DNA of 64,000 nucleotides from an uncultured Paludibaculum sp. (GTDB lineage Bacteria > Acidobacteriota > Terriglobia > Bryobacterales > Bryobacteraceae): assembly GCF_963665245.1 (NCBI RefSeq), contig NZ_OY762267.1:1488001-1552000 (forward strand), in the 5' to 3' direction. The notes below the pieces were generated by a model. It did no database searches. It saw only the letters and a program-made list of their open reading frames with translations, and was not told where the DNA came from. Below, piece after piece: positions 1-64,000 of this stretch (its first letter is position 1; each line of letters starts with the position of its first letter). The position numbers and the translations under genes are program-made.

Positions 1-1
1 C

Positions 2-142
2 AAGGGCAAGTTCGGCGACAACGAGTTCACCGCGGTCGACCGCTGGACGCTGGCCGCGGACGGAAAAACCGTCACCATCAACCGCCACTGGACCAGCGAC
101 ATGGGCGAGATGGACAACAAACTGGTGCTCGAAAAACAGTAG
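2..142 (+). CDS. C-terminal end of an unidentified protein (partial)
   Basis: An open frame enters from the left edge and ends at TAG 140-142, giving 46 residues rich in charged and aromatic amino acids and ending LVLEKQ. Codons favour G or C in the third position like the neighbouring genes, which supports real coding. The short text (DRWTLAADGKTVTI...) looks like beta-strand sequence of an exported or lipocalin-like protein, but nothing diagnostic is visible. The start lies outside the window, so no function is assigned. Confidence 0.6.
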   Translation, partial: KGKFGDNEFTAVDRWTLAADGKTVTINRHWTSDMGEMDNKLVLEKQ

Positions 143-181
143 CCGATGGCGCGCGCGGGGCCGCCGCAACGCGGCTCCGCC

Positions 182-1222
182 TCACTTCTGAAAAACCGAC
201 CAGTCCCACCGGTCCGCCCACTTCAACTCGATCTTGTCCCCGGGCCGCACCACAAACGGCAACCACACATACCGCGAGTCCTGCAGCTTCTCCGGATTCC
301 ACCTGTCAGCCATGAAGATGAAAGCGTCCTTGCGCTTGCCCGGAGCCGGCAGCACGTACGTACTCTGCGACCGGAATGTCGTCTCAGCCTCCGGCCCGAC
401 ACTCGGGTCGCCCTTCACCGTCCAGGGCCCCAGGATGTTCTCCGCCACCGCATACGATGCCCGGTTCGGTTTCCAACCCGTACAGGCTGAGCTGAACAGG
501 TAGTATTTGCCCTTGTACTTAAATGGGGCCGGCCCCTCCCGCTGATCCTTCACCAGGATCCGCTGCCACGTCTTGCCCTGCACCACCGGCAGCTCTGGAC
601 CCGTGAACTCGGCGTTCAGCCGCACCACATACATGGTCCAGTTGTCCTCCGACGAATAGAACGCATACGCGCGCCCGTCCTCATCCAGGAACAGGTTCAT
701 GTCCCGGTATGTCCCGCCCAACTCCTTCTGATTCGTGCGGTCCTTCTCGGGATACCCGAAGTCGAATTTCACAGGCCGCGAGTAGCCCTCAAAGTGGAAC
801 GGACCCACCGGCGTATCCGACAAGGCAACACCTGCGCTGGCCACCGCGTATGGCTTATCGTCGAGATGCATCCACATCACGAACTTCTTCGTGCGCTTGT
901 TATACAGCACCTTTGGCCTCTCGCACACACCCGACTCGCGAAACAGCTCCGGCACGCCGTCCTTAGGCAGAGCCAGCCCCTCGCGCTTCCAGTTGAGCAG
1001 ATCCCTTGAGGAGTACACCGCCACACCGGTACGGTTGAAATTCCCCAGCGTCTTGTCCTCGCCATACCAGTAGTAAACACCCTGGTGCAGCAGGATCCCG
1101 CCACCGTGCGCCTGAATCGGCTTGCCGTCCGTATCTGGCCATACCGCGCCGGGTTCGAACACCGCCCGCTGCCCTTGCGCCCATAATCCGGCCGCCAATA
1201 AAAACGAGATTAGGATCCGCAT
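182..1222 (-). CDS. secreted GH43-like glycoside hydrolase (five-bladed beta-propeller)
   Basis: The 346-residue product starts with a clear signal peptide (hydrophobic to about residue 15, ending LWAQG). The mature part has the feel of a GH43-type propeller: a GVYYWYGED motif near residue 50, blade-like repeats with aromatic YYLFSS, and late acidic residues. Families of this fold cleave arabinan, xylan or galactan side chains and act outside the cytoplasm. The gene is divergent from the GH106-like gene, with only about 50 bp between the starts, so a shared control region and a joint role in plant-polysaccharide use are likely. The exact substrate cannot be read. I did not identify the catalytic acid and base with certainty. 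Confidence 0.7.
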   Translation of the reverse strand: MRILISFLLAAGLWAQGQRAVFEPGAVWPDTDGKPIQAHGGGILLHQGVYYWYGEDKTLGNFNRTGVAVYSSRDLLNWKREGLALPKDGVPELFRESGVCERPKVLYNKRTKKFVMWMHLDDKPYAVASAGVALSDTPVGPFHFEGYSRPVKFDFGYPEKDRTNQKELGGTYRDMNLFLDEDGRAYAFYSSEDNWTMYVVRLNAEFTGPELPVVQGKTWQRILVKDQREGPAPFKYKGKYYLFSSACTGWKPNRASYAVAENILGPWTVKGDPSVGPEAETTFRSQSTYVLPAPGKRKDAFIFMADRWNPEKLQDSRYVWLPFVVRPGDKIELKWADRWDWSVFQK

Positions 1223-1274
1223 ACTCTACTCAATCTACCCCGAATGTTGATAGCATCGAAGCGCCGAGGCCGCC

Positions 1275-4200
1275 ATGCGCTATCTTCTCATTGCCCTTCC
1301 CGTCCTGGCCGCGTTCGCCCAGGCTCAGCAGCCCACCCTGCATCCCAAGGCTCTGCCGTCGCGTCCGCCCGCCACTTTGCAGGAGCTCCGCCAGCACTTC
1401 GCTGACCCGCCGGCGGACTTCCGGCCCATGCCTCTTTGGGTCTGGAACGACGAGATGAGCGAGCCGCGCATCCGCCAGATGCTGGCCGATTATAAGAAGC
1501 AGGGCTTCGGCGGCGTCTTCATTCACCCTCGGCCCGGCCTCATCACCGAATACCTCGGCACCGACTGGTTCCGCCTCTGGCGCGTCGCCTTGGAAGAGGG
1601 CAAACGCCTCGGCCTCCTCGTCAACATCTACGACGAGAACTCTTACCCGTCGGGCTTCGCCGGCGGCCACGTCCCAGCCGAAGCGCCCGACACCGCCTCG
1701 CAGTTCGTCGTCGCCGAAGTCGACCAGCCCGCCTCCGTCGTCTCCTCCAATCCGCTCGTCGTGGCCTTCTTTGCCGTAAAGAAAGATGCCGCCGGAGCCG
1801 TCACCTCCGCACGCCGTGTCTCCTCGAAACAGGACGTCGAAACTGGTGAATCCGTCGTCGCCTTCCGCCTGCGCCGCGCCTCCGGCAACCCCTGGACCGG
1901 TGAGTTCCCCTACGTCGATCTCACCAATCCCCGCACCACGCCGCTCTTCCTGAAGACGACCTACGAAGCCTACAAGCGTGAGATCGGAGCGGAATTCGGC
2001 AAAAGCGTCAAGTGGTCTTTCACCGACGAGCCTCTCCTCGCCACCGGCGGAGCCTACGACAACGCCAAGAACGCCCTACCCCTCAGCTTCAACACACTCT
2101 CGCAGTTCCGCCTGCGCAACGGCTATGACCTCGCCGATCACATCGCTTCGCTCTACTGGGACACCGGCGAATTCCAGAAGGTCCGCTTCGACTACTGGCA
2201 GACCCTCCACGACCTCTGGAAAGAGAACTTCATGGCGCCCATGTTCAACTGGTGCGACCGCAACGGCCTCCAATTCACAGGACATTGGATGGAGCACGAG
2301 TGGCCCGCGCCCTGGATCACCCCCGCCGACGCCTCGCTCTATGCCTTTGAACACGTGCCCGGCATCGACATGCTGGAAGGTGCCAACCTGCGCCTCACCG
2401 GCGAGGATCCGCACATGCTGTTCACCATCAAACAGGTAGCCAGCGTGTCGCACCAACTCGGCCGCCGCGCCTTCTGCGAAGCCTACGGCGTCGCAGGCTG
2501 GGACAGCACCTTCGAACACTACAAGCGCTTCGGCGACTGGCTCATGGTCCACGGCATCAACTTCATGGACCAGCACCTCAGCTTCACCACCGTCCGCGGA
2601 GCCCGCAAGCGCGACCACCCGCAGAGCTTCAGCGACGTCTCCGCCTGGTTCCCCTACTACCGCACCCACAACGATCACCTCGCCCGCGTCTCTTACCTGA
2701 ACAGCCTCACCACACCGCACAACCGCGCGCTCCTGCTGGAGCAGACCACCAGCGGCTTCCTCTATGCCCGCCGGGCCGCCGCGACTCCTGAACTCGATCG
2801 CATGCGAAAGAACAACGCGACCCTGAATCAGTTTCTGGCCGGACACCAGGTGGACTACGACCTCGGCGACGAGTACATGCTCGAGTGGTTCGGCAAAGTG
2901 GCCAGCCGGAAGCTCACCGTCGGCCAGGCTTCCTACGACCTGCTGATCCTGCCGCCCGACCTCACCAACCTCCGCAAGCAGACCCTGCCCGTCCTGGAGC
3001 AGTGGCTCGCGGCCGGAGGCGAAATCCTCTCGCTGTCACCTGCACCCGCCTTCGTCGACGGCCGCCCCAGCGACGCGCCGCAGGCGCTGAAGACCCGTTA
3101 CCGCGCGCAGTGGCACGATGTCGACTCCAACGGCGCCCTGCTTTCAGAACTCCACCGCCGCCTCGCGCCGCGCGTCACCTTCTCCAGCGCGGTCCCGAGT
3201 TCCATCGGCTTCTCGGAACGGTTCCTGCCCAACGGCGACCGCGTCCTCTTCCTCACCAACAGCGGACTGGCCACGGTGAAGACCTCAGCTACCGTCGACG
3301 CAGCCTCCCTCGAATTCTGGGATACCGCCAGCGGCCGCATCACGCCCGCGCAATGGACCGCGGGCGGCGGCAAAGCCACCTTTCCCGTGGAACTCGCGCC
3401 AGCCGCTTCTCTGCTTCTCATCGCGCGCGGAACGGCCGCCAAGCCGGCTCAGGCCGTGGCCGCCACCCAGACGCCGATGCCCGACGTGAACTGGCAGGCC
3501 AAAGCCGACTCGGCCAACGTCCTCGCCCTCGATTACTGCGACCTCACCGTAGGCGCCGAGTCCTGGCGGAACATCAATACCTGGCGCGCCAATTGGCTCA
3601 TCTGGCAACACCATGGCTTCGAAAGGCCGGCCTGGGACAACGCGGTCCAGTTCAAGCGCTCCGTGCTCGACCGCAACCACTTCGACGCCAAGTCCGGCTT
3701 CCAGGCAACGTTCCACTTCGAAATCACGGCTGGAGTCGACACAGCGTCCCTCCGCCTCGCCATCGAGACGCCGGAACTCTACCGCATCACCCTCAACGGC
3801 AAGCCTGTCGATTTCAAGACCGCGCAGCGCTGGCTCGATCCGCACCTGATGGCGGCGCCCATCGCCGCGCTGGTCCAGTCCGGAACCAACGTCGTGCAGA
3901 TCACGGCCAAGCCCTTCGACGTTCACATGGAGCTCGAGAACATCTACATCACCGGCCAGTTCGCTGCCGTCCCCGTGGCGCAGGGCTTCCAACTCGCACT
4001 CGCAAAGACCCTGGAAATGGGCGCCTGGGCAACCCAGGGCTACCCATTCTACTCGGGTTCGGTGACCTACACCGCCAGCGTGGAGGTACCCGCCGGCAGC
4101 AACGCGCTACGCATCCAGCTCAACGACTGGAAGGGCTCAATGGCGGCGATTCTGCTCGACGGCAAGCAGGCCGCGGTCCTCGGCTGGCCGCCCTATTCGG

Positions 4201-4460
4201 CTTCCATCCCAGCGACGCCGGGCAAACATACCCTGGCAGTGAAAGTGGTCTCGACGCCGCGCAACACGTTCGGCCCGTTCCACAATCCCACCAAGCCGCG
4301 CATGCGCGCCTGGCCGGCAGCCTGGGCGGACTTCCCCGAGCATCAGCCCGCGGGTAGCGCATACGACGTTCTGGACTACGGGCTGATCAACGTGCCCACG
4401 GTGATCGCCGAGAAATTGATGGCCCCGGCCGGCGCGACCTCAACGGCCAGCGTGCATTAG
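1275..4460 (+). CDS. secreted GH106-like glycosyl hydrolase (alpha-L-rhamnosidase type)
   Basis: The protein has 1061 residues and a signal peptide (residues 1-18, cleaved near AQAQQ). The N-terminal third holds the block typical of GH106-like proteins: RPMPLWVWNDEM, then GFGGVFIHPRPGL and YDENSYPSGFAGG, followed by a TIM-barrel-like region with FTDEPLL and GHWMEHEW, whose acidic residues are candidate catalytic groups. The last 350 residues look like beta-sandwich modules. Known GH106 enzymes remove L-rhamnose from pectic glycans. A weak GAGG lies just upstream of the ATG. The end overlaps the convergent HD gene by 4 bp. The family call is fairly sure, but rhamnose specificity is inferred. 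Confidence 0.75.
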   Translation: MRYLLIALPVLAAFAQAQQPTLHPKALPSRPPATLQELRQHFADPPADFRPMPLWVWNDEMSEPRIRQMLADYKKQGFGGVFIHPRPGLITEYLGTDWFRLWRVALEEGKRLGLLVNIYDENSYPSGFAGGHVPAEAPDTASQFVVAEVDQPASVVSSNPLVVAFFAVKKDAAGAVTSARRVSSKQDVETGESVVAFRLRRASGNPWTGEFPYVDLTNPRTTPLFLKTTYEAYKREIGAEFGKSVKWSFTDEPLLATGGAYDNAKNALPLSFNTLSQFRLRNGYDLADHIASLYWDTGEFQKVRFDYWQTLHDLWKENFMAPMFNWCDRNGLQFTGHWMEHEWPAPWITPADASLYAFEHVPGIDMLEGANLRLTGEDPHMLFTIKQVASVSHQLGRRAFCEAYGVAGWDSTFEHYKRFGDWLMVHGINFMDQHLSFTTVRGARKRDHPQSFSDVSAWFPYYRTHNDHLARVSYLNSLTTPHNRALLLEQTTSGFLYARRAAATPELDRMRKNNATLNQFLAGHQVDYDLGDEYMLEWFGKVASRKLTVGQASYDLLILPPDLTNLRKQTLPVLEQWLAAGGEILSLSPAPAFVDGRPSDAPQALKTRYRAQWHDVDSNGALLSELHRRLAPRVTFSSAVPSSIGFSERFLPNGDRVLFLTNSGLATVKTSATVDAASLEFWDTASGRITPAQWTAGGGKATFPVELAPAASLLLIARGTAAKPAQAVAATQTPMPDVNWQAKADSANVLALDYCDLTVGAESWRNINTWRANWLIWQHHGFERPAWDNAVQFKRSVLDRNHFDAKSGFQATFHFEITAGVDTASLRLAIETPELYRITLNGKPVDFKTAQRWLDPHLMAAPIAALVQSGTNVVQITAKPFDVHMELENIYITGQFAAVPVAQGFQLALAKTLEMGAWATQGYPFYSGSVTYTASVEVPAGSNALRIQLNDWKGSMAAILLDGKQAAVLGWPPYSASIPATPGKHTLAVKVVSTPRNTFGPFHNPTKPRMRAWPAAWADFPEHQPAGSAYDVLDYGLINVPTVIAEKLMAPAGATSTASVH

Positions 4461-5059
4461 TGCAACTCGCCCTGGTCTTCCACGGCCAGCGATGAGAGAA
4501 ACAGCGCGATCGTCCGCGTCTTGCCCTCCGCCAGGCGCCTGGATGTATCCAGCCGCAGCTTGCCCGGCAAGGTCCCCAAGGCCCTTTCGAGGACCGTCCG
4601 CACACTGGTGAAGGTCGGGTACCGAGTGTCCCGCCCGACCTTCGCCACGGCGCGAAGGATCCCAATCGAACCCAACTGTTCCAGGATATCGGCGTCACGC
4701 ACAATCACCGCTTCCACGCTCGCCGGTTCGTCCGCCGGTTGGTGGGTGCGGATCACATCGAGCACGGCGGGAATCTTGCTCTCGTCAAAGCCTGCGTCCC
4801 GCAGAATCGTGGGCACGCGGTCGACCGTATAGACGACGTGATCCCAGTGCGCCAAAGCACCAGGATCCTCGGGCCGGTGCCCAATGAACACCCCTAGGTC
4901 GTGCAGCCAGGCCGCTGCGAAAACAACGTCGTCGTCAAAAACCAAACCGCGGCCCACCTCGCAAGCGAGGCTATAGAGCCGCGGTTGATGGCCATACTTG
5001 TCCACCGGCAGGGCTGCCCGCCGGATGTACTCCACTAACGCTTCGCGATAGGACGGCAA
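4457..5059 (-). CDS. HD-domain metal-dependent phosphohydrolase
   Basis: The 200-residue cytosolic protein carries the HD signature: H24 in the KYGHQP stretch, the HD pair at 53-54 (WLHDLG), H106 (RTHQP) and a late acidic pair in VRDADILEQLG near 122-124. This is the usual metal-site order of small HD hydrolases, which act on nucleotides or other phosphoesters. The substrate is unknown. The start is TTG; a GTG eight codons further in is a possible alternative. It begins 9 nt after the stop of the OmpA gene on the same strand and is probably cotranscribed with it. No signal peptide is seen. Confidence 0.75.
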   Translation of the reverse strand: MPSYREALVEYIRRAALPVDKYGHQPRLYSLACEVGRGLVFDDDVVFAAAWLHDLGVFIGHRPEDPGALAHWDHVVYTVDRVPTILRDAGFDESKIPAVLDVIRTHQPADEPASVEAVIVRDADILEQLGSIGILRAVAKVGRDTRYPTFTSVRTVLERALGTLPGKLRLDTSRRLAEGKTRTIALFLSSLAVEDQGELH

Positions 5060-5068
5060 GAACCCAGC

Positions 5069-6697
5069 TTACCTGCTACCGATCTTCGTTCCGATCACTT
5101 CACCCGAGACGATGATCTCCACACGCCGGTTCTTCTGCCGGCCCGCGGCCGTGTCATTCGGAGCCACTGGCATGCTGAAACCCTTGCCCGTCGAAGTGAC
5201 GTTCGCATCCGGTATACCCTGCGACACCAGATAGTCCCGCACGGTCTGCGCGCGCTGCTCGGAGAGCTTCTGGTTGAACTGCTCGCCGCCGACGTTATCC
5301 GTATGGCCCTCCGACTCCAGCTTCAGACCTGGGTAGGCCAGAACAATGCCCGACAGCCGTGCCAGCTTCTCGCGCGCGAGCGGCCGGATCGTGTACTTGC
5401 CCGTATCGAACAACACGTCGCCCAGATTTACCACGAGGCCGCGCTCGGAATCTTTGGTCTCCAGAATCTGGTTGAACTGTTGCAACAGCTTGGCGCGCAA
5501 CTCGGCCTTCTCACGTTCCGCAGCCTCAGCCAGTTTCTGGGCCTTCTCCTGCTCGGCCAGGGCTTGAGCCTTCGCCGCCTCCGCCGCCGCCGTGGCCTGC
5601 TCCGCCTTCGCGCGGTTTTCATCGGCCTGCCGCTGGGCTGCTTCCGCCGCCAACCGGGCAGCCTCCGCCTCGGCCCGCCGCGCTGCTTCCTTGGTCGCGG
5701 CCAGCTCCGCTTCTATGCGCTGCTTGTCGGCCAATGCCCTGCGCGCCTCCTCGGCCTGACGGTCAGCGTCAGCCTGTATCCGCTGCCGCTGCTGTTCGTC
5801 GGCCCGCGCCTTGGCTTCCTGCTCGCGCTTGGCCGCCGCCGCCCGCTCATTCGACAATGCCTCGTCCTGCTGGCGCTTGATAGCTAGTTCCCGCGCATCC
5901 TCTGCGAACTGGACCGCCTGCCGCGCCGACGTGGCGATGTCGGCCCGCGTTAGCTTCCGCTGCACGGCGTTATCCGCCATCTGCAGGGCACCCTTCGCCT
6001 TCGAATAGACGTCCGCGGCATATTTGTCGGCACCGAACTCCTGGGCGATGAAGAGCGCATTCCGCGCCTCATACAGTTCCAGCGGGAAGGTCTTCGTGTC
6101 CACCGTCAGCGAAAGCGGATTCGGCAGGCGCGAATACTGCCCCTTCTGCAGCAGTTCGTACTTGGTGTCGACGATGAAGACCTGGCCCTTGGTGTCCTTG
6201 CGCAGCTCGTTTTCCAGCACGATCAGGTCGCTGGGCTGACGCACGGCGAAGTAGGGCTCGGCCGTAACAATGAGGGCGAACACCTGCAGGTCCGTGGAAA
6301 CCGACAGCTTGCCCTTGCCCTTATCCAAAAGAACTTCACCCAGATTGGTAGCCCGGCCCTCGGGCGAGATCGACCACAAAACGTACGTCAGATACTCCGA
6401 GCCGAATTTCGACGGTGCTTCCAGGTTCTCTACATTCGCGTCAATGTCGATGCGGCTCTGTTTGCTTTCGACCTTGGCCTTACCCAAAGCGCCTGGCATG
6501 ATGGCGGTGCCGATCAGGTCGACACGTGTCGCCCCGCCCATGACTTTGTAGTTGATGGCTTTCGTGTTCTTGGAGACGACCGAGACCTTGAACACCGGCT
6601 CGGACCCCGCCTCCTGGGCCTGCACCGGCAACAGCACCGCGCTACATGACAGCAGGACGATCCCCGCTAATGACGACGAAAATCCGCCTCTGAACAT
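5069..6697 (-). CDS. exported OmpA-family protein with long Ala/Glu coiled coil
   Basis: The protein has 542 residues. A signal peptide covers residues 1-27 (ending VQAQ). Residues 30-220 form a beta-rich N domain, and about 230-420 is an alanine/glutamate/lysine-rich helix with heptad character, a probable rigid coiled coil. The C-terminal 120 residues are an OmpA/MotB peptidoglycan-binding domain: LFDTGKYTI, LESEGHTDNVG and the closing arginine motif AAGRQKNRRVE. No lipobox is present, so it is either periplasmic or held by the N domain. The build suggests an envelope spacer or tether binding the wall at its C end. The HD gene follows after 9 nt. The low-complexity coil creates several antisense shadow frames. 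Confidence 0.85.
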   Translation of the reverse strand: MFRGGFSSSLAGIVLLSCSAVLLPVQAQEAGSEPVFKVSVVSKNTKAINYKVMGGATRVDLIGTAIMPGALGKAKVESKQSRIDIDANVENLEAPSKFGSEYLTYVLWSISPEGRATNLGEVLLDKGKGKLSVSTDLQVFALIVTAEPYFAVRQPSDLIVLENELRKDTKGQVFIVDTKYELLQKGQYSRLPNPLSLTVDTKTFPLELYEARNALFIAQEFGADKYAADVYSKAKGALQMADNAVQRKLTRADIATSARQAVQFAEDARELAIKRQQDEALSNERAAAAKREQEAKARADEQQRQRIQADADRQAEEARRALADKQRIEAELAATKEAARRAEAEAARLAAEAAQRQADENRAKAEQATAAAEAAKAQALAEQEKAQKLAEAAEREKAELRAKLLQQFNQILETKDSERGLVVNLGDVLFDTGKYTIRPLAREKLARLSGIVLAYPGLKLESEGHTDNVGGEQFNQKLSEQRAQTVRDYLVSQGIPDANVTSTGKGFSMPVAPNDTAAGRQKNRRVEIIVSGEVIGTKIGSR

Positions 6698-6777
6698 GTC
6701 AGCATGGTAGCAATTTCCCCTGTCCGGCGAATAGCCGGGGCAGACGGATCGCGCCCGTGCGTCCGGCCGTCGGGTGG

Positions 6778-8022
6778 CTAGTTCTTCCCGCCGCCCGTCA
6801 TGTAGGTGATTTCTTTGGGTCCGTCCTCCATGCCGCTGATCCGGATGGTCCGTTTCTGCGGAACGGCCGGCGCTACGGGCCGGACCAAGGCGCTCTCCGC
6901 CAATCCCTTCACCGCGGGCCGCATCCCGGCCGGCAGTTGACCACTCGGTTGGATGCCCAGGAACGATTCCAGTGTCCGCGGTCCGGCCGAGGTTGCCGAC
7001 GCCCGCATCTGGGCCACACCCCGTTCCAGCTGCGCCAGTGGAATGTCAATCTGGATCTGAACCTTCACTCCGTCCGTCTTCACCGCCAGGTTGCGCGCCA
7101 GGTTGGCAAGCTCCGGTGAACCCTTCGACTGCTGGCCCGCCATGGAAGAGAGCAGTTGTGTCATCGTCGCCAATCCCTTGGCGGCGTCTTCACTTTTCGT
7201 GACCAGATTGGCCCGGATATCCAGTCCTTTTTGCAGTCCGACGCCGAAGTCCATCGACTCGATGTCGTCCAGTTGCTTCATGTTAGGCATTGACCCGCCA
7301 GCCGCCATCGAGGGCGGCACGGCCGACACCATCCAGAACTCGCACTGGGCCGACAGGGCCGTGGCCCGCTCCAATAACTCCACATTCCGCGTCCCGCCGC
7401 CCACTTCCAACACCCTGCCTAACGATGCCCGGTCGCCGATCAGCACCAGATGCTCGCTCACGATGGCTGCCAGCATCTCCGGTTCCTTGCTGCGCGGCGG
7501 TACCAGCAGGTCAGCGCCCTTGAAACGCTCCAGAGCCGTGCCCGGCGGCATCATCTTCTTCAACAGGGCACGGTCGATCCGTCCTTCCAGCGCCAGTACG
7601 ACGGGTGGCTGGCCGCCCTCTGCCGCCATCTGGCCATTCGTCGACAGCAGAATCTTGTCTATGTTGTCCAGAAGAGCCATCGCCTGGCCGGCGCCCCTCA
7701 TCTGGCCCGCCTTGGCGGCGAACTGCCGCGCGAACATGCGGCCGGTCGGCGACGTCTTGGCCTTCTGCCAGTCCAATCCGGCCAGAAGATTGGTCTCCGG
7801 ATGGACATACTGCCAGAGGTTTACTTCCGACTGCTGGACCGGTTGGGCCTTCACCGCGGGTTTCGCGGCCACGGCCGCCTTTGTCGGGACAGTTGCGGGC
7901 TTGGCCGGGGCCTTGGCTTCAGCTACCGGGGCTTTCGGCACATCGGCAGCTTCCACCGTGACGCAGCAGATCAGCAGGGCCAGCAGACTGCCGGCGCCAA
8001 CGACGATTGTGGATGTTCGCAT
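6778..8022 (-). CDS. exported protein of unknown function (Ala/Pro/Lys-rich N-terminus)
   Basis: The product has 414 residues with a signal peptide to about residue 26 (CCVTVEAAD) and an Ala-Pro-Lys spacer to about residue 62. The folded part has alternating strands and helices with VVLALEGRIDRALL and EHLVLIGDRASLGRVLE. The same order of elements (value-returning strands, a residue-by-residue threshold-like core) appears in the 302-residue product of 8996-9904, and I judge the two to be distant relatives. The family is not recognised. An 80-bp gap separates it from the OmpA gene downstream on the same strand. A periplasmic location is inferred from the signal peptide. Confidence 0.7.
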   Translation of the reverse strand: MRTSTIVVGAGSLLALLICCVTVEAADVPKAPVAEAKAPAKPATVPTKAAVAAKPAVKAQPVQQSEVNLWQYVHPETNLLAGLDWQKAKTSPTGRMFARQFAAKAGQMRGAGQAMALLDNIDKILLSTNGQMAAEGGQPPVVLALEGRIDRALLKKMMPPGTALERFKGADLLVPPRSKEPEMLAAIVSEHLVLIGDRASLGRVLEVGGGTRNVELLERATALSAQCEFWMVSAVPPSMAAGGSMPNMKQLDDIESMDFGVGLQKGLDIRANLVTKSEDAAKGLATMTQLLSSMAGQQSKGSPELANLARNLAVKTDGVKVQIQIDIPLAQLERGVAQMRASATSAGPRTLESFLGIQPSGQLPAGMRPAVKGLAESALVRPVAPAVPQKRTIRISGMEDGPKEITYMTGGGKN

Positions 8023-8140
8023 AGAGGATCCCAGGAAACTATCGGCCGGAACTCCGCATCCAATTAGAGTCGGTCTCAGGCTTCGGCGCCCTTGCTCACG
8101 GAGCCGCGCCCCGTTTATACTCGGGTTTTCTTCTAGAGGG

Positions 8141-8449
8141 ATGAAACCAACCTTGGAAAGCGCGCCGCTCCAACCTCCGGTGCTCCAGTGGTACGAGGAC
8201 CTCGATCCGCTCGCCGTCCAGCGCGAAGCCGCGATGTTCTACGGTCTCTTTCTGCGAGGTCACTCTCCCGAGCAATTGCGCCGCGATATCGAGATCCCCA
8301 AATCGACCTTCGAAAAGTGGCTGTCGCATCCCCATTACGACGGCGAATTCCGCGAAAACATCAAGCGGGTGTATCACTTCCGGAGGCAAGTACTGGCTGT
8401 GTTCGACGAACTGGTGGATCAGGAACGGCTCAAGGCGCGACTGCAGTAA
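8141..8449 (+). CDS. small helix-turn-helix-like protein
   Basis: This is a 102-residue cytosolic protein. I take the ATG at 8141, preceded by AGAGGG, and reject the much longer in-frame extension upstream, which is antisense to the previous gene and has no coding character. The centre, GHSPEQLRRDIEIPKSTFEKWL, reads as a transposase- or regulator-type HTH, followed by basic and aromatic helices. The redoxin gene begins 10 nt after its stop, so the two form an operon. It could be a local regulator or a fragment of a DNA-binding module. No known family is named with confidence. Confidence 0.65.
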   Translation: MKPTLESAPLQPPVLQWYEDLDPLAVQREAAMFYGLFLRGHSPEQLRRDIEIPKSTFEKWLSHPHYDGEFRENIKRVYHFRRQVLAVFDELVDQERLKARLQ

Positions 8450-8459
8450 AGGACGCCTG

Positions 8460-8993
8460 GTGGAACAGCTCGAACCGAAACCCATAACCCCAGCCTTCTG
8501 GGCCGCCGTCATCGTCATTCCCGCTGTCGTAGTCCTGGTTTTGATCTGGGCGCTGCTGAACCCGCAAAGCCTCCTGTTCCTCAACTCCAAAGAGGCCATC
8601 GACATCAGTTTTCGGGTTCCCGGCGAACCAGTCACCCGCTCTCTCTCCCAGTTTCGAGGCCGCGTCCTGGCCGTCACCATCTGGGACGCCAATTGCCCTG
8701 ACTGCCAGTCGCAGATCGGTATCCTGAACGAGCTATCCACCCGCTACAGCCGCGAGGGGCTAATGAGCATCGCTCTTACTCCAGCGGACGAGGCCGCCAT
8801 CCGGCGCATCGCCTCGTTCCAGGGCATGAGCGTCCTGGCCGGCAATATGGAACGCGGCCAGGCGGAGGCCCTCCCCGCTGATCGACCATACACCTATCTC
8901 ATTGATCGGGAAGGTTTTGCTCGCCTGAGATTTAAGGGCGTGCGGGACGCTGACAAGCTCGACAAGACCGTGCAGAAGCTACTCGAGCAGTAG
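8460..8993 (+). CDS. membrane-anchored thioredoxin-fold (redoxin/TlpA-like) protein
   Basis: The 177-residue protein starts at GTG. One membrane segment spans residues 12-34 (AVIVIPAVVVLVLIW), so the rest should face the periplasm. The thioredoxin-fold domain has the active site CPDC (C79, C82) in WDANCPDCQSQ, after a strand AVTIWD, and a cis-Pro-like loop in the DRPYTYLIDREG region. This is the TlpA/ResA/AhpC-TSA arrangement, which reduces disulfides in exported or cytochrome proteins. The dipeptide between the cysteines (PD) is unusual; PV, PP or GH are commoner, so redox potential may differ. It lies 10 nt after the HTH gene. The substrate is not indicated by its neighbours. Confidence 0.8.
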   Translation: MEQLEPKPITPAFWAAVIVIPAVVVLVLIWALLNPQSLLFLNSKEAIDISFRVPGEPVTRSLSQFRGRVLAVTIWDANCPDCQSQIGILNELSTRYSREGLMSIALTPADEAAIRRIASFQGMSVLAGNMERGQAEALPADRPYTYLIDREGFARLRFKGVRDADKLDKTVQKLLEQ

Positions 8994-8995
8994 CC

Positions 8996-9904
8996 CTAGC
9001 GCGCCAGCAGCGAAGACAACAAGACTTTCGATAACGGCCACTTCCCGTTCACGTCCAATCCGTCGGCGGCAAACTCCCCTCGCGCCAGCAGTCCGCTCAA
9101 ATCGGCTTCGTTCGGCTGTTTGTTGTCCCGGGCCAGCAGCTTCCTGAACATCTCGGTCATCTGCGTCAGTCGCCCGGCGATCTGCTTGGCCCGCTCCGCA
9201 TCGGGACAGTCGGCCTGCAACTTCAGCGCGAACCCTGAGCCGTCCACACCAGCTGTCAACATAGCCCGGTTGGCGCCATCCAGGCTCGACAGCAGTGCGC
9301 TGAGCCCCGGCGGAAGTCCTGGCCCACCATGGAGTTGCGACCCCGGCACCTCCAGCCAGACCGGAGAGACGGGCAGCGACCGTGAGACTTGTCTCGGCGT
9401 ATCGTTGATCAGGGCCACAGCCAGCGGATCGGGCGCCACAGCCAAGGCCAGCATGTGCCGAGCCTTCGGAGTCCACGAGATCTGCCGTTCCGGCGCCGAG
9501 CCTTGCACCGTACAGACGTCCGGCGTACACCGTCCGCCCGACGACTTTGCATAGGCCGCCAACCGTCCCGCATCGAACCGGCCCTTCAGGACGAGCAAGG
9601 TGTCCGTGCTGCGGATCCGCATCGCCACCGCATCCAGGTCACGCCGGTAATCGAATCCGCTGGCGGCCACAAATTTGCGGTACTCCGGGTCCTCCACCCC
9701 GGCCTTGCCGGCTACCATTTCGAGGATGCCCGCGGTGCGCAATACAGCTACGTCGACATATAAGGTGGGGGCTTCTCCGTCCGGAAACAACCCGATCAGG
9801 TCGGCAGCCGTCGCCGGACGCCACAGAACCCACCAGCCTACCAGGCACGCAGCCGCAAGAAAGGCGCCGAGCATGGCCCAGCGCCCAGGTGTCAGTTTCA
9901 GCAC
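8996..9904 (-). CDS. membrane-anchored protein of unknown function
   Basis: The 302-residue product starts at GTG (9904). One N-terminal hydrophobic segment (residues 8-29, AMLGAFLAAACLVGWWVLW) is a signal anchor. The rest has the repeated beta-alpha pattern LYVDVAVLR, TLLVLKGRF and MLALAVAPDPLAVALI, similar in layout to the 6778-8022 product, and two cysteines at about 141 and 146 (RCTPDVCTV). The stop sits 2 nt from the convergent redoxin stop. It is 26 nt downstream of aroF on the same strand and may be cotranscribed. The family is not recognised; an envelope location is inferred. Confidence 0.65.
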   Translation of the reverse strand: MLKLTPGRWAMLGAFLAAACLVGWWVLWRPATAADLIGLFPDGEAPTLYVDVAVLRTAGILEMVAGKAGVEDPEYRKFVAASGFDYRRDLDAVAMRIRSTDTLLVLKGRFDAGRLAAYAKSSGGRCTPDVCTVQGSAPERQISWTPKARHMLALAVAPDPLAVALINDTPRQVSRSLPVSPVWLEVPGSQLHGGPGLPPGLSALLSSLDGANRAMLTAGVDGSGFALKLQADCPDAERAKQIAGRLTQMTEMFRKLLARDNKQPNEADLSGLLARGEFAADGLDVNGKWPLSKVLLSSLLAR

Positions 9905-9930
9905 TTCTTGAAGGTTACACTGACCTGCGG

Positions 9931-10983
9931 CTAAACTGCCACAGGTGTCATGCGTTCAGCCTTCCAAAGCTCGATGTAGGGCTGCAGGCTCTTCATCATG
10001 TCCAGCCACTGGGCCGGTTCCAGGGACTGTGCACCGTCGCTGATCGCCTTTTGCGGATTCGGGTGGATCTCCACGATCAGCCCATCGGCGCCGATCGCCA
10101 CGCCAGCCCGAGACAACGCCGGCACCAGGCTGCGCTTGCCGGTGGCATGGCTTGGATCGAGGATCACCGGCAGGTGCGTCATTTCCCGAAGCACCGCGCA
10201 GGCAACGATGTCACAGGTGTTGCGCGTGGCCGTCTCAAAGGTGCGGATGCCCCGTTCGCACAGCATCACGTCGTTGTTGCCGTGCGCCACGATGTACTCC
10301 GCCGACATCAGTAGTTCTTTGATCGTGGAGCTCAGGCCGCGCTTCAGCAGCACCGGCTTGCCGCACTTGCCTAAAGCCTTGAGCAGTGCGAAGTTCTGCA
10401 TGTTGCGCGCGCCCACCTGCATCACGTCGGCGTAGGAGGCCACCAGCGAAACGTCGTTGTCCGACATCACTTCCGTGACGATCGCCAGACCGGTGTGCTC
10501 GCGCGCCTTGGCCAGCAACTTCAGTCCTTCTTCTTCCATGCCCTGGAAGTCATAGGGTGAGGTCCGCGGCTTGAAAGCGCCGCCGCGCAGGATCTTGGCG
10601 CCACCCTTGGCCGCCAGTTCCGCCGACTCCAGAATCTGCTTCTCGCTCTCCACCGAGCACGGACCGGCCATCACCACGAACTCCGAGTTGCCTACATGGA
10701 CATTGCCGGCAACCGTGATCGTGGTCCGGTTGGGTTTAAATTCCCGCGATACGAACTTGTAGGGCGCCGAAATCCGGACCGCCTTTTCGACACAGTTCAT
10801 GGCCTCCAACGCTTCCAGACAGGCACTGGTGTCGCCTACCCCGATCGCGCCGATCACTACACGCTCTTCACCCTCAATCGTGTGGATCTTGTAGCCGAAG
10901 TCCTCGATGCGCTGGATGACCGAATCGATCTCCACCCGGGAGGCGTTCTTGCGCATGGATATAATCATGGCTCCATGATACAC
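9931..10983 (-). CDS. aroF: 3-deoxy-7-phosphoheptulonate (DAHP) synthase, AroF type Ib with ACT-like N domain
   Basis: The enzyme condenses phosphoenolpyruvate with erythrose 4-phosphate, the first step of the shikimate pathway to aromatic amino acids. The 350 residues show an N-terminal ferredoxin/ACT-like regulatory domain (about 6-75), then the TIM barrel with the family motifs [28 protein letters not shown] and DPSHATGKR. The N domain suggests feedback control by an aromatic amino acid or prephenate, as in the Thermotoga enzyme. Start: ATG at 10983 has GAGGTG four bases upstream; an internal ATG at 10968 (MIISMRKN) matches the usual family N-terminus and has GGAG only two bases before it. 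I kept the first. The tryptophanase-like gene is far away, so no operon link to aromatic catabolism is implied. Confidence 0.93.
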
Positions 10984-11092
10984 CTCGCCTGGATGACACG
11001 CAACCTCGCCATTCTAATAAAGTATTGTATATGTGTTACTTGAAAGCACCACTACCGCTTGGTGTATATAACTGAAGGAGTATACTTGTCAG
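10984..11092. promoter_or_regulatory. divergent promoter region between aroF and the NlpC/P60 gene
   Basis: This 109-bp AT-richer gap holds the control signals for two divergent transcripts. On the plus strand TTGAAA (11040-11045) followed after 17 bp by TGTATA (11063-11068) is a possible sigma-70 pair, and AAGGAG (11075-11080) lies 12 nt before the GTG at 11093. The minus strand offers TACAAT-like hexamers for aroF but no convincing -35. These are visual matches only. Confidence 0.35.
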
Positions 11093-11956
11093 GTGGTTCG
11101 AACGCTTCTTTCCCTTCTGTTGGCCGTAGGTTCACTCATGGCGGAATCCCGGGCCGTTGTCCTCCAACCTGTTCTCGATATGTACTCGAAGCCGTCCCTG
11201 GACGCCGATGTCGTTTCGCAGGCGCTCTATGGCATGACGGTTCAGGTGACCGCTGAACAGGAGGGTTGGCTCAACATCACCACCCCGGGCGACGACTATC
11301 CCGGCTGGATTGAGCGGTCCAGCGTCCGGATCCTGAAAGACGGCGAGAGCTATCCTGCCGCCGGCCGCACTGTCACGGTCCAGGCGCTGCTCGCCCATGT
11401 CTACCGCGAACCTTCGGTCACCAAGCACCGGCCGCTGGTCAGCCTGCCGTTCGAGACCCGGCTGGAAGTGGTGGCCGACCAGACCGCGCGCGGCGACCGC
11501 TGGTTGCAGGTCCGATTGCCGGATGGCCGCACCGGCTCCATCCAGAATGGCGATGTGACTGAGTCCCCCAAGACCCTGGAGGTGCCGAAGATTATCGAAC
11601 TCGCGCACCGCTTTCTGGGACGGCCGTACACATGGGGCGGACGCTCTTCAGCGGGCTACGACTGCTCGGGCTTCGTGCAGATGCTCGTTCGGCGCGGCGG
11701 CGTGGATCTGCCGCGCGACGCAAAGCCGCAGGCGCTGTGGGAGAAGGTCGCCACCATCGAGCGCAAAGACCTGCGGCCCGGCGATCTCGTCTACTTCGGA
11801 CCGTCGGTGCAGAAGATCAACCATACCGGCTTCTATGTGGGCAATGGCGAGTTCATCCACTCCACCACTAACACGCATCCGGTAATCCAGATCAGCAAGT
11901 TGGACGACCAGCCCTGGACGAAGCTGCTGGTTGCCTGCAGGAGGTGGAAGCAGTGA
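11093..11956 (+). CDS. exported NlpC/P60 peptidoglycan peptidase with two SH3 domains (YkfC-like)
   Basis: The 287-residue protein has a signal peptide (residues 1-18, ending SLMAES), two SH3b-like domains (about 25-85 and 95-155) and a C-terminal NlpC/P60 domain with the catalytic cysteine C191 in YDCSGFV, H244 in NHTGFYVG and the third polar residue H256 in FIHST. Enzymes of this build cut the D-Glu to diamino-acid bond of muropeptides and release L-Ala-D-Glu. The next gene, overlapping by 3 nt, encodes the dipeptide epimerase that would use this product, which supports the specificity. The start is GTG, with AAGGAG 12 nt upstream, rather distant. Confidence 0.88.
   Translation: MVRTLLSLLLAVGSLMAESRAVVLQPVLDMYSKPSLDADVVSQALYGMTVQVTAEQEGWLNITTPGDDYPGWIERSSVRILKDGESYPAAGRTVTVQALLAHVYREPSVTKHRPLVSLPFETRLEVVADQTARGDRWLQVRLPDGRTGSIQNGDVTESPKTLEVPKIIELAHRFLGRPYTWGGRSSAGYDCSGFVQMLVRRGGVDLPRDAKPQALWEKVATIERKDLRPGDLVYFGPSVQKINHTGFYVGNGEFIHSTTNTHPVIQISKLDDQPWTKLLVACRRWKQ
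11939..11944 (+). promoter_or_regulatory. Shine-Dalgarno that fixes the epimerase start
   Basis: A perfect AGGAGG inside the end of the NlpC/P60 gene lies 8 nt before the GTG at 11953. A GTG at 11944 in the same frame would overlap this site, so translation should start at 11953, where GTGA overlaps the upstream stop codon. Confidence 0.7.
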
Positions 11957-13050
11957 AGCGCAGAACGTTCCTCGGCACCAGCGCCGCGATGGCCGCTCCG
12001 GTCCCCACGAAGCTGGCCAGCAAGAAAAGTGGCCTCGTCCTCAAGACGCGCCGGCTGAAGCTGAAGCACACCTGGACCACGGTGATGTCGTCCAGCGACT
12101 ACCGGGACACGTTTTACGTCGAGTTCACCAATGGCGGCGTGACCGGCATCGGCGAAGGCGCGCCCATCATCCGCTACAAGGAGAGCGCCGAGACCTGCAC
12201 CGCGGCCTTGGAAGCGATCCGGCCGTGGCTCGAAAGCGCCGATCCGTGGGCGTTCGCCAAGTTCATGCAGGGCGCTTTCCAGAAGATCGAGGGCAACTGG
12301 GCGGGCAAGGCCGCGCTCGACATCGCGCTGCTGGACTGGGTCGGCAAGAAGCTGAACATCCCGCTGTGGCGGCACTTCGGCCTGGACCGCAACGACGCTC
12401 CGGTGACGACGTTTTCCATCGGCATCGACAAGGCCGAAGTGGTCCGGCAGAAGGTGCTGGAGGCCGACGCGTTCCCGGTGCTCAAGGTGAAGGTCGGCCT
12501 GGCCAACGACGAGGAGATGATCGCCTCGGTGCGGGCCGTGACGAAGAAGCCCTTGCGCGTGGATGCCAACGAAGGCTTCAAGAGCAAGGAAGAGGCGGTG
12601 GAGAAGATCAACTGGCTGGAGAAGCAGGGCGTCGAGTTCATCGAGCAGCCCCTGCCGGCGGCCAACCTGGAAGACATGAACTGGATCCGCAAGCGGGTCC
12701 ACATGCCGATCATCGCCGACGAGGCGTGCCTGCATCCTTCCGACATCCCCAAACTGGCGCCGCACTTCGACGGCGTGAACATCAAGATTGACAAGTGCGG
12801 CGGCCTGCTCGAAGGCTGGCGTATGATTCAACTGGCGCGGTCACTGAACCTGAAGGTGATGCTGGGCTGCATGGTGAGTTCCTCGGTCGCCGTCACGGCG
12901 GCGGCGCAACTGTCGCCCCTGGTCGACTATGCGGATCTCGACGGCTTCCTGCTGATCTCGAACGACCCGTATGACGGGGTGAAGGTCGAGAAGGGGAAGC
13001 TGGTGTTGCCCACAGGTCCGGGTCTTGGCTTGAAGGCGCGTCCGGCGTAG
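11953..13050 (+). CDS. Tat-exported dipeptide epimerase (L-Ala-D/L-Glu epimerase type, enolase superfamily)
   Basis: The protein has 365 residues. Enolase-superfamily motifs appear in order: KVK at 178-180, metal ligands D204 (VDAN), E231 (FIEQP) and D256 (IADEA), the opposing base lysine K278 (VNIKIDK), and the DLD motif at 328-330, which in Ala-Glu epimerases binds the dipeptide amino group. With the upstream peptidase it forms a YkfB/YkfC-like pair for murein-peptide use. Odd: the N-terminus, VKRRTFLGTSAAMAA, looks like a Tat signal, whereas known epimerases of this type are cytosolic. The hydrophobic part is short, so export is likely but not certain. The start GTG overlaps the previous stop (GTGA). 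Confidence 0.85.
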   Translation: MKRRTFLGTSAAMAAPVPTKLASKKSGLVLKTRRLKLKHTWTTVMSSSDYRDTFYVEFTNGGVTGIGEGAPIIRYKESAETCTAALEAIRPWLESADPWAFAKFMQGAFQKIEGNWAGKAALDIALLDWVGKKLNIPLWRHFGLDRNDAPVTTFSIGIDKAEVVRQKVLEADAFPVLKVKVGLANDEEMIASVRAVTKKPLRVDANEGFKSKEEAVEKINWLEKQGVEFIEQPLPAANLEDMNWIRKRVHMPIIADEACLHPSDIPKLAPHFDGVNIKIDKCGGLLEGWRMIQLARSLNLKVMLGCMVSSSVAVTAAAQLSPLVDYADLDGFLLISNDPYDGVKVEKGKLVLPTGPGLGLKARPA

Positions 13051-13101
13051 CGCTCCATATGGGAGCATCTTCCACAGTTCGGCCGGTGCGCTATCCGCCG
13101 G

Positions 13102-15723
13102 TCATTCGTAGCGAAGGGCCGTAGTTGGATCTACCTTCACCGCTCTCACCGCGGGGCCCGCGGTGGCCAGCAGGGCAACGGCCAGGAGGATGCCGACTAC
13201 GGTGACGTAGGTCGACACATCGGTCGGGTGGACTCCAGGAACCAGGAACATCGTCAGGGGCTGCGTCGCCAACAGGGCCAAGCCCAAGCCCACGGCGCAG
13301 CCGACGGCGACCAGGAGCAGGCTCTGTCCGAAGACCAGCCGCAAGACCTGTTTCGGGCTGGCGCCCAGCGCCATGCGGATGCCGATCTCGCGGACACGGC
13401 GATTGACCGAATAGACCAACACTCCGTAGAGACCCAACGAGGCCAGCAGCAGGCCCAGAGCGCCCATAGTGCCCAACAGCGCAGCCCCGGCGCGGCTGGG
13501 GAGGAAAGCCATGCCCAAGGCATCCGTCATGGGTTTCACCTCGATCGCGGCGGAGGAGTCGATCCTGCCGAGAGTGCGGTCGATCTGCCGGAGCAACCCT
13601 TCCGGACGGCGTGAGGAGCGAATCAGAAATGCCACGCTGGAACCTGGATCGTCGGTCTGGAAATAAGACATGTAGAGCGCGTTGGTGTCTTCCTCGCCGA
13701 GGCTGCGGTACTTGCTCACGGCGACGACCCCCACAATCTGAAAGCGATTGACGGTGTGGCCACCCGGCTCTCGCCAACCGAGGGTGTGGCCGACGGCGCG
13801 GGCATTGCCGAAGAGGCTGCGGGCCAAGGCTTCGTTGATCACCACAACACTGTTGGCGCCCAGGCGATCGGCCATCGTGAAGTCACGGCCGTCGAGCAAC
13901 CGGATCCCCATGGTGCGGAAATAGTCGGGTGTCACACGGTTCAGGTTCATCCGCAAGGTGGGCTCGCTGCTGCTGACATCGGTGATGATGGGCGCCCGCA
14001 TATCCGAGCTGTCGTTGAGAGGGACGGTCTGGGTTATGGACGCGGCTTCGACGCCCGGCAAGGCCCGCAACTCGTCGAGGGCGCGCTGGACCGTGTTGGT
14101 CTGGAGTTCCGGGCGGGTGTAGCGCTCTGGCACGAGGCGCATATTGGCCCAGATGGTGGAATTGACATCGAAACCGGGGCTCATGCTGGTGGCCTCGCTC
14201 AGGTTCCGCAGGAACAGGAGTCCAGTGGCGAGCAGGACGACGGTGAGGGCGAGTTGTCCGGCTACCAGCAAGCTGCGCGGATTCCAAAACCCTCCGGATG
14301 CCTGGCGGGCGTCCTGCTTTAGTCCGGTCTGGACGTCGGCCCTGGTCGCGGAGAGCGCGGGCATCACCCCGGAAACGAGGGCACAACCGACAGCGACGAG
14401 CACCGAGTAAGCCAGCAGATGCCAGTCCGGCGTGATGTAGATGCGGATGGGAAAGGGCAGAGGAAGAGCCATGCCGCTGACTGCGTTCGTGAGCAGCAGA
14501 TTCATGCCGACTCCGGCGACGGTGCCGAGACCGGCCAGCAACAGGCTTTCGGCGAGCAGTTGTCGGATCACCCGGCCGCGGCTGGCGCCGATGGCCAGGC
14601 GAACCGCGAGTTCCTGCCTGCGGCTGGCGGAACGGGCCAACGACAGGCTGGCCACGTTGGCGCAAGCGACCAACAGAACAAGCCCCACGACCAGCATCAG
14701 CAGCGCGAAAAAGGCGATGATGGGCCCACCCTTCTCCCCCGTCAGGCGATCCAGCCCATGGACTCCGTTCATTCGCACGGTGACGGCGCGGGGCTCGGCG
14801 TCGCGCCGGGGATAGATGCGGTCGACCTCTTCGGCGGCGCGACGCAGCCGCTCGAGGGTCTGTTCGCGGGAGATGCCAGGCATAACGCGGCCGATGAACT
14901 GCACGTCCGTTTCTTCGTTGAGTACGGGCATGCTGAGATCGGGGGAGAAGCCGAAACCGATGAGGCTGCGATGGACGCGCGGCAGAACGCCGGTGATGGT
15001 GAAGGGGCGGCCGTCGAGGACGAGGGCGCGGCCAATGACGTCGGCGCGGCCGTTGAGACGGGACTGCCAGAAGGGGTAGCTGATGACCACGGTATCGCGG
15101 TCGCCGGGCTGGATGGGCCGGCCCATCAGCAGCGGCGTGCCGGTGACCTGATAGTAGTTGCCGGTGACCTGCAGGACATGGATGCGGAGAGTGTCGTCGC
15201 CATTGCGCCAGTTGGCCTGGGACTCACGCATGCCGGCGAGCCCGGCGAAGACGTTGGCGTCTCGAACCACCTTGTATTCGCGATAGGGCGAATGGCTGCG
15301 GCCGGCGATGCGGCCCACCACCAGCGAGTCGGCATCGACGACCGAAGGATCGCTGAAGAGGAACTCCATGGTGAAGCTGAAGACCGAGGTGTTGGCTCCG
15401 GTGCCCAGGGCCAGCGAGAAGATGGCGGCCAGGGCGAAGGTCTTGTTGCGGATCAGAGCGCGCGAACCATAGCGCAGGTCCGACAGCAGGTCTTCCAGCC
15501 ACTGGAAGTGCCAGAAGGAGCGCGAATCCTCCTGAATGCGGGCCTGCGAGCCAAACTCGCGACGGGCCTGGAGGAGGGCGTTCTTGCGGGTCATGCCTTC
15601 GGCCTCGAGTTCGTCGGCCCGGGCTTCCAGGTGGAAGCGGATCTCGTCCTCGAGCTCGGCATCGAAGCGGTTGCGGCGCAGCAGGTAGCGGAAGCGGTTG
15701 GATAGCTCGTTGGTCCAGCTCAT
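13102..15723 (-). CDS. ADOP-family FtsX/MacB-type permease with N-terminal prefix domain
   Basis: The 873-residue membrane protein begins with the 'permease prefix' helix domain (about 5-80, DAELEDEIRFHLEAR then AREFGSQ), followed by two copies of the MacB periplasmic-core plus FtsX three-helix unit. The first unit starts at the membrane segment near 95 (FALAAIFSLALGTGANT) and its FtsX motif is RRQELAVRLAIGASR; the second ends with REIGIRMALGASPKQVLRLV and the terminal VDPTTALRYE. No ATPase gene is adjacent, as usual for this acidobacterial orphan family. Its role is probably export or envelope mechanotransmission, with the substrate unknown. It lies 12 nt downstream of a PadR gene on the same strand and should be under its control. 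GAGGAG precedes the ATG. Confidence 0.9.
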   Translation of the reverse strand: MSWTNELSNRFRYLLRRNRFDAELEDEIRFHLEARADELEAEGMTRKNALLQARREFGSQARIQEDSRSFWHFQWLEDLLSDLRYGSRALIRNKTFALAAIFSLALGTGANTSVFSFTMEFLFSDPSVVDADSLVVGRIAGRSHSPYREYKVVRDANVFAGLAGMRESQANWRNGDDTLRIHVLQVTGNYYQVTGTPLLMGRPIQPGDRDTVVISYPFWQSRLNGRADVIGRALVLDGRPFTITGVLPRVHRSLIGFGFSPDLSMPVLNEETDVQFIGRVMPGISREQTLERLRRAAEEVDRIYPRRDAEPRAVTVRMNGVHGLDRLTGEKGGPIIAFFALLMLVVGLVLLVACANVASLSLARSASRRQELAVRLAIGASRGRVIRQLLAESLLLAGLGTVAGVGMNLLLTNAVSGMALPLPFPIRIYITPDWHLLAYSVLVAVGCALVSGVMPALSATRADVQTGLKQDARQASGGFWNPRSLLVAGQLALTVVLLATGLLFLRNLSEATSMSPGFDVNSTIWANMRLVPERYTRPELQTNTVQRALDELRALPGVEAASITQTVPLNDSSDMRAPIITDVSSSEPTLRMNLNRVTPDYFRTMGIRLLDGRDFTMADRLGANSVVVINEALARSLFGNARAVGHTLGWREPGGHTVNRFQIVGVVAVSKYRSLGEEDTNALYMSYFQTDDPGSSVAFLIRSSRRPEGLLRQIDRTLGRIDSSAAIEVKPMTDALGMAFLPSRAGAALLGTMGALGLLLASLGLYGVLVYSVNRRVREIGIRMALGASPKQVLRLVFGQSLLLVAVGCAVGLGLALLATQPLTMFLVPGVHPTDVSTYVTVVGILLAVALLATAGPAVRAVKVDPTTALRYE

Positions 15724-15735
15724 GGGGCGGCTCCT

Positions 15736-16077
15736 CTAGACGGTCTTCAACACGAGGCGGATGGCATCGACCATGCGGTCGAAGTCCTGGGTTTCCTGTT
15801 CCATCTGGCGCCGGCCTTCCTCGGTGAGGCGGTAGAAGCGGGCCTTGCGGTTGTTGTCGGAGAGGCCCCAGTCGGCGGTGAGCCAGCCCTTGACGAGCAG
15901 GCGGTTGAGGGCCGGGTAGAGGGAGCCCTCTTCAATGGCCAGGACATCGGAGGAGGCGTCTTTGATGCGCTTGGCGATGGCGTAGCCGTGGAGGGGTCCA
16001 CGGGCGAGAGTGCGGAGGATGAGCATGGAGAGGGTTCCGGGTAGGAACTCGCCTTGGATGGGGTCGGGTTTGGACAT
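15736..16077 (-). CDS. PadR-family transcriptional regulator
   Basis: The 113-residue protein is a classic short PadR: GTLSMLILRTLARGPLHGYAI, a winged helix with EEGSLYPALNRLLVKGWL and the C-terminal helix beginning RFYRLTEEGR. Proteins of this type repress a nearby transporter or permease and release on ligand binding. It is the first gene of a two-gene unit with the permease 12 nt downstream. AAGGGA lies upstream of the ATG. The upstream region shows no obvious operator like the one at the second PadR gene. Confidence 0.93.
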   Translation of the reverse strand: MSKPDPIQGEFLPGTLSMLILRTLARGPLHGYAIAKRIKDASSDVLAIEEGSLYPALNRLLVKGWLTADWGLSDNNRKARFYRLTEEGRRQMEQETQDFDRMVDAIRLVLKTV

Positions 16078-16164
16078 TCGCTTCCCTTGTCGTGTCTATG
16101 CATTGGTAGAACGAGGGAGCGGGCGGGAATGTTCGGCGGGGTGGAGTTTGTTTACATTTGCGGC

Positions 16165-16226
16165 GGGAGGGCAGTAGAGGATGAGGGACCAGGGGGTCCC
16201 TCGCGGACCTGGGGGTCCGCCCTCCC
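16165..16226. repeat. three-stem inverted-repeat structure between permease units
   Basis: An outer 8-bp stem (GGGAGGGC 16165-16172 with GCCCTCCC 16219-16226) encloses two near-identical hairpins, GGACC...GGTCC at 16186-16199 and 16205-16218. The layout is like a small cloverleaf. It lies between the PadR start and the stop of the next permease gene and could end transcripts of that gene, or be a dispersed palindromic element. There is no U-run for a standard terminator. Confidence 0.45.
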
Positions 16227-16268
16227 AGTGGGTTGCGATGGGCTCCTGTGATCGATGAATTTGCAGCG

Positions 16269-18719
16269 TTAGTCGGCCCGCAGGGCGGTTAGGGGGTCGA
16301 CCTTGGCGGCCTGGCGGGCCGGGATCAGGCTGGCTGCGGCGGCTACGGCCAGGATCAGGGCAGTTACTCCGGTGAACACCAGGGGGTCGGATGCTTTCAC
16401 TCCATAAAGAAGGCTACCGATGAGGCGGGCCAGGATCAGGGCGGCGGCCAGGCCGGCGGCGGCGCCTATGGCTACCGGCGGAAGGGCTTGCGCCAGGATC
16501 AGGCGGACAACCTGAAGCGGCTGGGCTCCCAGGGCCATGCGGATGCCGAGTTCCTGCGTGCGGCCGCGGACCAGGAAGGACAGGACCGCGTAGATGCCCA
16601 GGGCGGCCATCAGAACGGACACGGCGGCGAAGACGCCCAGCAGGGACATGGCGGCTCGCTGCGCCCAGACGGAGTCGGCTACCGCGTCGTCGAGGGCGAC
16701 GATGCTCGGGATGGCCACGTCGCGGTCGAGGCTCCAGACCTGGGGCGGGATGAGCGCGGCGAGGGCGGCCCGGTCGCCGCTGTAGCGCAGGGCGAGCGTC
16801 ATGGTCCGGAAGCCTCCGGCGCCATGCTGGTAGCCGGCGTCCTGCAGGAAGGGGACATAGAACTCGTTGTCCGGGGTGGCGCCCCACTCGTTCTGCGTGG
16901 TGTCGCGGATGATGCCGACGACGGTCATCCAAGGCTGGTCGGATTGGGCATCGCCCGACTTAAAGCGCTTGCCGAGGGCGTTCTCTCCGGGCCAGAGGCG
17001 CCGGGCCATCGTGCGGTTGATGACGGCGACGGCGGGAGCGCGTTCGGAGTCGGACATGGCGAAGTCGCGGCCGGCATCGAAGCGGATGCCGAGGGTGGAG
17101 AAGTACTCGGGCAGGGCGACGCGGTAGACGGCAGTGGGAGTCTGACCGGGTGCGGCGGGCCGGCCTTCGGGGGTGATGTCGCTGCCCCAGGTGTCTCCGA
17201 TCAGAGGCACGTGATTGACGGCGCTAGCGGACCTGACGCCGGGGAGCGCCCGGAGGCGCTCTAGGAGTTGCTGGTAGTAGATGCTGCGCAGTTCGGCCTT
17301 GGCATGGCCGGAACTGGAGAGGGAGAGGTTGATGGCCAGGACGTTCGCGGGCTGGAAGCCGGGGTCGAGCGAGCGGAGGTTCTGGAAGGTGCGGAGGAGG
17401 AGGCCGGCGCCGACGAGGAGGACGAGGGCGAGGGCGACCTCGGCGGAGATGAGCGCATTGCGGAAGCGGCTGGCGGAGCCGCCGGCGGTGGTCCCTCGAG
17501 AGCCGTCCTTCAGGGCGAGTTGGATGTCGCAGCGGGAGGCGCTGAGGGCGGGTGCGATGCCGAAGAGGAGTCCGGTGATCAGGCAGACGGCGAAGTTGAA
17601 GACGACAACAGCGGCTCCGACGCCGACCTCCTGGCTGCGGGGGAGTTGGAAGACTCCGGATTCCGGCAGGTGAGCCAGGAGCGCGGGGACGGCCCAGATC
17701 GCGAACAGGAGTCCGATGGCTCCTCCGGCGCAGGCCAGGAGGACGCTTTCCGAGAGGAACTGGCGGATGAGGTGGCCGCGTTGGGCTCCGAGGGACTGAC
17801 GGACGGCGATCTCCCGGGCCCGGCCGGCGGCGCGGGCCAGCAGCAGGTTGGCGAGGTTGGCGCAGGCGATGAGCAGGGTGGCTGCGACGGCGGCGAACAT
17901 GACGATGAGGAGGAGGCGGACCTTGCCGGTGGAGATCTCACTGAGAGGGGTGAGGGCGGCGGAACGGCCCTGATTGGAGCGGGGGAACTCCTCGGCGAGG
18001 CTGGCGGCGATGCGGGCGGCCTCGGAGCGGGCCTGTTCCAGCGAGACTCCGGGCTTGAGCCGGGTGAAGACGCGGAGGGTGGAGAAGGTGTGGGAGTCGG
18101 CGCGGTCCGGTCCGAAGGCGGGGGCGGCGTAGAGCTCGGCCTTGTTGGCCCAGAACGGCGGGAAGTAGAAACCCTTGGGCATGACTCCGATGACGGTGTG
18201 GGGCTCGTTGCTGAGGCGGATGGTGCGGCCGAGGATGGCGGGGTCGGCTCCGAAGCGGCGCTGCCAGAGCTGGTGGCTGAGGACGACAACTTTGGGGGCT
18301 CCGGGGCGGTCGTCGTCGGGGGCGAAGGTGCGGCCGAGGGCGGCAGGGACTCCGAGGACGTCGAAGAGGGAGGCGGAAGTGTGCAGGCCGTGGAGTTCCT
18401 CGGCCTGATCGACTCCGGTGAGGGTGGGGGACCAGAGTTCAGCGGCGGCGAGGTTGGAGAAGGACTGGCCGCGGGTGCGGAAGGCGTCGAAGTCGCCGGG
18501 CGGAACGGGCATGCGGTCGCCGCGTCCCTGGGTGGCGCCGAGGAGGACCATGAGGCGGCTGGGGTCCTGATAGGGCAAGGGGCGCCAGAGGACGGAGTAG
18601 ACCACGGAGAACATGGCCGAAGTGGCTCCGATGCCGAGGGCGAGGACGGCGATGGCGAGGAAGGTGAAGCGCGGGTTGCGCAGGAGGGTCCGGAGGGAGT
18701 GACGCAGGTCGGCCAGCAT
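16269..18719 (-). CDS. ADOP-family FtsX/MacB-type permease without prefix domain
   Basis: The 816-residue protein starts directly at the first membrane unit (DLRHSLRTLLRNPRFTFLAIAVLALGIG at 5-32) and lacks the roughly 75-residue prefix found in the products of 13102-15723 and 22649-25324. Two periplasmic-core plus FtsX units follow: AREIAVRQSLGAQRGHLIRQFL in the first and TQELGIRMALGAQPLQVVRLI in the second, ending VDPLTALRAD. No PadR gene adjoins. No convincing Shine-Dalgarno is seen before the ATG at 18719. The region upstream is a scar of mobile DNA, so its original regulator or promoter may have been lost. Strong antisense frames over this gene are shadows of its codon bias. Confidence 0.88.
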   Translation of the reverse strand: MLADLRHSLRTLLRNPRFTFLAIAVLALGIGATSAMFSVVYSVLWRPLPYQDPSRLMVLLGATQGRGDRMPVPPGDFDAFRTRGQSFSNLAAAELWSPTLTGVDQAEELHGLHTSASLFDVLGVPAALGRTFAPDDDRPGAPKVVVLSHQLWQRRFGADPAILGRTIRLSNEPHTVIGVMPKGFYFPPFWANKAELYAAPAFGPDRADSHTFSTLRVFTRLKPGVSLEQARSEAARIAASLAEEFPRSNQGRSAALTPLSEISTGKVRLLLIVMFAAVAATLLIACANLANLLLARAAGRAREIAVRQSLGAQRGHLIRQFLSESVLLACAGGAIGLLFAIWAVPALLAHLPESGVFQLPRSQEVGVGAAVVVFNFAVCLITGLLFGIAPALSASRCDIQLALKDGSRGTTAGGSASRFRNALISAEVALALVLLVGAGLLLRTFQNLRSLDPGFQPANVLAINLSLSSSGHAKAELRSIYYQQLLERLRALPGVRSASAVNHVPLIGDTWGSDITPEGRPAAPGQTPTAVYRVALPEYFSTLGIRFDAGRDFAMSDSERAPAVAVINRTMARRLWPGENALGKRFKSGDAQSDQPWMTVVGIIRDTTQNEWGATPDNEFYVPFLQDAGYQHGAGGFRTMTLALRYSGDRAALAALIPPQVWSLDRDVAIPSIVALDDAVADSVWAQRAAMSLLGVFAAVSVLMAALGIYAVLSFLVRGRTQELGIRMALGAQPLQVVRLILAQALPPVAIGAAAGLAAALILARLIGSLLYGVKASDPLVFTGVTALILAVAAAASLIPARQAAKVDPLTALRAD

Positions 18720-19360
18720 GGAGGTTTGACTGGTGACAGGCGGCCGTGTTTGCTCGTGGCCTCAAAAAAGTGGGTTTGTTCCCTCATATTTTGTTGGCTT
18801 CGGGTGGGGAGGGGCCCGAGTGCCGAATGGCTTTGTTCCCTCAGAATTCGCGTTCGGTTTGAAGTCCCAACTGAGCGGTGGACACAAGTCCTTGGGTTTG
18901 GGATCGGTTTGGGTTCGCCGTTGGGTTCCGGATTTGCCGGATCTTTATTGATTACAAAGGGCTTTCTGGTTCGTTTCGTAATTTTCGATCACCCAAGGTC
19001 AGCGGAGCTCGGCGGGCCAGGTCCGACTTGAGCGCTCCAATTCCCGAGGCGGACGGAACTGGAGCGCCTTCCGGCGTAGAGAGGCGGTGCGGTTTTCAAA
19101 GATCCATGGGCGTAGCGCCGGGGCCGGCGGTCACGCCCGAACGACGTGGACTTGTCCTCGTCGAGTGAAGAGCATGGCACACGGGCAAGCACCTTCCGAG
19201 AGGGAGCTCCTGGAAACGGCTGAAATAAAAGAGAAAATATTCTGGCTCCGGCTGTCACCGTATAAGTTCTCATGGGCGGGACGGGGCAGAAACGCGGCGG
19301 CGCGGGAGGATCTTGAATCGTCCCGGTGATGAGAACGTTTGATGAACCGAACCGCAGGGT

Positions 19361-19543
19361 TCAGTCCTTGGAGATATGGGTTTTGCTTGGTTCGATGGAG
19401 AGTTTGTGGAGGATGGAGAAGAAATCGATGCGGGCGTCGAGATGGCGCGGATCGCCCGCGATGGTCAGGAGGGCTCGCGCGGGTCGCCGTGTTTCCAGCA
19501 GGAGAGCTTGGAATGACGCCACGCTCCGTCCGTACTTGGAAGA
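19361..19543 (-). pseudogene. IS91-type transposase fragment
   Basis: Reading the minus strand between stops at 19546-19544 and 19363-19361 gives about 60 residues containing SFQALLLETRRPARALL, TIAGDPRHLDARIDFF and SILHKLS. This follows the internal block of IS91-family (Y2) transposases, where a DP-x-HL-x-A segment precedes an LHTW motif. Here the text breaks at LHK and runs to a stop. Neither the catalytic tyrosines nor the zinc-binding N-terminus is present. It is a remnant, and the family call is from memory of the motif. Confidence 0.5.
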
Positions 19544-19853
19544 CTAGATCGGAGCCGGGTCTGTGCTGTCGTTGCTCACTGGCGGAGGGTCGCCAGAGGC
19601 AGATCTGGCGGTTGCGGCATCCGAACGCTTTCGCGGCGATCTGGCCGGTGCGCCGTCCCGCTGCGGGTCGGGCACGGGACTTGTGGAGGGTGGGTTCTGT
19701 GCGATGTCGAACTGGCCTCTGAGTATGGGGCAAGTTCAGCGGTGCCGATGCTCGCAGGCGACGGGTTCGTCAACTGCGAGTCTCAACTGCGAGTCTTAGG
19801 TCCCGGCGATTCCGCAGTAATTCGCTCGGGCTCAAGAGATTCAGATTCACACA

Positions 19854-20080
19854 CCATTGAAGACGCTCCCGGAACCGGTGCCCGCTTACTGACGTGCGCG
19901 GTTCGCAACGGGCAGGGACCACTCCCTCACGGTCGTGGTTCGTAGCGTCTTCATCCACTTTTGCGGCCCGGAGGGCCATGCGGGACTCCATTGAAGACGC
20001 GTTCGCAACCGGTGCCCGCTCCTTCCCAGTCGCGGTTCGCAGCGCGTCTTCACCCGCTTTGGCGGCCCGCGGGGCCGTGG
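19854..20080. repeat. imperfect 134-bp direct duplication
   Basis: The string CCATTGAAGACGC starts at 19854 and again at 19988. Both are followed by matching blocks (AACCGGTGCCCGCT, CGGTTCGCA, CGTCTTCA, GCGGCCCG), so a unit of about 134 bp is repeated nearly twice. It carries no recognisable gene. The divergence between copies suggests an old event. Confidence 0.6.
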
Positions 20081-20173
20081 TTGACGGCCTCGCAGTCGCT
20101 CGCGCCGCCCGCGAGCTCAATTTGGGAAAAACCCTTGTCTTGGGAGGGCGAGCGTTCTGGCGGGTTGCACCGG

Positions 20174-20300
20174 ACCTCCGAACCCGACTTCGCTTCTATC
20201 CAGCGCGAGCCGTAGGCCCACGAGAACGTCACCGTGCAATTGCTCCGGGAGGAGTACCGCGAATCGCAGCGCGGCGGCTATCCGACTGGAACGACCAGAG
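20174..20300 (+). pseudogene. IS21-type transposase (IstA) N-terminal fragment with internal stop
   Basis: One plus-strand frame reads SEPDFASIQREP, a TAG at 20213-20215, then AHENVTVQLLREEYRESQ and GGYPTG. This matches the IstA pattern of a PDW/F-x-x-I-x-REL start, VTLQLLWEEY and a later GY. The in-frame stop and the loss of everything downstream mark it as dead. No istB or terminal repeats were found nearby. Confidence 0.5.
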
Positions 20301-20560
20301 GATCGCCTGCCGAGTTTCCGTCGCCACCTCTTGAAGCCGGTGGTCAGGTAAAGGGCGAGAAAAGCGGTAACGATCCGCAGAATAGGAAGCAGAAGTCCCA
20401 GTTCCGGCGAGCCGCTACGCCAAGCCTTCGTGCGCGCCTACGCTGTTCGTCGCATCCTCCGGCAGGAATTGAAGTTGGAGCGGTGAGGAGCGAACTATTG
20501 CCGCTCGGGCTGGCGACCCGACCCGCACGTTCGCTCACTCCTCTACCGCTGGCGCTCGCT

Positions 20561-21991
20561 CTAGTTCTCGTTGTGAGCGGCTTCGTGGTCACCAAGTATG
20601 CGTGAGACGACAAGAGCGTTAACAGGGCCAAAACTACCCCTCCAGAGAACGCTATCCTCATCTACTGCGAGTGGATGCCCGCCAGCGCTGGCGCCGGCAA
20701 ACCGGAGGTCCGTCAGCACGTTTCCGCCGATGACCGCGCCGGTTCGCACCAGCAGTTGCAGATCCTCATCCGAGGTGCCCATCCAGATTCCAGTGTTGTT
20801 GGAGGAGTCTACGCCCCCCATCCCAGTGGCCAACTTCGCGGTGAAGGCGACTCGACCGTCGATTCCGAGTTCGAAAACGTCGCCGAACGACTCGAACGTT
20901 CCTGTCGTCCCTGGCGCCTTCGTCCCAGCCAGTGCGAGGGTTGTCGTGCGCTTGCGGTTACCACGAAACATTCCGGAGAAGGCGTCTGATAATCGCGCTT
21001 GGAACGCGACCTCGCCGCGGTCATTGAGCCTGGCCGTCCCTGTGAAGATTCTATAGTTGCCGCCCTTCGGAGCCGGTCGTCCATCGAGTGCAATCGCGAC
21101 CGTTTCCGTTCCGTCGCCTAGGAACAGGCCTACCCTGCTTGCGCTGTTCTTCAGCAGGCAGATCGCCGCGACCTGACCGTGGGCATTGATCGTCGGAGCG
21201 CTAAAGTCCTCGAACATTTCACCTCCAGACGTGATCTGATTGGCGACGAAGACAGGCGTAAGGTGACCGCCTTCGCCGCGGAAAATTCCCTGGTCCGCCG
21301 ATCCGCCAGTCATTTCGGATTTGAACGCCACCTGTCCGAGATCATTCATGTCAAGGCCGAGCAGGGACGTGAATCTGCCGCCCGTCGGGGGAGCAATGTC
21401 ATTGCGGGCGATCGTGGTGGCATGAGTGCCGTCAATGCGCAAGACCGCTTGGGTAGCTGCCGCGCCGCTCACGGTTGCCACAAAGGCGATGGCGCCATGG
21501 TCATTCACAACACGCTCCTGTCCCCGCGAGGTGACCGTGCCGCCGTCCGGTGCGGGATCCCCAAGCCGCAGGAGTGGAACGATCTTCTTCCCGTCACTCC
21601 TGAAGACGTCGCTGAAGTTGACATCGAACACCACATCGCCATTGCGCGTGATGACCGGACTAGACACAAACCCGAAACTCGGGGCCGTCGGATCCGGATT
21701 GACTCCGAGCGCAATCGCGGACGTTCTGTTTCCCTCTCGCACAAACACGCCCGGCGTGGGCGGTGGTCCGGTAACGAACGCATCGAAGGCAACCCCATGG
21801 CGTGCATTTAGAGTGGCGTTAAGAAAAGACAGCAGGCTGTAGTTTCCTCCGACCGGAGCCGTGCCGCCCGACGCTGCGACGATCGTATGGCGCACCTTAC
21901 TCGTTGCGGCGCCAGTTGAGAACATCTGCGCGAAAGATGGCACTACCAGTGCCGGCAATAATAGCATTGGGTACCCAATAGCTCTCTTCAT
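20561..21991 (-). CDS. exported beta-repeat protein of unknown function
   Basis: I start at the ATG at 21991 (AAGGA about 9 nt upstream), which gives 476 residues with a clear signal peptide (MKRAIGYPMLLLPALVVPSFAQ region). A longer frame upstream adds only a hydrophilic extension. The mature protein consists of about six repeats of 55-65 residues, each with a phrase like APPTGGRFTSLLGLDMNDLGQVAFKS or APKGGNYRIFTGTARLNDRGEVAF. Such 'GG-x-Y/F ... ND-x-G-x-VAF' repeats occur in large exported bacterial proteins, probably beta-propeller blades. There is no catalytic motif. It is an isolated gene between transposase remnants on both sides, so transfer is possible. Confidence 0.75.
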   Translation of the reverse strand: MKRAIGYPMLLLPALVVPSFAQMFSTGAATSKVRHTIVAASGGTAPVGGNYSLLSFLNATLNARHGVAFDAFVTGPPPTPGVFVREGNRTSAIALGVNPDPTAPSFGFVSSPVITRNGDVVFDVNFSDVFRSDGKKIVPLLRLGDPAPDGGTVTSRGQERVVNDHGAIAFVATVSGAAATQAVLRIDGTHATTIARNDIAPPTGGRFTSLLGLDMNDLGQVAFKSEMTGGSADQGIFRGEGGHLTPVFVANQITSGGEMFEDFSAPTINAHGQVAAICLLKNSASRVGLFLGDGTETVAIALDGRPAPKGGNYRIFTGTARLNDRGEVAFQARLSDAFSGMFRGNRKRTTTLALAGTKAPGTTGTFESFGDVFELGIDGRVAFTAKLATGMGGVDSSNNTGIWMGTSDEDLQLLVRTGAVIGGNVLTDLRFAGASAGGHPLAVDEDSVLWRGSFGPVNALVVSRILGDHEAAHNEN

Positions 21992-22297
21992 GGTCTTCTG
22001 TCCTTGTGTTGAAGGTTTCACGCGGGGACCGATCGATGTGTCGCTCTCCTCGCTCATGAAACGTCGTCGTTCGGTTGGCGGGACCTATCCTGCTGCCTTG
22101 CCCGTCCACAGTTTTCGACAGCTCATTTGATACTGCGGAACAGCGGTGGCCAGCAGTGTCCGGCCGTCGCCCTGGAGCCCTTTGACAACCGCTGTGTTGT
22201 CATGGAGATGAGAGCCCTTCCTGGGTTTTCGATTTGAACTCCCCAACACTGTTCGGACCCACCGTCATCGCGACCCCAGCGGGTTCAGCAATGTGGC
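21992..22297. other. intergenic region without recognised gene
   Basis: This is the upstream region of the exported repeat protein. It contains its ribosome-binding site and presumably its promoter. Nothing else is recognised up to the IS4 remnant starting at 22298. Confidence 0.5.
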
Positions 22298-22600
22298 ATG
22301 CACACTGGCCGGCTCGTCTTCGCCCATCTGATGGATCACTTTCCGCCATACGAGTTCCAGAAGTACGTGACGCGATCAAGATGCATCTCTTGCTTGACCT
22401 GCGTGGCCCAATCCCCAGGTTTATTGAGGTTTCTGATGGGAAATTGCCCGATGTCAAAATCCTCGACGTCATCGGGACGTCATCACCCCCGAGCCTGGTT
22501 CCTTCTACGGCATGGACCGTTACGCTTTTTGAGCAAGTACCCATTTGCAGGCCTTCCAGGACGTCGAGTCTCAAGAAGAATCAACGGCATCTTCTAGCCA
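22298..22600 (+). pseudogene. IS4-type transposase remnant, deleted and frameshifted
   Basis: The frame opens with MHTGRLVFAHLMDHFPPYEF, the N-terminal block of IS4-family transposases (DUF4372 type). From about 22369 the neighbouring frame continues with KMHLLLDLRGPIPRFIEV and SDGKLPDVKILDVI, the catalytic-core block, so the central part has been deleted. At about 22470-22490 an 11-bp tandem duplication (GACGTCATC twice, separated by GG) shifts the frame again, and the first frame resumes with PEPGSFYGMDRYAF. The order matches the intact family. No terminal inverted repeats were identified. Confidence 0.7.
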
Positions 22601-22648
22601 GATGAATCTGTCGGTCCTATAGCGGACGCCAGCATCACTGGCACCGGA

Positions 22649-25324
22649 CTACGACTCCCGCAGGATCGTCAGCGGCTGGTGCTTTTGGGCGTCTCTTGCA
22701 GGCCGGAGGCAGGCGCAAACGGTGCTTGCCAGGAGGATCAGGAAGACTGCCACCACATTGGTCGGGTCATTGGGGGTCACCTCGTAGAGCTGGCTCTCCA
22801 AGAGCCGGCTTACCAGGAGAAAGGCTACCAGACCCAAGACCGCTCCCGTGGCGGACAGGATGAGTCCTCTGGATAGGACCAGGCGGGTGATTCCGGTTTG
22901 CGTGGCTCCCAGGGCCAGGCGGATCGCCAGCTCACGACGGCGGTGGCGGATCTCCAGGGCTACCGTGCCGTAGAGGCCTAAGACCGTGAGCAACAGGCCG
23001 ACCAGGGCGAAGAGGCCGGTGAGGATCGCTGGGGCACGGCGGTCGCCCAGGCTCTTGCTCACCCAATCATCCAAGCGGCGGAGGTTGATGCGCTCCAGAT
23101 TGGGATCGACGGCGGCGACCGCGGCGGCTACGGATTCCGCCAGTCCCGCGTCGGTGCGGGCCGTGCGCAGAACATAGGATCCCCCATCGAGCCCGGTCTG
23201 GCTGATGGGAATGTAGATCTGCGGGCGAATCGAGCGGTCGAGCCCCATCTGGTAGGTGTCGCCCACTACACCTACGATTTCCCAGAGCTGGCCGCGCGGG
23301 GCCAGATCCGTTTGGAACCTAAGCTCCACGCGCTTGCCCAGCACGCCGCCAGTTCTGGCGAAAAGGCGCTCGAAGGTGCGATTCACCACTACAGCGGGCG
23401 GACGGCCGGTGCGGTCGGTCTCCCACGAGAAGGGACGGCCATGGAGCAAGGGGATGCGGAGAGTGGAGAAGTAGGAGGGATCGATGATGTTGTAGGCCAC
23501 CCAGGACCACTCGGTGCGCGGAAGGCCGGCGCCCTCGAACTGGAAGGAGGTCGTGTTGTTACGGCCATTGAGCGGCAGATGCCAGACCGCGCCGGCGGAT
23601 TCGACTCCGGGGATGGCGGTGAGACGATCGCGGAGCTTCCGGTGGAAGTCGACCATCTGACGTTCAGAGTACCGGGCCTCGGGCAGGCCGAAGCCGAAGT
23701 AGTTGACCTGGGCGCTCTCGAACCCGGGGTGGCGAGCGGTGAGGTTAAGGAAGACGCGGAGGAAGGCTCCGGCGCTGAGCAGGAGCACGAGGCTGAGGGC
23801 GACCTGACTGATGACGAGGGACTGACGGAGGCGGAAGGGGAGGGTGCCACGGCGGGCTCCGGCTTCACTGCCGTCCTTGATGGTCGTGTTGAGGCGGAGG
23901 GAGCGAAGGAAGAGAGCGGGCGCGCATCCACAGAGGATCGTGATGAGAAGACAGAGAGCCGAGGCGAAGGCGAGGGTGGAGGAGTCGAGGACCAGGGCAT
24001 TGATGGGTTGTACGGCTCCACTGAAGCGTAGAACGACGGGGAGGCCCCGGAGGAGAGTGAACGAGAGGAAGAGACCGAGCCCGCCGCCGGCGGCGGTGAG
24101 TAGAAGCGCCTCGGCGAGCATCTGGCGGATGACGGCGGAAAGACCGGCTCCGAGAGCGGCGCGGATGGCCATCTCGCGACCGCGCGCGAGGGCTCGGGCA
24201 AGGATTAGGTTGACGACATTGGTGCAGACGATCGCCAGCAGGAGGAGTGCGGCGGCTGTGAGGAGGAAAAGGGGTTGGCGGAGGCTGCTTTTCCAGGAGT
24301 CGTCGAGGGGTTCGATGTCGGCGCCTCCTCGGAGGTTCTCCTGGGGCCAGGCCTCTGCCAGATGGGCTCCGATGGCGCGTATTTCGGTTTGCGCCTGAGC
24401 GAAAGTGGTTCCGGGTTTGAGGCGCGCGACGACCCGCATAGGGCGCGTGTCGCGGCCGTTGTAGTCGTGGTGGTCGAACGGAATGTACGCGCCCACCTCA
24501 ATGCCCGGGGTGGGAAAGACGAAGCCGGGCGGCAAGATGCCGATGACCTCAAAGGGCTGTTCGTTCAACTGGACGACGCGGCCCAGGATGGCGGGGTCGC
24601 GGTTGAACTGGCCGGCCCACAGCTCGTCGCTCAAAAGGACGACCTGCTTACCCGTGGTCTCTTCGGTGCCGGTGAACGCGCGTCCGAGGGCGGGTCCGAC
24701 GCCGAGGGCTCGGAAGAGATCCGAGGTGACCATGGCGGTGTTGATGACGGAGATGGGCGAGCCTGTGTCGCCATGGCCTCCGCGCAGCCCGAAGGTGCGG
24801 GTCATGAAGCCGGCCATGGCCTGGAAGGAATGGGTTCCGGCATGCCAGTCGAGGAGGTTGGGCAGGGAGACGGGCCGGAAGCCCTTGCCGGTTTGGGTTT
24901 CGTGGACAGCGACGAGACGGCCGGGCTCGGGATAGGGCAACGGGCGGAGGAGGAGACGGTCCATCGCACAGAAAACCGCCGTGGTGCCGCCGATGCCGAG
25001 GGCGAGCGTGAGGATGACGGTGAGGCTGAAGCCGGCGGACCGGCGGAGTGTGCGTGCGGCGTAGCGGAGGTCGCGGGTCCAGGATTCGAAGGAGCCGAAG
25101 ATGTGGTCGCGGCAGGCTTCCTGGTGTTGGGGGGCTCGGGCGAGTTGGCGGTGGGCGGCGAGGCGGGCTTCCTGCTCGGAGAGGCCGGCCTTGCGGTTGG
25201 CTTCGATTTCCATTTCGAGATGGAAGGCAAACTCGTCCTGGAGGTCACGTTCCACATCGTCGCGATGGAGGAGGGTCCGAAGACGCAGGCGGAGCCGATA
25301 GGGCCAGTGTTTGGGGCTGAGCAT
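22649..25324 (-). CDS. ADOP-family FtsX/MacB-type permease with N-terminal prefix domain
   Basis: The 891-residue protein has the prefix domain (about 15-85: DVERDLQDEFAFHLEME, then ARLAAHRQLA), a first membrane segment around 108-125 (FSLTVILTLALGIGGTT), and two periplasmic-core plus FtsX units: GREMAIRAALGAGLSAVIRQML in the first, RRELAIRLALGATQTGITRLVL in the second, closing with PLTILRES. No ATPase gene adjoins. The start ATG (25324) shares one base with the PadR stop (TGATG), so the two are translationally coupled. Its role is probably envelope export, with the substrate unknown. Confidence 0.9.
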   Translation of the reverse strand: MLSPKHWPYRLRLRLRTLLHRDDVERDLQDEFAFHLEMEIEANRKAGLSEQEARLAAHRQLARAPQHQEACRDHIFGSFESWTRDLRYAARTLRRSAGFSLTVILTLALGIGGTTAVFCAMDRLLLRPLPYPEPGRLVAVHETQTGKGFRPVSLPNLLDWHAGTHSFQAMAGFMTRTFGLRGGHGDTGSPISVINTAMVTSDLFRALGVGPALGRAFTGTEETTGKQVVLLSDELWAGQFNRDPAILGRVVQLNEQPFEVIGILPPGFVFPTPGIEVGAYIPFDHHDYNGRDTRPMRVVARLKPGTTFAQAQTEIRAIGAHLAEAWPQENLRGGADIEPLDDSWKSSLRQPLFLLTAAALLLLAIVCTNVVNLILARALARGREMAIRAALGAGLSAVIRQMLAEALLLTAAGGGLGLFLSFTLLRGLPVVLRFSGAVQPINALVLDSSTLAFASALCLLITILCGCAPALFLRSLRLNTTIKDGSEAGARRGTLPFRLRQSLVISQVALSLVLLLSAGAFLRVFLNLTARHPGFESAQVNYFGFGLPEARYSERQMVDFHRKLRDRLTAIPGVESAGAVWHLPLNGRNNTTSFQFEGAGLPRTEWSWVAYNIIDPSYFSTLRIPLLHGRPFSWETDRTGRPPAVVVNRTFERLFARTGGVLGKRVELRFQTDLAPRGQLWEIVGVVGDTYQMGLDRSIRPQIYIPISQTGLDGGSYVLRTARTDAGLAESVAAAVAAVDPNLERINLRRLDDWVSKSLGDRRAPAILTGLFALVGLLLTVLGLYGTVALEIRHRRRELAIRLALGATQTGITRLVLSRGLILSATGAVLGLVAFLLVSRLLESQLYEVTPNDPTNVVAVFLILLASTVCACLRPARDAQKHQPLTILRES

Positions 25325-25665
25325 CAGGCCTCGGCCTCCTTGAGGCGGACGACGTGGGTGATGGAGGCGGAGAGGCGTTCCCAGTTGGCGGCTTCCTTCT
25401 CAAGGTGGCCGCGGCCGAGTGGGGTGAGCGAGTAGTACTTGGCGCGGCGGCCGAGTTCGCTGGTCTTCCACTCGGCGGTGATCCAGCCTTCCTGTTCCAG
25501 TTTGTGGAGGGCGGGATAGAGGGAGCCGTCGCTGACGCTGAGGACGTCGGAGGAGATTTGCTTGAGGCGTTGACCGACGGCCCAACCGTGCATGGGGCCC
25601 AAGGCGAGGATTTTGAGGAGGAGGAGGTCGAGGGTGCCTTGGACGAGGTCGTTGGGTTTGCTCAT
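25324..25665 (-). CDS. PadR-family transcriptional regulator
   Basis: The ATG at 25665 gives a 113-residue PadR, the same length as the other one in this window: GTLDLLLLKILALGPMHGWAV, SDGSLYPALHKLEQEGWI, then LGRRAKYYSLTPLGR. A long in-frame extension upstream has no coding features and is rejected. The permease start overlaps its stop by one base. Ten bases upstream of the ATG lies a perfect palindrome that is a good candidate for autoregulation. Confidence 0.93.
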   Translation of the reverse strand: MSKPNDLVQGTLDLLLLKILALGPMHGWAVGQRLKQISSDVLSVSDGSLYPALHKLEQEGWITAEWKTSELGRRAKYYSLTPLGRGHLEKEAANWERLSASITHVVRLKEAEA

Positions 25666-25674
25666 GGGGTTGTA

Positions 25675-25697
25675 CTCGGTTACCGAGGACAATTGTA
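25675..25697 (-). promoter_or_regulatory. PadR promoter: -10 hexamer followed by palindromic operator
   Basis: CTCGGT-T-ACCGAG (25675-25687) is a perfect inverted repeat with a one-base centre. On the minus strand it directly follows TACAAT (25697-25692), a good -10 hexamer, and sits between that and the PadR ATG. A repressor bound here would block transcription initiation. No clear -35 was found. Confidence 0.5.
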
Positions 25698-25930
25698 CTA
25701 TAGGGAAACCGATCCTGAACTCGTCACAGGGGCGGGCAGACGAAAGACCAAGAGACGGACCGGGTTCGTTCCAACCCAAACGATCTGGCGGTTCTGGCTT
25801 GAAGTGGACATGACCTTGCGGCGTGCCTGCTGCCGAGGACAAGTGACGGGCGCCGAAAAGACAAACGACGCGCGGAATCTGAAGACCGTTCCCAGTTGGT
25901 GGATATGGAGAAGTCTCTCTCACGTTAGAT
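25698..25930. other. intergenic region between the PadR and HigBA units
   Basis: No gene or motif is recognised here apart from possible -35 sequence for the PadR promoter at the left end. Short frames lack ribosome-binding sites. Confidence 0.4.
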
Positions 25931-25945
25931 TCACCCTTTGGGTGA
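25931..25945. promoter_or_regulatory. palindrome in front of higBA
   Basis: TCACCC-TTT-GGGTGA is a perfect 6-bp inverted repeat with a 3-bp centre, 45 bp before the toxin start. HigA-type antitoxins usually autorepress through such palindromes. Hexamers TTGCAT (25946-25951) and TAGATT (25969-25974), 17 bp apart, are a weak promoter candidate next to it. Confidence 0.4.
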
Positions 25946-25989
25946 TTGCATTACTGCAGGTATCGTGATAGATTTGTGGCTGGCGAGGC

Positions 25990-26298
25990 TTGCCGTTGGA
26001 CTTCCGTTTCGCGAATCGAGATCTGGAGCGGCTGTATACTCACAACGAAGGAGCCTCCAGGTATCCGGCGGAGGTCGTCCTGCTCTTCCGACGACGCGTG
26101 CGCCAAATTGAGGGCGCCCAGGATATCAGAGACTTGCGCACACCACGGAGCCTCCACTATGAGAAGCTCGGCGGCAAACTGGCGGGCTTGAGTTCTTTGC
26201 GCCTCAATGATCAATGGCGACTGATCCTCTGCGAGGAGGAGACCAAAGCGGGCAAGCGCATGGTGATCCGAGAGATCTCGAAGCACTACGGAGACTGA
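25990..26298 (+). CDS. higB: HigB-type toxin (RelE superfamily mRNA interferase)
   Basis: The 102-residue product matches HigB: a start like DLERLYTHNEGASRYPAEVV, RDLRTPRSLHYEKLGGKLAG and the core SLRLNDQWRLIL, ending VIREISKHYGD. HigB toxins cut mRNA on the ribosome. The start is probably TTG at 25990; another TTG lies two codons later, and a stop at 25969 limits any extension. The toxin gene precedes the antitoxin, the normal order of higBA, with one base between stop and start. Confidence 0.88.
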   Translation: MPLDFRFANRDLERLYTHNEGASRYPAEVVLLFRRRVRQIEGAQDIRDLRTPRSLHYEKLGGKLAGLSSLRLNDQWRLILCEEETKAGKRMVIREISKHYGD

Positions 26299-26299
26299 G

Positions 26300-27409
26300 A
26301 TGGGCACTCCACTACGACCATTCACCCCGGTGTCGCCGGGCGAAATACTGGCAGAAGAGATTGAGGCGCGAGGCTGGTCGCAGAGTGATCTGGCAGCGGT
26401 GTTGGGGCGCCCCGCCCAGGCTATCAACGAGATTGTTGTCGGCAAGAAGGCGATCACTCCCGAAACGGCGATCGCGCTTTCCCAAGCGATGGGGACCAGT
26501 GCGGAGTATTGGCTCAATCTGGAGGCCAGCTACCGGTTGGATCTACTGCACGCACGCGGTGGGCCCCCATCTGGAGACGTTGAGCGGCGGGCCCGGCTCT
26601 TTTCGAAGGTCCCGCTGAAGGAATTGATCCGGATAGGGTGGATCCAGGCGGACTTATCTGACCTGGACCAGACCGAAGCGGCGGTATGCCGATTTCTGGA
26701 GATCAGTTCCATCGAAGAGGAGGCCAAGCTCCCGTTCGCAGCACGGAAGGCCGAAGCCCGGGCTCCGCACACGCCTGCGCAGATGGCTTGGGTCTGCCAA
26801 GTTCGTCAGGTGGCCCGTGCGATGAAGGTCCAGCAGTACACGCGGGATGGGCTTGCAGCCGCAGCACTAAATCTGGGACGCCTATCCACCTCGGAAGGGG
26901 AGACTCGCCGAGTCGCGTCCGTGCTCGCGGATTTGGGTGTCCGATTTGTCGTAGTGCCGCCGCTGGCTGGGACGAAGATTGATGGAGCCACGGTGTGGCT
27001 AGACGACGAATCGCCAGTAGTCGCGGTGTCATTCCGTTACGATCGGTTGGACTGGTTCTGGTTCACTCTGATGCATGAACTGGCACATGTCGCGAGTGGA
27101 GATGGGCGGCGACAGCCGTTGATCGATCTGTCGCTGGTCGGGGCGGACGGAGGATCCGAGGAGGTCCCGCCGATTGAAGCGAGGGCGAATCGAACCGCTG
27201 CTCACTGGCTGGTGCCGGAGGACGCGATGAAGACGTTCCTACGGCAGACAAGACCCTATTTCGGCCGAGATGCAATATTGCGGTTCGCCGCGCGGTTGGG
27301 CGTGCATCCTGCCATCGTCGTGGGGCAGTTGCAGAAGCGTGGCGAGGTTCCCTATACGCATCACCGGAGCTTACTGGTAAAGGTACGGTCCGCTTTCGGT
27401 GGCGTATAG
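26300..27409 (+). CDS. higA: HigA-type antitoxin fused to an ImmA/IrrE-like metallopeptidase
   Basis: The 369-residue protein has two parts. Residues 8-80 are an XRE-family helix-turn-helix of HigA type (VSPGEILAEEIEARGWSQSDLA, TPETAIALSQAMGTSAEYWLNL). Residues 200-310 are a peptidase domain with the zinc motif HELAH at 259-263 and a later acidic region with EARANRTAAHWLVPE that supplies a candidate third ligand. The usual HigA is only about 100 residues. The extra domain suggests that antitoxin stability or activity is set by self-cleavage or partner cleavage, as in ImmA/ImmR, but this is inference. It follows higB by one base, so the two are cotranslated. Confidence 0.87.
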   Translation: MGTPLRPFTPVSPGEILAEEIEARGWSQSDLAAVLGRPAQAINEIVVGKKAITPETAIALSQAMGTSAEYWLNLEASYRLDLLHARGGPPSGDVERRARLFSKVPLKELIRIGWIQADLSDLDQTEAAVCRFLEISSIEEEAKLPFAARKAEARAPHTPAQMAWVCQVRQVARAMKVQQYTRDGLAAAALNLGRLSTSEGETRRVASVLADLGVRFVVVPPLAGTKIDGATVWLDDESPVVAVSFRYDRLDWFWFTLMHELAHVASGDGRRQPLIDLSLVGADGGSEEVPPIEARANRTAAHWLVPEDAMKTFLRQTRPYFGRDAILRFAARLGVHPAIVVGQLQKRGEVPYTHHRSLLVKVRSAFGGV

Positions 27410-27475
27410 CAGCAGCGGATCACCCAAGGCTTCGTTGCCTTGCCATATGCTGTAACTCGCTACGATTGAGCAGTT

Positions 27476-27805
27476 ATGCGTATCACGGCTGTTCCTTTTG
27501 AGACTACCGACTGGGCGAACGTGGAGCCCACCACACATCAGGGGATGACTGGTGTCGCAACGTGGCGGACTCGCCACTTTGGCGATATCCGCGTCCGGCT
27601 TGTCGAGTATTCTCCTGGCTATGTGGCCGACCACTGGTGCGAAAAGGGGCATATATTGTTCTGCCTGGAAGGGGAATTGCACACGGAACTGAAAGATGGC
27701 CGCCACGCCGTCCTGCGGCCTGGGATGAGCTATCAGGTTGGCGATTCGATGGAGGCCCACAGGAGTTCATCGCCTCAGGGCGCGCGATTGTTCATTGTCG
27801 ATTGA
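27476..27805 (+). CDS. DHCW-motif cupin-fold protein
   Basis: The 109-residue single-domain cupin has the motif ADHWCEKGHIL (near 52-62), a variant of the DHCW signature of this small family, then FCLEGELHTEL and a closing beta strand RLFIVD. The histidines and glutamate of the HWC...GH...E set are probable metal ligands. Small cupins of this type often have unknown substrates. It lies 66 bp downstream of higA and is likely a separate unit. A weak promoter may lie in this gap. Confidence 0.85.
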   Translation: MRITAVPFETTDWANVEPTTHQGMTGVATWRTRHFGDIRVRLVEYSPGYVADHWCEKGHILFCLEGELHTELKDGRHAVLRPGMSYQVGDSMEAHRSSSPQGARLFIVD

Positions 27806-27896
27806 TTGCAGACCCAGGCAACCTTCGGCACCACTTGCGCTGAAGGTTCGCCAGGCGCACGGCCTGTATGGAACAAAGGGGGCCTGTCGATGCCCC

Positions 27897-28268
27897 GATG
27901 AGAACGGATTCCTCAATGTGGTCTATCTGGATATCCGGTACACGGATGAGATGGTCGCCAACACAGTGTGCAGCCCAGCGAGGCGCAGCATGGTTGAGTG
28001 CGTGTCGCACGGCTCGTCGTTCCAAACCTTTGTGTGCGAAGAACTCGCCGCGAGCCCTCGGCAGGAGTGGTTCTCCGGGCCGCCCGATGATGCCGCCGCT
28101 TGCCTGACTCCTGGTGCTCGGGGGTGCGACAAGATCTACCGGGCGTACAGCGCGTGGACCGATGAGAACTGTTCGCGAATCGAACTAAAGGTGCTGCGTC
28201 ACCACTGCTATGAGGCCGCGCGCGGCCGCGCCACAGGCGGGCACTACCGCCTTTCGGACGACGAGTAG
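27897..28268 (+). CDS. possible protein fragment of unknown function, no clear start
   Basis: From 27897 to the TAG at 28266-28268 one frame reads like real protein: GFLNVVYLDIRYTDEMVANT, five or more cysteines, and KIYRAYSAWTDENCSRIELK. Third codon positions are GC-biased as in neighbouring genes. However, there is no ribosome-binding site or plausible ATG, and the last 20 codons run into the tandem repeat. It may be the damaged end of a gene. The family is not recognised and confidence is low. Confidence 0.3.
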   Translation, partial: DENGFLNVVYLDIRYTDEMVANTVCSPARRSMVECVSHGSSFQTFVCEELAASPRQEWFSGPPDDAAACLTPGARGCDKIYRAYSAWTDENCSRIELKVLRHHCYEAARGRATGGHYRLSDDE

Positions 28269-28784
28269 CCGGACGACTTCGCGTGAGTAGAGAAGCACAC
28301 TGCGGCAGAAGGCCGGCAAGGGCGCCGGCCCGCAAGCCTGAAGGCATACCCCACGAAGGCAGACGTTGGCGACCGTCGTTTGGTCTGCCGTAGGGCTCTT
28401 TGGTGGGCAGCGACGGAGTTCCCTCAGGCGGCGTGGATAGTTGGGCGACTCAGGAAGAGAGCCGGTTCCCCGAAGAGAGAACTCACGCCGCCAGGCTGCG
28501 ATGGCGCGGGCGTGCATTGCCGCCTTTCGGACGATGAGTGCTGGACGATTTCGCGTGAGTAGAGAAGCACACTGCAGCAGAAGGCCGGCAAGGGCGCCGG
28601 CCCGCAAGCCTGAAGGCATACCCCACGAAGGCAGGCGTTGGCGACCGTCGTTTGGTTTGCCGTAGGGCTCTTTGGTGGGCAGCGACGGAGTTCCCTCAGG
28701 CGGCGTGGATAGTTGGGCGACTCAGGAAGAGAGCGGGTTCGCCGAAGAGAACTCACGCCGCCAGGCTGCGATGGCGCGGGCGTG
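28247..28784. repeat. two tandem copies of a ~270-bp repeat
   Basis: Copy 1 runs 28247-28519 and copy 2 28520-28784. They differ at only a few positions, including short indels. A short third start (GCGGGCACT...GCCTT, about 28790-28805) suggests an array cut at the end. Each copy has a hairpin GGCCGGC-AAGGGC-GCCGGCC (28311-28330 in copy 1) and GC-rich blocks, but no ribosome-binding site. A minus-strand frame runs through both copies with the same peptide text, but it has no family resemblance and I do not call it a gene. Confidence 0.8.
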
Positions 28785-28803
28785 AGACCGGCGGGCACTC
28801 GCC

Positions 28804-30192
28804 TTATGGCAATGGATCCGGTTCGTACGGTGTATCGCGATACCGTTGGGGAGGCGGCAGCGCGGCGCTTCCGGTGATTCGCTGGAGTGCTTCCGCATGC
28901 TTGTTCAGCCAGCTTCGGAGGACGGCCACGTCTGCCCGCCGTATTCCTCCTTCGCGGCTTTGGTCGAGGTGGCGACCGATGCGATTGGCGGCCACTGTTC
29001 CGATGTCGCAAGCGCCGAGTAGTTCCACGTCCGCCAGAGGCCGGAGGGCGGCTACGGATTCGAAGGTGGCGCAGATGGCCAAGGTCGACTGCGACCGGAT
29101 GGAAGACTGGGGATGGAGCAGCATGGGGACCAGGTAGGGCAGGGCCGCGACACTCTGCGCATGCCCCAGTTGGTAGGGCGCTCCATTCTCGAAGGGGAAG
29201 ACCTGGGTCTCGGCAAGGCTCATGCGGCCCACGGCTTGCAGGGCCGCGGGCTGGCCGGTGAGATCGATCGCGGTCGCCGCATTGGCGAGATGATATGAGT
29301 CCGCTGTGTCCCGCAAGGCGGAGTAGAGACGTTCCATCGTCAGGAGGGCCTCCGCGTCGTGAGCCCGCAGGCGGCCCAGGAGTCCGGCGGCCTTTAGCGG
29401 GATCTCCGGCCGGTTGAGAAGATACTCACTGACATCCTGGATCTCGGCCGGCTCCAGCTCCCGGAAGAGGGAGGTGAGCGTGGTGAATTGCCGGCGAGCG
29501 CGCTCAGGCTGAGAGCTCGGACCTGCGACGCCCTTCAACAGGAACCTATCGCCGGTCCCGAACCGCGTGCCGCTGCGCACCGAGCCCGGACCCGCCTGCT
29601 GGTTCGGCCAGATGAGGGAACCGGGGTTCTGCTGGGCTATGAGTTGGAGAGCCGTGGCGATTTCCCCGGCCAGGCGACGTTGGTAGGACGATCCGGGCAC
29701 GGCCGCGAGCGATGGGCCAGGGTCGCCTTCCGGCATCGGGACGAGATAGCCTCCCACGGGCTGTTGATGGAGCCCGGCCCACATGGCGTCGTAGTTCCTG
29801 CCGGATGGCTGTGCTTTCAGAAACCAGAGAGCGTGGTGGGCTTCCGAAGTGGCGGCTAGATCCGTGATCGAGCCGGTGAAGGGCCGAAATTCCCACTGGA
29901 CGGACAGTGGGCGGCCGGCCAGGTCCGCGGGCCCCTTCAGGACGCGCACCACTTGGATCGTTGCCCGGCAGGCGGAGGGCGGTGGCTGATTTGGATACTC
30001 CGGAGTGCCCTGCCCAGCCACGCAGGACGCGGAGGCCAGATCGCCGACGACGATCAGGTCGGACTTCAGGATGGCGTCCTGTTGGGAGTTGCGCATCGGC
30101 TTTGCGAAACAGGAGCCGATGATTGACGCAAGGAGCAAGATAGGAGCAGGCCGCACAAACCCCTGACGAAATGGAACCAGATTTGGTTCCAT
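28804..30192 (-). CDS. exported protein of unknown function, HEAT-like C-terminal half
   Basis: The 462-residue product has an N-terminal signal peptide after a short basic segment (hydrophobic PAPILLLASIIGSCFA, about 15-30). Residues 35-150 form a beta-rich domain (DAILKSDLIVVGDLAS, VQWEFRP, HHALWFLKAQ), and residues 230-420 are paired helices reminiscent of HEAT repeats (VALPYLVPMLLHPQSSIRSQS). It starts 25 bp from the divergent gene at 30218. Its ATG lies within a perfect palindrome. The helical half resembles the large products of 30218-32275 and 45213-47468, so it may belong to the same exported group. No enzymatic motif was found. Confidence 0.7.
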   Translation of the reverse strand: MEPNLVPFRQGFVRPAPILLLASIIGSCFAKPMRNSQQDAILKSDLIVVGDLASASCVAGQGTPEYPNQPPPSACRATIQVVRVLKGPADLAGRPLSVQWEFRPFTGSITDLAATSEAHHALWFLKAQPSGRNYDAMWAGLHQQPVGGYLVPMPEGDPGPSLAAVPGSSYQRRLAGEIATALQLIAQQNPGSLIWPNQQAGPGSVRSGTRFGTGDRFLLKGVAGPSSQPERARRQFTTLTSLFRELEPAEIQDVSEYLLNRPEIPLKAAGLLGRLRAHDAEALLTMERLYSALRDTADSYHLANAATAIDLTGQPAALQAVGRMSLAETQVFPFENGAPYQLGHAQSVAALPYLVPMLLHPQSSIRSQSTLAICATFESVAALRPLADVELLGACDIGTVAANRIGRHLDQSREGGIRRADVAVLRSWLNKHAEALQRITGSAALPPPQRYRDTPYEPDPLP

Positions 30193-30194
30193 TT
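30169..30194. promoter_or_regulatory. perfect 11-bp inverted repeat covering a start codon
   Basis: AAATGGAACCA-GATT-TGGTTCCATTT is an uninterrupted 26-bp palindrome. The ATG of the minus-strand gene (30190-30192) lies inside one arm, and the divergent plus-strand gene starts 24 bp beyond it. As RNA it would form an 11-bp hairpin with a 4-base loop that pairs the AUG; as DNA it is a candidate operator shared by both genes. Confidence 0.6.
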
Positions 30195-30217
30195 CCGTCT
30201 AATCGCGAGAGGATTCG

Positions 30218-32275
30218 ATGCGATTTGCCTTGGTGGTTCTGTTGGCGGGCTGCGCCGCGGCACAGCAACCGGACGTAGAGTTGCAACTGGCCGTGGCGGG
30301 CGAGATGCGCCCGTTTCGAGTGGGCGAGGCGATTCCGGTGACACTGGACTTCACGACGACGGGCCTGGGTGTGTTTCGGGTGGACACGGACATCCGGCTG
30401 AGGCACCTACAGCCACACGGCGCGGACGTCTTCTCGGCCACCCCGGCCGAGGGCTGGAGGGACCCAATGGAGCACCTGCCGTGGAAGTGGGACTCCGGGA
30501 GGATGGGCTCGGGCCCACCGCACGCGACTCTGGACTCCCTACATCCGGTCCGCATTGAACGGGACCTGAACGAGTTCCTGGTGTTCAGCCGGCCGGGCCG
30601 CTACACCCTGAAAGCGGTGTCCACCCGGGTGGAACGGCTCAAGCTGGAATCGAATGCGATTTTTCTCGAGATTGTGGCGCGTGATGACGTCTGGACTGCG
30701 CGGCAGTTCGCGGAGGCGCGAGCCGTCCTGGAGGAGGGCGCACCGGAGAAGCAGCCCGAGGGCGTGATCCATACGGACAAGGAGAACGCCCAAGTGGATG
30801 CGGTGCGCAGGCTGCGATACCTGGATACGCAGGCGGCCTCGGAATACCTGGCCTCGCTCTACGGCACTGGCCGGAGAAGCGACTATGAGATCGGGACCGC
30901 GCTGCATGCTTCGGCGTTTCCGGACGCGGAGGCAGAGGTGCTGACGCGGCGCATGGCGGATCCGAAACTGGGCATCACGCAAGATTACCTAGTTGCCCTG
31001 GACATGTTGAGAGCGCGCGCTGTGCGGCGGCAACGCGGCCGCGATCTGACCCAAGAGGAGTGGTCGGCGTTAACCGAGTCGGTGAGAAAGTCGGTGATGG
31101 AGGCGGCTGGACAAAAATCGCCGCAGGCCAAGGCCGAAACGTATTTCTATCTGTTCGCTACAGAAAGCCGGCCTGTCAGCCCGGAGCTCGCAGACCGGTT
31201 AATCGATGCCCTACCCGGCGCGCCGGACTTTGTCCTCTATGTAGTGCTTGAGACCAACTGGGCGAAGATTCGGAATGCCCGATCGAGACTGGAGCCGATT
31301 TTGAAGCAGGCCGCGGCTCGATCGTCGACCCCAGCCGGGATGAACGTATCAGGGTTGGCCTTGCGGAGATTGGCTGAGTTGAACACGGCCGCAGCCGAAG
31401 AGATTGCCCACGACAAATTGGCAGCCGGCAACTCCTTTGCCGATGACCCGCGACTGTTGGAGTTCTCCCTGCCCTCTTCGCCTGCGTTGGATCGTGCATT
31501 GCTGTCGCAATACAAGGACGGTAAGCCAGTAGAGGCGCGGATTGCCCGCTTTGCCAGCGACGCCGTGAAGGATGAGGTTTGGCAGGCGTTTGACGCGAGA
31601 ACTGCGGCGCGTGCGGAAGGATCGCCGGTCTGCGTGACTCCCGTGTTTGCGTACTTCTTCCGCGTGGATGCGGAGGCCGCGACGCGGAGGCTCGCCGAAC
31701 TGCGGAAGAACGCGCAGGGGCCGTGTGCGGTGTTGCAGATTCCCGGGTTGGAGAAACAGTTGATGAGCCCGGGCCTGGAGCGGCAGTTGACCAGGGATGC
31801 GCGCTCTGGAGACGGTCCTGTACGAGAGACGGCCTATCGGGCATTGAGCGAGGCGGGGTCGGCGACGGCGCTGGGCCCGCTGGTGGAGGCGCTGTCCGAA
31901 GGAGAGGGAGCCAAGGACAACGAGGTGTTCGCGATTCTGAACGGGAAGAGATGGTTCGTCACCGCGGAGGCGTACGCAGTGCTGAAGTCAGCGTGTTCGC
32001 CGGATAGGTCATGCTCCGCGGTGGAACGCCTGGAGAAGGAATCCCGGCCGCCTTACGCCCTGAGCTCGTGGGATGTCAATGAAGCGGCGGGTGTGTTTCT
32101 GGTGAATCACATGTTCGAGAATCTGGCGGCGTTTGGGGCGTTCCTGGAACAGTTTCCACAAGGCACGGAGTTTCGCTGGAGAACAGGTCAGGCGGCGATA
32201 CGACAGGAAGAGGTGGAGCGGCGCCGTGCGGTGGGATTGCTGTTGGCCGAGCACGGGATGAGGCTCGTGGATTGA
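30218..32275 (+). CDS. exported multi-domain protein with HEAT-like repeats, unknown function
   Basis: The 685-residue protein has a signal peptide (residues 1-16, LLAGCAAAQQ; the cysteine is not in a full lipobox). Residues 20-160 form a beta domain (FRVGEAIPVTLDFTTTGLGVF...RPGRYTLKAVSTR), followed by helical repeats to the end (VRRLRYLDTQAASEYLASLY, ETAYRALSEAGSATALGPLVEAL) and a C-terminal FGAFLEQFPQGTEFRWRTG element. The same order, with clearly matching phrases, is found in the 45213-47468 product, so the two are paralogues. Its likely role is structural or binding in the periplasm. The family is not recognised. Confidence 0.8.
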   Translation: MRFALVVLLAGCAAAQQPDVELQLAVAGEMRPFRVGEAIPVTLDFTTTGLGVFRVDTDIRLRHLQPHGADVFSATPAEGWRDPMEHLPWKWDSGRMGSGPPHATLDSLHPVRIERDLNEFLVFSRPGRYTLKAVSTRVERLKLESNAIFLEIVARDDVWTARQFAEARAVLEEGAPEKQPEGVIHTDKENAQVDAVRRLRYLDTQAASEYLASLYGTGRRSDYEIGTALHASAFPDAEAEVLTRRMADPKLGITQDYLVALDMLRARAVRRQRGRDLTQEEWSALTESVRKSVMEAAGQKSPQAKAETYFYLFATESRPVSPELADRLIDALPGAPDFVLYVVLETNWAKIRNARSRLEPILKQAAARSSTPAGMNVSGLALRRLAELNTAAAEEIAHDKLAAGNSFADDPRLLEFSLPSSPALDRALLSQYKDGKPVEARIARFASDAVKDEVWQAFDARTAARAEGSPVCVTPVFAYFFRVDAEAATRRLAELRKNAQGPCAVLQIPGLEKQLMSPGLERQLTRDARSGDGPVRETAYRALSEAGSATALGPLVEALSEGEGAKDNEVFAILNGKRWFVTAEAYAVLKSACSPDRSCSAVERLEKESRPPYALSSWDVNEAAGVFLVNHMFENLAAFGAFLEQFPQGTEFRWRTGQAAIRQEEVERRRAVGLLLAEHGMRLVD

Positions 32276-32297
32276 GGAGAAAGTTGTTTTGCCCCTT

Positions 32298-32336
32298 GGT
32301 GAAATAGGGCTCGATGTGTTACATTCCTACTAGTAC
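32298..32336 (+). promoter_or_regulatory. possible promoter and operator before 32364
   Basis: TTGGTG followed after about 17 bp by TTACAT could be a weak sigma-70 promoter. It is followed by the 8-bp palindrome TACTAGTA (32329-32336). A TetR-type regulator is encoded at the end of this unit (33392-34018) and could bind here. This is a visual match only. Confidence 0.3.
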
Positions 32337-32363
32337 GTATTTCTTAAGAGGCAAAACTAACCA

Positions 32364-33359
32364 ATGACCCTAACCACCACAGCCTCACGGCAGCTCTGTC
32401 TCTACTCACTGCTGTGCCTTTCCCATCACGCCCTGGGCGCCACACGGCAGCCAGTCAGCGGAACTCTCGACACCCCGACGGCAACAACGGGGTGGACCTC
32501 AACCACCGTCCAGCACGTCTACGGCCTCCCCGGAGCCAAGGCCAAGGATAGGGGATCGCTGTCCATCAGCCGCAACTCCCTGGTTTTCGCCGGCAAATCG
32601 AGCGCGGCCACCGTTCAGGCCGAATCCATCCTGGCCGTTAGCTCAGACAACGAACGAGTGGAGCTCTGGGGCTGGAAAGGCCGCGTTCTCAGGATGGCCA
32701 TCCCCAACGGCGGCGGGCTGGCGGCCGCGGCTGTCATGCATCACAAGGTCCACATGTTGACCGTCGAGTTCAATGACAGCAACGGGGCCTATCACAGCGC
32801 GGTCTTCTTTCTCCCCGACACGGACGCCGCCGCGGCGGTTCAGCGCATCGCCGCGCTGCCGCCCGTCTCTGATGAACGCGCGACCTCTTCCTGCACAGTC
32901 GGCCCTATCAAGCCGGGCACCGTTCGCGTCCTGGCTCCTACGTCGAGTCAGCTCGATGTGCCCGCGGCCTACCGTGGCCTGGTCTACGAGCGTCTCATCG
33001 ACCGGCTCAGGCGCACCAAGGGCATCCAGGGCGTCTATCGGGACGGAGAGCAGCTCGCCGTCAACGAGTGTCCCCAATACACCGTTGACCTTTCCGTTGC
33101 GAGCTTCCGTCCCGGGAGCCAGGTGAAGCGCTCAACCATGGGACCGGTCGGTATGTTCGTCGGAACCACCCAACTCACCTTTGATCTTCGGATCGTCGAC
33201 TCTGGCGTCCAACCGGACTATCGCGCTCAAGTCAAGGCCACCACACGCGGCGAGTCGGAGAGTCTCAATGTAGCGGATGGTTTGGCAAAGAAGCTGGTAA
33301 AGCAACTGACTGGCCTCCAAAAGAGGACGCCGGACTCCCATCGAGCGAGCATCATTTGA
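32364..33359 (+). CDS. exported protein of unknown function with PH-like domain
   Basis: The 331-residue protein has a signal peptide (about 1-26, ending HHALGAT). Residues 50-150 form a beta-barrel-like domain (GSLSISRNSLVFAG, ILAVSSDNERVELW, YHSAVFFLPD) that resembles bacterial PH-type domains. Residues 185-320 hold a second alpha/beta domain (YRGLVYERLIDRLRRTKGIQGVYRDG, QLTFDLRIVDS), similar in layout to DUF4410-type lipoprotein cores. It overlaps the next reading frame (TTGA), and a TetR regulator gene follows, so it may be the regulated target. I do not recognise a specific function. Confidence 0.7.
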   Translation: MTLTTTASRQLCLYSLLCLSHHALGATRQPVSGTLDTPTATTGWTSTTVQHVYGLPGAKAKDRGSLSISRNSLVFAGKSSAATVQAESILAVSSDNERVELWGWKGRVLRMAIPNGGGLAAAAVMHHKVHMLTVEFNDSNGAYHSAVFFLPDTDAAAAVQRIAALPPVSDERATSSCTVGPIKPGTVRVLAPTSSQLDVPAAYRGLVYERLIDRLRRTKGIQGVYRDGEQLAVNECPQYTVDLSVASFRPGSQVKRSTMGPVGMFVGTTQLTFDLRIVDSGVQPDYRAQVKATTRGESESLNVADGLAKKLVKQLTGLQKRTPDSHRASII

Positions 33360-33391
33360 GCCAGGCCCAACCTCCGGTCCCGGCTGTTAAC

Positions 33392-34018
33392 ATGACGGGA
33401 GACATGGTCCCGACGAAACCCAACAAGCACGACCTCCGGACGAAGGAGACTCGGGAGCTCCTGCTCCGCGCCGCCGAAACGATCTTCGTCCGTGACGGCT
33501 ACGAGGGAACCGAGTTGGGCGAGGTGGCCACGTTGGCGGGCCGCACGAAGGGCGCCATCTATGCTCATTTCAAGAGCAAGGAGGAGGTCTTCCTGGCGCT
33601 GGTTGAGCAGAAGGCACAGCAGTATCGGGTGCAGATGTGGGCGATGTTGGCCGCCTCGGAGACCATTGAGCAGAACGTCGCCGCGTTTCGCCGCTTCTAC
33701 CTCACTCTGGCCGAGGACCAGACGTGGGCCCTCCTGCTGCTGGAGTTCAAGCTCTTCGCCATTCGCCATCCGGACTCAAAAGAGCGCCTGCGTAAGCTAT
33801 TCGATGAGATCAGTGGAGAAGACCACGAAAAGAGGCTAGCGCACCTGCTCGGACCCGCCGGGAGAGGGAAAGATACCCTGAGCCGGGCAATGGTGGTCCA
33901 GGTGATGCAGCCCATCCTCTCCGGTCTGGCCATCGAAGCGCGGTTCGTACCGGATGTGCTTGACGAACGCGCGGTGAGGAAGATTGCGGGCCGGGTGTTC
34001 GACGCCCTCCTGCGCTGA
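33392..34018 (+). CDS. TetR-family transcriptional regulator
   Basis: The N-terminal HTH is clear (TRELLLRAAETIFVRDGYEGTELGEV, then RTKGAIYAHFKSKEEVFLALVE), followed by a ligand-binding helical domain with KLFAIRHPDSKERLRKLF. The start is uncertain. TTG at 33356 overlaps the previous stop (TTGA); ATG at 33392 and ATG at 33404 (GGGAG close upstream) are alternatives. I chose 33392, giving 208 residues. As the last gene after an exported protein it may repress its own unit. TetR proteins bind small hydrophobic ligands; none can be read here. Confidence 0.88.
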   Translation: MTGDMVPTKPNKHDLRTKETRELLLRAAETIFVRDGYEGTELGEVATLAGRTKGAIYAHFKSKEEVFLALVEQKAQQYRVQMWAMLAASETIEQNVAAFRRFYLTLAEDQTWALLLLEFKLFAIRHPDSKERLRKLFDEISGEDHEKRLAHLLGPAGRGKDTLSRAMVVQVMQPILSGLAIEARFVPDVLDERAVRKIAGRVFDALLR

Positions 34019-34132
34019 TTTCCGTGCAACAGGCGTGGTACCGTTTCTTATGCTTCGGAGAGACGTGCGGCCTCAGGGCTGGCGGCTCTGCCCGGTGGGG
34101 CTCGAGAGCGAATGGCCGTTAGGGAGGACTCT

Positions 34133-34393
34133 ATGCTGAGCTTCATTTGGATGTGCCTGATCGGCTTGGTGGCCGGCGCGCTGGCGAAGATGCTGATGCC
34201 GGGCAAGGATCCTGGCGGCATGCTCGTGACGATGCTGCTGGGGATTGCGGGTTCCATCGTGGCCGGGTTCCTGGGCAGGACCCTGGGCTGGTATCAGGAG
34301 GGGCAAACCGCTGGGCTGATCATGTCGGTACTGGGGGCGGTGCTGTTACTGGCTCTGTACCGGATGTTGAAGAAGGGGCCGGCGGCCGGCTGA
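34133..34393 (+). CDS. GlsB/YeaQ/YmgE-type small membrane protein
   Basis: The 86-residue protein starts at ATG 34133 behind AGGGAGG at good spacing; an earlier in-frame ATG (34112) lacks such a site. It has three predicted membrane helices with the glycine-rich family signature: MCLIGLVAGALAKMLMPG, GGMLVTMLLGIAGSIVAGFLG and LIMSVLGAVLLLALYRML. Members are transglycosylase-associated or stress-related inner-membrane proteins of unclear function. It stands alone between a TetR gene and a convergent phosphodiesterase. Confidence 0.9.
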   Translation: MLSFIWMCLIGLVAGALAKMLMPGKDPGGMLVTMLLGIAGSIVAGFLGRTLGWYQEGQTAGLIMSVLGAVLLLALYRMLKKGPAAG

Positions 34394-34567
34394 CGGAGCA
34401 GCTCTTCCGGGCATCGAAGTACTCCATCACCAAATAAGCGATCCCGCCCAGCGAGGCGTCGTAACCCGCAGTGTCGATGGGCGGGCCGAGGCGCCGTGGA
34501 AGCTCGCTGTCTGCGTCAGTGCACGACGGGGTAGTGGGTGGCTCGGTTCGGGAATCCGGGGCCGGCT

Positions 34568-35785
34568 TCACTTCGGACCGGGCGCGAACGGAAGGCCAAC
34601 GATGGACGCCAGCCGTCCGGCCACCTCAGTCTGCTGGATTATGGGCAGGCGCCCGGCCGTGAGGCCCGCACCCCAGACAGCGTAGACAGCCCGGTAGCGC
34701 GTGGGCCAATGGCCGTGCTTGCCGGCCTCGCCGGGCTTGGCATGTTCCGCCGCGGTTTCATTCGTTGTGAAGTAGACTCCGGGTGCGGACTCGAAGAGAG
34801 CGGGGGACGAGGCAAGATCCGGCGCCAGGCGGGCGATCTCATCCGCCGGGATCTCACGGCCCAGGCCGTGGCGGCCACCGGCCTTCAATGCCCGCAGGAA
34901 TCGGGCCGCTTCCGGGGTGGCGGCGACGACGAATCCGCCCATGGGACGCACGCCGTGGACGTCTTCGGCCCTGGCGGCTACAGCGAGGTTCACCTCGTCG
35001 TCCACTTTTTCGAAGCCGTGATCGGAGACGAGGACGAAGGCGTATCCGACGGGCAACGCCCGCATCATCTGTCCCAGGTACTCGTCGATGTTTTCCAGTG
35101 TGGCGTTGGCCTCGCGGGTGAAGGGGCCGTTCTCGTGAGCTTCCGAGTCGAGATCCACCAGATGGACGAGGAGGAGATCGGGCTGGGCGTTCTTCAGGAG
35201 GTACAGCGCGGCCATGGTGCGGTTGCGGTCCTCCATCCACTCGCGAGGGAAGGCGGGGTACACCGCGGCGATCTTCTGCACGAGGTCGGCGGGTACGCAC
35301 CTAGACTCGATGGAGCGGACGTCCATGTCGCCGCCCCGGCGGCGCTGGAAGTATTCGGGCAGATTCCAGGTGAGGGGCGCGTCGACAGTGACGGGCCAGG
35401 TGATGGCGGCGCTGGTGCGGCCGGCCGCTTTCAAGGCGTCGAGCAGAGTGCGGGCATGCAAGAGGGAAGAGCTCCAGTAGTACTCCCCGCCTTCGGATTT
35501 GGGGCGGCGGTTCCCCTTGATGCCATGGATGTGAGGCCCAACGCCGCTGATGAGCGTGGTGTGAGAAGGCCACGTGACGGTGGGCACCTGACCTTCGACG
35601 CCACGCGCCCACTGGCCTTCCTTCATCAGGCGGCGGATGTTGGGAATGCGGAGGGCGAGGCGATCTGCCTCGTCGAGGTAGCGTTGATCAAGACCATCGA
35701 CGGAGACGACCAGGGCCTTGCCGGCCGGCTGGGCACAGAGAGGCAGCAGCGCGATTCCGAGGGCCGCCAAGAGTAGGAATCTCAT
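34568..35785 (-). CDS. exported type I phosphodiesterase / nucleotide pyrophosphatase (alkaline phosphatase superfamily)
   Basis: The 405-residue protein has a signal peptide (residues 1-20, ALLPLCAQPAG). Superfamily metal ligands are visible: D30 in VVSVDGLD, the nucleophile T71 in PTVTWPSHTTL, D211 and H217 in LVDLDSEAH, D255-H256 in VSDHGF and a late H in GKHGHWP. This is the ectonucleotide pyrophosphatase/phosphodiesterase arrangement, acting on phosphodiesters or nucleotides in the periplasm. It is the last gene of a minus-strand series that begins with SIR2 at 43069, but gaps of 75-130 bp in that series mean one transcript is not certain. Confidence 0.88.
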   Translation of the reverse strand: MRFLLLAALGIALLPLCAQPAGKALVVSVDGLDQRYLDEADRLALRIPNIRRLMKEGQWARGVEGQVPTVTWPSHTTLISGVGPHIHGIKGNRRPKSEGGEYYWSSSLLHARTLLDALKAAGRTSAAITWPVTVDAPLTWNLPEYFQRRRGGDMDVRSIESRCVPADLVQKIAAVYPAFPREWMEDRNRTMAALYLLKNAQPDLLLVHLVDLDSEAHENGPFTREANATLENIDEYLGQMMRALPVGYAFVLVSDHGFEKVDDEVNLAVAARAEDVHGVRPMGGFVVAATPEAARFLRALKAGGRHGLGREIPADEIARLAPDLASSPALFESAPGVYFTTNETAAEHAKPGEAGKHGHWPTRYRAVYAVWGAGLTAGRLPIIQQTEVAGRLASIVGLPFAPGPK

Positions 35786-35859
35786 TGAACTGATTATCGT
35801 GGAATGCGCGGCTGGGACGAGGACTCGCCCGAGGCCGCGATGAGACCGTTGATGAGTCC

Positions 35860-37242
35860 CTATTTCTTGAAAACGGCTTCCACCGCGGCAGTGATCTTCT
35901 CCAGGTCCGCGGTTTCGAAACCCCGCATGGCCTTCATGCTGGCTTGTACCTCCATGGGCGATAGTTTCAAGAGATCCACGAGGATCGCATCGCGTTTCGC
36001 CTTGAAATCGGAGGCCTTCGGGTCAAGTGCGTCCTCTTTGAGGACTTTGGCCTTGGCGTAGATGGGCGCATCCCGGCGAGCAGCCGCCTCATTGAAAACA
36101 CGGTGACCACGGTCGCCAGTGTAGTAGTAGTCGCGATAAGTGCGGTTGCTCATGAGAAACTCCACCGCGCGCTGGATCTTGTTCTGCCAGCCTCCGAGTG
36201 TGGGCGCCGCGACTCCGCCCTCGATGGCGCGTTGCGCGTTCCATGCCGTGAGGCCGGCGGGCGCGGAAATCTGAATGCGCGAGTAGGGGATGGTTGCATG
36301 GCTGAAGGCAACCATGCGATTGCCCGAGGGGCAGGCGGTAGGCTCCATATAGAAGGTCTTCATGCCCATGAGCGACATCGCTTCCAGGATGCCGCTGCGC
36401 ATCCCGACGTGGACGACATTTACGTTGTCAGCGATGTATTTGAAGAACGCGAACTGGCCCAGATAAGAGGAACTCTTCAGCGGCTCCTCCTTCCAGGCGG
36501 CCTCTTCCCAGAGCTTGGAGACATTCACGATCTGAGGGGACTCGGCCGCGAGTGTGGCCAGTTTGCCATTCTTTTCGTCCCCGGCCAACAGGACCGTGGC
36601 ATTGCCCTTGGTCATGGCAAAGTGGCGCGCCAGCTGCCGGATGCCTTCGAAACTGGAGTCCAGCTCGACGTGCGCCCCGCCGCCCTTACCGCTCTGCCGG
36701 CTCCAGAGGACGACGAAGTTATCGCGGAAGCCGAGCTTGAGAATGCTGAACTTCTCAGTGAGGAAGGCATCGAGGGCCCGGAACAACTCCCCCTCGATCT
36801 TCACCACTTTCCACAAGGCGGCGATCGTCTTCCCCGTGGCCACGGGATTGGCTTTGTACGCGTTGGAGACCCAACCGGTGACGGCCGTGATGCCACGAGG
36901 CCAACCAGATGGTCTCTCACTTTGCACTTTGTCGATTACCTTCTTGAACTCGCCATTCGTCCTGGCGAAATCGAGGGCCGGACCGGGCTTCGTGTGCGCC
37001 TCCTTGAGCAGACCCCAGACCTGCTTCGCCTCGATCTTTCCAGAGCTGATATCCATCACCAACACCTGCCCCTGGACGCCGCATTCCCGATAAAAGGAAA
37101 GGATTACCTTGTCCGTTTTATCCTGCGGCTCCTTGGTGTCCTTGATCAGGATGATCTTTGAGTTGGGATTCAGTTTCAGCCAAACCGCCGCGGTGTAGGT
37201 ATCTCCGGACATGTAACCCATCTGCAGAACTTTGTCGGCCAT
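35860..37242 (-). CDS. unknown protein, possibly GT-B glycosyltransferase-like
   Basis: The 460-residue protein has no signal peptide. The N-terminal half has a nucleotide-fold-like alternation (KVLQMGYMSGD, SKIILIKDT, GQVLVMDI). The C-terminal half has NVNVVHVGMRSGILEAMSLMG, then KTFYMEPTACPSGNRMVAFS, which reads like the donor-site face of GT-B glycosyltransferases. The last 90 residues are helical and charged. No family can be named. The start is well supported: AGGAGG 7 nt upstream of the ATG. TAAAAT at 37281-37276 is a good -10 candidate, and CGCTA-TTT-TAGCG is a small inverted repeat at the same place. It may be its own transcription unit. Confidence 0.65.
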   Translation of the reverse strand: MADKVLQMGYMSGDTYTAAVWLKLNPNSKIILIKDTKEPQDKTDKVILSFYRECGVQGQVLVMDISSGKIEAKQVWGLLKEAHTKPGPALDFARTNGEFKKVIDKVQSERPSGWPRGITAVTGWVSNAYKANPVATGKTIAALWKVVKIEGELFRALDAFLTEKFSILKLGFRDNFVVLWSRQSGKGGGAHVELDSSFEGIRQLARHFAMTKGNATVLLAGDEKNGKLATLAAESPQIVNVSKLWEEAAWKEEPLKSSSYLGQFAFFKYIADNVNVVHVGMRSGILEAMSLMGMKTFYMEPTACPSGNRMVAFSHATIPYSRIQISAPAGLTAWNAQRAIEGGVAAPTLGGWQNKIQRAVEFLMSNRTYRDYYYTGDRGHRVFNEAAARRDAPIYAKAKVLKEDALDPKASDFKAKRDAILVDLLKLSPMEVQASMKAMRGFETADLEKITAAVEAVFKK

Positions 37243-37371
37243 GGTGCATCCTCCTGACAGACGATCGCTGGCGCTATTTTAGCGTGCCAGAGGACGCAGT
37301 TATTTTCGCGATATTCAGACCGTTTACATACAAAAGCACCCATCATCGGATGGAGAGAACAGCCCGGGCCG

Positions 37372-38517
37372 CTATTGGCCTCGGCGCGAGCCCGACTGAG
37401 CCTGCCGCACCCTGAGTAGAACGTCCGGAAAGAGGGCACCTTCTCCCCGCCAGGCATAGTCGCGTAGGGCATCCACAGCAGTCCAGGTGGGGTGGTACCG
37501 CTCGTAGACGTCCGAACGGCTCATATCACCCCAGCTTCCGTCTCGATTCTGACGAGCGAGAAGGTGGCGGATGCCCGAGTCCAGCAGCGGGTCTTTCCGC
37601 GTGAGGCCGAAGGATTTGAGGGTGTCGAGATATTCACCCAGAAGTTCGGGATCGTCGCTGGCAATGGCGTGCCGCACATGGGACTTCAAGAACTCGAACT
37701 CTTCGGGCAACCACTCCGGCCGCAGGCGGTAGAGGCTGTAGCCGTTCAGTGCATAGACGAGATGGGTAACCGCGCAGGCGCCGTGTTCGTATTCATTGGC
37801 CCGCGGACTCTCGGGCCCAGGATACGGCCGCATCCGCGGCAGCCACTGGAGGACGTCCGCCAGGCTCGCACCAAATCGGACACCGTACCGTTCACCGGCG
37901 AACGCAGCGATGATCGCGTCACACCACACGCCGTAGCGGTCCTGCAGTACGAGACGAGTTCCGCAACGCGAGCAGGTGCGGCTTCCACGGGCATTACGAG
38001 CACCACATTGACTGCAGGGTTTCGGGATATCTCCAGGCGGAGGCTCCCGGGTGGGGTCGAATCCATACATCTCATTCGCGGTCATGCGGGCAGCCGCCTG
38101 GCGCAGGGCTGGCCGTATCCGCTCGTCGGGGACGCCCAGGCACTGGGCCGCGTAGCTTCCCGCAACCATCTGGTAGAGTTCGTCCGCGCCAACCGATGCC
38201 TCGGCACGCGAGTGCAAGGCTCTCCAACGAAGCGCCAGCCCGTGCCCAAACTCCCAGGATCTGCGACGTACTTCAGGATCGGATGAACTGCTGGCGATTG
38301 CACAGAAGCACCACAGGTAGTCGGAGCCGTAGTCCGCGAAGTTCTGCTGAGTCTGCGCGGTGCCGTGGATAAACGACAGCCCGCGCAGGACCGCCTGCTC
38401 GACCTGATCGTCTCCTTCCCGGTGCGGCCGTTTGAATGAGAGATCCGCCAGCGGCCAGAAGACCAGCACAGCGACGACAGCTGTCGAGATGAGGAATAGG
38501 GTCAGCCGCCAGCGCAT
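37372..38517 (-). CDS. membrane-anchored alpha/alpha-toroid protein with inserted zinc ribbon
   Basis: The 381-residue protein starts with one membrane segment (residues 5-24, LTLFLISTAVVAVLVFWPL). Near residues 171-188 a compact zinc ribbon is inserted: CSQCGARNARGSRTCSRCG, two CxxC pairs. The C-terminal half has the repeat style of the squalene-cyclase/prenyltransferase toroid (GIRHLLARQNRDGSWGDM and WTAVDALRDYAW). No catalytic DxDD-type motif is visible, so it may be a binding toroid. It sits 30 bp after the small lysine-rich exported protein gene. A link with the SIR2/STAND genes upstream is possible, but only by position. Confidence 0.7.
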   Translation of the reverse strand: MRWRLTLFLISTAVVAVLVFWPLADLSFKRPHREGDDQVEQAVLRGLSFIHGTAQTQQNFADYGSDYLWCFCAIASSSSDPEVRRRSWEFGHGLALRWRALHSRAEASVGADELYQMVAGSYAAQCLGVPDERIRPALRQAAARMTANEMYGFDPTREPPPGDIPKPCSQCGARNARGSRTCSRCGTRLVLQDRYGVWCDAIIAAFAGERYGVRFGASLADVLQWLPRMRPYPGPESPRANEYEHGACAVTHLVYALNGYSLYRLRPEWLPEEFEFLKSHVRHAIASDDPELLGEYLDTLKSFGLTRKDPLLDSGIRHLLARQNRDGSWGDMSRSDVYERYHPTWTAVDALRDYAWRGEGALFPDVLLRVRQAQSGSRRGQ

Positions 38518-38547
38518 GGTTATCCGGGACGGGCCCCGCCAACTCGT

Positions 38548-38772
38548 CTACATCGATTTGGCCGGGGTGTTCTTCTTGTCAGCTCCCTTCTTACCGCCTT
38601 TTTCCGTAGTAGTCGAGGGTGACTTCGTTTTATCGGTGACCTTCTTGCCGCCCTTCCCCTTTTCGACGGAATCCTTCCCGACCTGCGAGGCCGTCTGCGG
38701 CAACGCATAGCCGATCGCTGTGCCGGCTATCAGAGCCACACCAATGGCCAGCGTCGAGACGAGCTTATTCAT
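38548..38772 (-). CDS. small lysine-rich exported protein
   Basis: I start at ATG 38772, which has AAGGAGG six bases upstream; the longer frame (GTG at 38790) would place that Shine-Dalgarno inside the coding region. The product is 74 residues: a signal peptide (NKLVSTLAIGVALIAGTAIGYA) and a mature part of about 45 residues, almost all Lys, Gly, Thr, Ser and Glu (KGGKKVTDKTKSPSTTT). A low-complexity basic tail of this kind may bind DNA, wall or membrane phosphates. On the minus strand TATACT (38823-38818) is a good -10 candidate 46 bp upstream. The family is not recognised. Confidence 0.7.
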   Translation of the reverse strand: MNKLVSTLAIGVALIAGTAIGYALPQTASQVGKDSVEKGKGGKKVTDKTKSPSTTTEKGGKKGADKKNTPAKSM

Positions 38773-38861
38773 GCGATTCCTCCTTGTCACTTATCAGACC
38801 CCAAACTCTGGTTAGTGAGTATATCCCACAGCAGAGAATGCAGTGAGGACAGCGAGCAAGC

Positions 38862-41800
38862 CTATGGCAGCGGTCCGGGCAGGCCGGCCGGGCATGGAGT
38901 GACATGCAGGTATTGCTGGCACTCCTCCGGCGTGAGGCTGCGCTTGATGTAGCGGCGCGCCAGGTCCAGCAGACCGTCGTAAGTGGCTGCGTAGGTCCGG
39001 ATGAAACCATCGGCACCACTGGAGGCAAGCAGTTTTCCGTCGGGGCGGTAGGCGACACGGTTGGCACCGCCGGCGTGGGCGGAGTAGCGCAGGATCTCGG
39101 TGGTGCCGTCCATGGTCCAGACGCGGACGGTGCCATCCTGACCGCTGGTGGCCATCTCCAGCAGCTTCGGCCGGCAAGCCACACCAAAGACCGGGCCCGT
39201 GTGGCCGCGCATGACTAGCGAATCCGACTTGCGAAAAACCTGAGCCACGCCTGAGGAGTCAGCGACAGCGATCCAGCCCCCCGAGACTCCGCCGAACGAA
39301 ATGTTGAGAATTCCTCCCGGGTTGAGGCCAAAGTCCTGATCCGGCCTGCCTCCCTGGACGGGGGTGAGGAAGAGATGACGATCCCATCCACCGCTGGCCA
39401 GAAATTTCCCATCGGGGGAGAAGCGCACGGCCACGGCTCGGTCCTGATGAGTGGCGACCAGCCGAGGAGTGTTGTTCTGGATGGGCAGGGTGATCTGATA
39501 GACCTTGCCATCGGAGAGGGCGACGGCAACAGACTTCCCGTCGGGCGCGAAGTCGAGAGACCAGACGCTCTTCGGGAAACTGTGGCCGTCGAAGTTCTTC
39601 CCCGAGGCGGTCCAGAGATTGAGTAGTCCGTCCAGGCTCACACTCGCGACGATGGCGCCGTTGGGGCTATAGGCCACATCCCAGACCTGCTTGAGGGGCG
39701 GAACATTCTTCCAATCACCGATGACGGTCCCTTGCGCGATGTCGATGATCTTGACGCGGCCATCGGCGGAGCCGGCCGCGAGGCGCTCGCCGTTGGGCGA
39801 GAAGGCCAGCCCGATCACGGCCTGCGACGAGGCCCTGATGCGTTTGAGCGGGGTGTTGCGATCCCAAACGCGCACTTCGCCAGTGCGTGCCACGGTGACC
39901 GGCACGCCGTGGGAGTTCCAGCCGACGGCCAGAGCGGCACCGGCCAGACCAGGCAGGCGAGCCAGCTCATCGAGTGTCGCGGCATCGAGGATCACGGCGG
40001 TGCCGTCCTCCATCCCGGTGAGCAACTGAGTGGCATCGCCATTCCAGCGCACCCTTGTGACGGGCGAACTGCCGACGCGGGCGGACTTCTGCGCCGCGGG
40101 GTTGGGCGCGCCAGCACCTCGTTCGGCGCGGACCTCCAGAGTACCGGACGAGTCACCCCGGGCCACCTTGCCATTAGCCTCGTCATGGTCGAGGATCGCG
40201 GAGGCGGTGCCTGCATACGGAGTGGACACGCCACTACGTGTCACCAGGAAGCGTGCTGTGTTGCGCGTGGAAACGAGGTAGCCGCCGGGCTGAATGGAGA
40301 TGTCGGCGGCGTCGGGAATGTTCGTCAGTTTGGCGGGCTTCCGGCCCCCGGCCCAGACGAGGAGATCGCCCTTTTCAGTCAGAGCGGCCACGGAATCCGT
40401 GTCGACGGCCGCACTCACAATGGGGCCGAGGCGGCCGATGACCGTTGGGCGCGGAGTCGCGAGAACGTCGCCGAGAATGCGCGAAACATCAGAGTGATTG
40501 GACTCAGGGCCGGCGAGCTGAGCAGCGGCGAGAGCGAGCAGGGCGGCGCGCTCGGGGTCGGCCAGGGAAACGAGGGTCGCGTTGTCGAGGATAGGCTTGG
40601 ATTCGACGGCCCTCGCCAGTGAGGTATTGGACTCGCTGAGCGTCGCGTTCGAGCGGAAGAGGAGAAGAGCCCCTCCAGCGGCGACGATCAACAGCATCAC
40701 TACCAGCTCCAGCAGGCGAAGGCTCCGCTTGCTCGATCGTCGCGCGGCTTCCTCCCGTTCAGCGCGGTAGCGCTCGGCCCACGCGGTGAGAAAGGGCGCG
40801 TACATGTCGTGGTAGAGCTCGAACCAGACGGCGCCGCCGGGGGCGGGGGTGCGCCGCAGAATGCGGGCCCGGCTCAGGGCGGAGAGGGCGTCGTCCAACT
40901 TCTGCCGATCCAATTTCAGATGCTCGGCCAGGCTATTGAGCTCGTACGCCATCTTGGCGCCCTGGCGGGTGATGAGGAACCCAAAGGCGCCCGAGATCAC
41001 CTCCTTGGCCGCCTGCGGAAGCGGATTCAGACTTTCATCGCAGTAGGCCCGCAGAGCGCCGGAGGCTCCACCAGCGGAGTACACGCGGGGAAAGCCGCTC
41101 TGCTCATCCGGTGGAGACTGCTGCCATAGGCGGTGACAGGCGATCTGCAGATAGGGCGGCGAGACGAACTCGCGAGACCGGGCCTCCGCGCCGCGCTGCC
41201 CCGGCGTGGTAGCTCGCAGGAGGTCGTCGAGCAGGTCAGGCAGCAACGCGGACTTGCCGACGCCAGCCGAACGGCAGGTGGCTTCAATGATCTCGCGGGT
41301 CTGGCGGCGGTTCGGCGCTTTCAGCCGGTAGTAGTTGCCGAACAGGTCCGGCACCTTGTTGTCGAACACGCTCAACTCCCCAAGGAACTCTTCGCGCATG
41401 GCAAAGATGATGCGGGCCTCACAGCGATCGGAGTTGATGACTTCGGAGAGCTGGAGGATGAACTGGTCGAGCTCCGGAGTGTCGCGATGGTTCTGGAAGA
41501 CCTCCTCAAACTGGTCGAGGATGAACAGTGTACCGCTGAGCCGCTCGTGCACGACGGGCAACATATCCAGCAACGGAGCATCGACTGGGGGCTGGAATCC
41601 TTGAGCGGCCCACGACGCACTGAGCGACTGCCGCAGCGCGGCAAGGGGTTCGCCGGCGCTCCAGGCGGAGTGCTGGCAGATGCAGTAGCGGCGCTCCAGT
41701 TCCGGCGCGACTTTAGCGTTCAGGAAGGAGCTCTTCCCGACGCCGGAGCCGGCGAAGAGCAGAGTGGTGCGACGGATAAAGATACGGGCCAGAATGACGG

Positions 41801-41885
41801 TGAGGTCGTCGTCCCGTCCAAACAGCACTTCGCGATCGTCGCGAGTGTAGCTGGAGAGCCCTCGGAATGGATTGGGACCTACCAT
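38862..41885 (-). CDS. nSTAND-type ATPase with transmembrane segment and WD40 propeller
   Basis: The 1007-residue protein starts at ATG 41885 (VGPNPFRGL, the usual N-terminus of this family), 7 nt inside the SIR2 gene; a longer frame from TTG 41906 is less likely. Walker A is at 46-53 (GSGVGKSS), Walker B at 122-130 (ILDQFEEVF), with a helical STAND extension after it. One membrane segment lies at about 390-410 (LLELVVMLLIVAAGGALLLF). From about 470 to the end there are WD40 blades (VWDVAYSPNGAIVASVSLDGLL, VRVWTM), closing with SLTPEECQQYLHVTPCP. This is the nSTAND1-TM-WD40 architecture. With an overlapping SIR2 partner it probably senses a signal and drives the effector. The ligand is unknown. 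Confidence 0.9.
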   Translation of the reverse strand: MVGPNPFRGLSSYTRDDREVLFGRDDDLTVILARIFIRRTTLLFAGSGVGKSSFLNAKVAPELERRYCICQHSAWSAGEPLAALRQSLSASWAAQGFQPPVDAPLLDMLPVVHERLSGTLFILDQFEEVFQNHRDTPELDQFILQLSEVINSDRCEARIIFAMREEFLGELSVFDNKVPDLFGNYYRLKAPNRRQTREIIEATCRSAGVGKSALLPDLLDDLLRATTPGQRGAEARSREFVSPPYLQIACHRLWQQSPPDEQSGFPRVYSAGGASGALRAYCDESLNPLPQAAKEVISGAFGFLITRQGAKMAYELNSLAEHLKLDRQKLDDALSALSRARILRRTPAPGGAVWFELYHDMYAPFLTAWAERYRAEREEAARRSSKRSLRLLELVVMLLIVAAGGALLLFRSNATLSESNTSLARAVESKPILDNATLVSLADPERAALLALAAAQLAGPESNHSDVSRILGDVLATPRPTVIGRLGPIVSAAVDTDSVAALTEKGDLLVWAGGRKPAKLTNIPDAADISIQPGGYLVSTRNTARFLVTRSGVSTPYAGTASAILDHDEANGKVARGDSSGTLEVRAERGAGAPNPAAQKSARVGSSPVTRVRWNGDATQLLTGMEDGTAVILDAATLDELARLPGLAGAALAVGWNSHGVPVTVARTGEVRVWDRNTPLKRIRASSQAVIGLAFSPNGERLAAGSADGRVKIIDIAQGTVIGDWKNVPPLKQVWDVAYSPNGAIVASVSLDGLLNLWTASGKNFDGHSFPKSVWSLDFAPDGKSVAVALSDGKVYQITLPIQNNTPRLVATHQDRAVAVRFSPDGKFLASGGWDRHLFLTPVQGGRPDQDFGLNPGGILNISFGGVSGGWIAVADSSGVAQVFRKSDSLVMRGHTGPVFGVACRPKLLEMATSGQDGTVRVWTMDGTTEILRYSAHAGGANRVAYRPDGKLLASSGADGFIRTYAATYDGLLDLARRYIKRSLTPEECQQYLHVTPCPAGLPGPLP

Positions 41886-43069
41886 AGCGAGGGGGTATCC
41901 GCCCAAGCCGCCGGCGCGGCGCGGCGCTTGATTTCGCCAGCGAACTTGACGAGATCAGCAACACAGACGTTGATGGTGGGCTGAGAGAGGTACTGTGATT
42001 CGAAGTCGTTGACCCAACTGACGACGGCGTAGTCGCGTACGTCCTTGGTCAGCGCGCGCTGGTCGATGATGGTGCGATACATGGCGCGCACGTTCCAATC
42101 AGAGAAGCTGTAGCCGAGAAACAGAAAGCCGGTGTTCTGCTGACCGTCGTTCTGCATCAAACGTGTGACGGCCGCGGGGATGACACCGTCGCCCGATTCC
42201 CCCTGTCGCTTCAGGAAGGCGATGTAGTCCTCATCGGAGAGGATGATGCTGTCGTCGGTTGTTCCTGGCGGCGGGAAGAGGCAACCGTGCATCTTGTAGA
42301 GGACGGCCACCGGCTTTCGAGTGGCAACGGAAGGCAAGGTAAACAGGGCCGGCTGCTTTCCCTTGAGGCCGTCCTCGAAGTCGGCGAAGTCACTGGCGGA
42401 GAGTTCCAACCAGGACTGGAGGCTCGTGCTGGTCCGCACGGCCACGTGGTGCTGTTTGCGGCCCACGGTCAGCACAAGATAAGGGACTTTGGCGGCGTCA
42501 AAGGCCAGCTCGATCAGCTGATCGTAGTTGGTGGTGATGACCAGGTAGTCGCGCCTGGTGTTGCGCAGGTGGTGGCGCGCCGCGCGGGCGATCAGGTCCT
42601 GTGTGGGCAGCGGTTGGGTCTTGCCGGCGAAGAGCGACTCCAGATCCTTGCGATGAGGATCGCGGCCTCGGACGAACTCGTGGTAGCTGGAGACCGGCAG
42701 GAGGGAGTAGGGCCAGGAGCCGCGGTAACTGACATTGGCCGCCAGCGCGTTGGCAAGTTCACGAGCCGAGGGCGGATAGGGTTTGTGGCCAGCGATATCC
42801 ATCCAGTCGGGCTCATGATTCTCGTAGTTCTGGAGATCGAAGGCTTCGCGAATCCCCTGCTTCAGGTGTTCCAGGGCCGCGCCCGAAAGACCCCAGCGCA
42901 CGGCCAACTCCTCCACCTCGGCGTCGGGCGGATAGGTGGCGGACGGAGTCGCGGAGGGCGGAGATCCGGCGATGGACGCGCCTGCCCCAAGGAACGGGAT
43001 GAGTGCCTGGTTCTCGGCCAGCACGTCCGCAACGAGAGACGCATACGGAATGGAAGGGAGGACAGGCAT
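41879..43069 (-). CDS. SIR2-like predicted NAD hydrolase
   Basis: The 396-residue protein has the SIR2_2 signature: FLGAGAS (26-32), ITTNYDQL (178-185), KMHG with the catalytic histidine H261, and FLGYSFSDWN (317-326). In defence proteins of this kind (Thoeris ThsA, DSR2, SIR2-STAND) this domain hydrolyses NAD and stops cell growth. It is encoded just before, and overlaps by 7 nt, the nSTAND-WD40 gene, so the two are cotranslated. A -10 hexamer TAGAAT (43091-43086) lies 17 bp before the ATG. The NAD-consuming function is inferred from the fold and motifs. Confidence 0.9.
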   Translation of the reverse strand: MPVLPSIPYASLVADVLAENQALIPFLGAGASIAGSPPSATPSATYPPDAEVEELAVRWGLSGAALEHLKQGIREAFDLQNYENHEPDWMDIAGHKPYPPSARELANALAANVSYRGSWPYSLLPVSSYHEFVRGRDPHRKDLESLFAGKTQPLPTQDLIARAARHHLRNTRRDYLVITTNYDQLIELAFDAAKVPYLVLTVGRKQHHVAVRTSTSLQSWLELSASDFADFEDGLKGKQPALFTLPSVATRKPVAVLYKMHGCLFPPPGTTDDSIILSDEDYIAFLKRQGESGDGVIPAAVTRLMQNDGQQNTGFLFLGYSFSDWNVRAMYRTIIDQRALTKDVRDYAVVSWVNDFESQYLSQPTINVCVADLVKFAGEIKRRAAPAAWADTPSLW

Positions 43070-43085
43070 CCAGTTAGTGCCTCAC

Positions 43086-43138
43086 ATTCTAGCAGCAGAA
43101 TTTCCCGGGGCACACAGATGTTTTGATGCCGTTTTGAT
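43086..43138 (-). promoter_or_regulatory. candidate promoter and direct-repeat site for the SIR2-STAND pair
   Basis: TAGAAT (43091-43086) is a good -10 hexamer. GTTTTGAT occurs twice with an 11-bp period (43120-43127 and 43131-43138), about 30 bp upstream of the -10 and so on one face of the helix. Such paired sites often bind a dimeric activator or repressor. No clear -35 was seen. Confidence 0.35.
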
Positions 43139-43207
43139 GATGTCTTCAACGGATGCTCGGAAGGGGTGGATGCCCGGCCGTGTTCGTGGAAGGGCGGCCC
43201 GAACCCT

Positions 43208-43246
43208 GCTCCCGCCACGACGCTGGGTGCGCGCCGTGGCGGGAGC
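43208..43246 (-). terminator. hairpin downstream of the glycine-zipper OmpA gene
   Basis: A perfect 12-bp stem, GCTCCCGCCACG (43208-43219) with CGTGGCGGGAGC (43235-43246), encloses a 15-base loop, 9 bp beyond the stop of the OmpA gene. There is no U-run, so it is a terminator-like or RNA-stabilising structure. Confidence 0.5.
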
Positions 43247-43255
43247 GGCGACTCG

Positions 43256-44947
43256 CTACTGCCGGACGAACTCGACGCGGCGGTTCTGTGACCGGCCCTG
43301 TGGAGTGTCGTTGGTCTCGAGTGGTTTCGTCGCGCCCAAGCCGGCGGTGGTGAGACGCGCGGAGTCGACGCCAAACTGGGCGGAGAGCACGCTCTTCACC
43401 GCTTCGGCACGACGCCGGGAGAGATCGAGATTGTGGTCCGCGTTGCCTACCGAATCAGTGTGGCCCTCAATGCGCAGCTTCAGATTTGGGTTCGTCTCGA
43501 GCCCCTTGGCAATGGTCTGGATGACTGCGGCGGATTCGGGCTTCAGCCGGTCACTGTCGGTATCAAAGAGGATCCCGTGGGTGACATAGCGGCCGGAGGC
43601 GGTGATCATCTGGCTGAAGTCAGGCGCCGATTCAGCGAAGCGGACCATTCGGTAGCCGACCGATTGCCCAGGGAAGGTCGAGCTGTTCGCAAATTCGACT
43701 TTGGTGATCTCCGGGAGATCGACCTGATTGAAATCGAGCTGCTTCTCGCCGTTCACAAAGATTCGCATTCGCCCGTTCTGAACCCAAAGGGCGAAACGTA
43801 CGACGTCGGCCCAACTGATGGGTAGACGCTTCCGGCCCAGTTCCTGGTACGGCGCCCGAAGGGATGCCACCAGGTCCACCTGGCCTGGCCCCGCGTAAGT
43901 GACCAGGTGGAAGACTTCCTTGGTACTGGAAGAGAGGAGCAGGGAGACGATGGCCCGCTTCACCCCATCAAACTTTAAATCGGCTTCGTACGTGAAATTC
44001 TTCGGAAGTGCCTTGAGGTTTGGAAAGAGGGAGCCGGCGCTGGTCACCAGCAGTTGCCGAACGGCGCCGGCGGCCTGCAGGTCGGGTGCGGCTCCGCGGA
44101 CCTTGAAGTGGGGCGGCGCGTCGCCTGGGCTCATATCCGTGAAGTCGTCGTAGAAGAGCGTCTTCTCGCCGGGCACGAAGGCGGGGGTGAGCGACTTAAA
44201 CTCAGGCTGGGGCGTCAAGCCGGAGGCGGTCGACTGCGGCGGGCCAGACGGCGGGGCCGGCGAAGGCGCCGGAGCGGCCACGCTCGCGGTGACAACGGGC
44301 TGCGCCGCTACGGGTGCGGCGGCAGTCTGGGACGGAGCACTGGCGGGGCCGGGTTGGGAGGCAGTGAGCGTCGAAAGAGGCGCACCGCCGCGGGCGTTGG
44401 CTTCGATGAGCAAGCGGCTACCCGGGGCGAAGCGAATGTTCGGGGCGTCGGCCGCGATCTGCACCATTGCGATAGAGGCTCCGGCCCCGATGGCGGAGCC
44501 AATGGCCGCGCCTTTGCCACCTCCGGCAATACCACCAATCACGGCACCGATGCCAGTTCCACCAGCGACCTTGGCAACGTTGCCTGTGCCCCGGCGTACG
44601 ATGCGACCCTCCTCGTCCACGTCCTGCTTGCCTTGGGAATTGATCGCCGACTTGAATTGGGAGTTGATGGCAATGGTGGATCCGCCATGCCGGAGAGTGT
44701 CGAAGGTGAAAGAGAATACCGACTTCCCGCCCAACTTCGCACCGGAGCGTGATTCGGTGACCTTCCCATCCAACATGTCGCCTTGCAGCTGCGGCGGCGA
44801 GATAACACGACCGGAGATCAGATCGCCCTTCCGGCTGGTGTCCGTGCCGATCTGATTCATGAGCTCTATCTGAATGTCTATGGATTGGGCGTGGATGAAG
44901 CCCGTAAGCAGCAACATCGATGCCAGCCATGTGAATGGCAGTTTCAT
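43256..44947 (-). CDS. exported OmpA-family protein with glycine zipper
   Basis: The 563-residue protein has a signal peptide (residues 1-20, LLTGFIHAQS). Then come a beta domain (about 25-120), a glycine zipper (GGTGIGAVIGGIAGGGKGAAIG, about 130-152) that may insert in or thread the outer membrane, a Pro/Ala/Ser linker (200-250), a lectin-like beta-sandwich (about 265-440) and a C-terminal OmpA domain with GILFDTDSDRLKP, IEGHTDSVG and QGRSQNRRVEF. GGAGGAGG lies before the ATG. It is divergent from the gene at 45213. Its likely role is to link the envelope to peptidoglycan. It is a different build from the OmpA protein at 5069-6697. Confidence 0.87.
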   Translation of the reverse strand: MKLPFTWLASMLLLTGFIHAQSIDIQIELMNQIGTDTSRKGDLISGRVISPPQLQGDMLDGKVTESRSGAKLGGKSVFSFTFDTLRHGGSTIAINSQFKSAINSQGKQDVDEEGRIVRRGTGNVAKVAGGTGIGAVIGGIAGGGKGAAIGSAIGAGASIAMVQIAADAPNIRFAPGSRLLIEANARGGAPLSTLTASQPGPASAPSQTAAAPVAAQPVVTASVAAPAPSPAPPSGPPQSTASGLTPQPEFKSLTPAFVPGEKTLFYDDFTDMSPGDAPPHFKVRGAAPDLQAAGAVRQLLVTSAGSLFPNLKALPKNFTYEADLKFDGVKRAIVSLLLSSSTKEVFHLVTYAGPGQVDLVASLRAPYQELGRKRLPISWADVVRFALWVQNGRMRIFVNGEKQLDFNQVDLPEITKVEFANSSTFPGQSVGYRMVRFAESAPDFSQMITASGRYVTHGILFDTDSDRLKPESAAVIQTIAKGLETNPNLKLRIEGHTDSVGNADHNLDLSRRRAEAVKSVLSAQFGVDSARLTTAGLGATKPLETNDTPQGRSQNRRVEFVRQ

Positions 44948-45212
44948 CGCTATCCTCCTCCGAAGATGCGGCCCGTGTGGGCGCTACAGAGAGCTATATC
45001 ACAAATCACCTATACAGACCTCCTTCTCTCTTAACTTTTAATACTCCAGAGTGTCTGGGACGCCAGGCCAATTAAGCTGAGTAATCAGAGGCGCGACACC
45101 AGTTGCCTCCTGGCTGGGCGGAGCGGCCGGGAACCAGGTCGACAGGAATGACGTCTCAACCACTGTGCGTAAACGAGGACTCGTCTCGTCGACCCCCGCT
45201 GAGAAGTGGAGG

Positions 45213-47468
45213 ATGGTCTTGAGACTGGCCGTCGCATTGCTCGTGACGGTCCTCGGGGAGCCCAGTTGGGCCGTTCAAGACAATGGGTGTTCGGCGGCAT
45301 CGTCCGTCTCCGACGTCCATTTCACTCTTGCGGTGAAGGACGGCCGGACCGTGTTCCACGCCGGGGAGATTGTTCCACTGGAGCTGTCATTCACCGCGAC
45401 GGCAAAGCATCGCTATTGGGCCGACGTACACAACTATGACCGCAGCGGACGCCTGGGGATTGAGTCCTTTTGCGTGGAGCCGGAAGCAGCCGATCCGCTC
45501 GCGTCGTACTTCACCGCCGCAAGCTCTCTGGGCGGCGGGCTTGGCGGCACTCGGGAACTGGACGCCACTCCGTTCGCCGCTGAAGCGGAGTTGAACGAGT
45601 GGCGCCGGCTGAGCCCGGGACATTACCGGGTGTACGCGATCAGCCAGCGCATCTGGCGGCCGTCTGATCCTCGCGAGCGGACACCGTACGGCCGGGTCTC
45701 GGAGGTGCTCCGCTCCAACACGGTGGAACTGGACGTAATGCCGCCTGACGCCGAATGGCAGGCCGAGCAACTCCGAAGCGCGACACAGGTGTTGGCGGGC
45801 AATCCATCGCCCGAGGAGGCTCATCGTGCCGCACGCCGGCTTCGGTTCCTGGACACCCCGGATTCAGCTGGGCAACTCGCTCGCCTGTTCTGGGGACTGA
45901 ATCAGCAGCAATCGGTTGGTTGGGACCTCATGTTTGGACTCTACGGATCACCGTTCCAAAAGGTCGCCATTGACTCCATGAACGATGAGCTTGCGGTTCC
46001 CGAGCACCCGATCACGGGCGAGTTCCTGGGTACACTCGTTAACCTCCAAATCGTGGCAGATTCCACCTGGAATCCTCCAGCTTCCGGACCGACGGATTCA
46101 GAGGCGGCCCGGGCCTTCTGGGAGAGGCGGCGCGCCCACACGCGGGCGTTGGCCGATCTCGCGGTGCGGAAGGTGACGGAGGCCCTGCCTCGCAAGGTTG
46201 GCGTTGCCCGCGCACTCACACTCCATGGGTTACTTGTGACGGGCGACCGGGATCAGACAAGTGCGGGAAAGATCCGCCCGGCTCTGATCGCCACGTGGAG
46301 AGACTTGCCACGGGAGACCCAGTCGGAGCTGATCCGGCACCGCTGGCCGCTCATTGCTGGGCCGGAAATGCTTCCAATCCTGCGGCTCCTGGTTGCGGAA
46401 GCACCGCCGCCGGCGCGGACCGATCGCGGCATGACGCGCGATGCCGCGCTGAAACACATCCATGAACTCGATCCCGAGGCGGGTCGCGCCTTGATACTGC
46501 GGGATGCGGTGAATCCGAGCGCGCAGCCGGATCTCGAAGTGATCCGTCTCCTTCCCAAAGAAGACATCACGGTAGTACTCCGGTCTGCCGTGGAACGGAT
46601 CGGACAGGACAAGGCCCGAGACCTGGATTACGAACTGCTCGACCGATTCGCGGACTCGAGTGTTCTGGGTGTCGCGCAAGCCGCATTCGAGAGGCATCTG
46701 GGTAAGTGGGCCTGCTCACCACAAACTGCGATGCTGCGTTACCTGCTGCGGGCAGATCCGGCGTACGGCGCCAGGCAAGTTAGCGCGTCACTGGGCGCCA
46801 GAAAGGAAACCCACTGCTATGGCAGCCTGCTGCAAAGCCTGGGAGAGGAACTCCCGAGTGCCCAGGACAGCGCGATCGAGGCGCTCGATGATTCAGATCC
46901 CGAAGTGGTTCAAGACGCTGTGGCGGCCCTTGGGCTTTGGGGGTCCGCCAATGCCGAAGAGGCGCTGTGGGCGCGGTTAAGGCGCTTCCAACAGGAGTGG
47001 GCCGGGCGCGAAGACGAACTCCGCTCGACGCCCGACTATCGAGGCTCGGGGGCACGCGCCGTCGCCCTCGAGCAGGCCCTGGTACGGGCCATCGCAACTG
47101 GTCGGAGTTGGATCTGCCCGCCCGAAAAGCTCGCTCGAATCACGAAGCTCGTGCTCACCAGGCAGCAGGCCCAGCAGATCGAGGCCTGGATCGAAGGTTG
47201 GCACCAGGGATCCGCACTGATCACTTCCAACTGGGCCCCTGAGGGCAGCACTGGATTTTCAGTCCTTCAGTACGTCTCATTGACCGAGCAACAGTTGCGC
47301 GCAAAACTGGCCCAATTTCCGCGAGGAACACGGCTCCGCTGGCAGTTCTGGCAGCCTGGACAGATCTTCCCTCCTGTGAGTATGGAACGGCAGGAGGCTC
47401 TGTATGAGAGCATGCGGGGATACGCCGCGAAGAACGGTATCCTGCTGGACCGGGCTAATCACCCGTAG
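45213..47468 (+). CDS. large exported protein with HEAT-like repeats, paralogue of the 30218 gene
   Basis: With the ATG at 45213 the protein has 751 residues; a TTG two codons later has better spacing to the GGAGG before it and may be the true start. A signal peptide ends near residue 21 (LGEPSWAVQ). The beta domain at 30-190 ends in RSNTVELDVMPPDAEW. Helical repeats follow (HRAARRLRFLDTPDSAGQLARLF, DSAIEALDDSDPEVVQDAV), then a C-terminal LRAKLAQFPRGTRLRWQFW element. Each element matches one in the 685-residue product of 30218-32275 in order. Function unknown; probably periplasmic. Confidence 0.8.
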   Translation: MVLRLAVALLVTVLGEPSWAVQDNGCSAASSVSDVHFTLAVKDGRTVFHAGEIVPLELSFTATAKHRYWADVHNYDRSGRLGIESFCVEPEAADPLASYFTAASSLGGGLGGTRELDATPFAAEAELNEWRRLSPGHYRVYAISQRIWRPSDPRERTPYGRVSEVLRSNTVELDVMPPDAEWQAEQLRSATQVLAGNPSPEEAHRAARRLRFLDTPDSAGQLARLFWGLNQQQSVGWDLMFGLYGSPFQKVAIDSMNDELAVPEHPITGEFLGTLVNLQIVADSTWNPPASGPTDSEAARAFWERRRAHTRALADLAVRKVTEALPRKVGVARALTLHGLLVTGDRDQTSAGKIRPALIATWRDLPRETQSELIRHRWPLIAGPEMLPILRLLVAEAPPPARTDRGMTRDAALKHIHELDPEAGRALILRDAVNPSAQPDLEVIRLLPKEDITVVLRSAVERIGQDKARDLDYELLDRFADSSVLGVAQAAFERHLGKWACSPQTAMLRYLLRADPAYGARQVSASLGARKETHCYGSLLQSLGEELPSAQDSAIEALDDSDPEVVQDAVAALGLWGSANAEEALWARLRRFQQEWAGREDELRSTPDYRGSGARAVALEQALVRAIATGRSWICPPEKLARITKLVLTRQQAQQIEAWIEGWHQGSALITSNWAPEGSTGFSVLQYVSLTEQQLRAKLAQFPRGTRLRWQFWQPGQIFPPVSMERQEALYESMRGYAAKNGILLDRANHP

Positions 47469-48062
47469 GCCACCGGAGAGTCCGGCCGGCGAAGGCCAGT
47501 CCTGACCAGGCCCGCTCGGAGGCGACGGACGAGCAGATCGATCTAGGCACTAACATCCCTCGTCGAGCACCACAACTGGCGCCTTGGCACGCTACTCGGT
47601 CACTGTCGACCAGTCTACGGTGAGCCAGCCTTGCAGCCGCATGCCCGGTTCTTTCCGCAACTTCAACGCCCAAGGTGCGTCGATCGCTGAGCCTGCGGTG
47701 CCCTGCCTCCCGTTTGGATGTCATCCGGACGGAATGCTGGAGTGATTTCTGACAATGCGGTGTGAAGCGAACTGCTCACGCGCCGGATGCAACACCTTGG
47801 CAGAGAGTGCAGCGGCGGGCATGCCTGAGAAGCATGGGTCAAAGAAAATCCTGTGCCCTAGCCTCGCAAACGGGCGTTCGACGAAGTCAACCGCCGCAAT
47901 CAGGCTGCCGGCATTGAATCTTGTCGTGCGGGGTGGCCGGATTCCTGGGCGGGTTGCTGGACATTAGGTGCTACCCGCGGATCCTGCCGCCGGGAACGCA
48001 TCGAACGGGGCATCTCCATAGGCCAACTGAAACTACTGCGTATGCTTCATTCATTATATACC
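47469..48062. other. intergenic region, no gene recognised
   Basis: About 600 bp between the exported-protein gene and the ArsR gene. One minus-strand frame (around 47455-47724) and one plus-strand frame (47755-47967) are open, but they have no ribosome-binding sites and no family resemblance. No transposase text was recognised. Confidence 0.4.
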
Positions 48063-48091
48063 TTGACACGCATATACGCGGAGATGTATAT
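48063..48091 (+). promoter_or_regulatory. ArsR promoter and overlapping inverted repeat
   Basis: TTGACA (48063-48068) is a perfect -35. With a 17-bp spacer the -10 would be GTATAT (48086-48091). ATATAC (48072-48077) and GTATAT (48086-48091) form a perfect 6-bp inverted repeat, a likely ArsR operator that overlaps the -10. If this reading is right, transcription starts near 48098, downstream of the ATG at 48084. Confidence 0.5.
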
Positions 48092-48449
48092 CAAGAGGGT
48101 GGAATCTGTTTTTGAGATCATTGCGGAGCCGAACCGCCGCGCGATACTGAGCCTCCTGGTTTCGTCACAACAGTCGGTTGGCGAGATTGAGCGTCATCTT
48201 CGTATGCCGCAGCCGACCGTGTCGAAGCATCTCCGAGTGCTGCGAGATGCCGGGTTCGTGGAATCCACCGTGGACGCACAGCGCCGCCTTTACCGGTTGA
48301 AACCGGAACCACTGCAGGAGGTGGATGCCTGGTTGGCTCCGTTCCGCCGCTTCTGGTCCGCCCACCTGGATGCTCTCGAACGCCACCTCGACCGCATGGA
48401 TCAAGCAACACCAGCACCAGCGGAAAAAAAGACAAGGAGAAGAAGATGA
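48084..48449 (+). CDS. ArsR-family transcriptional regulator
   Basis: The 121-residue product (from ATG 48084) has the ArsR winged helix: EIIAEPNRRAILSLL, QSVGEIERHLRMPQPTVSKHLRVLRDAGFV, then QRRLYRL. There is no metal-binding cysteine pair, so this is the non-metal subgroup common before SRPBCC genes. An in-frame GTG at 48099 (start of VESVFEII) is a rival start, because the predicted promoter would place the transcript start there and make the message leaderless. It overlaps the next gene by 4 bp (ATGA), so the pair is coupled. Confidence 0.9.
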   Translation: MYIKRVESVFEIIAEPNRRAILSLLVSSQQSVGEIERHLRMPQPTVSKHLRVLRDAGFVESTVDAQRRLYRLKPEPLQEVDAWLAPFRRFWSAHLDALERHLDRMDQATPAPAEKKTRRRR

Positions 48450-49015
48450 ACGATCGCGAGCAGTACACACCAGGTCCGGCCAACGGGGCACGGGTACAAA
48501 AGGACGGAGAGAAGTGGACACTCGTCCTCGTTAGGGAACTTCGGCACTCCCCGGAGAAAGTCTGGAAGGCGCTGACCGAGCCGGAGCACCTGCGCGAGTG
48601 GGCGCCCTTTGACGCCGATAGAAGCCTGGGCACGGCTGGAACCACGGTGCAGCTCACCACGGTGGGAGCGCCCACGACAATGGTCTCCGAGACAAAAGTG
48701 ACGCGCGCCGACGCTCCCAAGGTGCTTGAGTACAGCTGGGGAGGCCAGGACATCCGGTGGGAACTCGAAGCCTCTGGTGGAGGCACGCGCCTCACGCTCT
48801 GGCACAACATCGATCGCCGCTTCATCTCGTGGGGCGCCGCGGGCTGGCACCTCTGCTTCGACGTGCTTGACCGGTTCCTTACGGGTGAGCCGATTGGACG
48901 CATCGTCGGCCCGGAGGCCATGAAGTTCGACGGCTGGCAGCGATTGACCACCGAGTACGCAAAGCAGTTTGGCGTGGAACCCCCCGGTTGGTCGCCCATG
49001 GCCGCGAAGCCCTGA
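48446..49015 (+). CDS. SRPBCC/AHSA1-type START-like protein
   Basis: The 189-residue cytosolic protein has the AHSA1-type fold: LVLVRELRHSPEKVWKALTEPEHLREW at the start of the barrel, APKVLEYSWGGQDIRWELEA and TRLTLWHNI on the sheet, and a closing helix DGWQRLTTEYAKQFGV. Proteins of this family bind hydrophobic ligands in a helix-grip fold. Pairing with a short ArsR is a widespread operon in bacteria and suggests that the regulator controls it. ATGA overlap with arsR. The ligand is unknown. Confidence 0.88.
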   Translation: MNDREQYTPGPANGARVQKDGEKWTLVLVRELRHSPEKVWKALTEPEHLREWAPFDADRSLGTAGTTVQLTTVGAPTTMVSETKVTRADAPKVLEYSWGGQDIRWELEASGGGTRLTLWHNIDRRFISWGAAGWHLCFDVLDRFLTGEPIGRIVGPEAMKFDGWQRLTTEYAKQFGVEPPGWSPMAAKP

Positions 49016-49035
49016 AGCAGGAGAGGAGAACCCCC

Positions 49036-49485
49036 ATGGAATCAGCCCTGCGGAACCCGGCCCTGGTGGCCGCGCGGATCAACCCCAAGGCCGCGGCCAT
49101 CGTCTACTGGATCGTCACCGCCCTCTTCTGCCTGCAGATGAGCTTCACCGCTTATGCGCAACTCTCCCTGCCGCAGGTGGCGGAGGCGTTTACCCGGCTC
49201 GGCTTCCCGGCCTACTTCCGGGTGGAACTCTCCTGCGCCAAGCTCCTCGGCGTAGTGCTGTTGCTTGCGCCTGTGCCCCAGCGACTCAAGGAGTGGGCCT
49301 ACGCTGGCTTCGCCATCAACCTCGCCTCGGCGCTCATCGCTCACCTCTCGGTGGGCGATGGCCCGGAGGCGTGGGGCTGGGCGGCGGCCACGGGTGCGCT
49401 GTGGGGGCTCTCGTATTTCTGCTGGCGCCGCCGACAGGCCACGCCGGCCAGCGCCTCACCGCGCGCCTGCGACGGCCTAGGTTGA
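49036..49485 (+). CDS. DoxX-like membrane protein
   Basis: The 149-residue protein starts at ATG 49036, preceded by AGGAGAGGAG; an upstream extension overlapping the SRPBCC gene is less likely. Four predicted membrane segments cover most of the length: AAIVYWIVTALFCLQMSF, LSCAKLLGVVLLLAP, YAGFAINLASALIAHL and AAATGALWGLSYFCW. This fits the DoxX-like family. It lies 20 bp after the SRPBCC gene and completes an ArsR-SRPBCC-DoxX unit, a grouping often seen in soil bacteria. Confidence 0.85.
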   Translation: MESALRNPALVAARINPKAAAIVYWIVTALFCLQMSFTAYAQLSLPQVAEAFTRLGFPAYFRVELSCAKLLGVVLLLAPVPQRLKEWAYAGFAINLASALIAHLSVGDGPEAWGWAAATGALWGLSYFCWRRRQATPASASPRACDGLG

Positions 49486-49515
49486 CGCTGAGCGCAGCTA
49501 AAATAAGTGCGAGAA

Positions 49516-49956
49516 ATGGAACTGGAAATGAAGAAATCCGAACCGGTGGAATCTGCCTCTGCGCTGATCGACGGGCGAATCAGGGAACTTGGGGACTGGC
49601 GCGGGCAGATGCTCGCAAAAATGCGCGCGCTCATACACGAGGCGGACCCCGAGATCGTCGAAGAGTGGAAGTGGATGGGGACGCCCATCTGGTCCCACGC
49701 GGGCATCATCTGCACGGGGGAGACGTACAAGAGCGTCGTCAAGATGACATTTGCCAAGGGAGCTGCGTTGAAGGACCCTTCCGGTCTGTTCAACTCCAGC
49801 CTCGACGGGAATGTCCGGCGCGCCATTGACATCCATGAAGGCGAGAACATCGATGAAGCGGCCTTGAAGGACCTCATCCGTACCGCAGTGGCTCTCAATC
49901 TCATGGGCAAGAGCAAGCCGAAGTCCCGGCGGGCGAGCAGCAAGCGGGCCGGCTAA
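49516..49956 (+). CDS. DUF1801-domain protein
   Basis: The 146-residue protein (ATG 49516; ATG 49528 is an alternative) has the DUF1801 pattern: SALIDGRIRELGDWRGQML, ALIHEADPEIVEEWKWMGTPIWSHAGII and a closing sheet KMTFAKGAAL. DUF1801 proteins are small, probably iron- or ligand-binding domains of unknown biochemistry. It is 30 bp downstream of the DoxX-like gene and likely in the same operon. The C-terminus is basic and low complexity. Confidence 0.85.
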   Translation: MELEMKKSEPVESASALIDGRIRELGDWRGQMLAKMRALIHEADPEIVEEWKWMGTPIWSHAGIICTGETYKSVVKMTFAKGAALKDPSGLFNSSLDGNVRRAIDIHEGENIDEAALKDLIRTAVALNLMGKSKPKSRRASSKRAG

Positions 49957-49975
49957 CTTCACCGCGGGTCCCGGC

Positions 49976-50060
49976 CCTATCTCCGTCACCAAGGAAGAGC
50001 TTCGACTATACGCCAGGCAGTTCGGCGTCGAGGCTCCGAACTGTCCGCCGAAGTGCCAGC
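49976..50060 (+). pseudogene. short remnant similar to the SRPBCC C-terminus
   Basis: A short plus-strand frame reads KEELRLYARQFGVEAPN, closely like the end of the SRPBCC protein at 48446-49015 (RLTTEYAKQFGVEPPGW). Nothing upstream in this frame restores the rest of the domain. It is probably what remains of a second copy. Low confidence, because the match covers only about 17 residues. Confidence 0.35.
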
Positions 50061-50629
50061 TCCCGGCACCGATGACGGCGCGGATCGTCGGAACGGTCAC
50101 GTCGTCGATCACATCCTCCTTCTGAGTACGCCTCAACGAATCCAGGCGGAGCAACTTCTGCCAGGTGTACCTCGACACGCTCTTCTAGTTGGATGCGTTA
50201 GACGACGGCGGCAACACCAGTTGAGTCCAGGGCCGTCGCCACACTGGATCTGGCGTGGCACTCCGAGGGTTCCGCGGATTTCGCGACCTAGACTCAGATG
50301 TGCCCCAGCTAATGGGCACCTGACCGGAGCGGATCCTGAGGTAGGGTTACGAGTCTGGCTTCACACGGCCCCTGCGCATGGAATCCTCACGCATTTCGAT
50401 GCGGTGGGCATGACGCTGCGCCCATGCTGAACGCATCTTCAGTTCGCCTCAGGCGGAGGGAAAGCGTGTCACTGGGCCGTTTTCAAAATTGCAGCAAGTC
50501 GGGAATGAGCGACTTCCGCCGATGTGGTGTAGAAGACGAGCAACAGGAGGAATGGGCCGTCGTGCTTGACGGGCAATCCCCATGGGTCGGGGCCGTCAAC
50601 CTCGATTGGCGGGCGCCAATGGAAGCAAG
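50061..50629. other. intergenic region, no gene recognised
   Basis: About 570 bp without a supported gene. Short frames (such as 50424-50675 on plus) have no ribosome-binding site or homology that I recognise. The right end runs into the terminator of the TonB receptor gene. Confidence 0.4.
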
Positions 50630-50667
50630 AAGGCCGGCCTCCCTCTCCGTGGAGGGTGGCCGGCCTT
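50630..50667 (-). terminator. strong hairpin after the TonB-dependent receptor gene
   Basis: AAGGCCGGCC (50630-50639) pairs with GGCCGGCCTT (50658-50667), and an inner CCCTC/GAGGG stem continues the hairpin. It is 45 bp beyond the stop of the receptor. The RNA after it has a weak U-rich stretch (CTTCTTGCTT), so termination is likely but not ideal. Confidence 0.65.
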
Positions 50668-50711
50668 GGTCTTGATGGAGCGGCTTGGCTGTTGTGCAGG
50701 GTCGCTCAAGA

Positions 50712-53700
50712 CTAGAAGTAGAACTTCAGACCAAGCACGACGCGGCGCGAAAGGGCCGCATTGGTGTAGCGTCCGAGGTTGGCATTGATCTGATCGCCAG
50801 CGGCGTTGAAGCGCGCGGTGGTGTCCATGCTGCTGTATTGCGTGTGATTGAACGTGTTATAGCTCTCCAGACGGAACTGCATGCTGCGGCCTTCGCGGGC
50901 GCCGAGTTTGAAGTTCTTGAACAGGGAGATATCCCAGTTGTTCAGTCCGGGGTTTGTGACGGTGGTCTTGGCGGCATTGCCGATGCCATTGACGGAATAG
51001 GCTGCCGTGGGTGGCTTGAAGGCATCCACGTTGAAGGCCTGGCCGGCGGGTGCCGATGCGTTGGGATCGCCAACCAGGACAACGCGGCTGTCGACGCCAT
51101 TACCGGTCGCGCCGGTGAGATCAGCCGAATAGGATAGGCTGTAGCCGACGCCGGCGGGCGAGCCGGTGCTGAATTGGCTGACACCGGAGAGCTCCCAACC
51201 ATTGAGAGCAACGCGGCTGAACTTGTTGTCCCAGTTCTTGCTGAAGTCAGGCAGGTTGTAGGTGTAGTTCAGCATCAGGGTATGGCGGCGATCGAAGCCG
51301 GCCAGACCGTAGTTGCGCATGCGGTAGTTAAGGGTGGGGCTGAGCACGCCACCCTGGCCGTCCACGAGGTCGAGGGACTTCGACCAGGAGTAGGCCATGT
51401 GGTAGGTGAAGCGGTCAGAGAATCGTTTGGTGAGCTGCACCTGCATCGCGTTGTAGTTGCCGTAGCCGGAGAACTCCAGGTAGTTGATGTTGGAGTATCC
51501 GAGATAGGGACGCAGGAAGTTGGCGGGCAGCGCGGTGCCGGTGGTGGAGTCGATGCTGGACGCGAGCCGGTTGGTGCCGTACTGCGTGGCGTTCAGATCG
51601 CGGTAGACCAGCAGGTGCTTCTGCGTATTGCCGACATAGGCCACGTCGAGCACGGTGCCAAAGCCGATGCTCTGCTGGACACCAAAGCTCCAGTTATAGA
51701 CGGCCGGCGGGCTGTAGCTGCGCTGGAAGCCGTAGACGGCCGCCGGCCCGATGGTGGTTCCGGTGGTGGCAGAGGTGAGGTTGGCGAGCGTAGTGTAGTT
51801 CGCCGTCCCGGTGGTGACGAGCGGGGGCATCTGGACGAGCTGGAGAACCTGGTCGTCGTTGAAACGATCGTAGAAGATGCCGAAGCCTGAGCGGATGGCT
51901 GTCTTGCCATTGCCGAAGACGTCCCAGGCAAGGCCGATGCGGGGTGCGGCCTGGATGGAGGGCGAGTTGAGGACCTTCTCCTTGTAGGTGGTCATGCCCT
52001 GATAGGGGGTGCCAGTGGAGGGAGAGAATGCTCCGATTTTGACCGCGGGGTACAGCGTTCCGGTCGATGGGTCGCGAGCCATGCGGGTTTTGGAGACGGG
52101 GTCGACGTAGGGCGCCAGGAGCGGCGGTTGATTTGCGCTGCTGTAGACCGAAGAGTCGAAGATGGCCAGGGTGTCGTTGGCGCTATAGCTGGGCTGGATG
52201 GAGTAGAAGCGGACGCCGGCATCGATCGCCAGGCGGCGGTTGACTTTCCAGCTATCCTGCACGTACCACTCCGCGTTGAAGAACCGGCCGTGCGCGGAAG
52301 GATGGCCGTTCGCTTCGGAGTAAGAGTCCACGACGCCGAGAATCGCATTGGAGTACGGATTGTTGGTGTCGTAGGGGTTGTTGGCGTCGCGATCGAACGC
52401 CAGGGCACCATTGAAGGAGGTGGAGCGGGCGGCGTTGCGCGTGGTGCGCTCGAGGTAGACACCCATCTTGAAGGAGTGTTTGCCCCAGATCTTCGAGAGG
52501 TTGTCGGAGTAGTTCCAGATATTGTTGGTGCCGAAGAAGGGGTAGCGCCCCTCGATGGAGAGGGAGGCGGCACCGGTGACGCCTCCAAACGTGGCGTTGG
52601 GGATGAGGTTCAGCGGATTGGCCGAGGGATAGAACTGCCCCAGCGAAAGGCCAATCTTGCTGCGCACGTTGGCATCAAGACGATCCTGCGTGAGAGCATC
52701 CACGGTCTGTTTCGCGCGGTTCACGCCGAATGTGAACTCATTGACCATGGTCGGGTTGAAGGTATGGATCAATGTGGCAACGGCGCCGGCGCTGTGGATC
52801 TCATAGGAAATGGGCAGTTGTGGCCAGTTGTTGTTGCCGCCCAGGCCGACCGAGAGTCCGTACTCGCCGCGCACAGCCTGGAAGTCCTGAATCAGGCGGA
52901 CGTAGAAGGTCGTGTTGGATGTGATGTTGTAGTCGGAGCGCAAAATGGAGTCACGCCGGGGCTGCTTGTTAACGCTAACCCCTGTCCAGTTATAGGTGTT
53001 GCTGGGGCCTTTGGTATTGGGCGTGGGGAAGAGGCTAAGGAGCTTCTGCCCATTCGCGTCGATGCGGCTGGATGGGATGGTGTTGTTCGGGAACGCCGCG
53101 TTGTTGTTGTAAGGATCCTTGATAGGGATCAGAGTGTTGTTGGTGTCGTACGACTGCGAAAAATCACCGTTGCGCTCCAGAGTCGTGGGGAAGGTCTGGG
53201 TCATCGTGCTGGATGGCGTCTGAATGGGCAGGAACTCCTGCGACCAGAAGAAGAACAGCTTGTCGCGGTTCTTGTTGAAGTTCGTCCCGGGCAGAAGAAC
53301 GGGTCCGCCCAGTGTGTAGCCCGGGTAGTTGTAGCGATAGCGCGGGCGAGCGATTCCGCTCTTGTTGTTGAGCCATTCGTTGGCGTTGAGCGCTTCGTTC
53401 CGTAGGAAGTAGTAAGCGCTGCCGTGGAAGTCGCGCGTGCCGCTCTTGATGACGGTAAGAATGGTCGCACCGGAGCTTCGGCCATATTCAGCCTGGTAGT
53501 TGCTGAGCAGAACCTTAACTTCGCCCACAGCGTCGATGCTGGGCGCGAGGTACGGCCCGGTAAGTGAGCCTGTATCCAGACTGGAAACGCCATCCAGCGT
53601 TAGGTTGATGGAGCCTGCGCGGGTGCCGTTGATGTTGATGCCAGTGAGGTCGTTCCAGCCCGGTGATTCGCGATTGGCCGTGTCGATGACGCCGGGCAAT

Positions 53701-54209
53701 AGCTTGGCCGTGCCCATATAGGAGCGGCCTTTCAGTGGCAGTTCGGCCATCTGGCGCGAGGAGATGAGACCGGAGCGCTCCGCGCTCTCCGTCTGCAACC
53801 GGGCAGCCTCCGCCGACACTGTCACTGTTTCCGTCAAAGCGCCAACCTCCAGCGAGATCGTTGGCAGGTTCACACGCTCGGTCGCCGTGATGGAGACCTT
53901 CGATTGCTCATGCTTTTTGAAGCCGTTGGCGTTGATCTTCAGCGAGTAGGTACCCGGCAGAAGTTCGGTGAACAGGAAGTACCCCTCCGCATTTGTCTTG
54001 CCGGAGCGGACCTGTCCGGTTTGCGCATTCGAAATGATAACTTCGGCATCGGCCACTGTGCCGCCGCTGCTGTCGGCTACAGTCCCGGACAATTGACCCG
54101 TGAGGCCCTGACCCGCCAGTCGGCCGGGTAGCAGCCCCATGAAGAGAAACAGCGAAGCCACGAGGATTCGCCGGAAACAATTTGAGGTAGGAAATGAGTG
54201 GTTTGTCAT
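50712..54209 (-). CDS. TonB-dependent receptor with carboxypeptidase-regulatory-like N domain
   Basis: I start at ATG 54209, giving 1165 residues; the longer frame adds no signal-peptide logic. Signal peptide about 10-33 (ILVASLFLFMGLLPGRLAGQ). Residues 36-125 are a CarboxypepD-regulatory-like/CNA-B sandwich (GTVADSSGGTVADAEVIISN, YFLFTELLPGTYSLKINA). Then the plug (LPLKGRSYMGTAKLLPGV, VLLSNYQAEYGRSSGATI) and a 22-strand-type barrel ending in SRRVVLGLKFYF, with a terminal aromatic. This is the Oar-like acidobacterial type, which takes up or displays large substrates in the outer membrane. No dedicated TonB or hydrolase gene adjoins, and the substrate is unknown. Confidence 0.92.
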   Translation of the reverse strand: MTNHSFPTSNCFRRILVASLFLFMGLLPGRLAGQGLTGQLSGTVADSSGGTVADAEVIISNAQTGQVRSGKTNAEGYFLFTELLPGTYSLKINANGFKKHEQSKVSITATERVNLPTISLEVGALTETVTVSAEAARLQTESAERSGLISSRQMAELPLKGRSYMGTAKLLPGVIDTANRESPGWNDLTGININGTRAGSINLTLDGVSSLDTGSLTGPYLAPSIDAVGEVKVLLSNYQAEYGRSSGATILTVIKSGTRDFHGSAYYFLRNEALNANEWLNNKSGIARPRYRYNYPGYTLGGPVLLPGTNFNKNRDKLFFFWSQEFLPIQTPSSTMTQTFPTTLERNGDFSQSYDTNNTLIPIKDPYNNNAAFPNNTIPSSRIDANGQKLLSLFPTPNTKGPSNTYNWTGVSVNKQPRRDSILRSDYNITSNTTFYVRLIQDFQAVRGEYGLSVGLGGNNNWPQLPISYEIHSAGAVATLIHTFNPTMVNEFTFGVNRAKQTVDALTQDRLDANVRSKIGLSLGQFYPSANPLNLIPNATFGGVTGAASLSIEGRYPFFGTNNIWNYSDNLSKIWGKHSFKMGVYLERTTRNAARSTSFNGALAFDRDANNPYDTNNPYSNAILGVVDSYSEANGHPSAHGRFFNAEWYVQDSWKVNRRLAIDAGVRFYSIQPSYSANDTLAIFDSSVYSSANQPPLLAPYVDPVSKTRMARDPSTGTLYPAVKIGAFSPSTGTPYQGMTTYKEKVLNSPSIQAAPRIGLAWDVFGNGKTAIRSGFGIFYDRFNDDQVLQLVQMPPLVTTGTANYTTLANLTSATTGTTIGPAAVYGFQRSYSPPAVYNWSFGVQQSIGFGTVLDVAYVGNTQKHLLVYRDLNATQYGTNRLASSIDSTTGTALPANFLRPYLGYSNINYLEFSGYGNYNAMQVQLTKRFSDRFTYHMAYSWSKSLDLVDGQGGVLSPTLNYRMRNYGLAGFDRRHTLMLNYTYNLPDFSKNWDNKFSRVALNGWELSGVSQFSTGSPAGVGYSLSYSADLTGATGNGVDSRVVLVGDPNASAPAGQAFNVDAFKPPTAAYSVNGIGNAAKTTVTNPGLNNWDISLFKNFKLGAREGRSMQFRLESYNTFNHTQYSSMDTTARFNAAGDQINANLGRYTNAALSRRVVLGLKFYF

Positions 54210-54423
54210 GAACAAATCCCAAAGACCATAAGCTCCGCCACGGGCAGGCGACAGGCACACGTATTGCTAGACCACTTAGATTTCGGGGCTTGCCCTATGA
54301 CGCGCATTCAACTGGAGCGATGCTATCACCGGCGCACGCTGGTGACAATGGGGGTGCGTGCAAAGAATGGTTATCTTTGTTAACTGTCTTGAATCTCTAC
54401 TATTCTGGTGATATCCACCGGGC

Positions 54424-54441
54424 ATAGCCAGAAATGGCTAT
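54424..54441 (-). terminator. short hairpin after the permease gene
   Basis: ATAGCCA-GAAA-TGGCTAT is a perfect 7-bp stem with a 4-base loop, 23 bp beyond the stop of the permease gene at 54464. There is no U-run. It is a possible weak terminator or 3'-end stabiliser. Confidence 0.35.
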
Positions 54442-54463
54442 TGCACCCTCAGGCACAGCGGGC

Positions 54464-56953
54464 CTACTCTTCGCGCAGGATGATCGCCGGGGAGGTGCGC
54501 AGAGCTACCCGCACAGCGGCCCAGGTGGCCGCGCCCGAGACGCCCAGCACCAACACCATGGCAGCAACGATGGACACGGCATTCACGACGGGCACCCCAT
54601 ACAGCACGCTGCGGAAGAACGGCGCCAGGGCGAAGAAGGCGGTCGCACCAGCCACCACACCCGCCATCACCAGCAGCAGCGGCCGCGCGGACAGAATCCG
54701 TAAAATATCCACGGCCTGCGCGCCCAATGCCATGCGGATGCCCACCTCGCGGCGGGCTTGCGCCACGGCAAAGGCCAACGTGGCGTAGAGCCCCATCAGC
54801 ACCAGGACCATCGCCGCGATGCCGAAGGCGGACGACAGCCAGGCCAGCACTCTCTCGGCCCAAAGCGAGTCGTCGACTTCTTCGCGCAGAGTGTGGATCT
54901 CGTAGAACGGCAGTCCGGGTTCGAGACGCGCCAGGGTGCGACGCACGGGCTCGATCACCTCGGCCGGCGGGCCGGCGGTACGAACGTGCAGGACGAATGA
55001 GCCACCCATTTTGAGCTTGACCGGGGCAAAGCCGTAGATCGTGGGTGGCACCGGTTCGCGGAGCGAGCGGTACTTCGCATCGCTCACGACACCGATGATG
55101 CGGCGTTCCGGCTTGGCCACTACCTCCACTCCGTTCCCGAACAACTTGCCAATGGGATCCTCGCCGGGAAAGAACCGCCTGGCGAAGGCCTGGTTTACGA
55201 CGGCGGGCTCCGCGCCATGCGCCCCGATGTCGGTAGATTGGTAGTCGCGGCCGGCCACGATGGTCAGGCCCAATGCCTCGAAGTAGCCTTCCGAGATGCT
55301 GTTGACGCTGGTGTTGAGAAACTCAGAGCGAGTCACCCGGTGGCCCGCGGGACCGACGGTCATCTTGAGCCCGGTGCCGCGCATCAGACCGCGGGAGGCG
55401 AAGCCCGCGGCCACGACGCCGGGAATCTGGTTCACTTCCTGCAGGAGCCGGGCCCGAAGGGCGCCACCTTGCTCAGCCGTATAGCCGGCCATGGACGGAT
55501 CGAGGGTAAACGTGACAATCCGGTTGGCATCGAAACCGGGGTGAAGCCCACGCAGGTTCTTCAGTGTGGAAGTGAGCAGGTCGGCGCCGCCCAGCAAGAC
55601 GGTGCAGAGCGCGGCCTGAACGATAACCAGCGCCCAGCGCAACCGCTGGCGGCGCGTGGTGCGCGAAGAGCGCAGCGCCGTGTGAAGGTCAACGCCCGCG
55701 GACTGGATGGCAGCTGGCAGCGCCGCTACCAGCGAGGCCAACAAACAGAGCGACATCGAAATGCCCAGCACCATCCACGATGGCCGCAGATCCAGCGAGA
55801 CCGTCAGTGTGCTGGCCGTAAGGTCGCGCAACGGCGGCAATGCGCGGGCAAGAAAGGGCGTGACCAGTAGCGAAAGCGCAAGGCCCGCGACACACCCCAG
55901 GCCGGCAAGCAGCAGGCTCTCGGTGAGCAACTGGGCGGCAATACGGCGGCCCGTGGCGCCCAGCGCCAGACGCACCGCGATTTCGCCACGCCGCGCGTAG
56001 CTGGCTGCCACGAGCAATCCACCGGCGTTGGCGCAGACGATGAGCAACAGGGCGGCCACGCCGCCCATCAGCAGCAGCAATCCGCTCTTTAGCTTCGGGC
56101 GTAGAAGGGAGATGCCGGTTTCGAGCGGCTCCAGCCGGAATGGCCGGTCCCGCCAGTAGGGACGCTCACCGGTCTTCCGCGTCTCTTCGACCAGCGCGGC
56201 GTCCAGCAGGCTGAAGGCCTCGTCCCGCGCGGCAGCCACAGCCACTCCGCTTTTCAGGCGGCCAAAAGTGACAAAATCCAACTTCGTGTGGGAGGAGTAC
56301 TCCGGATCGGTGGCTAAAGCCGCAGTGGCGCGCAGGGGGACACGAAAGTCCGGCGTCGTCTCCACCTGAATGCCGTTGTCATGCTCGCGCAAGACGCCCA
56401 CGACGGTGAATGCATGCTGGTTGATCGTCACGGCCCTTCCGACCGCGGATGGGTCAGAGCCGAAGTGGCTGCGCCAGAACGGGTAGCTGAGAACGACCGG
56501 CAGTTCGCCTGTGGCGTCGACCTCATCCTTGGGCATGAGGACACGCCCGAGCAGCGGGACCGTCCCGAGGGTCTCAAAGAAATTGCCAGTGACGATGTGT
56601 GCGCGGACGCGGACAGGACCCACCAGAGTCCGGCAGACGGTGTCGTACTCCGCATACCCGGCCACCTGGGAGAAACTGCGCGCCCGCTTTTGCAGGGCTT
56701 CCAGCACCGGGTACGGCTGCTCGCTGCGCGACCCGAGATTCACAACTTCCTGGGTAAACAGAAACAGCTCCGACGGGCTGTGAACGGGCAGCGGCCGCAG
56801 CACCAAGGCATGGACCAGGGCGAAGACCGCCCCATTCAGCGCGATGCCCAGCGCCAGCAGAAAGACGATGAGGGTGGAAACTCCGGCCGACACGCGGATG
56901 CGCCGCACGGCCACCCGCAGGTCCAATAGAAGATTCGGCCCCAGGTGGCGCAT
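54464..56953 (-). CDS. ADOP-family FtsX/MacB-type permease without prefix domain
   Basis: The 829-residue protein starts with a short helix and the first membrane segment (STLIVFLLALGIALNGAVF, about 25-43) and lacks the prefix domain. Two periplasmic-core plus FtsX units follow, with RRGEIAVRLALGATGRRIAAQLL and RREVGIRMALGAQAVDILRIL as the membrane-embedded motifs, ending PAIILREE. Compared with the other copies, the first periplasmic domain carries HFGSDPSAVGRAVTINQHAF. No PadR gene adjoins. Its role and substrate are unknown; no ATPase gene is nearby. Confidence 0.88.
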   Translation of the reverse strand: MRHLGPNLLLDLRVAVRRIRVSAGVSTLIVFLLALGIALNGAVFALVHALVLRPLPVHSPSELFLFTQEVVNLGSRSEQPYPVLEALQKRARSFSQVAGYAEYDTVCRTLVGPVRVRAHIVTGNFFETLGTVPLLGRVLMPKDEVDATGELPVVLSYPFWRSHFGSDPSAVGRAVTINQHAFTVVGVLREHDNGIQVETTPDFRVPLRATAALATDPEYSSHTKLDFVTFGRLKSGVAVAAARDEAFSLLDAALVEETRKTGERPYWRDRPFRLEPLETGISLLRPKLKSGLLLLMGGVAALLLIVCANAGGLLVAASYARRGEIAVRLALGATGRRIAAQLLTESLLLAGLGCVAGLALSLLVTPFLARALPPLRDLTASTLTVSLDLRPSWMVLGISMSLCLLASLVAALPAAIQSAGVDLHTALRSSRTTRRQRLRWALVIVQAALCTVLLGGADLLTSTLKNLRGLHPGFDANRIVTFTLDPSMAGYTAEQGGALRARLLQEVNQIPGVVAAGFASRGLMRGTGLKMTVGPAGHRVTRSEFLNTSVNSISEGYFEALGLTIVAGRDYQSTDIGAHGAEPAVVNQAFARRFFPGEDPIGKLFGNGVEVVAKPERRIIGVVSDAKYRSLREPVPPTIYGFAPVKLKMGGSFVLHVRTAGPPAEVIEPVRRTLARLEPGLPFYEIHTLREEVDDSLWAERVLAWLSSAFGIAAMVLVLMGLYATLAFAVAQARREVGIRMALGAQAVDILRILSARPLLLVMAGVVAGATAFFALAPFFRSVLYGVPVVNAVSIVAAMVLVLGVSGAATWAAVRVALRTSPAIILREE

Positions 56954-56976
56954 GCGACCATTTTAGGCGAGCGTGA

Positions 56977-57834
56977 TTACTCCTTGGGTAGCTTCTTGTC
57001 CGCCTCGGAGATCTTCTTGAGCAGAGCCGCCGCGTCCTTGTTGTCTTTGACCATCCCGAGCGCCTGCACGGCAGTGTCATACGCCGCATGCGTGAAGCGG
57101 GCCGGCTGATTCAGCTTCTTCTGACCGAACATCTCTCCGATGTTCCACAACTGTTTGGCCGTCATGAACAGGAACGCCTGGCCGTTGGCGGTGGCGGTAC
57201 CGTCCTTATAAGCGGCCTTCGCCTTGGCTGCGTCCTTGGGTGATCCGAGCGCCAGACTGGCCATGTTGGCGATCTCACGCCTTACCACCGTCTGCTCCAA
57301 GCCAACAACTTCGGCGGGGGGCACGGTAAGACCCTTCGTGATCTTCTGATACTGGCCCGGCTCCGCAAAGACGGCGTCCGGCATCTCCAGCAACAGCTTG
57401 GCATCCGCAGCCTTGTTTTCCGTAACGTAGCCGCGAGCCAGTTCAATGAACTGCATGGCCGACGCGGAGGCCTTGCCCTTGTACTCGTTGTTGGCGCGCC
57501 GGAAAGGCATGGCATCGCCGCGCGTCTTCTTCGTCCCCTCGGCAAACTTCTCCGCCAGTTCCATGTACGCGTTGGACATCCCACCGGTCATGATCATCGC
57601 CCAAGGCCGCGCCTGTTCCGTAAACTCGCCCTTCTTTTCGGCAAGCTCCACCAAGGCGTTACTGGTCTTGATATAGTCGCCCTTCTTGTAGGACTCCTGA
57701 GCGGAGTTCCACTTGAAAGCGGGGCTGCCGGGCTTGGGCGGCTCGGGTCCCTTTTCCGCGCAGCCCACAAGGAGCAGCGCCACGCCGCAAACCATTCCGA
57801 GCCTGATCCCAATGCTCAATCGCATGTTGTTCAT
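56977..57834 (-). CDS. predicted lipoprotein with helical repeats
   Basis: I start at ATG 57834 (GGAGG just upstream); TTG 57843 and ATG 57825 are alternatives. The N-terminus is a type II signal peptide with the lipobox LLVGC, the lipidated cysteine at about residue 25. The mature part is helical and rich in Ala, Lys and Glu (SPAFKWNSAQESYKKGDYIKTS, VTENKAADAKLLLEMPD), reminiscent of TPR-like scaffolds. It is 118 bp from the divergent TPR gene, and its stop lies 24 bp upstream of the permease gene start on the same strand, so it is probably cotranscribed with the permease. Confidence 0.75.
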   Translation of the reverse strand: MNNMRLSIGIRLGMVCGVALLLVGCAEKGPEPPKPGSPAFKWNSAQESYKKGDYIKTSNALVELAEKKGEFTEQARPWAMIMTGGMSNAYMELAEKFAEGTKKTRGDAMPFRRANNEYKGKASASAMQFIELARGYVTENKAADAKLLLEMPDAVFAEPGQYQKITKGLTVPPAEVVGLEQTVVRREIANMASLALGSPKDAAKAKAAYKDGTATANGQAFLFMTAKQLWNIGEMFGQKKLNQPARFTHAAYDTAVQALGMVKDNKDAAALLKKISEADKKLPKE

Positions 57835-57952
57835 GACCTCCAATTCACCTATCCGGGCCTTGTACTCGGCAAAAGTATACAGTTATTGCACGCCGGGGGA
57901 AACCCCATGCGGCAGGCGTACCGGAAGCTGCGGGCGGGTCGCGATACAATAA

Positions 57953-59044
57953 GTGACGGTGGGGTTTACTTTCCAGTCAATCGTTGCGCTCTTCGTGTGC
58001 CTGTCCACACTGCCGGCGCGTGCCGAGACTCCGGCGCAAGTAGAGTCGCTATTGGAGTTAGGCCATTTCAAGCGGGCCAAGTCAATAGTCGAGGCCGAAC
58101 TCCGGGCCAACGCGAAGGATGCGCAGGCACACGCCTGGATGGCTAAAATCCTCATCAATTTTAATGACATGGAAGGCGCCTTCGCGGCCGCCGAGCGGGC
58201 CGTGGCCATTAGTCCGAACAACGCCGCGTTCCAAGGCCAACTGGCTGAAGCCGCCGCGATGATGGCCGATAAATCGAACCCTCTGAAGGGCTTCGGCTAC
58301 GTGCGGCGCATGAAGAAAGCCATCGACACTGCTCTGGCTATTGATCCGAAGAACACCGACACGCTATTGGTCGAGATGATGTTCGCATGGAAAGCACCGG
58401 CCATCGCCGGTGGAGACCGGAAGCAGGCCGTTCGCATCGCCGACCGGATTGTCTCGATTTCGCCCGTTTGGGGCTATCTGGCGCATGCCCGCCTTCTTCA
58501 GGATCAGGGGCAGGACGCGGTGACGGAGGAGTGGCTGAAGAAGGCCGTCCAGGCCGCGCCAGGCTTCTACCGCGCTCGCGTTTCCCTGGCCCGTTTCTAC
58601 TGCTGCACGGCGCGAAACAAGAGGATGGACATGGCGGAGAAAGCGGCCAACGACGCTATCGCCGTGGATCCGTCCGCCTCAGGCGCCTATGAAGTACTGG
58701 CCCGCGTCTACGCCACTCAGCAACGCTGGGCCGACCTGGACAACCTGGTGGCCAGAGCCGAGAAGGCCGTGCCCGACGACCTCGGCGCATATGAGTCGGC
58801 AGCACGGGCGCTGATGGAGATCGGCCAGGACTTCCGCCGTGCGGAGCGGTATCTCAACAAGTATCTGAGCCAACCGGCGGAAGGCCGCCAGCCGTCCCAC
58901 GCCGAGGCCCTGTGGGTGATGGCCAACCTCTACATCAAAGAGGGACGCAAGGCCGACGCCATTCGTGAACTGCAAGCAGCGCTCCGGATCCAGACCGACT
59001 ACGAGCCGGCCAAAGCGGATCTGAAGCGCATCCTCAATTCCTGA
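57953..59044 (+). CDS. exported TPR-repeat protein
   Basis: The 363-residue protein starts at GTG (57953; GTG 57959 is possible). Signal peptide about 1-24 (VALFVCLSTLPARAET). The rest consists of TPR-type helix pairs: AHAWMAKILINFNDMEGAFAAAERAV, NTDTLLVEMMFAW, ALWVMANLYIKEGRKADAI and others, with several irregular turns. Such proteins serve as periplasmic scaffolds. It is divergent from the lipoprotein gene and convergent with the CocE/NonD gene, 6 bp from its stop. Confidence 0.85.
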   Translation: MTVGFTFQSIVALFVCLSTLPARAETPAQVESLLELGHFKRAKSIVEAELRANAKDAQAHAWMAKILINFNDMEGAFAAAERAVAISPNNAAFQGQLAEAAAMMADKSNPLKGFGYVRRMKKAIDTALAIDPKNTDTLLVEMMFAWKAPAIAGGDRKQAVRIADRIVSISPVWGYLAHARLLQDQGQDAVTEEWLKKAVQAAPGFYRARVSLARFYCCTARNKRMDMAEKAANDAIAVDPSASGAYEVLARVYATQQRWADLDNLVARAEKAVPDDLGAYESAARALMEIGQDFRRAERYLNKYLSQPAEGRQPSHAEALWVMANLYIKEGRKADAIRELQAALRIQTDYEPAKADLKRILNS

Positions 59045-59050
59045 TCGCGC

Positions 59051-60886
59051 TCAGCGCACCACCGTCACATCGAGACCGCTAGCCATGCCCACCTGGCGAG
59101 CGATCCGCTGTGTCGCCTTGATAAAGTCCTCCGTCCGCGCATCCGGAATGTTCGGGACGAACTTCTGCGGATTGCGGTCGACCAACGGGAACCAGGAACT
59201 CTGCACCTGGACCATGATGCGGTGACCACGCTTGAAGGTGTGAAAGACGTCCGGCATCACGTACTCGATCTTCACGAACTGGTTCGCCGGCAGCGCCTCG
59301 GGCTTTTCCATCGACTTGTAGAAGCGGCCGCGAAACGGCTCGCCCCTCAGCAGTTGTTGATAGCCGCCCATGCGGACGTTAGTGGGATTGGGCGTTGGGT
59401 CCGGCGCATCAGCCGGGTAGACGTCGATCAGCTTCACGACCCAATCGGAATCCGTCCCCGAGGTGGAGGCGAACAGGTGCACGTCCAGCGGACCGCCGAT
59501 GGTGATCGCCTCCTCCAGCGGTTCGGTCTGGTAGGTGAGCACGTCCGGCCGGGCCGAAGCGTGGCGTTGGTCATCGACCATGTAAGTCCGTGGGACACCT
59601 GACGCGACAACGCTGCTGAACGGCACCGGCTTGGCCGGATCGCTGATGTAGGAGTCGAAGGCGGCCGGCTCCGGGGGCGCCTCGAAACCGAGCTTGCCTC
59701 CCGGCTGGAAGTAGAGCGTTTTCTTCTGAGACCCCTGGGGCGGCCAGACATCGTAGCTGTGCCACTCGTTGCTGCCCGTAGCGAAGACCCAGGCGGCCGG
59801 CGGCTTCCACTCACCCTTACCCTTCAGAAAGTGCTCGAAAAAGGGAAACTGGATCTTTTCCCGAAAGAACTCACCAGTCTTGACGTCGAACCGCACCGGG
59901 TCCAGCGTCGAGCCATCGCCACGCGCCCAACCGCCGTGCACCCACGGCCCCATCACCAGGGTGACCGGCGCTTTGGGCTGGTGGGCGGTCGCTGCCCGGA
60001 AAAGGCGCAGCGGACCTTGCAGATCCTCGGCGTCAAACCAGCCGCCCACCGCCAGAATGGCCGGGGTCGTGTCGTGGATGTGCGGTTCCAGGCTGCGCGA
60101 TTTCCAGAACTCATCGTAGGACGTGTGCTTCAGATTCGCCGTCCAGTAGGGATTTTCGAAATGGAAGTACTTCTCGTTACTGTTTGCCAGGGCGCCCATG
60201 CCCAGGTAGAACGCGTAGTGATCAGGCGTGCCGAACTGGAAGCCGGCATTGCGTTCCGCCGACGGGGTTTGCGGCTGCTTGTGCTCGTAGAAGAAGCGGT
60301 AGAAGCCGAAGTTGGCGGCCAGCATGAAGGCCCCGTTGTGGAAGGAGTCGTCTCCACGGAACAGGTCGATCATGGGCGCCTGCGGCGAGGCCGCCACCAG
60401 CGCGGGATGCGCGCCGGGAATGGCCGCCGCAGCATAGAAGCCCGGATAGGAGATACCGAGGATGCCGGCCTTCCCGTTGTTGCCCTTGACGTTCTTGATC
60501 AGCCAGTCGACGGTGTCGTAGGTATCCGTGCTTTCGCTGAGGGCGCCGCCGTGGGGCCTCATTTCGACAAAGGTGCCCTCGCTTTCATAGCGGCCACGGA
60601 CGTCCTGACAGACGAAGATATAGCCCGATTTCACGAACTCCTCGCTGGGGCCAAGCCGCTGCGGATAGTTCTCAATGCCGTAAGGCGAACAGCTATAGGG
60701 AGTTCGCTGCATGAGAAACGGATATGTCCGGGCCGAGTCCTTGGGCACGTATACCGCCGTATGAAGGCGTTTCCCGTCCCGCATGGGGATCTTGAACTCG
60801 TACTTCGTGTATGTTTCGCGAAGGTTCTGAGGAGTCTGCGCCAACACAGTGAGCGAGGCGAAGAGGAGGCAGAGAAAATTGCGCAT
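59051..60886 (-). CDS. exported CocE/NonD-family hydrolase (X-Pro dipeptidyl-peptidase S15 type)
   Basis: The 611-residue protein has a signal peptide (residues 1-16, LFASLTVLAQ). The alpha/beta-hydrolase triad is readable: S146 in GISYPG, D285 in GWFDAEDLQG and H317 in GPWVHGG. The C-terminal 200 residues form the jelly-roll typical of S15/CocE enzymes (ITIGGPLDVHLFAS). Members hydrolyse acyl esters, beta-lactam side chains or X-Pro peptides; the substrate here is not known. It is divergent from the tryptophanase gene with about 270 bp between the starts. Confidence 0.9.
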   Translation of the reverse strand: MRNFLCLLFASLTVLAQTPQNLRETYTKYEFKIPMRDGKRLHTAVYVPKDSARTYPFLMQRTPYSCSPYGIENYPQRLGPSEEFVKSGYIFVCQDVRGRYESEGTFVEMRPHGGALSESTDTYDTVDWLIKNVKGNNGKAGILGISYPGFYAAAAIPGAHPALVAASPQAPMIDLFRGDDSFHNGAFMLAANFGFYRFFYEHKQPQTPSAERNAGFQFGTPDHYAFYLGMGALANSNEKYFHFENPYWTANLKHTSYDEFWKSRSLEPHIHDTTPAILAVGGWFDAEDLQGPLRLFRAATAHQPKAPVTLVMGPWVHGGWARGDGSTLDPVRFDVKTGEFFREKIQFPFFEHFLKGKGEWKPPAAWVFATGSNEWHSYDVWPPQGSQKKTLYFQPGGKLGFEAPPEPAAFDSYISDPAKPVPFSSVVASGVPRTYMVDDQRHASARPDVLTYQTEPLEEAITIGGPLDVHLFASTSGTDSDWVVKLIDVYPADAPDPTPNPTNVRMGGYQQLLRGEPFRGRFYKSMEKPEALPANQFVKIEYVMPDVFHTFKRGHRIMVQVQSSWFPLVDRNPQKFVPNIPDARTEDFIKATQRIARQVGMASGLDVTVVR

Positions 60887-61051
60887 CGGATACCTATGGA
60901 GACTTCCAGTGTAGCGATTCCCAAACCCCTACCCGGCCGCAACGGATTGGAAACCAACCGTCATGTGGGGGAATCTAAAGAGTGGAGAGGATCGGCACAC
61001 CCCCCAAAGGCGCGTTGCTCACTCGGCTGCGTGCTGGCCGGTTCTCTCGTT
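60887..61051. other. leader region of the tryptophanase-like gene
   Basis: This interval between the two divergent genes should hold both promoters. A short plus-strand frame from 60963 (starting MWGNL, with a WP pair near 25) precedes the terminator, but it has no Shine-Dalgarno and I do not call it a gene. Confidence 0.4.
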
Positions 61052-61088
61052 AGGGCGGTCACTCCTCCTCCGGCGACCGCCCTTTTTT
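61052..61088 (+). terminator. intrinsic terminator in the leader of the tryptophanase-like gene
   Basis: AGGGCGGTC (61052-61060) pairs with GACCGCCCT (61075-61083), followed by six T (61083-61088). This is a textbook rho-independent terminator on the plus strand, ending 65 bp before the ATG at 61154. There is no plus-strand gene between it and the divergent CocE start, so it sits inside the leader. Confidence 0.8.
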
Positions 61089-61153
61089 CGTCCCCCGGAA
61101 GAACCTCTCCAGCCGGGGTACCCACCCCAGCGCTACACTGAGTGCGGAATTCC

Positions 61154-62500
61154 ATGCGGACCATCATCGAGCCCTTTCGGATCAAGAGCGTAGAACCATT
61201 GCGCAAGACCACACCCGGCGAACGCGTGGAGTGTCTGCAGCGGGCCGGCTACAACCTGTTCCTGATCGCCGCGGACGACATCCTCATCGATCTGCTGACG
61301 GATTCGGGCACGTCGGCCATGTCCACCGCCCAATGGGCTGCCATGATGCGCGGAGATGAGTCGTACGCCGGCAGCGCCAGTTATTTCCGTCTGAAGGACG
61401 CCGTCGACGATCTCACCGGCTTCCAGCACGTGATCCCCACGCACCAGGGCCGCGCGGCCGAGCGCATCCTGTTCTCGGTGTTGTGTAAGCCGGGGCACGT
61501 CGTGCCCAACAACACGCATTTCGACACGACTCGCGCCAACATTGAAGTCACCGGCGCCGAGGCGCGCGATCTGCCGCTGCCCGAGAGCGCCGACACGCAG
61601 TCGAAACTGCCATTCAAGGGCGGGATGGATGTGGATGCGCTCGAACAGCTCATTGCCAGTCACGGCAAGGAACACATCCCGCTCATCATGCTCACGGTGA
61701 CCAACAATTCCGGCGGCGGGCAACCGGTGTCGATGGCCAATATAGAGGCGGTCAGCGGAGTGGCCCGTCGTCATGGAATCCCGTTCTATCTGGACGCCTG
61801 CCGTTTCGCCGAGAACGCCTGGTTCATCCGCCAGAACGAAGAAGGCTACGCGGAGTGGACGCCCAAGCAGATCGCCCGCAAGATGTTCTCCCTCGCCGAC
61901 GGCTGCACCTTCTCGGCCAAGAAGGACGCATTCGCGAATATCGGCGGATTGCTCTGCACCAACGACGCGGCGCTGGCGCAGCAGGAGAAGGACCTGTTGA
62001 TCTTGACGGAAGGGTTCCCGACCTACGGCGGCCTGGCCGGACGCGATCTCGACGCCATCGCAGTGGGCCTGCAGGAGATCCTGGAGCCCGACTATCTGGA
62101 GTACCGCATCGCCTCAACCGGCTACCTGGGCCGCCACATCGCCGATCACGGCGTACCCATCGTCGAACCGCCCGGCGGCCATGCCATTTACATCGATGCC
62201 GGCCGCATGCTGCCCCACATCCCCAGAAGCCAGTTCCCGGCGCAGTCACTGGCCGTCGAACTCTACAGGCATGCCGGAATTCGAGGAGTCGAGATCGGCT
62301 CGGTCATGTTTGGCGAACACGCCCGGAACGAACTACTACGTCTGGCCATCCCGCGGCGCGTCTACACGCAGAGCCACATCGACTATGTGGTGGAAGCGAT
62401 TCTCGAAGTCAATGAGCACAAACGTGATCTGCGTGGCTACGAGATTACGCAGCAGCCTGAGTTCCTCAGGCATTTCTCGTGCCGGTTCCGGCCGCTGTAG
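61154..62500 (+). CDS. tnaA: tryptophanase-like beta-eliminating lyase (PLP-dependent)
   Basis: The 448-residue enzyme is of the tryptophanase/tyrosine phenol-lyase family. It has EPFRIKSVEP near the start, LTDSGTSAMS, MMRGDESYAGS, PTHQGR, the PLP lysine K257 in SAKKD, and EGFPTYGGLAGRD. Two residues separate the two enzymes: tyrosine phenol-lyase has Arg in the segment here read as RGVEIGSV and Phe near the C-terminus. This protein has Ile and H440 (LRHF), like tryptophanase, so it probably splits L-tryptophan to indole, pyruvate and ammonia. The start ATG 61154 has only a weak site (GGAA). The stop abuts the convergent VOC gene. The leader terminator suggests attenuation. Confidence 0.8.
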   Translation: MRTIIEPFRIKSVEPLRKTTPGERVECLQRAGYNLFLIAADDILIDLLTDSGTSAMSTAQWAAMMRGDESYAGSASYFRLKDAVDDLTGFQHVIPTHQGRAAERILFSVLCKPGHVVPNNTHFDTTRANIEVTGAEARDLPLPESADTQSKLPFKGGMDVDALEQLIASHGKEHIPLIMLTVTNNSGGGQPVSMANIEAVSGVARRHGIPFYLDACRFAENAWFIRQNEEGYAEWTPKQIARKMFSLADGCTFSAKKDAFANIGGLLCTNDAALAQQEKDLLILTEGFPTYGGLAGRDLDAIAVGLQEILEPDYLEYRIASTGYLGRHIADHGVPIVEPPGGHAIYIDAGRMLPHIPRSQFPAQSLAVELYRHAGIRGVEIGSVMFGEHARNELLRLAIPRRVYTQSHIDYVVEAILEVNEHKRDLRGYEITQQPEFLRHFSCRFRPL

Positions 62501-63433
62501 CTACGGCTGTCCCACCGGCGGTGGCGCTTTCGATGACGGAGTGGGTTTGCCGTCGATGGTGTTGGGTTCCATGAGCTCGACACGCGTGCCGTCGGGGTCG
62601 TAGAGGTTCAACTGGCGCTTACGGTTGATGCCGGTGCGGATCTCCATGGGCCTCGCATAGGCGGTCTTGCCGGGCATGAGCTCAAGCGCCGCCTTGGCCT
62701 TTTCAATGTCCGGAACAAACAGGCACAGGTGGTGCGCGGTACCGCGCTTGGTAGGCTCGGCGATGGGACCGCTGTAGAGCATGAACTCAACATAGTCGTC
62801 CCCATCGGGCACTTTGGCGTTCACCCAACTGAGCAGTTTCTCATTGCTGCTGCCGCGCCAGATCTCTTCGAAGCCCAGGACGCGGCCGTAGAAGTCCATT
62901 GCCTTGTCCAGCGAGCCTACGAGGATGCCGACGTGCGCGGCACGGTCGGAGATGCGGTTGGCAGGCAGCGACTTGCCCCGCGCCTTCGAACTGGCACTGT
63001 CCGATTCGTACTGGACGATCTCCACGGAGTGGCCGTCAGGATCCTGGATCATGAAATTCGAATTGCCCGTGCGGCCTTTCGGCGTACGTTCGGGCACTTT
63101 CACTCCCTTGGAAGCAAGATAGGCACGCATGGCCTCGGCGTTGTCCACTTGCAGAGCGATGTGATTGAGCCGGTCTGTATTCGGTGCGCGTTCCGGAAAG
63201 AGCTCAATGTACTGGCGTTCGTTGATCTTGAAGAACGTCAGAGAGAGCGAGCCGTCCGGCTGAGTCAACCAGAATGCCTCGTCATAGCCGAGCAACCCGT
63301 GATAGAAGGCACGTGATGCCTCCACGTCCTTGGCGTAGACAGCGATGTGGGCGACGCCGGTGATCTTGGGCCGTTTCACTTCCTGGCCGGAGACCACCGC
63401 GGCGAGCAGCGCGAGAAACAACGCGGATTTCAT
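62501..63433 (-). CDS. exported VOC-superfamily (glyoxalase/dioxygenase-fold) protein
   Basis: The 310-residue protein has a signal peptide (residues 1-16, LLAAVVSGQE) and two VOC modules: residues 25-150 (HIAVYAKDVEASRAFYHGLLGY ... FMIQDPDGHSVEIVQYES) and 165-290 (HVGILVGSLDKAMDFYGRVLGF ... LYDPDGTRVELMEP). The H and E of each half are the usual metal ligands. VOC enzymes include glyoxalases, dioxygenases and epimerases; export is uncommon, and the substrate cannot be read. It is convergent with the tryptophanase gene with no gap. Confidence 0.87.
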   Translation of the reverse strand: MKSALFLALLAAVVSGQEVKRPKITGVAHIAVYAKDVEASRAFYHGLLGYDEAFWLTQPDGSLSLTFFKINERQYIELFPERAPNTDRLNHIALQVDNAEAMRAYLASKGVKVPERTPKGRTGNSNFMIQDPDGHSVEIVQYESDSASSKARGKSLPANRISDRAAHVGILVGSLDKAMDFYGRVLGFEEIWRGSSNEKLLSWVNAKVPDGDDYVEFMLYSGPIAEPTKRGTAHHLCLFVPDIEKAKAALELMPGKTAYARPMEIRTGINRKRQLNLYDPDGTRVELMEPNTIDGKPTPSSKAPPPVGQP

Positions 63434-63520
63434 GGCCTCCGCATCATATCGCGACTGGCAACCTGAGACAGGAGTCGCACTGCGGATGGCGCGGCCACCG
63501 CCGGCCGAACATGACGCCCG

Positions 63521-64000
63521 TCACTCATGCCGCAGCGCAATCAGAGGATCCATCCGCATGGCCCGCCGCGCCGGCACATAACAGGCCACCATCGCAATGA
63601 CCGCCAGCGCCAGCGCCACCCCCGCAAAGGTGGCCGGGTCCACCGCGCTGACACCGTACAGCAGCTTCGTCATGAATCGCGTGAGCAGCAACGAAGCCGC
63701 ACTCCCAATCACGATCCCGGCCGCCGCGATCCGCCCACCCTGGGCAAATACCAGTTGCAGCACGGACGCGCGTCCGGCGCCCAACGCCAACCGGATCCCG
63801 ATCTCCTTTGCCCGCTGCGCCACTGAGTACGACACCACCCCATAGATGCCGATTGCCGCCAGCAGCAGCGCCAACCCGCTAAACAGCGCCAACAAAGTCA
63901 AAGTCACGCGGCTCGTGGAAACGGAGGCGTTCACCACTTCCTCCATCGTGGCGACCCCAAATACCGGCTGGTCCTTGTCGATGGAAGCCACCGCGCCGCG
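63521..64000 (-). CDS. C-terminal end of a fifth ADOP-family permease (partial)
   Basis: The frame is open to the window edge (160 codons) and has the closing half of the family: a periplasmic strand (DKDQPVFGVATMEEVV), then TLLALFSGLALLLAAIGIYG, REIGIR-like KEIGIRLALGAGRASVLQLV, two more membrane segments and MRMDPLIALRHE. A GTG at 63991 is not the start, because the text continues upstream in frame. Whether a PadR gene or prefix domain accompanies it lies outside the window. Confidence 0.88.
   Translation of the reverse strand, partial: RGAVASIDKDQPVFGVATMEEVVNASVSTSRVTLTLLALFSGLALLLAAIGIYGVVSYSVAQRAKEIGIRLALGAGRASVLQLVFAQGGRIAAAGIVIGSAASLLLTRFMTKLLYGVSAVDPATFAGVALALAVIAMVACYVPARRAMRMDPLIALRHE

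Follow-up and report, generated by a model that had tools for sequence, protein, structure and literature searches.

Results and Discussion

A gene for a SIR2 protein and a gene for a predicted membrane-anchored STAND ATPase of the nSTAND1 type, which lie next to each other in an uncultured Paludibaculum sp., form a conserved unit that recurs in other genomes, including those of distant relatives. On balance it seems probable that their products make up a two-protein alarm, in which the predicted membrane-spanning STAND protein would sense a trigger and activate the separate SIR2, the resulting destruction of NAD+ stopping or killing the cell, likely as an abortive-infection defence.

Two overlapping genes for a SIR2 and an nSTAND1 protein

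The stretch of DNA analysed (the window) is 64,000 nucleotides long and belongs to a 9.5-Mb assembly made up of 3 contigs. Its sequence and open reading frames place two genes on the minus strand, SIR2_2 upstream of nSTAND1-TM-WD40, which share 7 bases, and this overlap suggests translational coupling. The features of the locus are the following:

41879..43069, minus strand: SIR2_2 gene, predicted NADase effector of 396 aa (Pfam and fold model)
42974..42994, minus strand: FLGAGAS glycine motif, residues 26-32 of SIR2, predicted NAD binding (alignment)
42521..42535, minus strand: TTNYD, with the predicted catalytic Asn181 and Asp183 (alignment)
42284..42295, minus strand: KMHG, with the predicted catalytic His261 (alignment)
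41879..41885, minus strand: ATGGTAG, where the SIR2 stop overlaps the STAND start (sequence)
38862..41885, minus strand: nSTAND1-TM-WD40 gene, predicted membrane-anchored sensor and switch of 1007 aa from the ATG within ATGGTAG (Pfam and AlphaFold)
40725..41870, minus strand: nSTAND1 NTPase domain, residues 6-387 (PF20703, E 6.1e-37)
41730..41753, minus strand: Walker A AGSGVGKS, residues 45-52 (G48, G50 and K51 invariant in 37 rows)
41511..41528, minus strand: Walker B LFILDQ, residues 120-125 (D124 and Q125 invariant in 37 rows)
40659..40715, minus strand: predicted transmembrane segment, residues 391-409 (19 residues, hydropathy 2.66)
40461..40649, minus strand: helical stalk, about residues 413-475 (AlphaFold model)
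38988..40451, minus strand: beta-propeller region of about twelve blades, residues 479-966, predicted sensor (Pfam WD40, model and structural matches)

The window SIR2 matches PF13289 (SIR2_2) in Pfam with an E-value of 6e-21 (75.5 bits against a cut-off of 24.5) and, with its GAG, TTNxD and HG motifs, has the domain of defence sirtuins of the NADase type, the NADase activity itself being predicted. Residues F26, G28, A29, G30 and S32 are unchanged across 41 aligned rows, as are TTNYD and K259, H261 and G262 (41/41 in both cases); among the matches listed, TTN[YFW]D is present in all 120 homologues and [KR]xHG in 119 of the 120. As a PDB sequence search with SIR2 was too weak (best E 0.13), folds were compared instead. 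The best structural matches of the SIR2 model (pLDDT 88.3) in Foldseek are SPARSA, KomBC, DSR2 and ThsA, with Avs5 further down the list, at TM-scores that are modest throughout (0.34-0.48, depending on the query).

The larger protein scores 128.6 bits against PF20703 (cut-off 27.1) and carries both Walker motifs, and is thus an nSTAND1 STAND NTPase. STAND switch proteins are the class that includes the immune receptors of animals and plants. The structural search with its AlphaFold model (pLDDT 86.2, pTM 0.58) was dominated by the propellers and barely probed the nSTAND1 part; it placed the APAF-1 / Dark apoptosome, in which a STAND ATPase is likewise followed by WD40 propellers, within the top 50 rows, at TM-scores of 0.14-0.26 only. 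APAF-1 and Dark are not known to have a membrane segment, and their CARD recruits a caspase. An earlier note made from the sequence alone had read the locus as a SIR2 gene overlapping a STAND gene with Walker A and B, a membrane segment and WD40, a description that Pfam, motifs and hydropathy confirm; its view that SIR2 has a gene of its own, coupled to that of a STAND protein with a membrane segment, was borne out as well. The genome holds three SIR2_2 genes and a single nSTAND1 gene over the family cut-off, which is the one in the window.

Recurrence and distribution of the pair

An nSTAND1 gene lies directly 3' and on the same strand in 27 of the 28 related SIR2 loci (the window, twelve loci L030-L041, thirteen loci L067-L079, L014 and L123), which answers the question, raised in the earlier note, of whether the pair would be found elsewhere. 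The lone exception is L035, where a truncated SIR2 is followed by another gene. Distances were measured in 25 pairs, that is without L111 (nSTAND1 cut by the contig end), L035 (no partner) and L123 (found later), and the nSTAND1 match begins 5 to 195 bases beyond the SIR2 stop; SIR2 and nSTAND1 are two separate genes in the window and in each of these pairs. The scripted nSTAND1 profile behind these results derives from the window together with 12 of the paired loci, and the SIR2 profile for the genome scans from homologues of the window SIR2, with Pfam searches as independent checks. In the class of genome G356, 15 of 162 genomes have matches to the SIR2 profile, 19 in all, and a Pfam search, independent of our own profile, found nSTAND1 adjoining all 19; nSTAND1 itself has about 91 matches there, in 51 of 158 genomes (Pfam, rows counted by hand).

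Another 35 SIR2 loci, for the most part weaker relatives taken from elsewhere (27 viral contigs, the six genome contigs L015-L020 and two loci from the same genome as the window), yielded no nSTAND1 partner, but five of them are of little use as controls: four have less than 1.5 kb behind the SIR2 frame (L133, L144, L137, L001) and L003 has no SIR2 by profile. SIR2 profile scores are 60.5 to 470 bits at the paired loci versus 26 to 65 bits at the controls; of the 32 loci that reach 60 bits, 27 are paired, and L035 and the controls L015, L126, L137 and L138 make up the other five. As the two ranges meet and the controls were drawn from different taxa, relatedness and taxon are inseparable in this comparison. 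Pairwise distances of SIR2 and nSTAND1 are correlated (r 0.89, n=25; 0.86 without two congeners), part of which would follow from shared descent alone. Contigs of equal size carry SIR2 and STAND homologues in 21 of 118 cases, versus no more than 1 at any of twenty offsets.

This SIR2 is present in 7 of the 101 genomes searched, that of the window included, and, across the phylum (Acidobacteriota), in 6 of 396. All pairs except one (26/27) come from a single phylum; the sole pair found outside it, in Nonomuraea gerenzanensis (Actinomycetota), has intact SIR2 motifs and an nSTAND1 gene, and its STAND protein has three hydrophobic stretches towards the C-terminus and lacks a propeller by Pfam. 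SIR2 relatives were not found in the phage collection. The plasmid collection gave one match, a chromosome-sized record of 11.9 Mb holding a SIR2-nSTAND1 pair, and the 27 SIR2 relatives on viral contigs are all distant and without nSTAND1.

Relation to known systems

Avs5 carries SIR2, STAND and sensor in one chain, unlike the two genes of the window, and the pair is therefore not a member of Avs5. The characterised STAND antiphage proteins all sense, to our knowledge, in the cytoplasm and have their effector in the same chain. As far as the accessible part of the Avs5 literature goes, Avs5 has a TPR sensor and no transmembrane segment, whereas the window protein joins nSTAND1 to a predicted transmembrane segment and WD40 propellers; the accessible text of PMC12931631 also has NG replacing HG in about half of the Avs5 homologues, from which the window SIR2 differs by its HG. 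Judging from the sequences, the pair is best read as a probable split analogue of Avs5, with a membrane-anchored NLR-like receptor that would activate a separate NADase.

Other SIR2 systems differ in the partner or in the build of the SIR2 protein. ThsA of Thoeris combines SIR2 with SLOG, whereas Pfam finds SIR2_2 only in the 396 aa of the window SIR2, whose partner is a STAND; no TIR match, as for a ThsB-like gene, was found by Pfam among the five flanking genes scanned. SIR2-HerA (Nezha) resembles the pair in having a separate SIR2 gene and an ATPase partner, but that partner is HerA, in place of the coupled nSTAND1-TM-WD40 gene. DSR1 and DSR2 are single long SIR2 proteins (chains in DSR2 structures reach about 1000 residues), unlike the 396-aa protein of the window.

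The Swarozyc / DUF4062 TIR-like NADases likewise use an NAD-consuming effector, and TIR-DUF4062 genes stand upstream of other nSTAND1 genes in the phylum. In the accessible part of PMC13174449, DUF4062 is described as a family of TIR-like NADases active against phages, and the Swarozyc defence proteins tested combine DUF4062 with an auxiliary domain in a single protein, operons only being mentioned; the effector in the window is SIR2 instead. The literature on nSTAND1 conflict systems (Kaur et al. 2021 and the 2024 work on DGR-diversified sensors; PMC8195603, PMC10907252), in its accessible parts, names nSTAND1, places effector and sensor in adjacent genes in some cases, predicts some sensors to be periplasmic and describes linkage via EAD adaptor domains to peptidases and others. 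The SIR2-nSTAND1 pair was not found in these parts of the two accounts, SIR2 appearing once, in PMC8195603, for another system. The accessible texts of the literature matches listed do not describe such a gene pair either, and a description elsewhere is possible, as most subscription papers lie outside the search.

Proposed mechanism and genomic neighbourhood

In the alarm proposed here, the trigger would be sensed by the predicted propeller sensor of the membrane-spanning STAND protein. The propellers would face the periplasm, as suggested by the one transmembrane segment, an ATPase that needs the cytoplasm and the basic residues before the segment. The SIR2 and STAND proteins would bind each other, ATP-driven assembly of STAND could cluster SIR2, on the model of the filaments of Avs5 and Thoeris, and the activated SIR2 would hydrolyse NAD+, with growth stop or death as the outcome. 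Phages would be the trigger and abortive infection the result; phage defence is likely rather than shown, the phage trigger being the least certain step.

Enrichment of the pair in defence islands, which the earlier note had put forward as a check, is not supported. Forty-two neighbouring ORFs were picked mechanically around the window and nine other paired loci (about four per locus). With PADLOC at E 1e-8, eight models matched, with mad2 in two members, pVip in two (two models), subtilase in one, IetS in one and ZorB in one (three models), both pVip matches being one radical-SAM gene in two genomes. Ten of the 42 neighbours, the mad2 members not among them, were re-examined, and beyond the pVip pair no PADLOC match was found in the other eight; most PADLOC matches among the neighbours were judged to be cross-hits. 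The Pfam families of the neighbours (25 of 39 shown) are mostly metabolic or envelope families, and no convincing defence-island context was found among the 42 neighbours of these ten loci, which are 10 of the 27 paired loci, so that a weak association is possible. The surroundings thus come close to the consistently metabolic ones that had been held to speak against a defence system, but the SIR2-nSTAND1 pair itself is conserved. In the congener G006, OmpA, SIR2, STAND, Zn-ribbon and PDE genes stand in the same order as in the window, without the 460-aa gene; in G002 a PDE gene follows the pair and the OmpA gene is on a different contig. The neighbourhood in the congener is steadier than that of a typical mobile defence locus, and the neighbour scans and this kept gene order make the pair unlike a defence-island passenger.

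Alternatively, the same NAD-depleting switch could bring about regulated death or dormancy when the envelope is damaged or other bacteria attack, rather than serve phage defence. This reading draws on the lack of a convincing island context among the 42 neighbours, the steady neighbours in the congener and the predicted periplasmic sensor, and PMC13236601, in its accessible part, reports a bacterial CARD-NLR-like system that lies outside defence islands and controls lysis for gene transfer agents. The nearest structural relatives of SIR2, however, are antiphage proteins, and its presence is patchy, with a near full-length match in 3 of 9 genomes of the genus and a distant relative in one more. 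The sensor part also diverges faster than nSTAND1: in four near relatives of the window STAND, nSTAND1 is 80-81% identical and the propeller region 64-67%. We regard regulated death or dormancy as possible, though on the unlikely side.

Predicted membrane topology

Of the 20 residues that precede the predicted segment 8 are K/R, against 2 of the 20 that follow it. A hydropathy scan found a segment near the same place in 107 of 120 STAND homologues, 101 of which have an excess of K/R before versus after it. The same place holds a segment in 21 of the 25 measured paired STANDs (with the K/R excess before it in 18 of the 21); the segment of L041, L119 and L120 lies elsewhere, and in L121 (413 aa) no stretch exceeds the hydropathy threshold. 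Among the 13 homologues without a segment at the scanned place, five have TPR sensors; in five of the 13 the profile match ends early, so that the scan probably missed the place. A rule that WD40 proteins have the segment and TPR proteins lack it, prompted by the five TPR proteins, was dropped, as L039 and L040 have both TPR and a segment.

The helix might instead merely tether STAND to the membrane from the cytoplasmic side, with cytoplasmic propellers and a cytoplasmic trigger, as in Avs5. The AlphaFold model, in which residues 360-402 form a single long helix and confidence is low at 401-414, would agree with this, as would the 13 homologues just mentioned, and Avs5 is reported at membrane-associated sites (PMC12931631, accessible part). 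A 19-residue segment of such hydropathy preceded by basic residues argues against it, as does the K/R excess in most homologues and measured pairs, and we consider cytoplasmic propellers unlikely.

To treat the membrane anchor as distinctive of the pair was an overstatement: 29 of 40 other nSTAND1 loci have a segment too, and the anchor was rejected as the novelty of the system for that reason. The earlier interpretation is therefore supported in part, for the pairing, its recurrence and the SIR2 residues, and not for the defence islands or the membrane segment as a special trait.

Two further readings concern the joint action of the proteins. It seems quite improbable that SIR2 would be a STAND-controlled regulator, yielding an NAD-derived signal or modifying proteins (deacetylation, ADP-ribosylation) with the NAD pool not emptied. 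That SIR2 and STAND are unrelated neighbours with no joint function is so improbable, in view of the recurrent pairing, the distance correlation and the controls, that it can be set aside, no point having been found in its favour.

Variation of sensors and possible exchange of effectors

The predicted C-terminal sensors of the paired STANDs vary. In a Pfam scan of ten of them, propeller models match five (L032, weakly, and L034, L037, L038 and L041), TPR is found in L039 and L040, and L014, L033 and L036 show no further domain. On the other side of nSTAND1, the upstream gene is SIR2, CHAT-SIR2 or TIR-DUF4062, depending on the locus. In the class to which the window belongs, nSTAND1 is present at E 1e-12 in 14 of 101 genomes, with SIR2 (by the SIR2 profile) just upstream in 3 of the 14. 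We took 41 control nSTAND1 loci from the phylum, best scores first (one without a profile match), and found an upstream ORF in 26: TIR_2 is present in 19 of these, among them all ten that were read individually, and DUF4062 in 15, while SIR2_2 (E 2e-6, a SIR2 of more distant kind) is found in one and a weak CHAT match in one. Taking the loci best score first over-represents the TIR group. The TIR-DUF4062 genes upstream of other nSTAND1 genes suggest an exchange of NAD-consuming effectors. In a quick nSTAND1 tree of hand-picked rows (TIR labels given to eleven by Pfam and to six by reading the sequence), TIR partners form one group, SIR2 partners are spread over three positions and those with CHAT-SIR2 over two or more.

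All six long SIR2 genes scanned with Pfam carry both CHAT and SIR2_2. We aligned the catalytic residues of 26 SIR2 genes, 20 bare and 6 fused to CHAT. The catalytic Asn is retained in all 20 bare proteins and in 3 of the 6 fused ones, the catalytic His in 19 of 20 (lost in L122) and in 1 of 6 (kept in L040), and the glycine motif, GAG or GSG in 19 of the 20 bare proteins, is intact in none of the fused ones. The active-site residues, whose lack of conservation the earlier note would have counted against its reading, are thus conserved among homologues where SIR2 is unfused. For CHAT, both His and Cys can be read in each of the six fused proteins (the Cys of L115 by eye). Loss of His differs between fused and bare genes (Fisher p 5e-4), although the fused genes are partly kin, so that the independent losses are fewer. 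The fused L116 has NG at the expected HG, a form that works in Avs5 according to the accessible part of PMC12931631, and its loss of activity is therefore not certain. On the simplest reading of these sequences, SIR2 would have two jobs, docking to STAND and catalysis, and a second enzyme would free it from catalysis.

We tentatively propose, as quite possible though short of probable, a widespread family of transmembrane NLRs, with an nSTAND1 chassis on which both the periplasmic sensor and the upstream NAD-destroying enzyme (SIR2 or TIR-DUF4062) could be swapped, and in whose CHAT fusions a mostly inactive SIR2 would be the plug that docks a caspase-like protease to the receptor. The fusions with a degenerate SIR2 make docking versus catalysis directly testable, and the natural swaps of SIR2, TIR-DUF4062 and CHAT-SIR2 on related STANDs offer a route to study how such enzymes are switched. 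If the proposed alarm is true, a membrane-spanning receptor that fires a separate NADase would allow attack to be sensed before or during entry.

Genes near the pair

Immediately upstream of the SIR2-nSTAND1 pair in the window lies a gene for an OmpA-family protein, whose order relative to the pair is kept in the congener G006 and which falls on a separate contig in another genome, G002. Two window proteins, of 767 and 460 aa, had no Pfam match at E 0.001. At two loci with relatives of the window SIR2 (L037 and L039, in two genomes), the same 658-aa radical-SAM gene adjoins the pair divergently, with a weak match to viperin (pVip).

window 43256-44947 (-), OmpA-family gene
window 45165-47468 (+), 767-aa protein without Pfam match
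window 35860-37242 (-), 460-aa protein without Pfam match
L037:6930-8906 (-), radical-SAM gene
L039:6598-8574 (-), radical-SAM gene

Variant SIR2 and STAND genes

The L035 SIR2, of the same family as that of the window, is shortened and followed by a repeat-protein gene, nSTAND1 being absent; the gene is probably a remnant. The window's own genome carries two more SIR2_2 genes (L001, with a 654-aa open frame, and L003, with one of 621 aa), with no nSTAND1 found within 1.5 kb either side of the SIR2_2 match. The partner STAND of L036 lacks a sensor domain but contains a pair of hydrophobic helices; hydrophobic stretches also occur at the end of the actinomycete partner STAND (L123, Nonomuraea gerenzanensis). 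In the CHAT-SIR2 fusion proteins of L041 and L115 to L118, the SIR2 motifs are degenerate and the CHAT His and Cys are retained.

L035:5731-8742 (-), shortened SIR2 and repeat protein
L036:7521-8951 (-), partner STAND with two hydrophobic helices
L041:2239-4416, CHAT-SIR2 fusion (alignment of SIR2 genes)

A second NADase-STAND arrangement

Elsewhere in the phylum, a TIR-DUF4062 gene often precedes nSTAND1 (L081, L082, L084, L093, L101 and others): of 26 ORFs upstream of these other nSTAND1 genes, 19 contain TIR_2.

L081:2763-4226, example TIR-DUF4062/nSTAND1 locus

TIR-DUF4062 with nSTAND1 is a second two-gene NADase-STAND arrangement, its NADase being predicted.
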